In this document: positions 1 through 31,274 of the stretch, piece by piece
Layout of the letters: each line of letters begins with the position of its first letter
How positions within the stretch are numbered: position 1 is the first letter of the stretch
From: a virus
DNA length: 31,274 nt
Direction: 5' to 3' (one strand)
IMG/VR virus record: IMGVR_UViG_3300007735_000604
Location: 1-31,274 of that record
Notes under the pieces: model-generated
Seen by the model: the letters and a program-made list of their open reading frames with translations, nothing else
Databases searched by the model: none
Told to the model about the DNA's origin: nothing
Position numbers and translations under genes: made by a program

Positions 1-1564
1 GCACCTCTTCCGCCCTTTGGACGAGGCTTGTTCGGCGCAAGTATCGCATAGCCATGCTCACTGTGTCCACTAGGTCGTCGTGCTTGGCCTTCGGGAACTT
101 CTGGCACTGCATGATTACCTCGTCAGCCCAACTCTTGTCAGGGGCATAGACGATGCCTTCCTCAAACAGATGCTGGATCGAATAGAGGCGAGAGGTCTTG
201 TCGATTGAGCCGGGGTTGTCGAGCTGGACGGCGAAGTCTTTGTTTGAGAACAAGCGGCGCAGCTCGGTCGAGACGGGGATGCCTGCCGCCTTATCCTCGA
301 TCAGTACCCGATCAACCTGAAAGCGGCTGCATGTCTGCCCGATCTTCTGGACAAGGGCTGCGAAGTCGAGCCGCTCCTGCCACGCATAGATCAACATGAC
401 CTTTGGGTGCGGCTGCTTGTAGACGCGCTCGACGGCATAGGCTGTGCCAGCTTTCTGGGCCTCTGCGACAGGGTCTTCGGTATAGACCCCCCAAACGGTC
501 ATGGCCGAATAATCGTTCTCTGTCTTCTCGGTGTAGGCAGTATCGACGGCCGCTATGATGTTGTCGAAGCGCGGGAAGCCAGACGGATTGTCCCAAAGCT
601 GCCACCAAGACTTGCGTATGATCCCCCCATCATCTGGGGTCGGCGTCTGCTGAAACTGCCCGGAGACCGCATACGAGCCCATGATCTTCTTGTCTCGATC
701 GACCACATGGCGGGGAAAGCGATCGGGAAAGTAGAGCTCGCCACGCTCAGTCCGCGGATCCTCCCACCTAAGCATGGTCGGCATCGCGCGGTCGGGGTCG
801 TACTCCATGGGGATCATGATGTGGTCATATTCGTCGGCCTGCTTCTCGAGGATAATCCCAGAAGGATCTTCTTCGTGCAGGCGCTGCATGATCACCACAA
901 TGGCCGACCGATCGGGGTTGTTGAGACGGGTCGGCACGGCCTGCTCGAACCACTCGGCCACGCTCGCGCGCACGGCTTCGGAGTTAGCATCGTCAACCGA
1001 CAAAGGGTCGTCGATGATCACCCGATCGCCGCGGGCGCCTGTGATTGACCCAGCAGCGACCGCCTGCCTGAAGCCTGTCTTGGTGTTTTCAAACTTGGTC
1101 TTCGCGTTCTGATCGCCTGTCAGCTGGACGATGTCGCCCCATCGCGCCTGATACCATTCGGATTGGATTAAGCGCCGCATCTTCGTGGAATCGCGAACGG
1201 CCAGATCCATTGAGTGAGACGCGCAGACATACCGCATTGAAGGCATGCGCCGCGGCCCCCATTCCCAAGCGGGCCAGAACACGTTCGTGATCAGGGACTT
1301 CATTGCGCCCGGCGGCACGTTGATCAGCAGGCGGTTATAGAACCGCTCCTCGTCAACCATGATGCCTTTGGTGATCGCCTCGAGATGGGCGCAGAGCATG
1401 TCGATGTGCCAGTTGTGGATGTATGCCTGCCCCGGCTCAACCACATGCCAAGCGAGCTGAATAAACTTGGAGAGAGACCGAGGAGCGTCGTACTGGTCGA
1501 GGGCAATAACCTGCGCGTCTGCGTCGATCAGAGACCCGTCAGGCGCTCGGACGTAGGTTGTCAC
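1..1564 (-). CDS. terL: Terminase large subunit (partial, C-terminus runs off window)
   Basis: This is the ATPase/nuclease motor that cuts concatemeric phage DNA and pumps it into the prohead. The reading frame stays open for 521 codons to the left edge, so only the extreme C-terminus is missing. Visible motifs are a deviant Walker A (NVPPGAMKS, residues 82-90), Walker B (VIIDDP, 182-187), and RNase H-fold nuclease acidic residues at D341 (AAVDTAY), E423 (LIEDKAAG) and D496/D497/D500 (KHDDLVD). The start is GTG at 1564, chosen because it overlaps the terS stop (GTGA) and no in-frame ATG lies upstream in the gap. Family membership is clear; the packaging mode (cos, pac or terminal repeat) cannot be told from this fragment. 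It is co-transcribed with terS from the AT-rich region to the right. Confidence 0.95.
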   Translation of the reverse strand, partial: MTTYVRAPDGSLIDADAQVIALDQYDAPRSLSKFIQLAWHVVEPGQAYIHNWHIDMLCAHLEAITKGIMVDEERFYNRLLINVPPGAMKSLITNVFWPAWEWGPRRMPSMRYVCASHSMDLAVRDSTKMRRLIQSEWYQARWGDIVQLTGDQNAKTKFENTKTGFRQAVAAGSITGARGDRVIIDDPLSVDDANSEAVRASVAEWFEQAVPTRLNNPDRSAIVVIMQRLHEEDPSGIILEKQADEYDHIMIPMEYDPDRAMPTMLRWEDPRTERGELYFPDRFPRHVVDRDKKIMGSYAVSGQFQQTPTPDDGGIIRKSWWQLWDNPSGFPRFDNIIAAVDTAYTEKTENDYSAMTVWGVYTEDPVAEAQKAGTAYAVERVYKQPHPKVMLIYAWQERLDFAALVQKIGQTCSRFQVDRVLIEDKAAGIPVSTELRRLFSNKDFAVQLDNPGSIDKTSRLYSIQHLFEEGIVYAPDKSWADEVIMQCQKFPKAKHDDLVDTVSMAMRYLRRTSLVQRAEEV

Positions 1565-2040
1565 TCGCTGTCCTCGTCATCATCCTCAAACGGTCTGTCA
1601 TCGCTCTGCGAGGCTCTGGCAGCTGCCGTGAGCGCATAGCGCAGGGCATCGCGCGCATCAGGATCCATGGACGCAGGATCGATCACGGTCGTCTGAGTCT
1701 GGATAGGCCCACCGCCCGGTCCAGTGAGCTCGAGGGCGCGTTTCATTTCGCCATACTCCTCGCGGTGCTGGCTACCGACCATCATCTTCCAAATCTGCGC
1801 GTTAAACTTTGGATCTTTGATCCCGATCTGCGCCTGATCTTCCCACCACTGAAGCGACAAAGCTCTCGCGCGCGTGAGGGCATCAGAAAACTCTTCGTGA
1901 GCCGCAGCCCAATCCAAAATGGTTTGCTTCGAAACATTGCAAGCCAAAGCCATCGCAGTCATCGATTTGCCAAGCTTGCCCAGCTCAATGATCGTCTTGC
2001 AGTATTCAGGCTTGTAAAGCGAAGGCCGACCGCCCGGCAT
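1561..2040 (-). CDS. terS: Terminase small subunit
   Basis: A 159-aa DNA-recognition subunit that would bind the packaging site and load the large subunit. The N-terminus (MPGGRPSLY) and a helix-turn-helix around residues 25-55 (TAMALACNVSKQTILDWAA) are typical of phage terminase small subunits of the DUF/Terminase_2 type. The C-terminal half holds a helical oligomerisation-like region and ends in an acidic tail (EDDDEDSE). The start at 2040 is preferred over an in-frame ATG 54 nt upstream because a strong GGAGGG Shine-Dalgarno lies 8 nt before it, and because the upstream residues are hydrophobic and encoded by AT-rich intergenic-type sequence. It overlaps terL by 4 nt, so the two are translationally coupled. 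Confidence 0.88.
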   Translation of the reverse strand: MPGGRPSLYKPEYCKTIIELGKLGKSMTAMALACNVSKQTILDWAAAHEEFSDALTRARALSLQWWEDQAQIGIKDPKFNAQIWKMMVGSQHREEYGEMKRALELTGPGGGPIQTQTTVIDPASMDPDARDALRYALTAAARASQSDDRPFEDDDEDSE

Positions 2041-2382
2041 AAGAAATCCCTCCAAAAACAAGCAGATAATAACCATGGGAGGGAAAAACAGCAAATCTGG
2101 AATAGATATTTTAAGAAATATTCTGGGTCGCTATCCAAAACGGGGGCCAAGAGCTTGATTTTATTATATAATAAATTATAAATATATATATATATAAATA
2201 TATATGGAATCACTTCTCTCTCTCTCACTCAAAAAAGTCTCCATGTGTATCTCTTTATCTCTAATTATTTCTGGATGGTTATAGATCAATATATAACTCT
2301 AGAACGCACTATCTATAATTTTCATAATATCTATTGCAATATCAATGACTTAGAAAATATTTATTCTTACTATCTATCTAAG
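2041..2382. other. AT-rich low-complexity intergenic region upstream of terminase
   Basis: No gene is supported here. The stretch is strikingly AT-rich and contains an alternating TA run near 2175-2205, a TC microsatellite near 2213-2228, and several A/T tracts. It lies between the terminator of the early operon and the terS start, so it probably carries the promoter for terminase transcription. It may also carry a packaging (pac) or replication element, because TerS sites often lie near terS. Several TATAAT-like hexamers occur on the minus strand, but the base composition makes them unreliable and I do not choose one. Confidence 0.6.
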
Positions 2383-2405
2383 TAAAAGGGCCCCGAAGGG
2401 CCCTT
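2383..2405 (-). terminator. Rho-independent terminator of leftmost early unit
   Basis: On the minus strand an 8-bp perfect stem (AAGGGCCC/GGGCCCTT) closes a TTCG tetraloop and runs straight into TTTTACTT. It begins at the stop codon of the gene ending at 2404. The GC-rich stem, UUCG loop and following U run are textbook intrinsic-terminator features. It insulates the early genes from terminase. Confidence 0.9.
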
Positions 2406-2619
2406 ATCCGAACATTTCCTTCATAAAATCCTCAACCGACCCGCCATAGGACGGCCTGAGCGCCCATCGTCCTGTCCTCTGCACGAAGACTTTACCCTCG
2501 CGATGGAGATCCCCTGCGCTCAGGTGGAGCACGCTCCACCGCTCGCCTTGGTCGTCTTCTTTAAGGATCCAGACACCGTCCGCATCCTCATCAATCCTGA
2601 CTGTGCGACCGATCCTCAT
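2404..2619 (-). CDS. Hypothetical protein, 71 aa
   Basis: No family recognised. The protein is small, charged and soluble-looking. It has a beta-rich N-terminal half (RIGRTVRIDEDADGVWIL) suggesting a small SH3- or ribbon-like fold, and a C-terminal acidic/amphipathic stretch. Its ATG overlaps the stop of the 94-aa gene upstream (ATGA), so it is translated by coupling from the leader-A unit. Its stop codon is part of the terminator hairpin, making it the last gene of that unit. Confidence 0.7.
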   Translation of the reverse strand: MRIGRTVRIDEDADGVWILKEDDQGERWSVLHLSAGDLHREGKVFVQRTGRWALRPSYGGSVEDFMKEMFG

Positions 2620-2900
2620 GCCGCCACCCGACCATGCTCATCATAATAAGCCTCGTAGGCTTCTCTGATATACTCGACGTAACGCTGTGCAGCATGCTCA
2701 GGGGTCTTGCCCCAGATCATGACACCGAAGACATCGAGCGGGTCTTCGAAGTTTTCTTCCTGCATGATGGCATAAGGCGCGTCGCGATCGCTACGAAAAC
2801 CGGGGTAGCAGATCTCGAACGTGATGGTGTCGCGATAGTCCGCGAGGGGGCCGTAGATCTTCTTGCCGACGAAGGGGTTTTTTACGGTGACGGTCTGCAT
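2616..2900 (-). CDS. Hypothetical protein, 94 aa, first gene of leader-A unit
   Basis: No family recognised. The sequence is acidic and rich in aromatic residues, with a C-terminal helix containing several tyrosines (AAQRYVEYIREAYEAYYDEH). It begins at ATG 2900, preceded at normal spacing by the TTGGAGATT Shine-Dalgarno block shared by all five leader modules. That fixes the start firmly. It overlaps the 71-aa gene by 4 nt. Confidence 0.8.
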   Translation of the reverse strand: MQTVTVKNPFVGKKIYGPLADYRDTITFEICYPGFRSDRDAPYAIMQEENFEDPLDVFGVMIWGKTPEHAAQRYVEYIREAYEAYYDEHGRVAA

Positions 2901-2992
2901 TTTAAAATCTCCAATTTAGAGGGCACCAACGCCCTGCCCGATCTTCATGCCATGATTCCAAAATCAGTACAAGCATAAAATTGCATTAACCA
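2901..2992 (-). promoter_or_regulatory. Leader module A (conserved box, hairpin, SD block)
   Basis: One of five related leaders. Read on the minus strand it has the box at 2968-2990 (TGCAATTTTATGCTTGTAC), a short inverted repeat TGATT-TTGG-AATCA, a hairpin GGGC-N6-GCCC at 2921-2934, then TCTAAATTGGAGATT and the ATG at 2900. TTGTAC looks like a -35 element. No convincing -10 follows at 17 nt, so the exact start of transcription is not established. Confidence 0.65.
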
Positions 2993-2997
2993 GAGGA

Positions 2998-3195
2998 TTA
3001 CTGAATAATTATTTCCTCCCCGCTTGGCGGTTGGCATACGCCTTGGGTGATAAGATTGTGCGCCATGCGGCCATAGGAGCCCTGCAAGCGCCATACGAGG
3101 CCAGTGTCGATCAGAGCCTGCCAAGCCTCAATGACGGTGTCGAAGTCCGCCTCTGCGTCGCCCTCAATGATTGTGATTGCGTCTAAGGTGTTCAT
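2998..3195 (-). CDS. DUF7417-like small phage protein, 65 aa (paralogue 1)
   Basis: The N-terminus MNTLDAITIIEGDAEAD and the pattern (W/Y)Q-LID-L-W-L-Y-A-LI-G-C match a small acidic protein family common in proteobacterial phages; I recall it as DUF7417 but have not confirmed this. Function is unknown. ATG 3195 is preferred over an alternative start 45 nt upstream because of an AAGGAG Shine-Dalgarno 8 nt before it and the family-typical N-terminus. It overlaps the preceding 116-aa gene by 4 nt (ATGA). The protein encoded at 3542-3730 is a diverged paralogue of it. Confidence 0.75.
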   Translation of the reverse strand: MNTLDAITIIEGDAEADFDTVIEAWQALIDTGLVWRLQGSYGRMAHNLITQGVCQPPSGEEIIIQ

Positions 3196-3542
3196 TGATT
3201 TGCTCCTTGTGAAAAGATTTCTGCATATTTTGGTGAGCACGAAAATATCTCGGCATACTCGGACGATCGAGCGTGGATCTGCCCTGCGGCTGATTTTACG
3301 CAGACCTCAAAAGCATGGGCGCGAGCCGCCGCCATGGTCGAAAAGATGCGTTTGCCATAAGAGCTCGCCTCATGGACAAACCATTTCGCGCCCTTGGCGG
3401 GATGCGTGATGACGGCGCAGAGGATAGGCTGACCGCCTTCGATGACGGGGTCGACATAGAGACCGATCTCGCGCCATCCGCCCTCGGCCTTGCGGGTGTC
3501 TTTGTATGTCACGAAGTGCGCTTTTGATACGAAGGTCTTCAT
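3192..3542 (-). CDS. Hypothetical protein, 116 aa, with C-terminal direct repeat
   Basis: No family recognised. The protein is soluble and basic, with a beta-rich N-terminal half. The C-terminus carries a tandem duplication: EYAEIFS at residues 95-101 and KYAEIFS at 105-111, encoded by recognisably similar DNA. It is flanked by the two DUF7417-like paralogues and overlaps each (TAATG upstream, ATGA downstream), so all three are one coupled unit starting at leader B. Confidence 0.72.
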   Translation of the reverse strand: MKTFVSKAHFVTYKDTRKAEGGWREIGLYVDPVIEGGQPILCAVITHPAKGAKWFVHEASSYGKRIFSTMAAARAHAFEVCVKSAAGQIHARSSEYAEIFSCSPKYAEIFSQGANQ

Positions 3543-3730
3543 TATGCGGCCTCCTTCATGCTGTGGCAGATACCGAAGTCGATCAGGTACTGAGCTTCTT
3601 GGGCGTAATAAGCGCCCAGATCCCAGATCAGGTCGAAGTCTATCAAGGTCTGATAGGCATTGGCTACGACGTAGAAATCCTCATCCTCGTCGGCATATTG
3701 TACGATATCAGTGGCTTCTTTGATGGTCAT
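3542..3730 (-). CDS. DUF7417-like small phage protein, 62 aa (paralogue 2)
   Basis: A small acidic protein with the same core pattern as the one at 2998-3195: a YQTLID block, IWDL, an AxxLIDFGIC block and an acidic N-terminal helix. It is more acidic and more diverged. It is the first gene after leader B and its ATG follows the shared TTGGAGATT block. Function unknown; the pair looks like an old gene duplication with a different gene kept between the copies. Confidence 0.75.
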   Translation of the reverse strand: MTIKEATDIVQYADEDEDFYVVANAYQTLIDFDLIWDLGAYYAQEAQYLIDFGICHSMKEAA

Positions 3731-3822
3731 TTCACAATCTCCAATCTAGTCGGGGCCGTCCCCGAACGAGAATCATAAAATCATAATTCCGTTCGGGGTG
3801 CAAGCAAAAAATTACATTAACC
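3731..3822 (-). promoter_or_regulatory. Leader module B
   Basis: On the minus strand: the box at 3797-3820 (TGTAATTTT then GCTTGCACC), TATGAT 12 nt after TTGCAC, a CGGGG-ACGG-CCCCG hairpin at 3751-3764, then CTAGATTGGAGATT and the ATG at 3730. It also has a 9-bp perfect inverted repeat, with arms 3760-3768 and 3790-3798 in plus-strand coordinates, which shares bases with both the box and the short hairpin. The two structures are therefore mutually exclusive in RNA. Confidence 0.7.
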
Positions 3823-3823
3823 C

Positions 3824-4678
3824 TCACCCCATAAATTCTGCGCGTGACGGGCGCGCGAGGATTGTCTGCTTAACGCCGTCGCGTGTGCCGTGTTCCTTTA
3901 CGGTGGCCGAGAAGCGGACAAGCTCGCCCTTCTGGACTTGCTGCGGGTAGCCGTCGATAACATCGACCAGAAGCTTGGCACCCTTGTGGATCAGCATGTT
4001 GCCAGCCGCGTCGCGCAAGCCGTGGACATGCGTCGTGCCGAAGACACCCTCATACGAAGTCACGAAGACGACTGTAGCATCGACCGTGATACGCTCGCCG
4101 ACAGTGCCGACCCAGCCAGAGGCGGCGTCCTGTGCCTTCTTGGCAAGCTCGCGCTCGATTGTCTTCTGGACGGCTGCAACCTGCGCGTCCGAGAGCGTGC
4201 CGTACTTGCGGCCCTTGGCGATCACGTCAGACACGAACGCAGGCACGTTGTCGAGCTTTGCGACAGCGAGGAGCAGGTCGGCGTAAAGCGCGTCGAAAGC
4301 GGTTTCGCGCGCATGCACTTCAGCGGCCTTTTTTGCGGCCTTCGCGTTTGTTTTGGCATTGAGCTTGGCGAGAGCATCAACTGTGTAAACGGGGACTTCG
4401 CGGGTACGGCCCTTGAAGCCGTGGCCGCCGCACTCGTAACAGGTGAGGCCTGTGTTCTTCCAAGCGAGAGAGCCGCCTGCGCCACCGCAACGACCGCAGG
4501 GATAACCATCGACGACAAAGTAGCCGCGGGGTGAAACATAAACGGGGCTCTGCGGCTCGCCGCCATGGCGGTATGAAAACGGATTAGCAGGGAGAGGGCC
4601 GCGTAAAAGTTGATGCTTTTGTTCGATCTTTTCGCACTCTGCGACCCAAGCTGTGAATTGAGGGGCTACTGTGTACAT
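3824..4678 (-). CDS. Zinc-ribbon protein with C-terminal OB-like domain, 284 aa
   Basis: Function not established. The N-terminal third contains two DnaJ-type zinc-knuckle pairs, CGRCGGAG near residues 61-68 and CYECGGHG near 80-87. A lysine/alanine-rich helical linker follows. The C-terminal 100 residues are beta-rich (ERITVDATVVFV, GAKLLVDV, GELVRFSATVKEHG) and read like an OB-type or SH3-like nucleic-acid-binding barrel. A nucleic-acid-binding role is inference from this architecture. The gene is alone in its unit: leader C precedes it, with the 4772-4807 terminator just upstream, and leader B follows. It is the longest gene of the accessory region. Confidence 0.75.
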   Translation of the reverse strand: MYTVAPQFTAWVAECEKIEQKHQLLRGPLPANPFSYRHGGEPQSPVYVSPRGYFVVDGYPCGRCGGAGGSLAWKNTGLTCYECGGHGFKGRTREVPVYTVDALAKLNAKTNAKAAKKAAEVHARETAFDALYADLLLAVAKLDNVPAFVSDVIAKGRKYGTLSDAQVAAVQKTIERELAKKAQDAASGWVGTVGERITVDATVVFVTSYEGVFGTTHVHGLRDAAGNMLIHKGAKLLVDVIDGYPQQVQKGELVRFSATVKEHGTRDGVKQTILARPSRAEFMG

Positions 4679-4769
4679 TTTGCAATCTCCAATCTAGGGG
4701 GCGACAACCGCCCGCACGAATCTTGTCGCATAAATTTAAAAACGGTACAAGTAAAAAATTACACGAACC
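4679..4769 (-). promoter_or_regulatory. Leader module C
   Basis: On the minus strand: the box at 4744-4767 (TGTAATTTT, then ACTTGTACC), TATG 12 nt after TTGTAC, a GGGCG-GTTGT-CGCCC hairpin at 4699-4713, then CTAGATTGGAGATT and the ATG at 4678. It lies immediately downstream of a strong intrinsic terminator, which is the best positional evidence that these modules contain promoters: the gene at 3824-4678 would otherwise not be transcribed. Confidence 0.72.
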
Positions 4770-4771
4770 TA

Positions 4772-4807
4772 TAAAAAAAAGAGGGGCCCGGGGAGATGTG
4801 GGCCCCT
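4772..4807 (-). terminator. Strong rho-independent terminator
   Basis: On the minus strand: AGGGGCCC, a 10-nt loop, GGGCCCCT, then C followed by eight T. The stem is perfect. It ends the two-gene unit at 4856-5333 and directly abuts leader C. Confidence 0.93.
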
Positions 4808-4816
4808 AAGTCGGGA

Positions 4817-4845
4817 GGACTACCCTACAATGGAAAGGGGAGTCC
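4817..4845 (-). other. Stem-loop preceding the terminator
   Basis: On the minus strand GGACTCCCC pairs with GGGTAGTCC (one mismatch) around an 11-nt loop. It sits between the stop codon of the gene ending at 4856 and the terminator hairpin. It may protect the mRNA 3' end or assist termination. Confidence 0.5.
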
Positions 4846-4855
4846 AAAACCCATA

Positions 4856-5125
4856 TCATATAATCAGCCCGCGGGCTACGGCATTGCCGAAAACGTGCAA
4901 AGCTTGAACGTTCAGGCGATTGCCGTTCTTGAGCCTGCCATTGAACAGGAAAGCAAACTGACGGCCGCGCTCATAGTGCCAGCGGTCGTTGCTGTTGTCG
5001 CTGTATAGATCAGGGTCGAGCGGGAGACCGCGGCCTGCTTGCTCATAACCAAAGCGGAAGGCCTTGGTGCGGAACACAGACCCGATTGTACGGGTCACGG
5101 TGTTGATCTGCTTGATCTCATGCAT
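4856..5125 (-). CDS. Hypothetical protein, 89 aa
   Basis: No family recognised. The protein is basic with aromatic and arginine clusters (FRFGYEQAGRG, WHYERGRQFAFLF); the YERGRQFAF block recurs in small hypothetical proteins of other phages, from memory. The start at 5125 lies inside the 3' end of the upstream gene (8-nt overlap); an alternative start 15 nt upstream would add MRSRP. It is last in its unit, followed by a stem-loop and a terminator. Confidence 0.68.
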   Translation of the reverse strand: MHEIKQINTVTRTIGSVFRTKAFRFGYEQAGRGLPLDPDLYSDNSNDRWHYERGRQFAFLFNGRLKNGNRLNVQALHVFGNAVARGLII

Positions 5126-5333
5126 TGGCCTGCTCCTCAATCTGGTTCAGGTACCACTCAACGTGCTCTTCGAAGGTCTTCTCGCCACCCTTCGCCATCT
5201 GGGCGATAAACACCTCGAGAGCGATCTCGTAATTACGAGAAGCGTATAATCCGTCAGGACGGAAACCCTGACGGACAGCATCAGCGGCGTAGGCTTTACG
5301 AAGACGGTCTGCTGCTTCAAAAACATTCTGCAT
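5118..5333 (-). CDS. Hypothetical protein, 71 aa, first gene of leader-D unit
   Basis: No family recognised. It is predicted mostly helical and soluble, with a C-terminal acidic amphipathic helix (EEHVEWYLNQIEEQA). The ATG at 5333 follows the shared leader Shine-Dalgarno block, which fixes the start. It overlaps the next gene by 8 nt. Confidence 0.75.
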   Translation of the reverse strand: MQNVFEAADRLRKAYAADAVRQGFRPDGLYASRNYEIALEVFIAQMAKGGEKTFEEHVEWYLNQIEEQANA

Positions 5334-5422
5334 TTCACAATCTCCAATCTAGGCGGCCCCTTGGCCGACGCACAATCCATACACCGTCTCCTCATACGGT
5401 GCAAGCAGAAAATTACACGATC
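5334..5422 (-). promoter_or_regulatory. Leader module D
   Basis: On the minus strand: the box at 5398-5420 (TGTAATTTT then GCTTGCACC), an inverted repeat CACCGT-N8-ACGGTG, TATGGA exactly 17 nt after TTGCAC, a CGGCC-AAGG-GGCCG hairpin at 5354-5367, then CTAGATTGGAGATT and the ATG at 5333. Of the five copies this fits a sigma70-type spacing best. The box overlaps the stop codon of the gene ending at 5413. Confidence 0.72.
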
Positions 5423-5808
5423 CCCCTTCGCATGATTTTATCCCTTTCCTTCTTTGGCAAAGCTTGGATCCTGTTCCACTCTGCCGCGGCGAAATCATAC
5501 CGCTTCTGCTCTTCCTCAACGTCATTGTAGATCTTCATAAAGGCCTCGTCTTCGTCTTTGTACTTACGAAGCCACAGACGCGCCTTGTCGAGCCATCGTG
5601 CATAGACATACCATTCGCCGCGCGCGAAATCGGACCCCGGGTGCTGTCTGGCTAATCCATTATGGATCATGTCTTCGACAAGCTGTCTAAAGGAAGCTGC
5701 GCGCCAAGATTCTTTATGCAGCCGCGCCTCAAGATCATCGATCTGCTCACGCAAGCTAACGATCTTACGCAACAGATCGTTTTCATGTTTCAGTTGATCT
5801 TCGTTCAT
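5413..5808 (-). CDS. Coiled-coil hypothetical protein, 131 aa
   Basis: The N-terminal 40 residues form a clear heptad-like coiled coil (LKHENDLLRKIVSLREQIDD). A tryptophan/tyrosine-rich middle and a second charged helix follow, and the C-terminus is basic. No catalytic motif is visible. Its ATG overlaps the stop of the Tat-signal gene upstream (ATGA). It is the last gene of the long leader-E unit, and its stop lies inside the leader-D box. Function unknown. Confidence 0.72.
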   Translation of the reverse strand: MNEDQLKHENDLLRKIVSLREQIDDLEARLHKESWRAASFRQLVEDMIHNGLARQHPGSDFARGEWYVYARWLDKARLWLRKYKDEDEAFMKIYNDVEEEQKRYDFAAAEWNRIQALPKKERDKIMRRGIV

Positions 5809-6068
5809 TTCGGCGGCTCCGGCAAAGTTAAAGCATAAATATCTGGCACCATCACATACTGCCTTTCAACATCTCGTAGCCCCGGCATCAGCAATTCACG
5901 GATGGCGGAAAGATTTATGCCGCTGTTGCGGACAACTATTTCCGGTGTCGGTATCATTATAAATGAACGTTCCGGCACTACGATCTTCATCAAGCTATCT
6001 GATTTGACCACAGCGGGTGCGGCGATCAGGCCAGACAGAACCCTTACAAATCCACGGCGCGTGATCAT
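5805..6068 (-). CDS. Small protein with Tat-like signal peptide, 87 aa
   Basis: The N-terminus MITRRGFVRVLSGLIAAPAVV has the twin-arginine pattern (TRRGF, arginines 4 and 5), a hydrophobic stretch (11-21) and a plausible cleavage region near residue 22-25. The remaining 60 residues are short beta-like segments and a proline-rich end. Similar Tat-headed small proteins occur in other phage genomes from memory, with no known function. If the signal is genuine the product would be exported folded across the inner membrane by the host Tat machinery. It is coupled by ATGA overlaps to its neighbours on both sides. Its upstream neighbour is a membrane protein, so this may be an envelope-directed pair. 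Confidence 0.72.
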   Translation of the reverse strand: MITRRGFVRVLSGLIAAPAVVKSDSLMKIVVPERSFIMIPTPEIVVRNSGINLSAIRELLMPGLRDVERQYVMVPDIYALTLPEPPK

Positions 6069-6310
6069 TTCACCCTCATCGGAATAACCATAGGCACAGT
6101 GACAACATCTGTTTGCGTTTGGGTATGCGTCATTTGATAACAGACATAATCTTTGTTCCCGTCATCAATGCAGTGCTGATACATTTCCTGTTGTTTTGTC
6201 GGACCACCAAACATAGCCGCAAAAGGAATTATGATCACCAAAAACAGAAGAAAACCAACACAAATGAAAACCAGTATTGGCATTAAGACGTCTTCTACAA
6301 GATCCATCAT
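6065..6310 (-). CDS. Single-TM membrane protein, 81 aa
   Basis: A strongly hydrophobic segment at residues 9-32 (MPILVFICVGFLLFLVIIIP) is followed by a soluble C-terminal part with two cysteines (QHCIDDGNKDYVCYQMTH) that could form a disulphide if exported. The start is at one of two adjacent ATGs (6310/6307); the first overlaps the upstream stop as ATGA. Function unknown. Membrane association is seen directly; any role in host-envelope takeover is inference. Confidence 0.72.
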   Translation of the reverse strand: MMDLVEDVLMPILVFICVGFLLFLVIIIPFAAMFGGPTKQQEMYQHCIDDGNKDYVCYQMTHTQTQTDVVTVPMVIPMRVK

Positions 6311-6522
6311 ATCCGCACCATCCCGCAAAAACCGTGAGTTGTGCTGTAAATAGCGGGCCACGCATCCGTCTCAGGATCTTTGTCGTCTGCGTATCTCATC
6401 AATCTCCACCGGCATGCCATGCACTTTGGGCCACCGCAACAATGTGCGGTTTCACATTTCATGCTCAACGGGCAAGCCATTTTCTTAGCCTCTTCAGGCG
6501 TCACATAATGCGGGTTGTCCAT
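6307..6522 (-). CDS. Cysteine-rich small phage protein, 71 aa
   Basis: It contains seven cysteines (MACPLSMKCETAHCCGG, KCMACRW, GFCGM) in an arrangement suggesting a small zinc-binding or disulphide-rich fold. The pattern TPEEAKKMACP...CMACRW...GFCG resembles a widespread family of small phage proteins without known function. ATG 6522 is preferred over GTG 6525. The gene overlaps the 52-aa gene upstream and the membrane-protein gene downstream. Confidence 0.73.
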   Translation of the reverse strand: MDNPHYVTPEEAKKMACPLSMKCETAHCCGGPKCMACRWRLMRYADDKDPETDAWPAIYSTTHGFCGMVRI

Positions 6523-6680
6523 CACTCTTCATCCTTCATCATGTATTCTTCCAAGAAAATTAAGCAATCAGCTAAACTTCCAGCAAATAAAATTGCAGTT
6601 TTGTAATCATAAACATTGTGTTGCTTCACAATGTATCCACCGAGTTCAAGTTTGACCAACATTGCTGCTTTCTTCCACAT
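6522..6680 (-). CDS. Small hypothetical protein, 52 aa
   Basis: Found by translating the minus strand between two coupled genes. The frame is open from ATG 6680 to the TGA that overlaps the next gene's start. It has a GGAG Shine-Dalgarno 8 nt upstream and its start overlaps the upstream stop (TGATG). The protein begins MWKKAAMLVKLELGGY, has an amphipathic helical middle (ILFAGSLADCLIFLEEYM) and an acidic end. Its coding comes from exact fit into the chain of overlapping genes; function unknown. Confidence 0.72.
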   Translation of the reverse strand: MWKKAAMLVKLELGGYIVKQHNVYDYKTAILFAGSLADCLIFLEEYMMKDEE

Positions 6681-6817
6681 CACTCTTTCTCCTTCAATGG
6701 CACAGCAGGAACACCTGACTGCGTTTTGCGTTGCGGTTTATTTTTTGTCGAGTTGTTCATCGATGGCGGTCGCGGCATTGGCTCCCCAAGCGTGTAATTG
6801 AATTGTGGAAAACTCAT
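6680..6817 (-). CDS. Small hypothetical protein, 45 aa
   Basis: An open frame from ATG 6817 (overlapping the upstream stop as ATGA) to TGA 6680 (overlapping the next start as TGATG). The Shine-Dalgarno GGAGAAAG precedes the start. The product is short, proline-, asparagine- and lysine-rich (PMPRPPSMNNSTKNKPQRKT) and probably disordered. It is supported by coupling geometry rather than similarity. Confidence 0.62.
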   Translation of the reverse strand: MSFPQFNYTLGEPMPRPPSMNNSTKNKPQRKTQSGVPAVPLKEKE

Positions 6818-7023
6818 CACTCTTTCTCCATTAAAGCGCGATGTGCTGCCTCAATAAGCGCCTCCCACATTACCGCGCCTTTGAGGATGTTTTTATCGTG
6901 CTCTTCATACTCAATCAGTAATGCCACAACATTTCGCAACCGCTCAATCTCGTCGGCGGCTTCTTTTCTTTGGCTGCAACAGTCCGTTGCTTCAAACTCA
7001 CGCAACCGTTCAACGATGTCCAT
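6817..7023 (-). CDS. Ead/Ea22-like helical phage protein, 68 aa
   Basis: The signature IVERLREF...RKEAADEIERLR is shared with the widespread small phage proteins often annotated Ead/Ea22-like. The first 35 residues are strongly helical and charged. Function is unknown in the family. ATG 7023 is preferred over GTG 7026; a GGAGGTGAG Shine-Dalgarno precedes it. It is coupled to genes on both sides. Confidence 0.72.
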   Translation of the reverse strand: MDIVERLREFEATDCCSQRKEAADEIERLRNVVALLIEYEEHDKNILKGAVMWEALIEAAHRALMEKE

Positions 7024-7232
7024 CACTCACCTCCAAACCCTTTCAACGTGTAACTAATACTATCGAACGTATAGTCGCCGTATTTTTCCAACGCGCGTTG
7101 TAATGAATCAATCTGCTTTCGTAATGCCATGCACGCATTCAAAGCATTGTCACGCTGACGCTCTGCTTCAGCGAGCCGTTTACGCAATTCTATGATGTGC
7201 TCGATCGTCAGTTCGTCAGCGTGTCTGTTCAT
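7023..7232 (-). CDS. Coiled-coil hypothetical protein, 69 aa
   Basis: A nearly continuous charged helix (IIELRKRLAEAERQRDNAL, then LRKQIDSLQRALEKYG) predicts a coiled coil, followed by a short beta-like glycine-rich end. AGGAC lies upstream of ATG 7232. There is a 4-nt gap to the preceding gene, the only true gap in this run. No function recognised. Confidence 0.7.
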   Translation of the reverse strand: MNRHADELTIEHIIELRKRLAEAERQRDNALNACMALRKQIDSLQRALEKYGDYTFDSISYTLKGFGGE

Positions 7233-7236
7233 TGTT

Positions 7237-7590
7237 TTATTGTCCTAATGCTTGCTCGATGTCACCGCGGACAGTCGGAAGATTGACCGCGCTACCTTCG
7301 CCACCAAGGGTTGCGTAGCCTGCTACGTCATCCCAATGATCGCGATGATTCTGATTGCCATTCAACAAGCGAGCAAGCTTCATGGCAATGCACTCGATCG
7401 ATTCTTTTTGTTGATCGTTCAAGTTTTGCCAGTTGCGGCCAGAACGCATGACGTCTTTGAGAGACTGAGAAAGGCTCGCCGTCTCTTTGTAGATGCCATG
7501 GGTCTTTTCTTTTTTAGATAATGAAACATTGATATCCATCTGTGGCTCCTGTGTTGCTGCTGCTTTTAAAACATCTGAAAGGTTCATCAT
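7237..7590 (-). CDS. DUF6378-domain protein, 117 aa
   Basis: The C-terminal two thirds match the pattern of DUF6378 phage proteins as I know it: YKETASLSQSLKDVM, W-L-QKESIECIAMKLARLLNGN, then DHWDDVAGYATL. Conserved His/Asp and Gly-Tyr residues are present. No activity is established for the family; a nucleotide-pool role has been suggested from context in other phages, but nothing here proves it. The start at 7590 gives an ATGA overlap with the upstream gene and has GGAAG 8 nt before; a start 15 nt upstream is also in frame. Confidence 0.78.
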   Translation of the reverse strand: MMNLSDVLKAAATQEPQMDINVSLSKKEKTHGIYKETASLSQSLKDVMRSGRNWQNLNDQQKESIECIAMKLARLLNGNQNHRDHWDDVAGYATLGGEGSAVNLPTVRGDIEQALGQ

Positions 7591-7874
7591 TTTACTTTCT
7601 TCCATTTAGTTGGTTCGACCAACGTGAACGTGCTCGCTGTTCGACCGTTTTCATCATAGTTACGATTTACTTTTATTGCGCCGCGCTTAATCAACATTCT
7701 CATATTGGAAGACACGGTCCATGAGTTTATATCAAGCTCCTTTGCTAAAGTGACGTACAGGGTAGAGAAGTTGATGTGGATCCCGTACTTAAGAAACAAC
7801 CTGATCCACAAGACCTTGGCAGATGACGAAATCTTTTCGTCAACCAACACAAGAAGTAAAAAATTATAATCCAT
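7587..7874 (-). CDS. Winged-helix DNA-binding protein, 95 aa
   Basis: The architecture is a winged helix: an initial helix (EKISSSAKVLWIRLFLKYG), then TLAKELDINSWTVSSNMRMLIKRGAI as helix 2/recognition helix 3, then a wing (IKVNRNYDENGRTASTFTL). This resembles the replication-initiator/DnaD-like and HTH_36 type of phage DNA-binding proteins. It may regulate this operon or take part in replication; the sequence does not decide between them. It overlaps the upstream gene by 11 nt. Confidence 0.75.
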   Translation of the reverse strand: MDYNFLLLVLVDEKISSSAKVLWIRLFLKYGIHINFSTLYVTLAKELDINSWTVSSNMRMLIKRGAIKVNRNYDENGRTASTFTLVEPTKWKKVK

Positions 7875-8190
7875 TGATGATTGCTTCCTTTAAAGCTTCT
7901 CCTGTTGCGAAATGGTTTTTCTCATTGTCATTGCCGATCGCATCAGCAAGAGCGCGCGCCTTGATCTGGGCATCGCCAGAGATTGTATAGACACGCACGG
8001 GGATCGCATCGACATCAGACACATTCGTGTCAGCGACAACGCGAAACTTGGTCACGCGACCTTTGCGATCAACTTTGATGGCACGCGCCAAACGCCAATC
8101 TGAATAGCGCGTGGTCTTTAGTCTGATTGTGGTGCTGCTGCGGTCAAACCTGACCGCAACAACATCGCCCTTCACTACAGAGGCTTCCAT
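7864..8190 (-). CDS. Hypothetical protein, 108 aa
   Basis: A beta-rich basic N-terminal half (VVAVRFDRSSTTIRLKTTR, then VTKFRVVADT) is followed by a helical acidic C-terminus (ALADAIGNDNEK). No family recognised. ATG 8190 overlaps the TAA of the preceding gene (TAATG), favouring it over a start 66 nt upstream inside that gene. Confidence 0.7.
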   Translation of the reverse strand: MEASVVKGDVVAVRFDRSSTTIRLKTTRYSDWRLARAIKVDRKGRVTKFRVVADTNVSDVDAIPVRVYTISGDAQIKARALADAIGNDNEKNHFATGEALKEAIINGL

Positions 8191-8495
8191 TATTCGGCCT
8201 CCTTCTTCTTGGCGACGACTTTGACGACAGGAAACGATTCGCCGTCCTTCTTGCATGCCGAGAACAGCTTAAACTGCGCTTCGGTGATACCGTAGTCCTT
8301 GAGCAGCTTGTCGAAGTCCATCGACGAACGCTGCGAGAGTGTAACCGTAACGTCTTCTTCGGTGCCTTCGTGGCGACCGAGATCCCATTCCTTGACGAAC
8401 GTATCGCGCGCGGCTTCGTATGCTTCCTTGGCCGCGTCAGCAGCGTTCTTGAGAGCGATGAGGGTGTCTGGGTGAGTGCGGTTTGCGATGGTCAT
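8190..8495 (-). CDS. Hypothetical protein, 101 aa, first gene of leader-E unit
   Basis: An alanine-rich N-terminal helix (ALKNAADAAKEAYEAARDTF), a short beta segment (VTVTLSQRSS), then DFDKLLKDYGITEAQFKLF and a lysine-rich tail. No family recognised with confidence; it looks like a small helical nucleic-acid- or protein-binding factor. It is the first of about twelve coupled genes, and its ATG follows the leader-E GGAGATT block. Confidence 0.73.
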   Translation of the reverse strand: MTIANRTHPDTLIALKNAADAAKEAYEAARDTFVKEWDLGRHEGTEEDVTVTLSQRSSMDFDKLLKDYGITEAQFKLFSACKKDGESFPVVKVVAKKKEAE

Positions 8496-8590
8496 CTCAA
8501 AATCTCCTATCTAAAATCTAGCGGCTCGCTGCCGACGCCCCCTTCTCCCATATCCCGAAGATCGGTGCAAGCATTTTTTTGTACATTCTC
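8496..8590 (-). promoter_or_regulatory. Leader module E
   Basis: On the minus strand: the box at 8563-8587 (ATGTAC, an A/T tract, then GCTTGCACC), CCGA-TCT-TCGG, TATGG 12 nt after TTGCAC, a CGGC-AGCGA-GCCG hairpin at 8522-8534, CTAGATT, and TAGGAGATT before the ATG at 8495. The most diverged copy, with an extra short insertion before the Shine-Dalgarno. Confidence 0.66.
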
Positions 8591-8599
8591 AAAATTATT

Positions 8600-8776
8600 T
8601 TATCTTCCCTCGCGTTGCCCGAACGGGCGCGGCACTGGCAGATCGTTCTGTTCTGGTAAGTTATTGTTATCTTGAGGTTTTTCATTCAGAACCCTAATCG
8701 TGATTTGGGCTATCATGCCCGTGATAATGAGGCCGCCAGCGGCCGCAATCATCAATACAAGCTCATGTTTCGTCAT
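8600..8776 (-). CDS. Small N-terminal membrane protein, 58 aa
   Basis: Found by direct translation of the minus strand. After MTKHE there is one hydrophobic segment (LVLMIAAAGGLIITGMIA) and then a polar, asparagine/proline-rich tail. The ATG overlaps the end of the preceding gene by 14 nt. The topology resembles small lysis or envelope proteins, but nothing identifies a role. It is the last gene of the recombination operon; leader E follows. Confidence 0.65.
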   Translation of the reverse strand: MTKHELVLMIAAAGGLIITGMIAQITIRVLNEKPQDNNNLPEQNDLPVPRPFGQREGR

Positions 8777-8984
8777 TTTTTCTCATCTCCCATATGCGTC
8801 TAGCTTCTGCTTCAATGTGTGGCCGAATCATCGCGGGCAACGTTTCCAGCGAGGTTTTCCGCGAGGTTTTGTCAGGCAAGTCCAAAATGGCGCAAGCCGC
8901 CCAATAGATCTCGATGCGGATCGCGGATCGGATCCCAGCGTTTAAATCCTCAATCGACTTCATCCCCTTCATCACCAAACGCAT
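8763..8984 (-). CDS. Hypothetical helical protein, 73 aa
   Basis: A helical basic protein (SIEDLNAGIRSAIRIEIYWA, then IRPHIEAEARRIWEMRKN). No family recognised. The frame extends upstream for another 67 codons inside the VRR-NUC gene, but those residues are arginine/serine-rich antifunctional-looking sequence. A start at 8984 (35-nt overlap, weak GAGCGA ribosome site) or 8963 is therefore more likely. Start uncertain. Confidence 0.6.
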   Translation of the reverse strand: MRLVMKGMKSIEDLNAGIRSAIRIEIYWAACAILDLPDKTSRKTSLETLPAMIRPHIEAEARRIWEMRKNDET

Positions 8985-9405
8985 CTGTTCGCTCGGGCTC
9001 CCTGACGGCCAGCCAATCGTCGAACGCTTCCCACGCCGCGTCCGCCCCGAGCGCGACGCAGACGAACGCACCTGCTTTTTGCGCGGCATTGAGATACTCC
9101 TGCTGTCCATCTTGCCATTGTGATTTTGTGTGGTCTCTGCGTTTGATCTCGCAGACAAATGCGGGCGACGCGGGAATAATGACATCGGCCGCGCCCTTGA
9201 CCATGCCCTCGGCCTTCTCTCTTGCGACCTGCCTGAAGTGCCTCTGACCTTCGTTGCGCGGGTGCAGGGCGATCATGCCATAGCTGTCGCCCCACCATAG
9301 GCGCAGGCGATTGAAGAAGGTCACCTGCTCGACGGCTTCTGTGGCGCATTGGCCGCGGAACTCGGTGTCGCCATAGACGCGGATTTTTTTAAGCTGCAAG
9401 TGCAT
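8950..9405 (-). CDS. VRR-NUC domain nuclease, 151 aa
   Basis: Predicted PD-(D/E)XK nuclease of the VRR-NUC family, which includes FAN1-like and Holliday-junction-resolving enzymes. Visible motifs are an N-terminal Glu (ATEAVEQ), HPRNEG, KGAADVII (Asp74), CEIKRR (Glu86, Lys88) and SQWQDGQQEY, i.e. E - D - ExK - Q. It is about the normal length for stand-alone phage members. ATG 9405 follows GAGGAAG and overlaps the helicase stop by 17 nt. Sitting directly behind an SF2 helicase, it could act as a junction or structure-specific nuclease in recombination or packaging-branch removal; that is inference. Confidence 0.85.
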   Translation of the reverse strand: MHLQLKKIRVYGDTEFRGQCATEAVEQVTFFNRLRLWWGDSYGMIALHPRNEGQRHFRQVAREKAEGMVKGAADVIIPASPAFVCEIKRRDHTKSQWQDGQQEYLNAAQKAGAFVCVALGADAAWEAFDDWLAVREPERTDAFGDEGDEVD

Positions 9406-11167
9406 CGGCTTCCTCATTAAATGCGAAGACTTTGTACCAGTCTCCGTCTTTGCGATAGGTGATGGTCTGCGGACGCTCGCCGCGCAGGCTTGCATAAAGC
9501 ACCGCCATGCGATGCCCGTCAGCCCATGTCGGCTCCTTGTGTACCCAGAACGAGAACGTCCTGAACTCGGTCACAACATCAACGCGCAGGACAGCGCGCC
9601 CAGCCTTGGAAATCGTGTTCCTTGTTGACCATGCCAGCACGCGGTCTGTCTGCCTGATGGTCGGATCTTTCTTCTTGTTTGCGAACTCAAGGCGAAGCTT
9701 CTCGTTCGGATCGACAATCTCGTTTTTGCATTCTGTGCAATGCCGCGCGGCGATATCGTTCTCGGCCTTGCAGGCAGGGCACTCTTTGAACGTCCAACGA
9801 TAGCGGCACCGATCAAGATCGCCGCCACCAACAGCGACAAAGCCTTGGCAGCGCCGCCCATGATGGGCAGGCATATCACCGAACTCGGTCTCAATGCGAC
9901 GGCCGTCAAGATCAACGTAATAACCGTTGTCGTCGATCTCGTATTTGTCTTTATTGAAGCGCGCCACGAACTCGTTTTCTGTTTCGCATTCAGGGCAGCG
10001 ACAGCGCAGCGTCTTGGCCTCTTCCTTCATGCCCATGGGGCGAATAGTCGGCGAGAAGATATCGCCGTCTGGGCAGTGCCGCTCGATGTTCTGGGCATAA
10101 TCCAAGACAAGGCAGTCCGTCTTGCCTTCGGCGATACGCAGACCGCGGCCGATAATCTGCTGCAACAGCCCAGCTGATTCTGTGGCCCGAAGCATCGCGA
10201 TCACATCGACATGCGGAGCATCGAAGCCTGTGGTCAACACGGCCACATTCACGATGTATTTGATTTGACCAGCCTTGAAGCGCGCGATGATCTCGGCGCG
10301 CTCTTTGCGCGGTGTCTCGCCCGTGACAATAGCCGACAGCTCTGCAGGCAGGCTCTCGAGGCATTCTTTGGCATGCTGCACGGTTGCCGCGAAGATCATG
10401 ACACCATTGCGGCCACGGCTCTTGGCGACGACATCTGCGATGATTTTGGCCGTCTTGCGGCCCTGTCCCATATACGCGCGGTCGATGTCGTCAGCGTTAA
10501 ATTGGCCGCGGCTGTTCAACTCCATGCCAATGGTGTCGTAGCTCTCAGCATCAATAGAGCCGATTACAGGCGGCGTGAGATACCCAAGAGCGATCAGCTG
10601 CCGCGCCGTGATCTGATCAACAAGCTTTGTGAAGTAAGGCTCGCGCGCCTGCGTCTCTGGCACGGGTCTTCCGTCGGGCCACATGGCAAAGATATAGCCG
10701 CCGAACATGCGATAGGGCGTGGCCGTCATACCAACCACACGCACCATCGGGTTCTCGGCCCTGATCGCCTCGACAATCTTTTTGATGGTCGGCGTAATCC
10801 CGTGCGCTTCATCGATCACGATCATGCCAAACTCTTTGCCGAAGCGTTTGATCTTGTTTGCAATCGTCATCGGCGTCCCGAATACCACGGGGTGCTTCAG
10901 GTTCTTTTGCCCGACGCTCGCCGAGAAGATCGAATACGGGTTGCCTGTGAGCTTGTACTTCTCGCTGTTTTGAATCACCAACTCAGCTGAAGGCGCGATG
11001 CAAAGCACGCGCTTGCCTCCGCTGATCTCGCGCACAGTCTCGGCGAGTGCAGCAATGATATGCGACTTGCCTGCGCCAGTGGCCGCCTCAATCAAGCAAG
11101 GCGCGCGCAGCTTCTTAATCCACTTTACAATCTCGTCATGCGACTTCTGCTGGTATGGTCTCAACAT
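9389..11167 (-). CDS. SF2 DEAH-type helicase with C-terminal zinc ribbons, 592 aa
   Basis: ATP-dependent DNA/RNA helicase of superfamily 2, similar to UvsW/RecG-like or type III restriction helicases. Motifs: Walker A ATGAGKS (29-35), DEAH (119-122), GMTATP (146-151), motif V region VAVLTTGFDAPHVDVI (309-323), and motif VI QQIIGRGLR (336-344). After the helicase core come two cysteine knuckle sets, CRCPEC (389-394) and CPAC/CTEC (463-466, 477-480), predicted to bind zinc and DNA. A final 100-residue domain resembles a small beta-barrel. It probably serves recombination-dependent replication or fork remodelling, given the RecA-like, SSB and nuclease genes around it. It overlaps its upstream neighbour by 32 nt. 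Confidence 0.93.
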   Translation of the reverse strand: MLRPYQQKSHDEIVKWIKKLRAPCLIEAATGAGKSHIIAALAETVREISGGKRVLCIAPSAELVIQNSEKYKLTGNPYSIFSASVGQKNLKHPVVFGTPMTIANKIKRFGKEFGMIVIDEAHGITPTIKKIVEAIRAENPMVRVVGMTATPYRMFGGYIFAMWPDGRPVPETQAREPYFTKLVDQITARQLIALGYLTPPVIGSIDAESYDTIGMELNSRGQFNADDIDRAYMGQGRKTAKIIADVVAKSRGRNGVMIFAATVQHAKECLESLPAELSAIVTGETPRKERAEIIARFKAGQIKYIVNVAVLTTGFDAPHVDVIAMLRATESAGLLQQIIGRGLRIAEGKTDCLVLDYAQNIERHCPDGDIFSPTIRPMGMKEEAKTLRCRCPECETENEFVARFNKDKYEIDDNGYYVDLDGRRIETEFGDMPAHHGRRCQGFVAVGGGDLDRCRYRWTFKECPACKAENDIAARHCTECKNEIVDPNEKLRLEFANKKKDPTIRQTDRVLAWSTRNTISKAGRAVLRVDVVTEFRTFSFWVHKEPTWADGHRMAVLYASLRGERPQTITYRKDGDWYKVFAFNEEADALAA

Positions 11168-11612
11168 CTAAAATTTTCCTAAATTTTTCCATTGGTATTA
11201 AAACACAAGGCTCGATGTCTTGCGCGTCTCTTCTGTCCGTCCTTCCTGCCATTTTTATTTTTGGAAATCTTTCAAACCCATGGCCTGAAGGTATTGTCAT
11301 CACATAGATGCCGTCAGTCAATTTGATTGCGATAGCAACACCTATTGGGAAATCCGTATGCCACCTGCGAAGCGCAGACATTTTGTGGCAAGATAACATA
11401 TATCCACCAAGACGTTTCAATTCATCGTAAGAGTAGTTTCTGCATTTTATTTCAACGACTGCTTTTATGTCATCGAACAATAGAAAAGCATAATCAACTT
11501 CGCATGCAGGCTTTAGCTTGAACGCAGTGTAACCCCATAGAGTTGCCAATGACTTTGCAACAGCAAACTCATCATTTCGGTTTTGTTGCGTCTCGTAAAA
11601 TGGTCTTGTCAT
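11136..11612 (-). CDS. PD-(D/E)XK nuclease-like protein, 158 aa
   Basis: The core EVDYAFLLFDDIKAVVEIKCR matches a PD-(D/E)XK nuclease core: Asp40, then Glu54-x-Lys56 on the next strand, preceded by a helix with conserved Glu (NDEFAVAKSLA). The rest shows alpha/beta alternation. It may be an endonuclease acting with the adjacent helicase and methyltransferase. The helicase pairing resembles restriction-type modules, but no specificity subunit is present. ATG 11612 overlaps the methyltransferase stop (ATGA). Confidence 0.75.
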   Translation of the reverse strand: MTRPFYETQQNRNDEFAVAKSLATLWGYTAFKLKPACEVDYAFLLFDDIKAVVEIKCRNYSYDELKRLGGYMLSCHKMSALRRWHTDFPIGVAIAIKLTDGIYVMTIPSGHGFERFPKIKMAGRTDRRDAQDIEPCVLIPMEKFRKILDVETIPAEVA

Positions 11613-12160
11613 GATCTGCCAAAAAATCTCGGTGCTGTTTTCATTCTGTGGATCTTAGGATCTTCTTGTGGTTGGTGAAACATATACCAACACGCATTGT
11701 CTTTGCCCGCGCCCGCCGAATCTTCAATCCATTTGACGCGACCTATTGAAACAATACGAAGGCAATATTCAAGGTATGGCGCTGCCTGACGTGTGTGCAT
11801 CCAATCAGCATCAAAGAGCAGCCATGTCGGCGCTAGACGCGAACAGCGATCAATAATCTGGTGTAGTACCGTGCGTTCCCACGGCGGGTTTGTAATAATG
11901 AAATCAGCACCGCAGATCTCTGCTTCTGTGATCCAAGAAGCATCCTGCCGAATGATCCAATCGGCGCGTGGCTCGACATCATAAGCCATCGTGCATCCAT
12001 GCCCGTGGTATTCTAAATGCTTTACAAGCGCACCGTCTCCAGCGCATGGTTCGCAGAACGATATCTTATCTGGCAAGAACGAAATAAGCGGCTTCACGGC
12101 CGCCATAGGCGTCGGATAGAACGCAAGCTTGCGCGCCTCAAAATCACTCCGCTTGCCCAT
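11609..12160 (-). CDS. DNA (adenine-type) methyltransferase, 183 aa
   Basis: Class I SAM-dependent methyltransferase. The SAM-binding motif is FCEPCAGDGAL (35-45); the catalytic motif IV is NPPW (91-94), typical of N6-adenine or N4-cytosine enzymes; the N-terminal YPTP element is common in phage adenine methylases. At 183 aa it is small and has no obvious target-recognition domain, so the recognised site cannot be predicted. Its position among recombination genes suggests protection of phage DNA from host restriction or self-marking. ATG 12160 overlaps the YqaJ gene by 17 nt; an in-frame start far upstream lies inside that gene and is unlikely. Confidence 0.85.
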   Translation of the reverse strand: MGKRSDFEARKLAFYPTPMAAVKPLISFLPDKISFCEPCAGDGALVKHLEYHGHGCTMAYDVEPRADWIIRQDASWITEAEICGADFIITNPPWERTVLHQIIDRCSRLAPTWLLFDADWMHTRQAAPYLEYCLRIVSIGRVKWIEDSAGAGKDNACWYMFHQPQEDPKIHRMKTAPRFFGRS

Positions 12161-12743
12161 CGACCCACTTTTCCTTTTGCTCGCGCTCTTCGAGGTAGCG
12201 GTTGTGAAAGTTTTTAAGAGGCACAAGAATTGTTTCAAGATATCTGTCATCGCGATCAACGCGCTCAAGATAGGTGTCTTTCGGCGTCCATTGCCAGAAG
12301 TCGCACCAATCGCGGTTGGTGACAAACAGCTGCACTTGCACTTGCGCGTAGTAATGTTGTTGTTGTTTCAAAGCCTTGAAACGCACAGGCGCGAACTCAT
12401 GGCGCAAACCATATGGGCATTTGACTTCGATCAAACCCTTCTCGCCAACATAACCGTCAGGTGATGCGCCGAGCCAATCTTCATGCGTGACGAAAGATGC
12501 AGGCACAACGTTGCGCTCTGTCATCATTTCATATTCGATGATTGCGCCGGGCTCATGCAACGTGCCCCATTCTGTGGCGACATTGCCTTTAAACTCGTTC
12601 GGCAAACCGTGATAATCGCGGCACATCTTCCGCATAACATCATCAGGTTTTTGAAACGGCGATAGGCCGAGGATCGCACCAACGGCAGATCCCGTGACAC
12701 GGCCCTGTCTTGCCTTGAACCATTCTTCGCTACGCTGTTCCAT
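12144..12743 (-). CDS. YqaJ-family recombination exonuclease, 199 aa
   Basis: Phage 5'-3' exonuclease of the lambda-Exo/YqaJ fold that resects double-strand ends for annealing or strand invasion. Visible: the N-terminal RSEEWFKARQGRVTGS block, catalytic GASPDG (Asp96) and LIEVKCP (Glu106, Lys108), then the Gln-rich helix YYAQVQVQL. ATG 12743 is chosen for its AAGGAATTATA ribosome site directly after the terminator-like hairpin at 12763-12795. An upstream in-frame start would run through that hairpin. It is normally partnered by an SSAP recombinase; here the nearest candidate is the RecA-fold ATPase at 13355-14146. Confidence 0.92.
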   Translation of the reverse strand: MEQRSEEWFKARQGRVTGSAVGAILGLSPFQKPDDVMRKMCRDYHGLPNEFKGNVATEWGTLHEPGAIIEYEMMTERNVVPASFVTHEDWLGASPDGYVGEKGLIEVKCPYGLRHEFAPVRFKALKQQQHYYAQVQVQLFVTNRDWCDFWQWTPKDTYLERVDRDDRYLETILVPLKNFHNRYLEEREQKEKWVDGQAE

Positions 12744-12756
12744 TATAATTCCTTTT

Positions 12757-12795
12757 TTAAAAGGAGGAGGCGTCACAGGGTAAAACGCCCCCTCC
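12757..12795 (-). terminator. Terminator/attenuator between ssb-like and yqaJ genes
   Basis: On the minus strand an 11-bp stem with one mismatch (GGAGGGGGCGT / ACGCCTCCTCC) closes an 11-nt loop and is followed by TTTTAAAA. The U run is only four long, so read-through is likely. It would reduce exonuclease, methyltransferase and helicase expression relative to the RecA-like and SSB genes. A second inverted repeat (GACGCTC...GAGCGTC) overlaps the preceding stop codon at about 12803-12831. Confidence 0.72.
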
Positions 12796-12816
12796 CCACT
12801 ACGACGCTCGTTTCCC

Positions 12817-13362
12817 TCAGAACGGAGCGTCTTCGTCTTCAAGAACGGGCGCTTTAGCTACAGGTGCCGCAGCCTTTGCGCCGCCACGCGGTGATACAGC
12901 AGCAATCCAATTGCCACGGCCCATGGTGCCGTCGCTCTTTTCCTGCTCCCACATCATTACCTTGATCTGCATGGGCTTATTTACAAGTGTCGCGCCCATC
13001 ATTTCGTCGGTCGGCTTTTTGCCAGAAGCAAGCAACTTACCGCCTGCGTTTGTATCGATCGCTGCAAGCATACGTTTTGCTTTGTCGCGCTTCTTAACCG
13101 CATCCCTTGCGCGCGGATCGTCATCCGACACCCAAAGCTTGTGGAAGATCTTGCGGTTTTTATATTCTGCAGGAAGCACGACCGACCAACGCAAGCTGAT
13201 AAAGCTATTGCCCTCGCGGTCTTGATCCCACTTGGCCTCGTCGATGATCGCAACGCAACTCGTATCGCTTGGAATCGGCTCAAGATCACCGCCCCCAACT
13301 TCAAACGAACCGCCTTGTTTCAGGAGGTCATCACCATCTGAAAGATCCCAAAAATTAGCCAT
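12817..13362 (-). CDS. DUF669-type single-strand DNA-binding-like protein, 181 aa
   Basis: A phage SSB-like protein. The core (CVAIIDEAKWDQDREGNSFI, LRWSVVLPAEYKNRKIFHKL) matches DUF669, often found with phage recombinases. The C-terminus is an acidic tip ending EDEDAPF, reminiscent of the DDDIPF tail with which bacterial SSB recruits partners. The Ala/Pro-rich linker before it is the usual disordered tether. The start overlaps the ATPase gene by 8 nt and has AAGGAAC upstream. Confidence 0.85.
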   Translation of the reverse strand: MANFWDLSDGDDLLKQGGSFEVGGGDLEPIPSDTSCVAIIDEAKWDQDREGNSFISLRWSVVLPAEYKNRKIFHKLWVSDDDPRARDAVKKRDKAKRMLAAIDTNAGGKLLASGKKPTDEMMGATLVNKPMQIKVMMWEQEKSDGTMGRGNWIAAVSPRGGAKAAAPVAKAPVLEDEDAPF

Positions 13363-14146
13363 TTACTTGTTCCTTCTTTTTAGATGCAGGCGCACGCAGC
13401 GCAGGGATGATATCCGCGAGCGGGTTTTGTCCCGCAGGGATTTGGATCGGTTCTGAGATACCAAAACGGTTCTTCGACACGTTTGCAGCAGTCGCATAAG
13501 TGATCAGGACGCGAGTACCGTCCGAGATCGCTTTCTTGCGTTCGCCTTCTCCGGTCGTGAATGTTTCGAGCTTCAAGAACCCAACGAGATCGACGTCGTC
13601 CACATAGGCAGGCATCGATTTTTCATGAAGCCGCAGCGTGTAACGCATATAAGCGTCATCATCTGGCGGCTCGATCTTCTGCGTGTCGGCGTGTGCAATG
13701 AACACCGTGTTCATGCCACGCTTGTCAGCCAACAGGCCTGCTGCTTTGCGAAGGCGAGCATGCATTGCTGACACTGCATCACGGCCTGCACCATAGCCGC
13801 CGAGAGCTTGTTGGATCCCGCGCGGCCGCTTGGGGTCCGTCTCGACAACGTTCTGGATGAACATGCGCTCAAGCGCCGTGACCGAATCAACGATCAAGGT
13901 CTTGTAACTGTGTTCTTCTTGGATCAGGCCTTTGAGTTGCTCCCAAAGATCGTCGGGCCCGTTCAACAACGGAAACGCATCGGGGCGCTGATCGACAGGG
14001 ATTGCCTGCAGACCGTCCTCGGCACGAATGACGATTGGCTTTGGGAAAGATGCGGCCAGAGTGGTTTTTCCCATCCCTGAGTCGCCGCAGATCGTGATCA
14101 ATACAGGACGATCAACTGGTTTGCTTACGCTACTTAAAATGCCCAT
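13355..14146 (-). CDS. RecA-fold ATPase, Sak4/AAA_24-like recombinase, 263 aa
   Basis: ATPase with Walker A GDSGMGKT (21-28) and Walker B TLIVDSVTAL (Asp87). A sensor-like VFIAHADTQKI follows, and DLVGFLKLET further on. The layout and 250-residue length match phage AAA_24/Sak4 proteins that act as single-strand-annealing or RecA-like recombinases. ATG 14146 follows an AGAGGAGAG Shine-Dalgarno. It heads the minus-strand operon, next to the divergent control region, and pairs with SSB and YqaJ as a recombination set. Confidence 0.85.
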   Translation of the reverse strand: MGILSSVSKPVDRPVLITICGDSGMGKTTLAASFPKPIVIRAEDGLQAIPVDQRPDAFPLLNGPDDLWEQLKGLIQEEHSYKTLIVDSVTALERMFIQNVVETDPKRPRGIQQALGGYGAGRDAVSAMHARLRKAAGLLADKRGMNTVFIAHADTQKIEPPDDDAYMRYTLRLHEKSMPAYVDDVDLVGFLKLETFTTGEGERKKAISDGTRVLITYATAANVSKNRFGISEPIQIPAGQNPLADIIPALRAPASKKKEQVNG

Positions 14147-14239
14147 TGGCACTCTCCTCTTGCTACTACGGGGTTGACAATAAGACCGCCACCGTGGGAA
14201 TGTCAAGCGCAGTTTAAACATATGAAAGCGGAATTGATT
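14147..14239. promoter_or_regulatory. Divergent control region with inverted TTGACA elements
   Basis: The region between the leftward ATPase gene and the rightward XRE gene holds TTGACA on the plus strand at 14174 and again on the minus strand at 14206, facing inward 33 nt apart (an inverted repeat TTGACAxT). The minus-strand copy is followed after 17 nt by TTATTG, a weak -10. The plus-strand copy has no good -10. Two overlapping promoters or an operator half-site pair for the XRE protein are the likely readings. Confidence 0.55.
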
Positions 14240-14437
14240 ATGGAGAAACCCCACCAGATAATGACATTGGAGGAGGTCCGCCACGCTTTGCGGGACCGCA
14301 GGCTTATTGTCGTGGCGCATGAAACAAATCTGTCCTACCCGACCATCAAGGCGATCCTCGATGGCAGGCAAAACCCGAAATACGAAACTGTGAAGCTTCT
14401 GTCTGATTATCTGCTCGGCATTAAATCAGACCAATGA
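14240..14437 (+). CDS. XRE/Cro-like transcription regulator, 65 aa
   Basis: A small helix-turn-helix protein: the block LRDRRLIVVAHETNLSYPTIKAILDGRQNPKY with following helix TVKLLSDYLLG has the five-helix layout of Cro/CI-type regulators. The recognition helix is around SYPTIKAIL. Without a long C-terminal dimerisation domain it is more Cro-like than CI-like. ATG 14240 (GCGGAA upstream) is preferred; ATG 14222 or 14261 are alternatives. Divergent from the recombination operon, it probably regulates the 14147-14239 region and the primase gene behind it. Confidence 0.82.
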   Translation: MEKPHQIMTLEEVRHALRDRRLIVVAHETNLSYPTIKAILDGRQNPKYETVKLLSDYLLGIKSDQ

Positions 14438-14464
14438 TTTGAATTTTATTTTTGGAAGAAAAAA

Positions 14465-16732
14465 ATGAGCCATAGAGCCTTCTGGGAGGCGGGCTATCGC
14501 GTATTTGGACTGCATCCGATCACGTCTGACGGGCGTTGCGGGTGCGGGCGCAAGGACTGCGAAGCAGCCGGAAAACATCCGCTAGTGAGCAATTGGACCT
14601 CGACCCCGCAATGGTCCGAGGAACAGCTCGAAGTCATGGAAGAGACGGGCCAGTTTGATTCTGGCTACGGCGTTCTCGTCCGCGGCCTGATCGTGGTCGA
14701 TGTCGATGCGCGGAATGGCGGTGTCGAATCATACGAGCGCCTCATTGAGGACGTGCCTGAGATCGCGGGTGCAGGACTAATCGTTGAGACGGGTTCGGGC
14801 GGCGGCAGTCGGCATTTGTACTTCAAGTGCGACGAGGGGCTGGCGCTTATCCAACACCACCCAGACTACCCCGGCATTGATTTTAAGAGCAGTGGATTTG
14901 TTGTCGGCCCCGGCTCAAAGCATGTGTCGGGCAACACTTATAAGATCCTGACGGGCTCGCCTGCAGATATTGATCGTGCGCCAGAAGTCATGATCACGGG
15001 CTTGTCAAAGCCGCAGAAATATCGCGCAGACATTGACGGCGCAACGGTGGATGTTTCCCACAGCGATATTGAAGACATGCTGTCCTATATGAACCCAGAT
15101 GTTGAGCATGACATTTGGATCCGCTGCGGGATGGCGATCCATCACGCGACCATGGGCACAGGCTTTGACGTTTGGGATGGATGGTCGGCAAAGGGTAGCA
15201 AGTACCCCGGCCGAGATAATCTCGGCAAACGCTGGCATTCGTTTGGCAAAAGCCTGAACCCCGTCACACTCGGAACATTGGTGCATTATGCCGAGCAGGC
15301 AGGTTGGAAGCAGCCTGTCACGTTCGAGCCGAATGAGATCCTTGAGGATGAAGTCATCTCATCGGGCGGCAATGACATCAGCATCTCAGGCGTTGATCTG
15401 ACGCGACCGCCGGGTTTTGTCGGCGTGGTTGCAGAATGGATCCACGACCAGTGCCGCTATGTGCGCGAACATCTCGCCGTCGCGGCCGCGCTCAATGCCA
15501 TGGGCAACATTGTGGGCCTTCGCTATGCGGACGAGCTTGGCGACGTAACCACGAACATGTTTGCCTTTTGCGTGGCGGGATCGGGCACAGGCAAAGAAGG
15601 CATTCAGCAAGGCGCTTTTGCCATCCATAAAGCGGCAGGGATCAACAAGGCGGTCTATTCGACCATCAAGTCGGAACAGGAAGTCGTGCGTAACCTGACG
15701 CGCCATCAGGCCGCGCTCTATATGATCGATGAGGTCGGCATCTTGCTGACCAAGATCAAGAACGCGCAGACCCGCGGCGGCGCATCATATCTTGAAGGCG
15801 TGATCGGCATCCTGATGTCGGCCTATTCCAAGGCAAACGGATACATGCCGCTCTCGGGCGACGTTCGCGAGGATGTTCGCAAGGGTATGATGCAAGAGAT
15901 CGCGCAGGTTGAACGGCGCTTGGAAGAGGCGGAGAACCCACGCGATCGCGCTCGGCGCAATCAGCTAGAGGTGGCCCTCAATTCGCTCGATGACGGCCTT
16001 GAGAACCCGTTCTTGTCGCTGATCGGTTTCACAACACCCGTGACCTTCAACAGCCTTGTGACCTTTGAGACGGCCACGAACGGCTTTGTCGGCCGATCGC
16101 TGATCTTCAACGAGCCAGACGAAGCGCCGCCAGAGAAGAAGGGGTTCAAGAAGCGCAAGATGCCCAAGGAGCTCAAGGCGACCATTGAGCAGCTCTATTC
16201 GGCAGGTCACTTCGATGCGACATCAGACAAGGTTGAGAACCGCGGCGAGCGAATCAGTGTGCCGACAAGCGACGAGGCGGCCGCCATGCTTGAAGCAGCC
16301 ATGGATATCCTGCACGGTCTAGCAGAAGATCACACAGAAAAATCGGGCCTGTCGTCCCTTTTTCTCCGCGCCAAGGAGCAGGTCGCCAAGATTTCGTTTA
16401 TATTGGCGGTGCCGTCTGGGCTCAGAACAGTTGAGCACGTTCGGTGGGCCTACGCATTGGTGAAGCGCGATGTTGAGGAAAAAGTCCGTCTTGTGATCGG
16501 CAACGATCGTCAAAAGGATAACCCGAAAATGGCATTGATCAGCAAAGTTGAAAGCGCGATCAATCGCAAAGATGGCGAGACGCTTGGCGTGATCGTCAAC
16601 AAGCTTCGCAACTTCAAAAAAGAAGACGTTGAGAAATGCCTTGAAGAATTGATCAAGGCAGATCGAGCGACGCTTGAGGAAAGCATACATCCCCGCAAAC
16701 GCATCACAGTGAAAAGGTATAAACTCAAATGA
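14465..16732 (+). CDS. Primase-polymerase / helicase replication protein, 755 aa
   Basis: A fused replication protein. Residues 1-180 form a bifunctional primase/polymerase (prim-pol) domain: Cys/His cluster CGCGRKDC...GKHP (25-39), catalytic VDVDARNGG (Asp79, Asp81), SRHLYF (115-120). Residues 199-280 resemble the primase C-terminal PriCT_2 domain. From about 310 comes a P-loop helicase/DUF3987-like ATPase with Walker A AGSGTGKE (371-378) and Walker B YMIDEVG (Asp422, Glu423). The last 130 residues look winged-helix-like. It would prime and unwind at the phage origin. A GGAAG ribosome site precedes ATG 14465. Its stop overlaps the next start as ATGA. Confidence 0.92.
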   Translation: MSHRAFWEAGYRVFGLHPITSDGRCGCGRKDCEAAGKHPLVSNWTSTPQWSEEQLEVMEETGQFDSGYGVLVRGLIVVDVDARNGGVESYERLIEDVPEIAGAGLIVETGSGGGSRHLYFKCDEGLALIQHHPDYPGIDFKSSGFVVGPGSKHVSGNTYKILTGSPADIDRAPEVMITGLSKPQKYRADIDGATVDVSHSDIEDMLSYMNPDVEHDIWIRCGMAIHHATMGTGFDVWDGWSAKGSKYPGRDNLGKRWHSFGKSLNPVTLGTLVHYAEQAGWKQPVTFEPNEILEDEVISSGGNDISISGVDLTRPPGFVGVVAEWIHDQCRYVREHLAVAAALNAMGNIVGLRYADELGDVTTNMFAFCVAGSGTGKEGIQQGAFAIHKAAGINKAVYSTIKSEQEVVRNLTRHQAALYMIDEVGILLTKIKNAQTRGGASYLEGVIGILMSAYSKANGYMPLSGDVREDVRKGMMQEIAQVERRLEEAENPRDRARRNQLEVALNSLDDGLENPFLSLIGFTTPVTFNSLVTFETATNGFVGRSLIFNEPDEAPPEKKGFKKRKMPKELKATIEQLYSAGHFDATSDKVENRGERISVPTSDEAAAMLEAAMDILHGLAEDHTEKSGLSSLFLRAKEQVAKISFILAVPSGLRTVEHVRWAYALVKRDVEEKVRLVIGNDRQKDNPKMALISKVESAINRKDGETLGVIVNKLRNFKKEDVEKCLEELIKADRATLEESIHPRKRITVKRYKLK

Positions 16733-16998
16733 AAAAGATGACCGTTAAAACAAAAGAAAAAATTTTCTCAGAAACATTCAATCAATTGTCTATAGCAATG
16801 TTGAACACTCTTTCAGAGTTTCCAGAGCATGCACAGGAAGACGTTCTTGAAGAAGCTTCGTTTGCACTTGTGATGTTTTCTGTCCACACAATCATAAAAA
16901 TGGGAATGCCAGAGCCAGAGCTCCATGACATGATCAATGAAATGACGACTGCTGTTCACATGAAAATGAAGGCAGAAGGAATATATTATGACGCCTGA
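16729..16998 (+). CDS. Hypothetical protein, 89 aa
   Basis: A helical, methionine-rich acidic protein (FNQLSIAMLNTLSEFPEHAQ, then MINEMTTAVHMKMKAEG). No family recognised. Translationally coupled to the primase gene (ATGA). Base composition is visibly much more AT-rich than the primase gene it overlaps. Confidence 0.7.
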   Translation: MKKMTVKTKEKIFSETFNQLSIAMLNTLSEFPEHAQEDVLEEASFALVMFSVHTIIKMGMPEPELHDMINEMTTAVHMKMKAEGIYYDA

Positions 16999-17191
16999 AG
17001 AAGAGGTAGAATATTACCGTTTTGTTTTTGCTTGGATGTTTTGCAGGCTTCATAAGAACAAAACAATTCGCGCTCTTTCAAAAGATGTATTGAAGAGAAA
17101 TTTCAACAGTGGATGGAGCAAGCAACAACGCGCTGAAGTCATGAAGCAGGCGTTGAAAATCATAGAGGAAGATGATCAAAGGAAAATATGA
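16988..17191 (+). CDS. Hypothetical protein, 67 aa
   Basis: A short protein: acidic N-terminus, aromatic helix (YYRFVFAWMFCRLHKN), then a basic middle and an acidic end. No family recognised. It overlaps the preceding gene by 11 nt (AAGGAATAT ribosome site inside it) and the next one as ATGA. Confidence 0.68.
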   Translation: MTPEEEVEYYRFVFAWMFCRLHKNKTIRALSKDVLKRNFNSGWSKQQRAEVMKQALKIIEEDDQRKI

Positions 17192-17394
17192 AATACATGA
17201 TTCTCGGGCGACCACGTAATTACAAAAAAGGTAAAGAGATGGTCGTCGATGAATGCGACACCATAGAGGCTGCGCGGCTCGAGACTTATAAATTAAACGG
17301 CGAAATGCCATCTTGGATGTTTTGGATAGATGAAAGAGATGAAGATGAAAAAGTACAACCGTATTTTCGTGCCCAACCCAAACCACAGATTTGA
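17188..17394 (+). CDS. Hypothetical protein, 68 aa
   Basis: A small soluble protein with a beta-alpha-beta look (MKYMILGRPRNYKKG, CDTIEAARLETYKLNG, MPSWMFWIDERDEDEK) suggesting a compact fold. No family recognised. Overlaps upstream gene by 4 nt and downstream gene by about 50 nt. Confidence 0.65.
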   Translation: MKYMILGRPRNYKKGKEMVVDECDTIEAARLETYKLNGEMPSWMFWIDERDEDEKVQPYFRAQPKPQI

Positions 17395-17734
17395 CACAGA
17401 CGCGCTGCGGGACGTTGCAAAAGAAATAGTCTACGTTTGCGATCGGCCCATGTTCGACAATCTCATGGGCGATGAATACATCGCAGACTTTGAGCACCGC
17501 ATTGCAAACCGTATGGAAGACTTTGATCCAAACAAAGATGCTATCGCTTATTACGGCGATAGCATGATTTTCGCGATTATGATTATGTGGGTGTCTGAAA
17601 ACTATAGCGACTTTGATCTCGCTCGTTTTTCAACCAAAGAAGGCAAGTACATAATCAGACGTATGTCGTTTGAGAATTTTACGAAGCCAGTTGTTGAGCA
17701 TCTTCTTGAGAAGAAGCAGGCATTTGCGCGCTAG
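17345..17734 (+). CDS. Hypothetical protein, 129 aa
   Basis: A mixed alpha/beta soluble protein with a conserved-looking YYGDSMIFAIMIMWVSENYSD helix. No family recognised. The start at 17345 (MKKYNRIF) is preferred over 17330. Its 3' end overlaps the convergent late gene at 17679-17873 by 56 nt. It is the last gene of the rightward arm; no terminator follows. Confidence 0.68.
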   Translation: MKKYNRIFVPNPNHRFDTDALRDVAKEIVYVCDRPMFDNLMGDEYIADFEHRIANRMEDFDPNKDAIAYYGDSMIFAIMIMWVSENYSDFDLARFSTKEGKYIIRRMSFENFTKPVVEHLLEKKQAFAR

Positions 17735-17873
17735 CAAGTTGTGGAACAGCTTGGCTGCGGATTAGATCAATTACAGCGACAACATCGTTGTAAACGCCGC
17801 GGCCAAGATGGTTCAAGATTACATTAACCTGAGCGACTGTCAGTTTAATATCTACGGTTACTTCGTCCATCAT
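17679..17873 (-). CDS. Small conserved phage protein, 64 aa (paralogue of 30234-30431)
   Basis: The core (VDIKLTVAQVNVILNHLGRG, VVAVIDLIRSQAVPQL) matches the small protein at the other end of the late operon: beta strand, then VxVILxxLG, then a helix ending in a Q-x-x-x-Q region. Proteins with this pattern are common in marine and freshwater phages, function unknown. A GAGGAATATG ribosome site and ATGATG start overlap the preceding stop. Its C-terminal codons overlap the convergent plus-strand gene. Confidence 0.75.
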   Translation of the reverse strand: MMDEVTVDIKLTVAQVNVILNHLGRGVYNDVVAVIDLIRSQAVPQLASAQMPASSQEDAQQLAS

Positions 17874-19663
17874 ATTCCTCTGTTTGCTATGGACAATGCT
17901 TTCGCGACTGTCGTGTCGTCAAGATTAAGCAAAGAAGATGTTTCGTTGCTTATATCTTTTCTAACGCCGTCAACCATTGATATCAACTTGTCGGCTTTTG
18001 ATTTTGCAGACATTCCCGTGCGACCGCCAGAAGCCCTTGCTTGAGGTGTTTCGCCGATAAAGAAATCCTGCCCTTCTGGGATAGGCGTGTAATTTTGCGG
18101 CGTCTCTGATGGTGTTAAATTAACAGGCGAATACTGCCCATATTGATACGCAGCAAGGCGAGCAGGATAAGGCACAGCTTCGACAGCTTTTCTGCCAAGA
18201 CCGGCTGCCTGACCAAGTCTATATTGAGCTTGACCAGCTATCTTTGGAGATGCTGCAGCAATTCCAGCTAAGGTCGCTGGTATTCCAAGCACACCGTACG
18301 CGCCAATATTTGATATATATCCTCTTATTCCATAAGGCATAAAAGAAGACAATTCTTGCCCAGCTACCATAAATGGAATGTCAGGATTGATTTCAGCTAT
18401 TTGATCAAGCAATCCTTGCTTTTCTGCTTTTGATTGCGCCGCAATAATTTTCCTTACACGGGAAGCCATTGTCTTTCGGTCGCCAGTGCCCGCATAAAGC
18501 TCTTTACGCAATTCTTTTATTTGATTTGAATAATCAGAATATTCTTCCATCAAATCTGCATAACGTGAATCTTTTGCAGCAATGGTGTCAAAAACAGATT
18601 TTCTAATTTTACCAAGTACTTTTTGAGTGCTTGGATCACCTCTATAGTCTGATCTAATTTCGTCAATTCTTTGCTTAAGCGCATTCATATCTTGAATGCT
18701 ATTAGCAAGAGGGTCGTATGGTTGATTTTTCCATTTATCTATTTCTGCCTTAACTTTATCAATGGCTTCAGCCATAGATGCATCTTTTATTTTACCTATT
18801 GAACGAGCTTCACCGTATGCTTTATTGTAAGCATCATCAATCATATCAAATGGCAAAGCGCCTTCAGCCATCTGACCCATTTTTTGAACATAATTTTCGC
18901 TTGCTTTGTCTGATATAGTTTTTACAGCATCATCAACTGAATTTACCATATCTTCTGCAGTTGCAGCGCCTTTTAAGTGATTTATAAAAACAGGGTTTCC
19001 TTCAATACCTGCACGCGCGGCATCATTTAAACTTCTCATTGAAGCGCCAGTTTTCCACCAAAATGGAATAGCTGTCGCTTTAGGGAGCATTTCTGCGGCT
19101 TTTACAACGCCTGTCATAGGATCAATTGCTTTGCCAACGGTCATAGCTGTTTTACCAAGCTTCCCAGCTATACCGGGAGCCCTTGCAGCAAGACTTCCGC
19201 CACCCGTCAAGATAGTGGCAAGATCCATAGCTGTAGATACAGGATGTTCCGCAGCGCTTCTTTTTAGTTCTTCATATCCGCCATATCTTTCTTTAAGCTG
19301 TTCACCAGCTACAGATGCGGCTTCGCTAATTCTTTGCGTGGTTTCTGGAGCATCAAAAGATTCAATGTAATTGAATACTCTTTCAGGAAGAACAGCCTTT
19401 GCCGCAGCGCGTGTTCCGCCTGCTAATACATCACCGAGGCCGCCAAGCGTGGCTGGAATGTTGCTTGGTTTAAGTGCTTCATATGTGCTTTTTGCTACGT
19501 CTGCGACATCAGACGGCGCGCTAATGACCGCTTGCATAGGGATCTCGGCAAGAGAATAATTTCTCTTTGCTGGAGCCGCAGATGTAGTTGGCTCACCGAT
19601 TGTAAACTCGGGCTCTGCAACGGGTTGTATCCCACCCACTTGGCGCGGAGGTAATTCAGCCAT
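17870..19663 (-). CDS. Putative internal virion / ejection protein, 597 aa
   Basis: No enzymatic motif is visible. The protein is alanine-rich with hydrophobic glycine/alanine segments (residues ~135-190 and ~420-450) and a long charged helical middle (~250-390). It ends with ASGGRTGMSAKSKADKLI...VAKALSIANRGI, a terminal motif I recall from virion proteins of other podovirus-like phages. Size, composition and location in the late operon suggest an ejection protein that enters the host envelope; this is inference. A GGGGAA ribosome site precedes ATG 19663. The DNA is noticeably AT-richer than the rest of the late operon. Confidence 0.65.
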   Translation of the reverse strand: MAELPPRQVGGIQPVAEPEFTIGEPTTSAAPAKRNYSLAEIPMQAVISAPSDVADVAKSTYEALKPSNIPATLGGLGDVLAGGTRAAAKAVLPERVFNYIESFDAPETTQRISEAASVAGEQLKERYGGYEELKRSAAEHPVSTAMDLATILTGGGSLAARAPGIAGKLGKTAMTVGKAIDPMTGVVKAAEMLPKATAIPFWWKTGASMRSLNDAARAGIEGNPVFINHLKGAATAEDMVNSVDDAVKTISDKASENYVQKMGQMAEGALPFDMIDDAYNKAYGEARSIGKIKDASMAEAIDKVKAEIDKWKNQPYDPLANSIQDMNALKQRIDEIRSDYRGDPSTQKVLGKIRKSVFDTIAAKDSRYADLMEEYSDYSNQIKELRKELYAGTGDRKTMASRVRKIIAAQSKAEKQGLLDQIAEINPDIPFMVAGQELSSFMPYGIRGYISNIGAYGVLGIPATLAGIAAASPKIAGQAQYRLGQAAGLGRKAVEAVPYPARLAAYQYGQYSPVNLTPSETPQNYTPIPEGQDFFIGETPQARASGGRTGMSAKSKADKLISMVDGVRKDISNETSSLLNLDDTTVAKALSIANRGI

Positions 19664-19672
19664 TTTATTCCC

Positions 19673-22600
19673 CTATTGACCCGAGAAGTAACGGAAAAAT
19701 TCAGGACCAACTTTAAATCTTTCCTGAATTGCGCGTTTCACATTATCAGGAATAGCTCCGCTTTTTCCTGCAATGTATGGCAGCAGATATGTTTGAACCG
19801 TCTGACCAGTTGCTGGATCTTTAATTGCAAACGGCGTCATATACATTTGCTTAATAACAGCTTTTTCTTTCGCAAGTGTCTGCTCATTGCGCTTTGCAAA
19901 CTCATCATACAGGCCTCTGCCCATATAACGAGCTTCAGCAGCTGTAATGCCAGTTTGCTCCTGACCAGCCCTTTGCATTGACTTATAAAAACGATCGAGA
20001 TCAAGCTCGCGTTGCTGACTGTAATAAAGATCAGCAAGAAGATTTGCCTGACCTTCAGGAGAATTGGCAGCACTTGGAACGGCAGCAAGAATTGCTTCCA
20101 AAGCGCCATAAGCGCGTTGACCTGCTTGAGTTGTTCTTTTCTCAGCAAGCATACGAGAAATCTTTTCTGCGGTTTCTCGGTTACCAAGATCTTCTGGGCG
20201 AGCAATTTGAATATCTGGACGACCCAAAATAGAGAACAGGTTGTTAACGTATGATACAACAGGCGCGCTAACAGCTGCTGAAAATTGACCAGAGGCAAGC
20301 AAACTTTGATCACGCGGTATCGAGCCCAAAGCTTTTGTCAATGTATTGCGCTGCTGAAGATCAGCTTGAGATCCTCTTGCAATAACGTCCTGCTCATCAA
20401 ACGGATTTGCTGCAGCAGATGTTTCAAGATTTTTAAATCCTGACACCTGCACATCTTCTGCATTCTGACGGGCAATCTCTGCAAGATCTGGCGGAAGAGT
20501 TGACGTCCCAACTGTTGACTGAGGCTGCCCGGCTTGCGGCCGTGATGAGACAGTAAGATCGCCTTCTGGTGTTGTGATTGTAGCTTGTTCAGGACTCTGG
20601 CCTCCAATAGCACTATAAGGCCCCGGAACAACCGAATAAGGTTTACCCTCTTTCTGAGCGCGCACATATTCAGCAATTGGAACAGTCGTAAGTTTATTGC
20701 CGATATAAACTTTAACACCAATAATTGAACGACCAGAAGCATCTGTGACAATCGCATTCTGCGGAATTTCAGAGATGACTTTTGCTTGAGCAGCCTTTGA
20801 ATACTCAATGTCTTGAAGCGTCTTCTGAGCTTCTGGATATGCGCTCAGACCAGCGCCAACGCCTTCAAGAAGAGCAGCGCCAAGATATGGGCTCTTTGAA
20901 GAAGCCATAGCTTTAAGACCTGCGCCAAGCGGAGCAAGCCAGCCTTGGTTTTCTGTAAAGAAGTTGCCTATGCCGCCAACGCCTTCTGCAGGCGCTTGTG
21001 CTTGAGCGGGAGCGGCGCGGTCAGCTGGCAAATCAGCTTTACCTGCTGCAATTCCTGTTTTCTGCAAATTGCGAGCAACAGTCCATGGAGACCAGCCGTG
21101 CTTTGCGGCATAGTCTAACGACCAATCGATAGCTGCTTTTTGATTAGCTGGGTCACGCGCATCTAAACCAGTCTGTTTTGTAAACTCGTCACCAAGGCCG
21201 GGATTAGGAAAAGCTTTAGATGCGTTGCCATAATGCAATTGCGCTATGCCAAATGATGATCCTTCATCGCCTCTTGCGGCAGGATTAAAACCACTTTCGC
21301 CATGGAAAACTTTGGCTGCAAACTCTGGATCTACACCAGCCCGTTTTGCAGATTCAATCGTGTAATTGCGCCAAAAATCGGGGCTGCTTTCATCATCTTT
21401 AACAGCGCCTTCATTGGCATACCCAATACGGCCGCCATCTTTTGCAGGCATAAACATCATGGCAAACTTGGCGATGTTAGCAAGATCGCTCATACCGCTT
21501 CCGCCTTGGCTCGGCGGCGCGCCCGCTACAGCAAGTTGGTGCTTATCCATATCCGTAGGGATATCGATTTTTGTTTTTTCAGTAATATCTGGATCGTCAC
21601 TGGCGATGCCGCCAGAAGCAAAGAATTTGTGTTCTTTACCCCAATCATAAAATTCTGTTCCGCCTTTAGCGATGCCAATGCCTTTTTCTGCTAATGAAGT
21701 AAGCTGGCTCAAGGCGCTGTCTGGAAGGCTAGGTGCATTACCAGCAGTCATCAATTTGCCAATTGGGATGTTGGCTTCGGGAACATAGCCAAGACCTGCG
21801 CCATATGGCAGTCCGCCCATAGCAAAGCCTTCGCCTTCATGGCCGTGATGCACAGCGCCGCCTTCTGACGTCGCCTTATCATAATCAACAGTCTTGTAGC
21901 CCGCAGCAATTCCCACAGCTTCTGGGTGCTTCTTTTCAACCTCGTCGGCCATAAAGCCGATATGCGTCTGCTCGTTTGGATCGCCCTTGTATTTGTATTT
22001 ATAGATCGGCAATCCTTCATCGCTCTCACCGATACGCTTGACGTCTTCTTTAAGACGACGATCAGAGAAGAACGGCATAGGCTGCGTCGTGGTTGTGGTC
22101 GAACCAGAAAGCGCGCCAGTGCCCATGGCGATGTTTGCAAGGAACTGCGCCACTTGGAACGGATAGGCCTGCTGCTGCAGATATTGATTGTAAAGCGCTG
22201 TCTTGCCAGCCTGTTCTGTTTGTTGGCCGAGCGTGCCCGCACCGATTTGAGCCTGAGCGCCCTGAAGGCCCGCCTGCTGTGCGCCAGCGCCCAATGCGCC
22301 CATCTGCGCGGCGAGAGCACCTTGTTGGCCGAGGCCTGCCATGTAATTTCTTGCCGCGTCGGAATAGCCTTGTTGAGCCATTTGGCCGAGAACCTGCCCG
22401 GTAGCAAGATTTTGTTGATTGGCAAGAGCGGCTTGCGCTACGCGACCACGATCGCCGCCAAAAGCGCCTGATCGAATTGCATTTCCAAGAATGTCTTGCT
22501 GCTGCTGTCTTTGAACGTTTTGCATCTGAGCGGCTGTCGCGCCCATAGCGTTCTGCAGAAATGGGCTCATATAGCCCTGCACGCCACGCTGATATCCTTC

Positions 22601-22867
22601 TGGAGAAAATCCGCCATAAGCTCCCGCGGTGCCTTGCATGGCAGCCTGATAGGCTGGCTGTGCCGCGCCTGCATATTGATTGACGTTTGAAATGCCCTGC
22701 TGCTGTTGCGGATTTAATTGAGCAACAAACGATGACGGATCAGAGCTATATTGCTGAAAAGGCTGTTGAGCGGTCGTCTCGGCGCGGGCGTTGACGGCAT
22801 TATATCGAGCCAGTACCTCGGGCGGGATTTGGACGCTTTGCGTCGTCGTTCCGGTCTTGCCACCCAT
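19673..22867 (-). CDS. Multidomain virion protein: S74 chaperone domain plus lytic transglycosylase, 1064 aa
   Basis: Residues 1-265 are Gln/Ala/Gly-rich and probably elongated. Residues 268-332 match a peptidase S74/intramolecular chaperone domain (FFSDRRLKEDV, catalytic Ser268/Lys273; GFMADEVEKKHPEAV; KTVDYDK). Gly-rich FAxGG motifs follow at 350-480. Residues 498-600 form a lysozyme/SLT-like domain (FAAKVFHGESGFNPAARG with Glu524; SSFGIAQLH; YAAKHGWSPWTVARN). The rest (600-1064) is helical. It is likely a virion-associated peptidoglycan hydrolase that opens the cell wall during DNA entry. S74 domains usually sit at the C-terminus; here autoprocessing before Ser268 would split off an N-terminal 267-residue part. 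GGAGC precedes ATG 22867. Confidence 0.82.
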   Translation of the reverse strand: MGGKTGTTTQSVQIPPEVLARYNAVNARAETTAQQPFQQYSSDPSSFVAQLNPQQQQGISNVNQYAGAAQPAYQAAMQGTAGAYGGFSPEGYQRGVQGYMSPFLQNAMGATAAQMQNVQRQQQQDILGNAIRSGAFGGDRGRVAQAALANQQNLATGQVLGQMAQQGYSDAARNYMAGLGQQGALAAQMGALGAGAQQAGLQGAQAQIGAGTLGQQTEQAGKTALYNQYLQQQAYPFQVAQFLANIAMGTGALSGSTTTTTQPMPFFSDRRLKEDVKRIGESDEGLPIYKYKYKGDPNEQTHIGFMADEVEKKHPEAVGIAAGYKTVDYDKATSEGGAVHHGHEGEGFAMGGLPYGAGLGYVPEANIPIGKLMTAGNAPSLPDSALSQLTSLAEKGIGIAKGGTEFYDWGKEHKFFASGGIASDDPDITEKTKIDIPTDMDKHQLAVAGAPPSQGGSGMSDLANIAKFAMMFMPAKDGGRIGYANEGAVKDDESSPDFWRNYTIESAKRAGVDPEFAAKVFHGESGFNPAARGDEGSSFGIAQLHYGNASKAFPNPGLGDEFTKQTGLDARDPANQKAAIDWSLDYAAKHGWSPWTVARNLQKTGIAAGKADLPADRAAPAQAQAPAEGVGGIGNFFTENQGWLAPLGAGLKAMASSKSPYLGAALLEGVGAGLSAYPEAQKTLQDIEYSKAAQAKVISEIPQNAIVTDASGRSIIGVKVYIGNKLTTVPIAEYVRAQKEGKPYSVVPGPYSAIGGQSPEQATITTPEGDLTVSSRPQAGQPQSTVGTSTLPPDLAEIARQNAEDVQVSGFKNLETSAAANPFDEQDVIARGSQADLQQRNTLTKALGSIPRDQSLLASGQFSAAVSAPVVSYVNNLFSILGRPDIQIARPEDLGNRETAEKISRMLAEKRTTQAGQRAYGALEAILAAVPSAANSPEGQANLLADLYYSQQRELDLDRFYKSMQRAGQEQTGITAAEARYMGRGLYDEFAKRNEQTLAKEKAVIKQMYMTPFAIKDPATGQTVQTYLLPYIAGKSGAIPDNVKRAIQERFKVGPEFFRYFSGQ

Positions 22868-22868
22868 T

Positions 22869-23360
22869 TCAATGCTCCGTCATATTTTCATGCCCAGTGT
22901 GGACATTGTATAGGAAAAAGGCTCCTGCGGGAGCCCCGAATTGTCTTTCGTAGAGGCGAATTTTTGCCTCTGTCCGTTGGTTTGAAAGCACGCCGATGAT
23001 GAGCGGAATATCCAGATCGTCGGCAACCTTCTTGGAAAACTCACAAAGCTTGCGGGCTCGACCGCCTTTCGCGCTGCGATATTCTGGGTCAACAAAGATA
23101 GCCTTCTCTTCGACCATCCAACTGTCAGAATACCACATTTGACTGAGGCGCAGAAGAACCGCGCCTTCAATCTTTCCGCCGGGCTCGCCAATGATGCCGA
23201 CAAGGCCTTGCCACAGGTAAAGAGCAGGGCGAATCATCGCGAGCATTTTGGTGGGATTGACGTCGTTGATGCCGTTCTCTTCCCAAGCGCGAAGGGCCAA
23301 CTCAAGCATAGCCTCTTCATCTGCAGGGGTACCAAGGCGGACTTTCAGATCGTCAGACAT
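22869..23360 (-). CDS. GNAT-fold acetyltransferase-like protein, 163 aa
   Basis: The fold pattern is GNAT: N-terminal DEEAMLELALRAWEENG helix, beta strands (GLVGIIGEP, EGAVLLRL), EKAIFVDPEYRSAKGGRARKL (the acetyl-CoA pyrophosphate-binding motif A with R-x-x-G-x-A), then LIIGVLSNQRTEAKIRLYERQFG. It probably transfers an acyl group, but no substrate is apparent. GNAT-like proteins next to structural genes recur in podovirus-like phages, where an internal or structural role has been considered; none is proved. AAGGA precedes ATG 23360. Confidence 0.78.
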   Translation of the reverse strand: MSDDLKVRLGTPADEEAMLELALRAWEENGINDVNPTKMLAMIRPALYLWQGLVGIIGEPGGKIEGAVLLRLSQMWYSDSWMVEEKAIFVDPEYRSAKGGRARKLCEFSKKVADDLDIPLIIGVLSNQRTEAKIRLYERQFGAPAGAFFLYNVHTGHENMTEH

Positions 23361-23362
23361 TT

Positions 23363-23974
23363 CTAATCCTTTTTTGGGCCGGGGAGCTTTTTAAGCGTGG
23401 CTATTGTTTTAGCGCGGTATCCTTTGACAAAGTGATCAAGGATTTCGTGCCCGTGGTCCATATCGCCGCCGCCGATTTCCATAACGTCTTCAGGCTCGAT
23501 AACATATTCGCCGCCAGCGGCAACGATTTCAACAGGAGCGGCACCACCTGCGGCACGCGCACCATATGGTTTGCCTTCTGCGTAAGGCTGCTCTCCCTCG
23601 GCATAAGGCTGTTTCTCTTGAGAATAGGGTTTTGAGCTAAACATCTTACGGGCGATCTTGAACCCAGCCATCGTGTTGCCTTCGCCCATGGCTGAAATAA
23701 TGTCAGCTGGGATGACATAAGATCCTGACTTCACATTCATAGGCAAGTGATCTGTACGGCCTGCCACAGGGCTATGGATTGGTCCTGTATGGATCATATG
23801 AGCAGGCTTTGCATACTCAACTTGACGAACATTAAAAGGACCGCCCTCTGCCTTCGTGCGCCGTGCTGTTTCAAGCGCCGCGGCAATAGCCTGCTTCTGC
23901 GGATGACCTGCGTGGATCATCTCGCTGATGTTTGAGCTAATCGTTTTTTGAGATGATCCAGATTTTAATGGCAT
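23363..23974 (-). CDS. Conserved phage structural-region protein, 203 aa
   Basis: The N-terminus MPLKSGSSQKTISSNISEMI...QKQAIAAAL and the later GRTDHLPMNVKSGSYVIPADI...GEGNTMAGF are blocks I recognise from unnamed proteins of many proteobacterial phages. A short tandem repeat (QPYAEG twice, near residues 122-133) separates them from a C-terminal EYVIEPEDVMEIGGG region. Function unknown; genome position between a structural protein and the GNAT gene suggests a virion component. ATG 23974 is preferred over GTG 23980 on the family N-terminus. Confidence 0.78.
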   Translation of the reverse strand: MPLKSGSSQKTISSNISEMIHAGHPQKQAIAAALETARRTKAEGGPFNVRQVEYAKPAHMIHTGPIHSPVAGRTDHLPMNVKSGSYVIPADIISAMGEGNTMAGFKIARKMFSSKPYSQEKQPYAEGEQPYAEGKPYGARAAGGAAPVEIVAAGGEYVIEPEDVMEIGGGDMDHGHEILDHFVKGYRAKTIATLKKLPGPKKD

Positions 23975-23976
23975 GA

Positions 23977-25275
23977 TCACACCGTCAAATTGTAAAATGT
24001 AATTGAACCCGTGCCCGACCCTGTTGGGCTGTTATTCAACCCACGCGCCGCCAGAGTATATGTGTCGCTTGACGCAAACCCGTTGCCCGTGAGCGAAGCC
24101 GTATAACCAAGCTGAAGATCAAAATTGTACCGTGTCGCAAGCACCGCGCTAGAAACACCTTGCGCCGATTGGTTGGCAAAGGATGACTGAACAATTGTGT
24201 CCGCCGTTGCCGTGCATGCCGTTGCCGCTGTGTCTATGTCAACCATGCCTGCGGATATGGGTGTGCCTGCCCAAGTTGCCCCCGTAAGGGTTGCGTTCTT
24301 AATCAGGACAACTTCATAACCCGTTGAGCCTGATGATGTCGGGTTAAACAATATTGTATCGGGCAAAATGATCGCGCCGTAGTATGATGAATTTACGCGG
24401 ATAGATACAATAGGCGTGAAAGTCAGTCCTGTATGATTAGCAATTGTAATACCATTGGCACCAGTTCTAGCAACGTATGGTTGCGATGTTTGTTCATATC
24501 CGCCTTCAGAAATGACCGAAGAGCAGATCATTTGTAACGTGGCGGCACCAGTTGTTGTGCCTGTGTTTGAGATTTCATAGCGAAGCGGCAAAATTGCCGT
24601 CTGCATGTAAACTTTTGTTGACGTAGATTGGTTAGCGTTTTGGAACGTATGGCATACAATATAAACGCCGTTGATAACAAAACCGCAACGAACGTTACCA
24701 ACGCCAAGCCATTCAAAATCAAACCATAGAATTTGCGTTTTCGTCAGATCAAGCGTGATGCCTGACGGCCCTGTGCCGTCTAGTTTGTCGCCGTTCCAAT
24801 TTGCCTGAGCCACATAACGGGAATCATCGACGGACCCGCCCGTATAAGTGCGGATGACGAACGTAACGCCGTTTGGTCCTTGCTCCAAATAAGCGCCGTT
24901 GTATGCGCTAAAATACCCAACGCGCTGACGACGATTTGTTGCCGCAGCAGCCATCGTAAAAGTCTGGAGCGTCAGGAGGCCTTTGCCCGGCTGATACGGA
25001 AACACCCGATAGGTCTGTGCGACAGCCGTAGAACCTGATGTGGTTGTAACGTTAAGATTTACAGATGACTGATTGGTATTGTAGCTAGTCGTGCCGCCCG
25101 TTGCGGTGACGTAGCTATAAGCCGAGTCTGCCGCGAAACGTGCTTGACCGTCAAACAAAGTTACGGGGTTTGATACGCGCAAACGACCGAAGGCATCAGT
25201 ATTTGTGCCATCAAAAGCGACATAAACAGGGTTGTTAGTTGATGATCCATAGGGAGGGTAAACGGTAATCGTCAT
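23977..25275 (-). CDS. Beta-rich virion structural protein (tail or decoration), 432 aa
   Basis: The N-terminal DAFGRLRVSNPVTLFDGQARFAAD block is a recurring start of structural proteins in podovirus-like phages. The rest is Thr/Ser/Gly-rich beta sequence without enzymatic motifs, consistent with a tail-spike-like, fibre or capsid-decoration protein. Its ATG overlaps the upstream stop (ATGA) after a GGCGGGG ribosome site. Which virion part it belongs to cannot be told. Confidence 0.75.
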   Translation of the reverse strand: MTITVYPPYGSSTNNPVYVAFDGTNTDAFGRLRVSNPVTLFDGQARFAADSAYSYVTATGGTTSYNTNQSSVNLNVTTTSGSTAVAQTYRVFPYQPGKGLLTLQTFTMAAAATNRRQRVGYFSAYNGAYLEQGPNGVTFVIRTYTGGSVDDSRYVAQANWNGDKLDGTGPSGITLDLTKTQILWFDFEWLGVGNVRCGFVINGVYIVCHTFQNANQSTSTKVYMQTAILPLRYEISNTGTTTGAATLQMICSSVISEGGYEQTSQPYVARTGANGITIANHTGLTFTPIVSIRVNSSYYGAIILPDTILFNPTSSGSTGYEVVLIKNATLTGATWAGTPISAGMVDIDTAATACTATADTIVQSSFANQSAQGVSSAVLATRYNFDLQLGYTASLTGNGFASSDTYTLAARGLNNSPTGSGTGSITFYNLTV

Positions 25276-25685
25276 AACGTTGCCCCGCCTGAAATTTTGA
25301 TGGTCACATTACCAGAAGCGGAAGACGCCTGTATTGTACTGCCTGTCGATAAAGCCGTGCTGCCTGTCCATTGCACGGTAGTGTTTCCATTGATAGGCGC
25401 ATTGTAAAATAATGCGTTTGATGCGCCAGCAGTGCCGCCAGATGGTACAAGATAAATGCTAAATGACGAAGCCGTTGCTGACGCATTGCAAATCTCAATA
25501 TCAGTCAACGTGAATTGCTGTGCTGCGGGTACAGTGTAAATTATGCCAATGGTTGATCCTGCAGGCCCCGCTGGCTGCGGACCTCCACGATAAACAGCAG
25601 AGATCGCGCTAATATTTTGCGCGAGGTTGTTGATGGCAACAACCCCGTTTTTCTGAGTGGTTAAGATATCGTCTAAACTTGCCAT
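25272..25685 (-). CDS. Small structural protein, 137 aa
   Basis: The N-terminal MASLDDILTTQKNGVVAINNLAQN block is common in small phage structural proteins. The following beta-rich Ser/Thr-rich domain (YTVPAAQQFTLTDIEICNAS...SIYLVPSGG...GSTIQASSASGNVTIKISG) reads as a jelly-roll-like or Ig-like accessory domain. The start at 25685 overlaps the gp10-like stop as ATGA. Role inferred only from context. Confidence 0.72.
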   Translation of the reverse strand: MASLDDILTTQKNGVVAINNLAQNISAISAVYRGGPQPAGPAGSTIGIIYTVPAAQQFTLTDIEICNASATASSFSIYLVPSGGTAGASNALFYNAPINGNTTVQWTGSTALSTGSTIQASSASGNVTIKISGGATL

Positions 25686-27757
25686 CAGAAGCGCCCATCT
25701 GGTTGGAAACGATATCGAATGCCGCCAAGACGCCAAAACGTGCCAACGTCGTCAGACGATATAGTGATCTGCATAAGGCGCGCTCGTATGCGGACAGATA
25801 GATATTGCGTCTGCTGCGTCATCTGATACGGGCCATATACGATCGGCGTATCGCCGGGGTAATTTGTTGCATTGAACGTGATATTAACCGTGGCATTGGG
25901 GTTTCCGCTATAGGTTCCCCACTTCATGTCAGGCCAAATTTGGTCAACAAACACAAGATTATCAGCGCCTTGATCAAGAGCGAAGAAACCGCTTCCTGCA
26001 TTTGACTGCATGGCCGTAGCTTGATTGCCGACATATGCGTCATTGCCGATTTCGTGTTGATAGAGCCAGTTATCGCCGCCTGCGCCGATCGGCGGCCCAA
26101 GCACAGACTGATCAATCCATGCCGTACGGCCGAGCGTGCCATAGTCCCAGCACTGCATAACAATGTTGTATTTGACGTAGCTGTCGTTCTCACCGTTGCC
26201 ATTTGCAGACGGATAAAACCACATAACTTCGTTGAATTGAGAATTGACTGCACAACAAATCCGATTTGTGTAGGGCAAACCATTGCCATCAACACCGCTC
26301 TTAAGGTTTTGGAATACGGAATCCCATACGGTGCAGGGGATCGATTGCGGACCAGCGCCCATGCTCATAAAGAATTGCTTTTGAGACATCCAATAGACAG
26401 CGCCATTGAGCGTGCCGACGCAGTGCTGAGAGATTGCGCCGCAATTCGTGCCGATTTTGTTGAACCCATACACGAACGGGGGACCAACATATTGCATCGC
26501 CCAGAGGTCAAGATCGGTCCAGAGCAAGCCCTGCTGCGGACCCTGAATGCCTGCAACGATCTTTGAGCCTGTCGGGATGCGGTACGAGCCAGCCTGATTC
26601 GTGGCGGTCGCTTCCCATTGCGTAAAGTCTTCGATGTCACACCAACGCACAAGAAGGGGATCTGGCGCGAGCGTGAACGAAGAGCCATAAGCTACGATCT
26701 GCCGCTCTGGCATCGCAACAAACACGCCAGCATTCACAAGCGGAGAGTTGCCACCAACGATCTGGGCGTTCTGCAATTGCCCGTCTGGCTGCCAGAAATA
26801 GATCGCGCCGCCTGCAGGGCAGGCAATCAGATCCTGACCGAAGTTATCGAGCGTCCAATCGGTTGCCGTGATAGCGGTCCCCGGCACAGACGGCTGCGCC
26901 GTACCAGAACCGAACCCACCAGCGCCAAAGCCACCAACGCCAAAACCCGTGCTTGCAGGCTGCGGACCGATCGCGATGTAAAAGAGGCTTTCGATATTTC
27001 CGCCATTGATCGCGGTCGGACCAGCGGTCGATGTCGCTGTGTTTTGCGCTGCAAATGTAAATGTGTTTGCAGTAGGCGTGGTCAATATTGTGTATAGACC
27101 ATCAAGGGTGACGCCACCGACAGTCGTTGCAGCTGACACAAAGATTTGATCGCCGACTGAATAACCATGATTATTGAACGTGCAGGTGATAATATTTGAG
27201 CCGCTTGTAGTAGAAAACCTATAAGACGCTCCACCGCTTGCCACGGTGCTTGTAGCATTGCTTGATGCTTGAATAGTGTAAGTCGTACTTGCGGCTGTAT
27301 AAAGTTGATAGGGGCCTGTAAGGACAAGGCCGCCAACTGAAACAGGCGTTTCAAACACAACATAATCAAGAATAGATGCGACAATATTTGTATCGACAAT
27401 TGTGACAATATTTGAGCCAGATGTCGTTGAGAAATTTGGCGCTGTGTTTGTCGTTGTCGTTTGTGGCGTGATGTTGATCAACGTGCCATTGGTCAAGACG
27501 TTGAGAGAAGATTCAGCGCCGATCGCAAGATGGTTTTCAGCATTCAAATCTGCCCAACCCTTGAGAGCGCGGATCTTGGAAGACAATGCAGAACCAAAAT
27601 AATTGACCCAACCGCCCATCTTTTGGATAAGACCGAGGCCGTCACGCTCGTAAAGAAAGCGGATCAGGTTAGAGCTAGAATATTCCGTGTTGTCGTTCAG
27701 GTTCGTGGTTGATGTGGTATCAACACCCGGCCGCAACTTGATCATATTATGAGGCAT
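25685..27757 (-). CDS. P22 gp10-like packaged-DNA stabilisation / tail hub protein, 690 aa
   Basis: The N-terminus (IKLRPGVDTTST...NLIRFLYERDGLGLIQKMGGW...ALKGWADLNAENHLAIG) is typical of gp10-like tail hub proteins that plug the head-tail channel in podoviruses. Inserted after residue 105 are two tandem ~70-residue modules (109-179 and 181-251), both beginning FSTTSGSNI and resembling the E1-FCCH-like beta domain often found in phage tail proteins. The remaining 400 residues form beta-propeller-like sequence. It sits directly downstream of the adaptor gene, as in P22-like order. ATG 27757 follows GAGGTAATCTGA. Confidence 0.82.
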   Translation of the reverse strand: MPHNMIKLRPGVDTTSTTNLNDNTEYSSSNLIRFLYERDGLGLIQKMGGWVNYFGSALSSKIRALKGWADLNAENHLAIGAESSLNVLTNGTLINITPQTTTTNTAPNFSTTSGSNIVTIVDTNIVASILDYVVFETPVSVGGLVLTGPYQLYTAASTTYTIQASSNATSTVASGGASYRFSTTSGSNIITCTFNNHGYSVGDQIFVSAATTVGGVTLDGLYTILTTPTANTFTFAAQNTATSTAGPTAINGGNIESLFYIAIGPQPASTGFGVGGFGAGGFGSGTAQPSVPGTAITATDWTLDNFGQDLIACPAGGAIYFWQPDGQLQNAQIVGGNSPLVNAGVFVAMPERQIVAYGSSFTLAPDPLLVRWCDIEDFTQWEATATNQAGSYRIPTGSKIVAGIQGPQQGLLWTDLDLWAMQYVGPPFVYGFNKIGTNCGAISQHCVGTLNGAVYWMSQKQFFMSMGAGPQSIPCTVWDSVFQNLKSGVDGNGLPYTNRICCAVNSQFNEVMWFYPSANGNGENDSYVKYNIVMQCWDYGTLGRTAWIDQSVLGPPIGAGGDNWLYQHEIGNDAYVGNQATAMQSNAGSGFFALDQGADNLVFVDQIWPDMKWGTYSGNPNATVNITFNATNYPGDTPIVYGPYQMTQQTQYLSVRIRARLMQITISSDDVGTFWRLGGIRYRFQPDGRF

Positions 27758-27762
27758 TCAGA

Positions 27763-28476
27763 TTACCTCGTCGGAGCGGCAAACGGAGAAGGCGAATAAG
27801 ATGTCCAAGCAGCGGACTGAAATTTCTTGCGGTTCTCTTCAACCATCGCGCTCTTAAGAAGGCCCTGATATTGGCTCTCATAGGTTTGAGCCATGGCGGG
27901 ATCGTCATTAATGCGGCCGAAGTTGCGCTGATAGGCGGAGATATAAATCATCGATGCCATGATGAAGAGATCAGGCAAATAGGTCGAAATGAATGTGGTC
28001 GTGTTTGTAGCCGAAAGCGGTTGTGAACGGATGGTACCTGTCAGGCGAGTAGCGTAACCACTATCTGGAGTTGGGCCGACAAGAATGTTTTGCGACGTCA
28101 AACCAGCGGTTGCACTGTCGCCGCCATAGACGGCAAAATACTTTGGCAAACCTGTTGTTGACCCTGTCGGGTAGACATTTTGGATATATTCTTTTCCAAC
28201 AGATAGAAGAGGGCTAGAAGCGCCAGATCCGTTGATGACTTCGATCGTCTGCAAAACAACAAAACCAGTGGACGGAATCGTCAGCACATTATTGCCAGAC
28301 GTGAAAGTGTAAGATGTATTGCTTGTTTGCGTCGATAAGAAATCCAGATCGCGCTGCATCCGCAGCTCGGCATAGTCGATCATGGATGGGATGATGATCG
28401 TGAAATTGGGATCTGTGACGGGAACGACCGCCAAAGTCGCGATTTGCTGGACGTAGGACGAGTAATTAAGGGACAT
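27763..28476 (-). CDS. Head-tail adaptor, P22 gp4 / SU10-like, 237 aa
   Basis: The helical N-terminal part (IIPSMIDYAELRMQRDLDFLS), a central beta hairpin region (NVLTIPSTGFVVLQTIEV) and C-terminal helix (DLFIMASMIYISAYQRNFGR...AQTYESQYQGLLKSA) match the adaptor family that docks on the portal and starts the podovirus tail. The position immediately before the gp10-like gene agrees. The portal itself is outside the window. Confidence 0.8.
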   Translation of the reverse strand: MSLNYSSYVQQIATLAVVPVTDPNFTIIIPSMIDYAELRMQRDLDFLSTQTSNTSYTFTSGNNVLTIPSTGFVVLQTIEVINGSGASSPLLSVGKEYIQNVYPTGSTTGLPKYFAVYGGDSATAGLTSQNILVGPTPDSGYATRLTGTIRSQPLSATNTTTFISTYLPDLFIMASMIYISAYQRNFGRINDDPAMAQTYESQYQGLLKSAMVEENRKKFQSAAWTSYSPSPFAAPTR

Positions 28477-28479
28477 CTG

Positions 28480-28995
28480 TTACCCCACCATCTTAAAGGC
28501 TGTTTCCTCAACCTCGGAAACCCGACGCCCCCAGCCGCGTCCGAATGTAGCCCAAGTCGGCAGACTTTGCAAAAAGTTAAGCCTTAGATCGCATATTTCC
28601 GTCGCCAGATCTCGAGCGTTTGCCTTCGCAACAGCATCCAAAGTGGCTGGGCCGATTGCGCCGTCCGCACTAACACCCACTGCTTGTTGTAAGATCTTGG
28701 CCGCACGCCCCACCCCTGAGTTCACCGCAAGGTCAAAACACGCATAATCAACTCCCAACGGAAGCTGATCGCCCTTTATTTTGTCCCAATAGTTCTTTTT
28801 GTAAAGCGGCGCGACGGCCTGAACGGTCAAAGCCCGCATTGCCGCCTCGTCAACGGGATGCCCTATCCACTCTTCCCATACCTTCTTGGTCACGCCCAGA
28901 TTGGTCATGCCTCCGGGGTCTTTAGGATTATTTACATAACCGCCTTCGTGTTTGAGAACGAGGGCGAGGCATTGTTCGAAATTATCTGCGCTCAT
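28480..28995 (-). CDS. Endolysin, glycoside hydrolase family 108 (N-acetylmuramidase), 171 aa
   Basis: Cleaves peptidoglycan for cell lysis. The catalytic signature HEGGYVNNPKDPGGMTNLGV (Glu17) is diagnostic for GH108. The C-terminal half (LQQAVGVSADGAIGPATLDAV) is a peptidoglycan-binding (PG_binding_3-like) domain. The length is normal and there is no signal peptide, so it needs the holin gene directly upstream in the same operon (ATGA overlap). Confidence 0.96.
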   Translation of the reverse strand: MSADNFEQCLALVLKHEGGYVNNPKDPGGMTNLGVTKKVWEEWIGHPVDEAAMRALTVQAVAPLYKKNYWDKIKGDQLPLGVDYACFDLAVNSGVGRAAKILQQAVGVSADGAIGPATLDAVAKANARDLATEICDLRLNFLQSLPTWATFGRGWGRRVSEVEETAFKMVG

Positions 28996-29489
28996 TGACT
29001 GTCACTGTGTTTATGGGCTGAACCAAAATAATAAGAAAGCACAAGCATCAGAGCGCCGTCTAGCGTTCCCAAGACACGTGCAATCAATTCACGCATAGAT
29101 GCTTCAATCACATTATGTAACATGAACCATTGGACTGTCCCCCACGCTACGACGACGATAACCGCCAAGATTCGGGGTGTGAGGTCATGGGTCAGTATGG
29201 CATAATTACGCGCGGAATCACGGTCACTGGCGGCGATGCGCTCCAAATCAATGTCTAAAGACTTCATCTGAACCTTGAAGTCCGCATCAATTTTCTTCAG
29301 CGCCGCCAACTGGTCAGCCGTGGGATTGGCAAGAGCGTTTTTAATTTCATCTTCTGTGGCTTCATCGTGACCGAACAAGGCACCAGACAGCGCCTTTACC
29401 GCCATGCCTGCCACTGGGCCGCCAAGGGCAGTCGCAATTGTCGGCGCTACGGAACCAATCAGCGGTCCAAACGTTTTCAAAATATCCAT
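28992..29489 (-). CDS. Holin, GTA_holin_3TM-like, 165 aa
   Basis: A lysis pore protein. The N-terminal hydrophobic/glycine-rich segment (GSVAPTIATALGGPVAGMAV), a charged amphipathic middle, and two C-terminal hydrophobic segments (ILAVIVVVAWGTVQWFML; VLGTLDGALMLVLSYYFGSA) match the three-segment holin described for gene-transfer-agent release. It lies directly upstream of the endolysin. ATG 29489 (TGATG overlap, GGAGGG ribosome site) is preferred over GTG 29492. Confidence 0.87.
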   Translation of the reverse strand: MDILKTFGPLIGSVAPTIATALGGPVAGMAVKALSGALFGHDEATEDEIKNALANPTADQLAALKKIDADFKVQMKSLDIDLERIAASDRDSARNYAILTHDLTPRILAVIVVVAWGTVQWFMLHNVIEASMRELIARVLGTLDGALMLVLSYYFGSAHKHSDSQ

Positions 29490-29761
29490 CACTTGCCCTC
29501 CGTAACTTTTTCAAGGATGCGAACGCGCACAGACAATTCATTAATCTTGCCTGTTAACTCGTCCCTCAGTTTGTATCGCGCTTCTGCTGAGATAGGACTG
29601 TCAGTCGGGACGCCCTGTGGCGTGATCAACATAGGCATCTTACTCTCAAGGTCTTGCACCTTCATAGTAAGGGTACTGATTTGAGTTAAAAGCCAACCAA
29701 TCGCCGCCAGAAGGACGGGGAACAGCATGTTGATGATTTTGCTGAAATCAAAATGATCCAT
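29489..29761 (-). CDS. Lysis-cassette membrane protein with coiled coil, 90 aa
   Basis: One N-terminal TM segment (IINMLFPVLLAAIGWLLTQ, residues 8-26) is followed by a coiled coil (LTMKVQDLESKM, then LRDELTGKINELSVRVRILEK) separated by a DSPISAEARYKL motif. This is the topology of an inner-membrane spanin (Rz) or an antiholin, but no outer-membrane spanin was found. Coupled to the holin by TGATG. ATG 29761 preferred over TTG 29764. Confidence 0.72.
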   Translation of the reverse strand: MDHFDFSKIINMLFPVLLAAIGWLLTQISTLTMKVQDLESKMPMLITPQGVPTDSPISAEARYKLRDELTGKINELSVRVRILEKVTEGK

Positions 29762-30231
29762 CAATGCGCTCCTCTTAATACAAGAAATAACCCAATTCCG
29801 CCCATCGCAAGGATCAGCCCCCCAACAATACTTGCAACAAAAATTGCATCTTTCACGGCCTCCGCATGCTCCTCTGCCTCAATGCGCGCCTGACGAGCCG
29901 CCTCTTTTCGCATTTCAGTTACTTGTTTTTGAATATGGTCCCAAGCATGTTTTCCATGAATGGAGATAAACATATTCTTGGCATCAAGCGCCATTTGATT
30001 AGCTTTGGCCTTGGCACTGTAACGCTTCATTGCCTCAGCTTCAAAATCTTCGGTTGATTGGAACAACCGTTTTTTATGAGGCATTGAGACAATTTGCGTT
30101 ATTTTGGCAACCTCAGACATAAGGCTACCAACGCGCCGTGCTGTATCAACTACATCCTCACCCGCGCTGACGGCTGATTTCAAACCATTATAAATCGCCG
30201 TAGCACCAGCAAGAATCGTAAACGGGTCCAT
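29761..30231 (-). CDS. Conserved phage membrane/coiled-coil protein, 156 aa
   Basis: The start MDPFTILAGATAIYNGLKSAV and the following charged helices, ending in a C-terminal TM segment (AIFVASIVGGLILAMGGIGLFLVL), match an unnamed family common in T7-like marine podoviruses, as I recall it. The long middle part (AMKRYSAKAKANQMALDAKN...RKEAARQARIEAEEHAEAVK) is helical. Function is unknown; proximity to lysis genes suggests either lysis or an internal virion role. Confidence 0.75.
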   Translation of the reverse strand: MDPFTILAGATAIYNGLKSAVSAGEDVVDTARRVGSLMSEVAKITQIVSMPHKKRLFQSTEDFEAEAMKRYSAKAKANQMALDAKNMFISIHGKHAWDHIQKQVTEMRKEAARQARIEAEEHAEAVKDAIFVASIVGGLILAMGGIGLFLVLRGAH

Positions 30232-30233
30232 AT

Positions 30234-30431
30234 TTATTCCATATTTTTTTCTGCATTATCAATTGACGACATTGTTATTGCTTGATTTGCCGCCGCAATT
30301 TGCACTTCAGCCTGATTTTTTATCAACATCCATACATTAACAGATGTCTCTAATGGCAATTTTCCCAATCCATTGAGGATAACTTGAGCATCCGATACCT
30401 TAATCTTCAGATTAATTTCTAAATTTTCCAT
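30234..30431 (-). CDS. Small conserved phage protein, 65 aa (paralogue of 17679-17873)
   Basis: Same layout as the 17679-17873 product: LEINLKIKVSDAQVILNGLG, then SVNVWMLIKNQAEVQIAA, i.e. beta strand, V-x-ILxxLG, helix with Q/A-rich end. Function unknown. ATG 30431 is preferred over GTG 30437 because AAGGGAAG lies at suitable spacing before it. Confidence 0.76.
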   Translation of the reverse strand: MENLEINLKIKVSDAQVILNGLGKLPLETSVNVWMLIKNQAEVQIAAANQAITMSSIDNAEKNME

Positions 30432-30442
30432 GTTCACTTCCC

Positions 30443-30754
30443 TTAGAACGGTGGATTTTGCGGTTGTATAATAGGTTGAGACAAAGCAACAATTTGTCTT
30501 CCTATTTCTGTTTCAACACCTGTCATGCTGATCTCTTGAGAAACCCATTCATATGCCATTTCTTGGGTAATATCAGCATATGGTATGAATTGAGCGGGAT
30601 TTGGCGTTCCAAGTTTAACTGTGCCTGAAGATGATGACGTAACGATCCCATCCGTACCTGTGCAAATCCAATTGATCCCAATGACGACGTTTTGTAACGC
30701 GCCTTCTTGCGGGTTCACGATGAATTGCGGAAAGGTCCAAGTGAAAGTTGCCAT
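30443..30754 (-). CDS. DUF7936-like small virion-region protein, 103 aa
   Basis: The opening MATFTWTFPQFIVNPQEGAL...VVIGINWICTGTDG is typical of a small protein (recalled as DUF7936) found beside tail fibres in marine and freshwater phages. It is mostly beta structure with a proline-rich end (PIIQPQNPPF). It may be a fibre-associated or chaperone-like protein. Start at 30754, one nt after the upstream TAA. Confidence 0.75.
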   Translation of the reverse strand: MATFTWTFPQFIVNPQEGALQNVVIGINWICTGTDGIVTSSSSGTVKLGTPNPAQFIPYADITQEMAYEWVSQEISMTGVETEIGRQIVALSQPIIQPQNPPF

Positions 30755-30755
30755 C

Positions 30756-31274
30756 TTATAAGTTTCCCGTATTTGTTGACGGGAAAGCACGACCTTTACC
30801 CCAAATTATACGAACAGCACCTACTGCGCCGTTACCGGGTCCGGGGCCGTTGTTACCGCCGCCACCGCCATAAGCGCCACCATCACCTGTCTGATTGTTC
30901 TGCCCGCCACCGCCGTTGGCACCGCCAGAACCACCATATCCACCAAAAGCACCTGTTGCATGGCCCGCGCCGCTTGCACCCTCGCCAAGCAAACCTACAC
31001 CACCACCGCCAGAGCCGCCGTTGTTATTTGTACCGCCGTCGTAGCCACCCGCGCCACCGCCGCCACCTACGCCGCTTCCAACGTTGGCATCGCCACCTTG
31101 ACCAGAATCACCACCTGCACCGCCGCCACCGTAGGAACCATTACCACCGCGTCCGCCGCCATCGCCAACGTAATTACCGCCCGTGTTGCCATTAGCGCCG
31201 AGACCCGCGACAGTACTTGTATTGATGAAGTAGCTGTTGCCCGCCTGTCCCGAATTTGTGGGCGCTCCTACGAC
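30756..31274 (-). CDS. Glycine-rich tail fibre/adhesin C-terminus (partial, runs off right edge)
   Basis: The frame is open from the right edge to TAA at 30756, giving at least 172 residues. About half are glycine, in GGGGAGG-, GGSGGANGGGG-type runs with interspersed aromatic and polar residues, ending in GAVRIIWGKGRAFPSTNT. That ending is a recurrent C-terminus of phage tail fibres/tip proteins. The glycine-rich body resembles the polyglycine-sandwich lectin-like tips of T4-type gp38 adhesins, so a receptor-binding role is likely. An internal ATG at 30992 is not the true start. Confidence 0.82.
   Translation of the reverse strand, partial: VVGAPTNSGQAGNSYFINTSTVAGLGANGNTGGNYVGDGGGRGGNGSYGGGGAGGDSGQGGDANVGSGVGGGGGAGGYDGGTNNNGGSGGGGVGLLGEGASGAGHATGAFGGYGGSGGANGGGGQNNQTGDGGAYGGGGGNNGPGPGNGAVGAVRIIWGKGRAFPSTNTGNL

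Follow-up and report, generated by a model that had tools for sequence, protein, structure and literature searches.

A predicted zinc-knuckle/OB-fold gene of a tailed phage and the repeated, hairpin-bearing leader that precedes it

Introduction

The 5′-terminal stem-loops of the ompA type are said to have been described as mRNA stabilisers by Emory, Bouvet and Belasco in 1992. Such a stabiliser (PMC7509114) is the closest mechanism to the arrangement reported here: in both, a stem-loop at the 5′ end, in our case the predicted one, is followed by the Shine–Dalgarno sequence, whereas the stem-loop of our phage is repeated at several genes of one genome. In view of the subtilis mRNA treated in the same source (PMC7509114), the analogy has to be drawn with caution, because the hairpins found here end 7–14 nt before the ribosome-binding site.

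SAS/ESAS elements offer a second comparison. According to PMC3203893 and PMC12699233, SAS is a short conserved repeat at the ribosome-binding site of some non-structural genes, about half of the copies having an inverted repeat just upstream; the core is the 13-bp GGGATAGGAGCCC, the ESAS arms are 17 bp long and conform to a consensus, and hairpins in the mRNA received little support from the data of those authors (PMC3203893). The plan of our leader is similar, a repeated element lying at the ribosome-binding site of a subset of genes, whereas its arms are 4–6 bp long and vary in sequence while pairing is kept, and a −35/−10 pair stands at fixed spacing. The GGGATAGGAGCCC core has a single match in the sequence analysed, with two mismatches, away from the leaders and inside a gene on the opposite strand, and 27 of 100 shuffles contain at least one. 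An assignment of the leader to SAS/ESAS was rejected: the core test failed, the 17-bp consensus arms are absent and the behaviour of the arms is the reverse of that in ESAS.

A moron has its own terminator after the gene. Morons are described in the glossary of PMC7380047 as phage accessory genes that are regulated independently. Measured against that account, the gene studied here resembles a moron in being optional, in following a promoter-like site and in occupying a variable slot (empty in one relative, filled by a methyltransferase gene in another), and differs in that no terminator was found after it (between 4781 and 2405), its leader is shared with neighbouring genes and it brings no known benefit to the host. 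As to its product, the likeness to RPA/SSB-type proteins lies in a predicted OB fold at residues 187–284, and the difference in N-terminal knuckles, a helical linker and the presence of another SSB in the same phage. A literature search (titles and abstracts, with subscription journals mostly outside it) returned no description of such a leader or of a zinc-plus-OB phage family; a paper on CoCoNuT systems (PMC11090510) shares its terms.

Results

The gene and its surroundings

The window, i.e. the whole stretch of DNA analysed, is a virus record of 31,274 bases; with its first 12 kb as query, megablast retrieved nothing from 50,697 phage records. Phages of alphaproteobacteria are among the relatives. 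The open reading frame for a 284-residue protein that a preliminary description had placed in it is present on the minus strand (Table 1) and is followed directly by a second leader; an identical gene occurs in contig L025. Since the phage already encodes its own SSB (phrog_9002, 1e-52), together with Sak4 and a RecE-like exonuclease, at 12.1–14.1 kb, the 284-residue protein would be a second OB protein. Its gene reads best as accessory cargo of a tailed phage. Two neighbouring small genes (2998–3198 and 3542–3730) belong to the DUF7417/phrog_3908 family, the second below the Pfam cut-off; the same pair stands side by side in the related contig L147.

Table 1. Positions of the features discussed in the text, numbered along the window
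Feature	Position	Strand	Basis or remark
284-aa gene: N-terminal four-Cys knuckle pair, long helical linker, C-terminal OB fold	3824–4678	−	open reading frame, sequence, predicted model
Zinc knuckle pair CGRCGGAG...CYECGGHG, residues 61–87	4418–4498	−	sequence; four Cys also in 15 relatives picked for having them
OB-fold domain, residues 187–284	3827–4120	−	AlphaFold2 model; VIA-align Z 8.8 to RPA-like domain
Leader of the 284-aa gene	4676–4769	−	AT-rich element first, ATG last; repeats and pattern scan, inner coordinates worked out from these
Promoter-like sites of this leader: −35 TTGTAC, 17 nt, −10 GACAAG	4750–4745 (−35); 4727–4722 (−10)	−	
Hairpin of this leader, GGGCG[GTTGT]CGCCC	4713–4699	−	
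Ribosome-binding site of this leader, CTAGATTGGAGATTG	4697–4683	−	then ATG
Downstream leader, before the 62-aa DUF7417-like gene; hairpin TCGGGG[ACGG]CCCCGA	3728–3822	−	
Leader before the 94-aa gene; hairpin AGGGC[GTTGGT]GCCCT	2898–2991	−	compensatory change in L147/L149
Leader before the 71-aa gene; hairpin CGGCC[AAGG]GGCCG	5331–5423	−	
Leader before the 101-aa gene; hairpin CGGC[AGCGA]GCCG	8493–8586	−	compensatory change in relatives
Intrinsic terminator, with a GC stem and a T-run reaching about 4774; ends the preceding 71/89-aa unit	4782–4807	−	terminator scan, folding
Extra stem-loop GGACT.CCCC/GGGT.AGTCC, directly before the terminator	4817–4845	−	
Next minus-strand terminator downstream, after the 71-aa gene 2404–2619	2387–2404	−	

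The product is predicted to join a knuckle pair to an OB fold

The preliminary description had read the product as a nucleic-acid-binding zinc-ribbon/OB protein on the strength of two CxxCxGxG knuckles and a beta-barrel-like C-terminus. Both knuckles are found, at residues 61–68 and 80–87, and the barrel is predicted with high confidence, the AlphaFold2 and Foldseek check having returned an OB barrel. The AlphaFold2 model, built with 43 family members in the alignment, has a pLDDT of 92.9 and a pTM of 0.70, and its matches in the PDB by Foldseek are mostly OB folds (E 0.003–0.06 among the best 50 matches listed). In VIA-align, residues 187–284 superpose on the RPA-like domain 3dm3 with a Z of 8.8 (2.5 Å over 82 residues), tied with the anticodon-binding domain of AspRS (8.8) and followed by PriB (8.7), RPA70 (8.5) and superantigens (8.4). 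As a prediction, with OB Z-scores of up to 8.8, the earlier reading thus holds, and the protein is probably a zinc-knuckle and OB protein that binds nucleic acid.

The two parts of the protein differ in how widely they occur. Residues C61, C64, C80 and C83 are kept in 16 of 16 alignment rows, which were chosen for the motif (the model itself contains no metal), and 16 of the 43 family members in the alignment have the knuckle pair; the OB part is thus common to the family and the zinc part optional. The protein matches six PHROG families, none of them with a function. Four PHROG families of unknown function (30451, 27218, 2319 and 3628) are matched by every one of the 43 aligned members, of which just those 16 have the N-terminal knuckle pair. 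By tblastn, 132 of 50,697 phage records match at E up to 0.01, over mostly the last 100–130 residues among the matches listed, and six plasmid records also match. A search by sequence against solved proteins gave nothing significant (best E 0.24). The N-terminal part modelled alone reaches a pLDDT of 87.2 in AlphaFold2 and has no match in the PDB better than E 0.24. A DnaJ zinc domain, which consists of four CxxCxGxG repeats, was ruled out: two repeats only are present, and the Pfam score for PF00684 is 15.5 bits against a cut-off of 32.7, this sub-threshold half-domain being all that Pfam returned for the protein. Comparison with the 252-residue homologue of a second related contig, L004, indicates that the N-terminus of these proteins is a mosaic: 25–30 of 30 residues agree in each of the blocks spanning 91–270 and 13 of 14 beyond, compared with 18 of 30 at 61–90 and 10 of 30 at 31–60, and among the first 30 residues 29 lack a counterpart altogether. 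In another family member (L119, 2905–3783), the stretch from the knuckles to the OB fold looks unlike the usual helical linker.

The tie between the RPA-like domain and AspRS, the superantigens at 8.4 and the fact that VIA-align itself notes a best Z of 7–8 as common mean that the fold does not fix the ligand. We regard it as somewhat unlikely that the protein binds another protein or a structured RNA instead of ssDNA, for instance to inhibit a defence system or some factor of the host. That alternative draws on the AspRS tie, on the SSB that the phage already encodes and on the variable, accessory nature of the gene; it is countered by annotations, since among 46 viral matches in BFVD at E 0.001 or better two, from Arthrobacter phage Sonali (E 1.7e-12) and Brevibacterium phage Cantare (7.7e-6), are named ssDNA-binding protein and the BcepSauron homologue carries the name replication factor, and by an exonuclease X-like C-terminal domain in 2 of the 43 family members. 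An extra OB protein that binds ssDNA (or RNA), beside the SSB of the phage, would fit these observations. The OB family is widespread, and PHROGs assigns it no function.

A leader repeated before five genes

Leaders had been noted upstream and downstream of the gene, and both are present. The upstream one had been taken for the gene's own, whereas the same leader also precedes the 101-, 71-, 62- and 94-residue genes. A repeat search retrieved two families of four copies each, always together, before the 94-, 62-, 284- and 71-residue genes; the fifth leader, before the 101-residue gene, was added by reading and a pattern scan. All follow one plan: (i) a −35 element TTG(C/T)AC, (ii) 17 nt and a −10 element, (iii) a hairpin 7–9 nt further on, (iv) a ribosome-binding site and (v) the ATG. 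With up to three mismatches, the leader core CTAGATTGGAGATTG has six matches in the window (two of them overlapping) against 0.69 expected, a number reached in 0 of 100 shuffles. The −35 element has five matches against 0.66 expected (0 of 100 shuffles reach five), of which four are leaders and the fifth (7848) is not, the leader of the 101-residue gene being missed. No regulatory RNA family was detected in the window by Rfam at gathering score.

The stretches scanned in three relatives, L004 (part of a 57-kb contig), L147 and L149, contain four leaders each, one of which, in L004, precedes just a 17-residue frame. Over the four phages, the hairpin starts 7–9 nt past the −10 hexamer, itself placed by the fixed 17-nt spacer from the −35 element, in 15 of 17 leaders, which display ten distinct hairpins, one of them with a G–U pair; it is absent from the leaders of the 71-residue genes of L147 and L149. 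The Shine–Dalgarno sequence follows the hairpin after 7, 8 or 14 nt, and its distance to the ATG is 7–9 nt in all 17 leaders, the scan pattern having already demanded 3–10 nt. With a transcription start about 7 nt after the −10 element, as is general, the mRNA would begin at the hairpin.

The hairpin separates leaders from chance matches. Among 18 stretches of viral contigs with the −35 element plus core, 5 show the leader (L007, L008, L025, L147 and L149) and 13 do not, and none of these 13 has a hairpin of at least 4 bp at 7–9 nt (one has a hairpin at 2 nt). On leader-bearing contigs, 8 of 9 matches to −35 plus core have the hairpin, and the ninth has it at 9 nt if one G–U pair is accepted. 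One of the stretches without the leader, L144, shows a short hairpin, differently spaced, together with a frame of two codons. The 15-mer core alone, contained in 23 stretches of viral contigs, was rejected as a diagnostic of the leader.

The five stems of the window are all different and all paired, with arms of 4–6 bp, and one compensatory change of a pair was found in each of two leaders. In the leader of the 94-residue gene, the stem AGGGC/GCCCT becomes AGGCC/GGCCT in L147 and L149; the window-type stem recurs in L004, before the 17-residue frame, with a different loop base, so that the variable positions of this 23-nt segment are the paired swap and one loop base. In the leader of the 101-residue gene, CGGC/GCCG becomes CGCC/GGCG in L147, in L149 and before a 98-residue frame of L004. 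Sliding the pairing by 1–3 columns abolishes the covariation in both leaders; the shuffle control of this test discriminates poorly, since with three distinct rows each the result is equalled by 154 and 175 of 500 shuffles. Each of the four hairpins of the window with stems of 5 bp or more is matched by 2–3% of mononucleotide shuffles of its own leader, and the minimum free energy of single leaders is ordinary (z −1.1 to +0.2 for four leaders against shuffles). Because single leaders fold no better than shuffles, the case for the hairpin rests on position and pairing. A sequence-specific operator for a protein is disfavoured, as loops and arms differ among copies.

These data also bear on the proposal that the leader is merely a favourable promoter and ribosome-binding site spread by duplication, the hairpin having no function. 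The leaders of one phage are indeed similar in sequence, isolated leaders fold like shuffles and 2 of the 17 are devoid of the hairpin; against this, the stems vary among copies yet pair at a constant position, paired changes occur in two leaders, and the hairpin is missing from chance matches to −35 plus core. We hold a functionless hairpin to be unlikely and favour a hairpin whose pairing would be kept while its sequence is free.

Promoter-like sites upstream of family members

A promoter-like site upstream of the gene is not peculiar to this phage. Using 31 representatives (54 family genes clustered at 65% identity), we scored the 150 nt upstream of each gene and of the other open reading frames of its locus against the sigma-70 consensus of E. 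coli, with a crude gene caller. Family genes score higher than their locus neighbours (mean difference 1.32), and are top or tied for top in 16 of 31 loci, 10 of them strictly top, against 3.1 expected; permutation within loci equalled this in 0 of 4,000 trials. The difference holds against open reading frames of at least 120 residues (31 loci) and at least 180 residues (22 loci), and after clustering at 40% (14, 14 and 10 loci; p = 0.00025, 0.005 and 0.0025). In the window's own locus (L033), the gene scores 7.5 against the E. coli consensus and is not top. Among codirectional homologues, 16 of 23 have an upstream gap of at least 60 nt, compared with 76 of 186 among other genes (p = 0.03), an effect that is modest after dereplication. 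The promoter-like site thus seems to be a feature of the OB family, and its occurrence in distant phages suggests that the OB protein may be needed early or in quantity. Part of the preliminary idea is therefore supported.

Boundaries of the unit and variation of the slot

A strong terminator and an extra stem-loop were reported upstream of the gene, and both are there (Table 1). The terminator region (4766–4812) folds at −17 kcal/mol, and stem-loop and terminator together at −33.3 kcal/mol (z −2.8; z −4.4 for the matching stretch of L004). Terminator counterparts with a changed loop or stem occur in L004, L147 and L149, where terminator and stem-loop likewise follow the 71/74-residue gene, and the core of the extra stem-loop is present in three contigs. 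The tandem stem-loops can be aligned across the four phages; their stems are in part different, with both sides changed in 2 of 16 predicted pairs and some pairs broken in L149. Because L147 and L149 keep these structures with no gene of the 284-residue type there, we assign them to the 3′ end of the preceding unit. Downstream, neither of two scans found a minus-strand terminator between 4781 and 2405: from 8.6 to 2.3 kb, the stricter one placed minus-strand terminators only at 4807–4782 and 2404–2387, and the looser one added weak candidates at 6634–6613 and 5229–5216.

What lies between this terminator and the next leader varies. In L004, a leader and the 252-residue homologue are followed after 13 nt by a DUF7417-like gene that has no leader of its own; in L149, the slot is occupied by a C-5 cytosine methyltransferase gene (PF00145, 6e-41; 2386–3882, minus strand), between the terminator and the next leader; in L147, it is empty, the 71-residue gene and tandem stem-loops being followed by a leader and the DUF7417-like gene. 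As the slot differs among the window, L004, L147 and L149, the 284-residue gene is optional at that place; L147 and L149 are contigs of 8–12 kb, and a gene of this type could lie elsewhere in these phages. Genes also seem, on comparison of gene orders, to move between leader units. An 89-residue gene lies in the 71-residue unit of the window (4856–5125), its apparent homologues, recognised by eye, lie in the DUF7417 unit of L147 (941–1201) and L149 (1875–2210), and the part of L004 inspected showed no counterpart. The leader of the 71/74-residue gene is preceded by a GC-rich stretch of low-complexity appearance in L004 (about 3960–4480), L147 (about 2050–2640) and L149 (from about 4270), at the place of which the window has an open reading frame of 131 residues; no tandem arrays were found upstream of the 74-residue gene of L004 or the 71-residue gene of L147.

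The gene had been called an insulated single-gene unit with separately controlled expression. The leader and the upstream terminator bear out part of this description, whereas the 3′ end is unclosed, the leader is shared and the terminator is the end of the previous unit. The five leaders have in common the −35 element, the 17-nt spacing, the position of the hairpin and the ribosome-binding site, and no terminator was found after the gene; the sharing suggests a common regulon of the five leader-bearing genes, not separate control. An insulated unit with a timing distinct from that of its neighbours is therefore very unlikely: the strong upstream terminator, a promoter-like leader on either side and the promoter-like sites that family members often follow speak for it, and the service of the same leader to four other genes, the two scans without a closing terminator and the direct adjoining of the next gene to the L004 homologue speak against it.

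Discussion

Our main reading, to which we give a probability of about 0.6, is that the 284-residue gene is accessory nucleic-acid-binding cargo, expressed from one of five hairpin-capped leaders of the sigma-70 type within a shared regulon. Its product would be a two-part nucleic-acid binder, in which a helical linker joins a knuckle pair of four cysteines, which may bind zinc, to an OB fold of the RPA/SSB kind. The gene would be transcribed from a sigma-70-type promoter of its own, one of five near-identical leaders serving a leftward set of small genes, possibly early in infection. The predicted transcript would start at, or within about 3 nt of, a hairpin of 4–6 bp, with the Shine–Dalgarno sequence 7–14 nt further on, and the hairpin would most likely act as a 5′ cap that protects the mRNA and leaves the ribosome-binding site free. 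The upstream terminator and stem-loop would end the previous unit and mark a slot for differing cargo. If so, one phage reuses at several genes a 5′ protector of mRNA that is structural and not sequence-based. In our judgement, the elements of the preliminary description are real and had been tied to one gene; together, they form a repeated expression module and a cargo slot.

A wider proposal, possible at rather less than even odds, is that terminator, promoter, 5′ hairpin and ribosome-binding site make up an exchangeable docking slot, in which cargo genes would be inserted precisely into the interval that separates the terminator from the following leader; the hairpin would act as a sequence-independent 5′ cap making the mRNA of any cargo stable and translatable.

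As to regulators, the frame at 14219–14437 (plus strand), between the divergent recombination and primase genes, has a weak helix-turn-helix match (PF01381, E 0.007, below the cut-off), and its product is a candidate early regulator.

Follow-up and report, generated by a model that had tools for sequence, protein, structure and literature searches.

An internal S74 chaperone-protease domain in a putative fused virion protein of uncultivated short-tailed phages

Known S74 domains and virion wall hydrolases

S74 domains are chaperone-proteases that trim phage fibres and, in MYRF, free a transcription factor. In the endosialidase (K1F/EndoNF) and in the chaperone of the T5 L-shaped fibre, pb1, the domain carries an S-D/N-xxx-K motif and an essential Gly, as does the domain described here, and the chain is cut just before the Ser. 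These are receptor-binding fibres, and their S74 domain differs from the one described here in being C-terminal and at least 133 residues long with a coiled coil. A precedent for an internal position comes from eukaryotes, where the S74-type ICA domain of MYRF and MrfA lies in mid-protein and splits two functional halves (PMC3742443). Those proteins, unlike the phage protein, are membrane-bound transcription factors, and their ICA domain includes a coiled coil. The proven cleavers, MYRF and T5 pb1, work as trimers around this C-terminal coiled coil, on which both their trimerization and their cleavage depend.

Wall hydrolases with an SLT fold are found in internal virion proteins, T7 gp16 among them. 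The enzyme of gp16 is at its N-terminus, and we know of no S74 domain in that protein. The closest described systems are two-gene units in the phages phiGT1, phiM5, OH, pCB2047-C, RHph_N2 and PAE2 (PHROG 6121/4287 type), which have the same gene neighbourhood as the locus described here. Their S74 gene mostly lies right after an acetyltransferase gene, encodes the same short domain with SDxxxK, and has a hydrolase or internal virion gene as its next neighbor. No paper on S74 domains in ejection proteins was found in the literature, nor any data on cleavage by, or trimers of, a short-form S74 domain; the phiGT1 paper does not discuss the domain.

The DNA analyzed, here called the window, is the 31,274-nt virus record IMGVR_UViG_3300007735_000604. 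It encodes a protein made of known parts: an internal-virion-protein N-module, an S74 core and a virion hydrolase cargo. As far as tools and papers show, three things are new: that an S74 domain holds a stable internal place in an entry protein of a phage, that it is doubled, and that hydrolases are exchanged behind it.

Layout of the protein

ORF calling on the window gave a 1064-aa frame with an ATG start on the minus strand (19673..22867), as are all features of this protein given below; relatives with the same N-terminal module are about 1000-2150 aa long. An assembly artefact or a frameshift joining two genes was ruled out by the same open frame in dozens of independent contigs.

Residues 1-257 (22097..22867) form a Gln/Ala-rich, mostly helical module resembling ejection proteins. 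Together with the S74 domain, this module matches PHROG 6121 (virion structural, 7.6e-22) and PHROG 4287 (DNA ejection protein, 1.9e-14). Both profiles have S74 at their C-terminus, and the matches end at profile positions 388/392 and 387/392. The AF2 model places helices at residues 16-253, with low confidence. A conserved strand, STTTTTQP-x-x-F-F (residues 254-267, 22067..22108; predicted strand 258-262), stands just before the predicted scissile bond and is followed by the short-form S74 domain (residues 268-333, 21869..22066). A Gly-rich linker with FAxGG-type motifs comes next (residues 334-490, 21398..21868); it is predicted to be disordered right after S74, with pLDDT 30-37 at residues 336-380. 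The SLT-fold domain (residues 494-602, 21062..21388) precedes a divergent, partly helical region that runs to the C-terminus (residues 603-1064, 19676..21061). This region contains a conserved MASSxSPYLGxALLxGxGxG segment (residues 654-677, 20837..20908), present in 55 of 82 family ORFs.

Both the PHROG 4287/6121 match and the gene order, tubeB - acetyltransferase - S74 protein - hydrolase - internal protein, are those of podoviral ejection proteins. By homology and gene order the fused protein is probably located in the virion.

Identity and conservation of the S74 domain

The motif FFSDRRLKEDV spans residues 266-276. It contains Ser268 (codon 22064..22066), the predicted nucleophile before which the cut is expected, and Lys273 (codon 22049..22051), the predicted general base of the dyad. 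A sequence-only reading of the window had placed an S74 domain here, with an intact Ser/Lys dyad. Profile search bears this out, with the gene to be read on the minus strand: Pfam Peptidase_S74 matches residues 268-318 at E=3.2e-10 (40.6 bits against a cut-off of 22) over profile positions 1-57 of 58, and another search gave 45.3 bits. A profile of the window domain retrieves solved S74/ICA structures by sequence, namely 6f45 (long tail fibre), 7dc3 (human MYRF), 3gud (neck appendage) and 8hqz (L-shaped fibre), in a list with E from 5e-4 to 0.3 that also holds two chance hits. A phmmer search with the single sequence against the PDB gave no match. The domain is modeled by AF2 with pLDDT 75-85. 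A fold search with the model of residues 1-420 returned generic helical bundles only and is no test of the S74 fold, so the identification as S74 rests on sequence profiles. A chance match was ruled out by the profile E of 3e-10 and by the same domain in 107 relatives.

The SDxxxK motif, with its Ser and Lys, is intact in 147/147 S74 copies of the family. The search words used for retrieval lay outside SDxxxK, and the conservation of the dyad is therefore not imposed by the way the relatives were collected. Six of the 63 alignment columns are invariant (S268, D269, K273, G280, G285 and G304); identity in the median column is 68%. For the endosialidase or MYRF, the residues equivalent to S, D/N, K and the Gly of GxxAQ are reported to be important for cleavage (PMC3742443). 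The GxxAQ stretch reads GFMAD in the window protein, its Gly being G304 by profile alignment, and four of the six invariant columns coincide with these reported positions. Among the 147 there is no inactivated copy; the domain is either intact or missing altogether. Such a pattern would be expected if the domain is kept for its chemistry.

The domain is of a short form, 62-66 residues, which lacks the C-terminal coiled coil. In the classical long form a C-terminal triple coiled coil builds the trimer, whereas in the window protein the core is followed only by the disordered Gly-rich linker in the AF2 model. The missing coiled coil lowers the claim of the classical mechanism but not that of homology to the S74 core.

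The hydrolase domain and its exchange

The sequence-only reading also had a wall hydrolase beyond S74, and this part holds. Pfam SLT at residues 502-551 is below cut-off (18.2 bits against 21.3, E=0.0018). The predicted fold of residues 494-602, which is well modeled, matches MltE (Z 8.2, 99 aa), MltF (Z 8.0) and the T7 gp16 ejectosome transglycosylase (7k5c, Z 7.5). E524, G540 and Q543, the catalytic Glu with GxxQ, are invariant in 17 aligned relatives. Residues 494-602 are, in the model, a lytic-transglycosylase fold, and its predicted likeness to T7 gp16 fits an enzyme of entry. A separate GH108 endolysin with a peptidoglycan-binding domain is encoded at 28480-28995 (Pfam), and the SLT domain of the fusion is therefore unlikely to be the lysis enzyme.

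Among 38 full-length relatives scanned with Pfam, S74 is present in 38/38 and the cargo is SLT in ten, GH108 in two, phage lysozyme 2 in one and VanY in one; PHROG assigns further endolysin-type families to the cargo of relatives. Behind an unchanging N-module and S74, the type of hydrolase differs between relatives.

S74 in the family

Scans of IMG/VR gave hundreds of relatives, and after removal of near-copies 128 proteins with the same N-module were judged. S74 is internal in 107 of them, as one copy in 71 and as two in 36; it is terminal in four and absent from 17. The same domain order is thus found in relatives, but the layout, which the sequence-only reading took as a departure from the normal C-terminal place of S74, is not peculiar to this phage and is standard in a large aquatic family. 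The second copy (in L001, L059, L062, L070, L073 and others) lies downstream, at a median of 257 residues past the first, and its SDxxxK is intact in 36/36. The S74-less proteins, L157, L172, L255, L259 and 13 further relatives, are long family members; in clear cases the domain is missing exactly at its borders, and the same STTT-type strand runs straight into the same Gly-rich linker.

On the tree, at least 7 changes are needed to explain where S74 is present or absent, and at least 16 to explain the two-copy state, so the cassette was repeatedly gained, lost or doubled. S74 recurs in the middle of virion entry proteins as a cassette, single or doubled, that is kept intact or lost entirely and that stands before an exchangeable wall hydrolase. 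The terminal S74 of L231 (ORF residues 392-488) matches in two separate halves, as though an insertion had split the domain.

The fused proteins are from a large group of uncultivated short-tailed phages. In bacterial genomes, relatives were found in only seven metagenome-bin contigs and consequently no host is assigned.

Two-gene relatives and origin by fusion

In a survey of S74 proteins of other phages nearly all chains end within 20 residues after the domain, which agrees with the premise of the sequence-only reading that S74 is normally terminal. Cultured relatives encode the S74 protein in a gene of its own, and the chain ends 1-12 residues past the domain. Of 87 genes with a terminal S74, 65 abut or overlap the ORF that follows. 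In phiGT1, OH, phiM5, pCB2047-C, EBPR podovirus 2, RHph_I3_18 and ctvy9321 the following gene codes, by annotation or match, for a wall hydrolase, and the phiM5 annotation lists both proteins, S74 and hydrolase, as found in the particle.

Some of these relatives share the N-module of the window protein as well. Ochrobactrum phage OH, Sinorhizobium phiM5, ctvy9321 and L412 have a terminal S74 with the same N-module, and an N-module profile without any S74 finds OH, phiM5 and ctvy9321 among the two-gene phages. They differ from the window protein in that S74 forms the last residues of the chain and the hydrolase is a separate abutting gene, where the window protein is fused. From Ser to chain end, relatives with a terminal S74 have 61-81 residues, as against 133 in T5 pb1, 141 in Bd3182 and about 118 in MYRF.

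The simplest reading of these sequences is a fusion of two neighboring virion genes in which S74 would have been left at the seam. We infer the direction, from two genes to the fusion; the tree is unrooted, with three two-gene rows on long branches.

Proposed processing of the fused protein

The explanation preferred here, at a probability of about 0.55, is as follows. Short-tailed phages would have had a unit of two genes, the first for an internal virion protein capped by S74 and the second for a virion wall hydrolase, and this unit would have been fused into one frame, with the S74 cassette remaining at the former gene boundary. After folding and trimerization, Ser268 helped by Lys273 would cut the chain before Ser268. 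This would separate a 267-residue protein of the ejection type, like that of the two-gene relatives, from a hydrolase of 797 residues that keeps S74 as an N-terminal cap. Both pieces would act from the virion at entry, opening the wall and forming or feeding a DNA channel. The sequence-only reading had given the same lengths for a cut at this site, and the arithmetic is right; its Gln/Ala-rich N-terminal piece is as stated.

The lack of a coiled coil and the existence of S74-less fusions keep the predicted cleavage before Ser268 only slightly better than even. The short form stops before the coiled coil and trimerization would have to come from elsewhere. Since 17/128 relatives are without S74, the cut cannot be an obligatory maturation step in the fused family. 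The same two points favor a domain that does not cut, a less probable reading in which S74 would be a folding or oligomerization module of an intact ejection-hydrolase protein, its Ser, Asp and Lys shaping the fold or a subunit contact. The coiled coil for the known trimer-dependent reaction is missing, the fusions without S74 are still one long chain each, their linker and C-terminal parts unchanged, and S74 is also a chaperone, not a protease alone (PMC3742443). A structural role, however, explains poorly why S, D and K never vary at two positions in the chain when most columns do, and why the domain is never found dead.

In second copies and terminal cousins the segment before the expected cut is more hydrophobic than background, with medians of 1.37 and 1.31 against 0.24. 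No first copy passes the 1.6 hydrophobicity threshold and no membrane tail is claimed for this reason.

If S74 cuts, these phages have a virus-encoded processing of ejection polyproteins that needs no separate protease. Such a minimal S74 would need no coiled coil, and the current view of what triggers the cut would have to change. A broader and more doubtful proposal is that S74 is a self-cutting cassette of virion polyproteins, cutting in its short form without a coiled coil. One copy would split the ejection protein from an exchangeable hydrolase, and two copies (36/107) would yield three products, one of them a middle segment of its own. Were this so, genes could be fused and cargo swapped without loss of the separate proteins.

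Linker motifs and neighboring genes

Motifs of the F/Y-A-x-G-G type recur in the linker (21398-21868) and in that of relatives. Between S74 and the hydrolase they are strongly over-represented, 211 seen against 32 expected by shuffling in 82 relatives. They are kept in S74-less members and occur also in the neighboring virion genes at 23363-23980 and 17870-19663. The chain might then be cut by another protease, for example in this linker, with S74 merely a fold. This is improbable, as repeated Gly-rich linkers can bear such motifs for other reasons and the invariant dyad would be left unexplained. To our knowledge no protease acts on an FAxGG motif.

In a further reading, translation would start internally and so yield the two functions apart, with no proteolysis. 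In-frame ATG codons with a weak Shine-Dalgarno-like tetramer are present at residues 350 and 459 of the 1064-aa chain. A match of four bases counts for little, and close relatives do not keep Met350 (FAAGG, YAVGG), so internal starts are very improbable and the cut before Ser268 is still preferred.

Directly downstream of the fused gene lies a 597-aa gene (17870..19663, minus strand), by position a further internal virion protein, for which Pfam and PHROG gave no confident family match. Directly upstream is a GNAT acetyltransferase gene (22869..23360, minus strand), a neighbor shared by relatives with and without the fusion. Between the tube gene and a 205-aa gene the window has a 432-aa gene (23977-25275; PHROG 1645 virion structural protein, E 3e-94) and a 154-aa gene (25272-25736), where L001, L002 and L004 have no comparable large gene. 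The 205-aa gene itself (23363-23980) is conserved beside the acetyltransferase gene in relatives and contains two similar segments, SGSYVIPADIISAMGEGN and GGEYVIEPEDVMEIGGGD.
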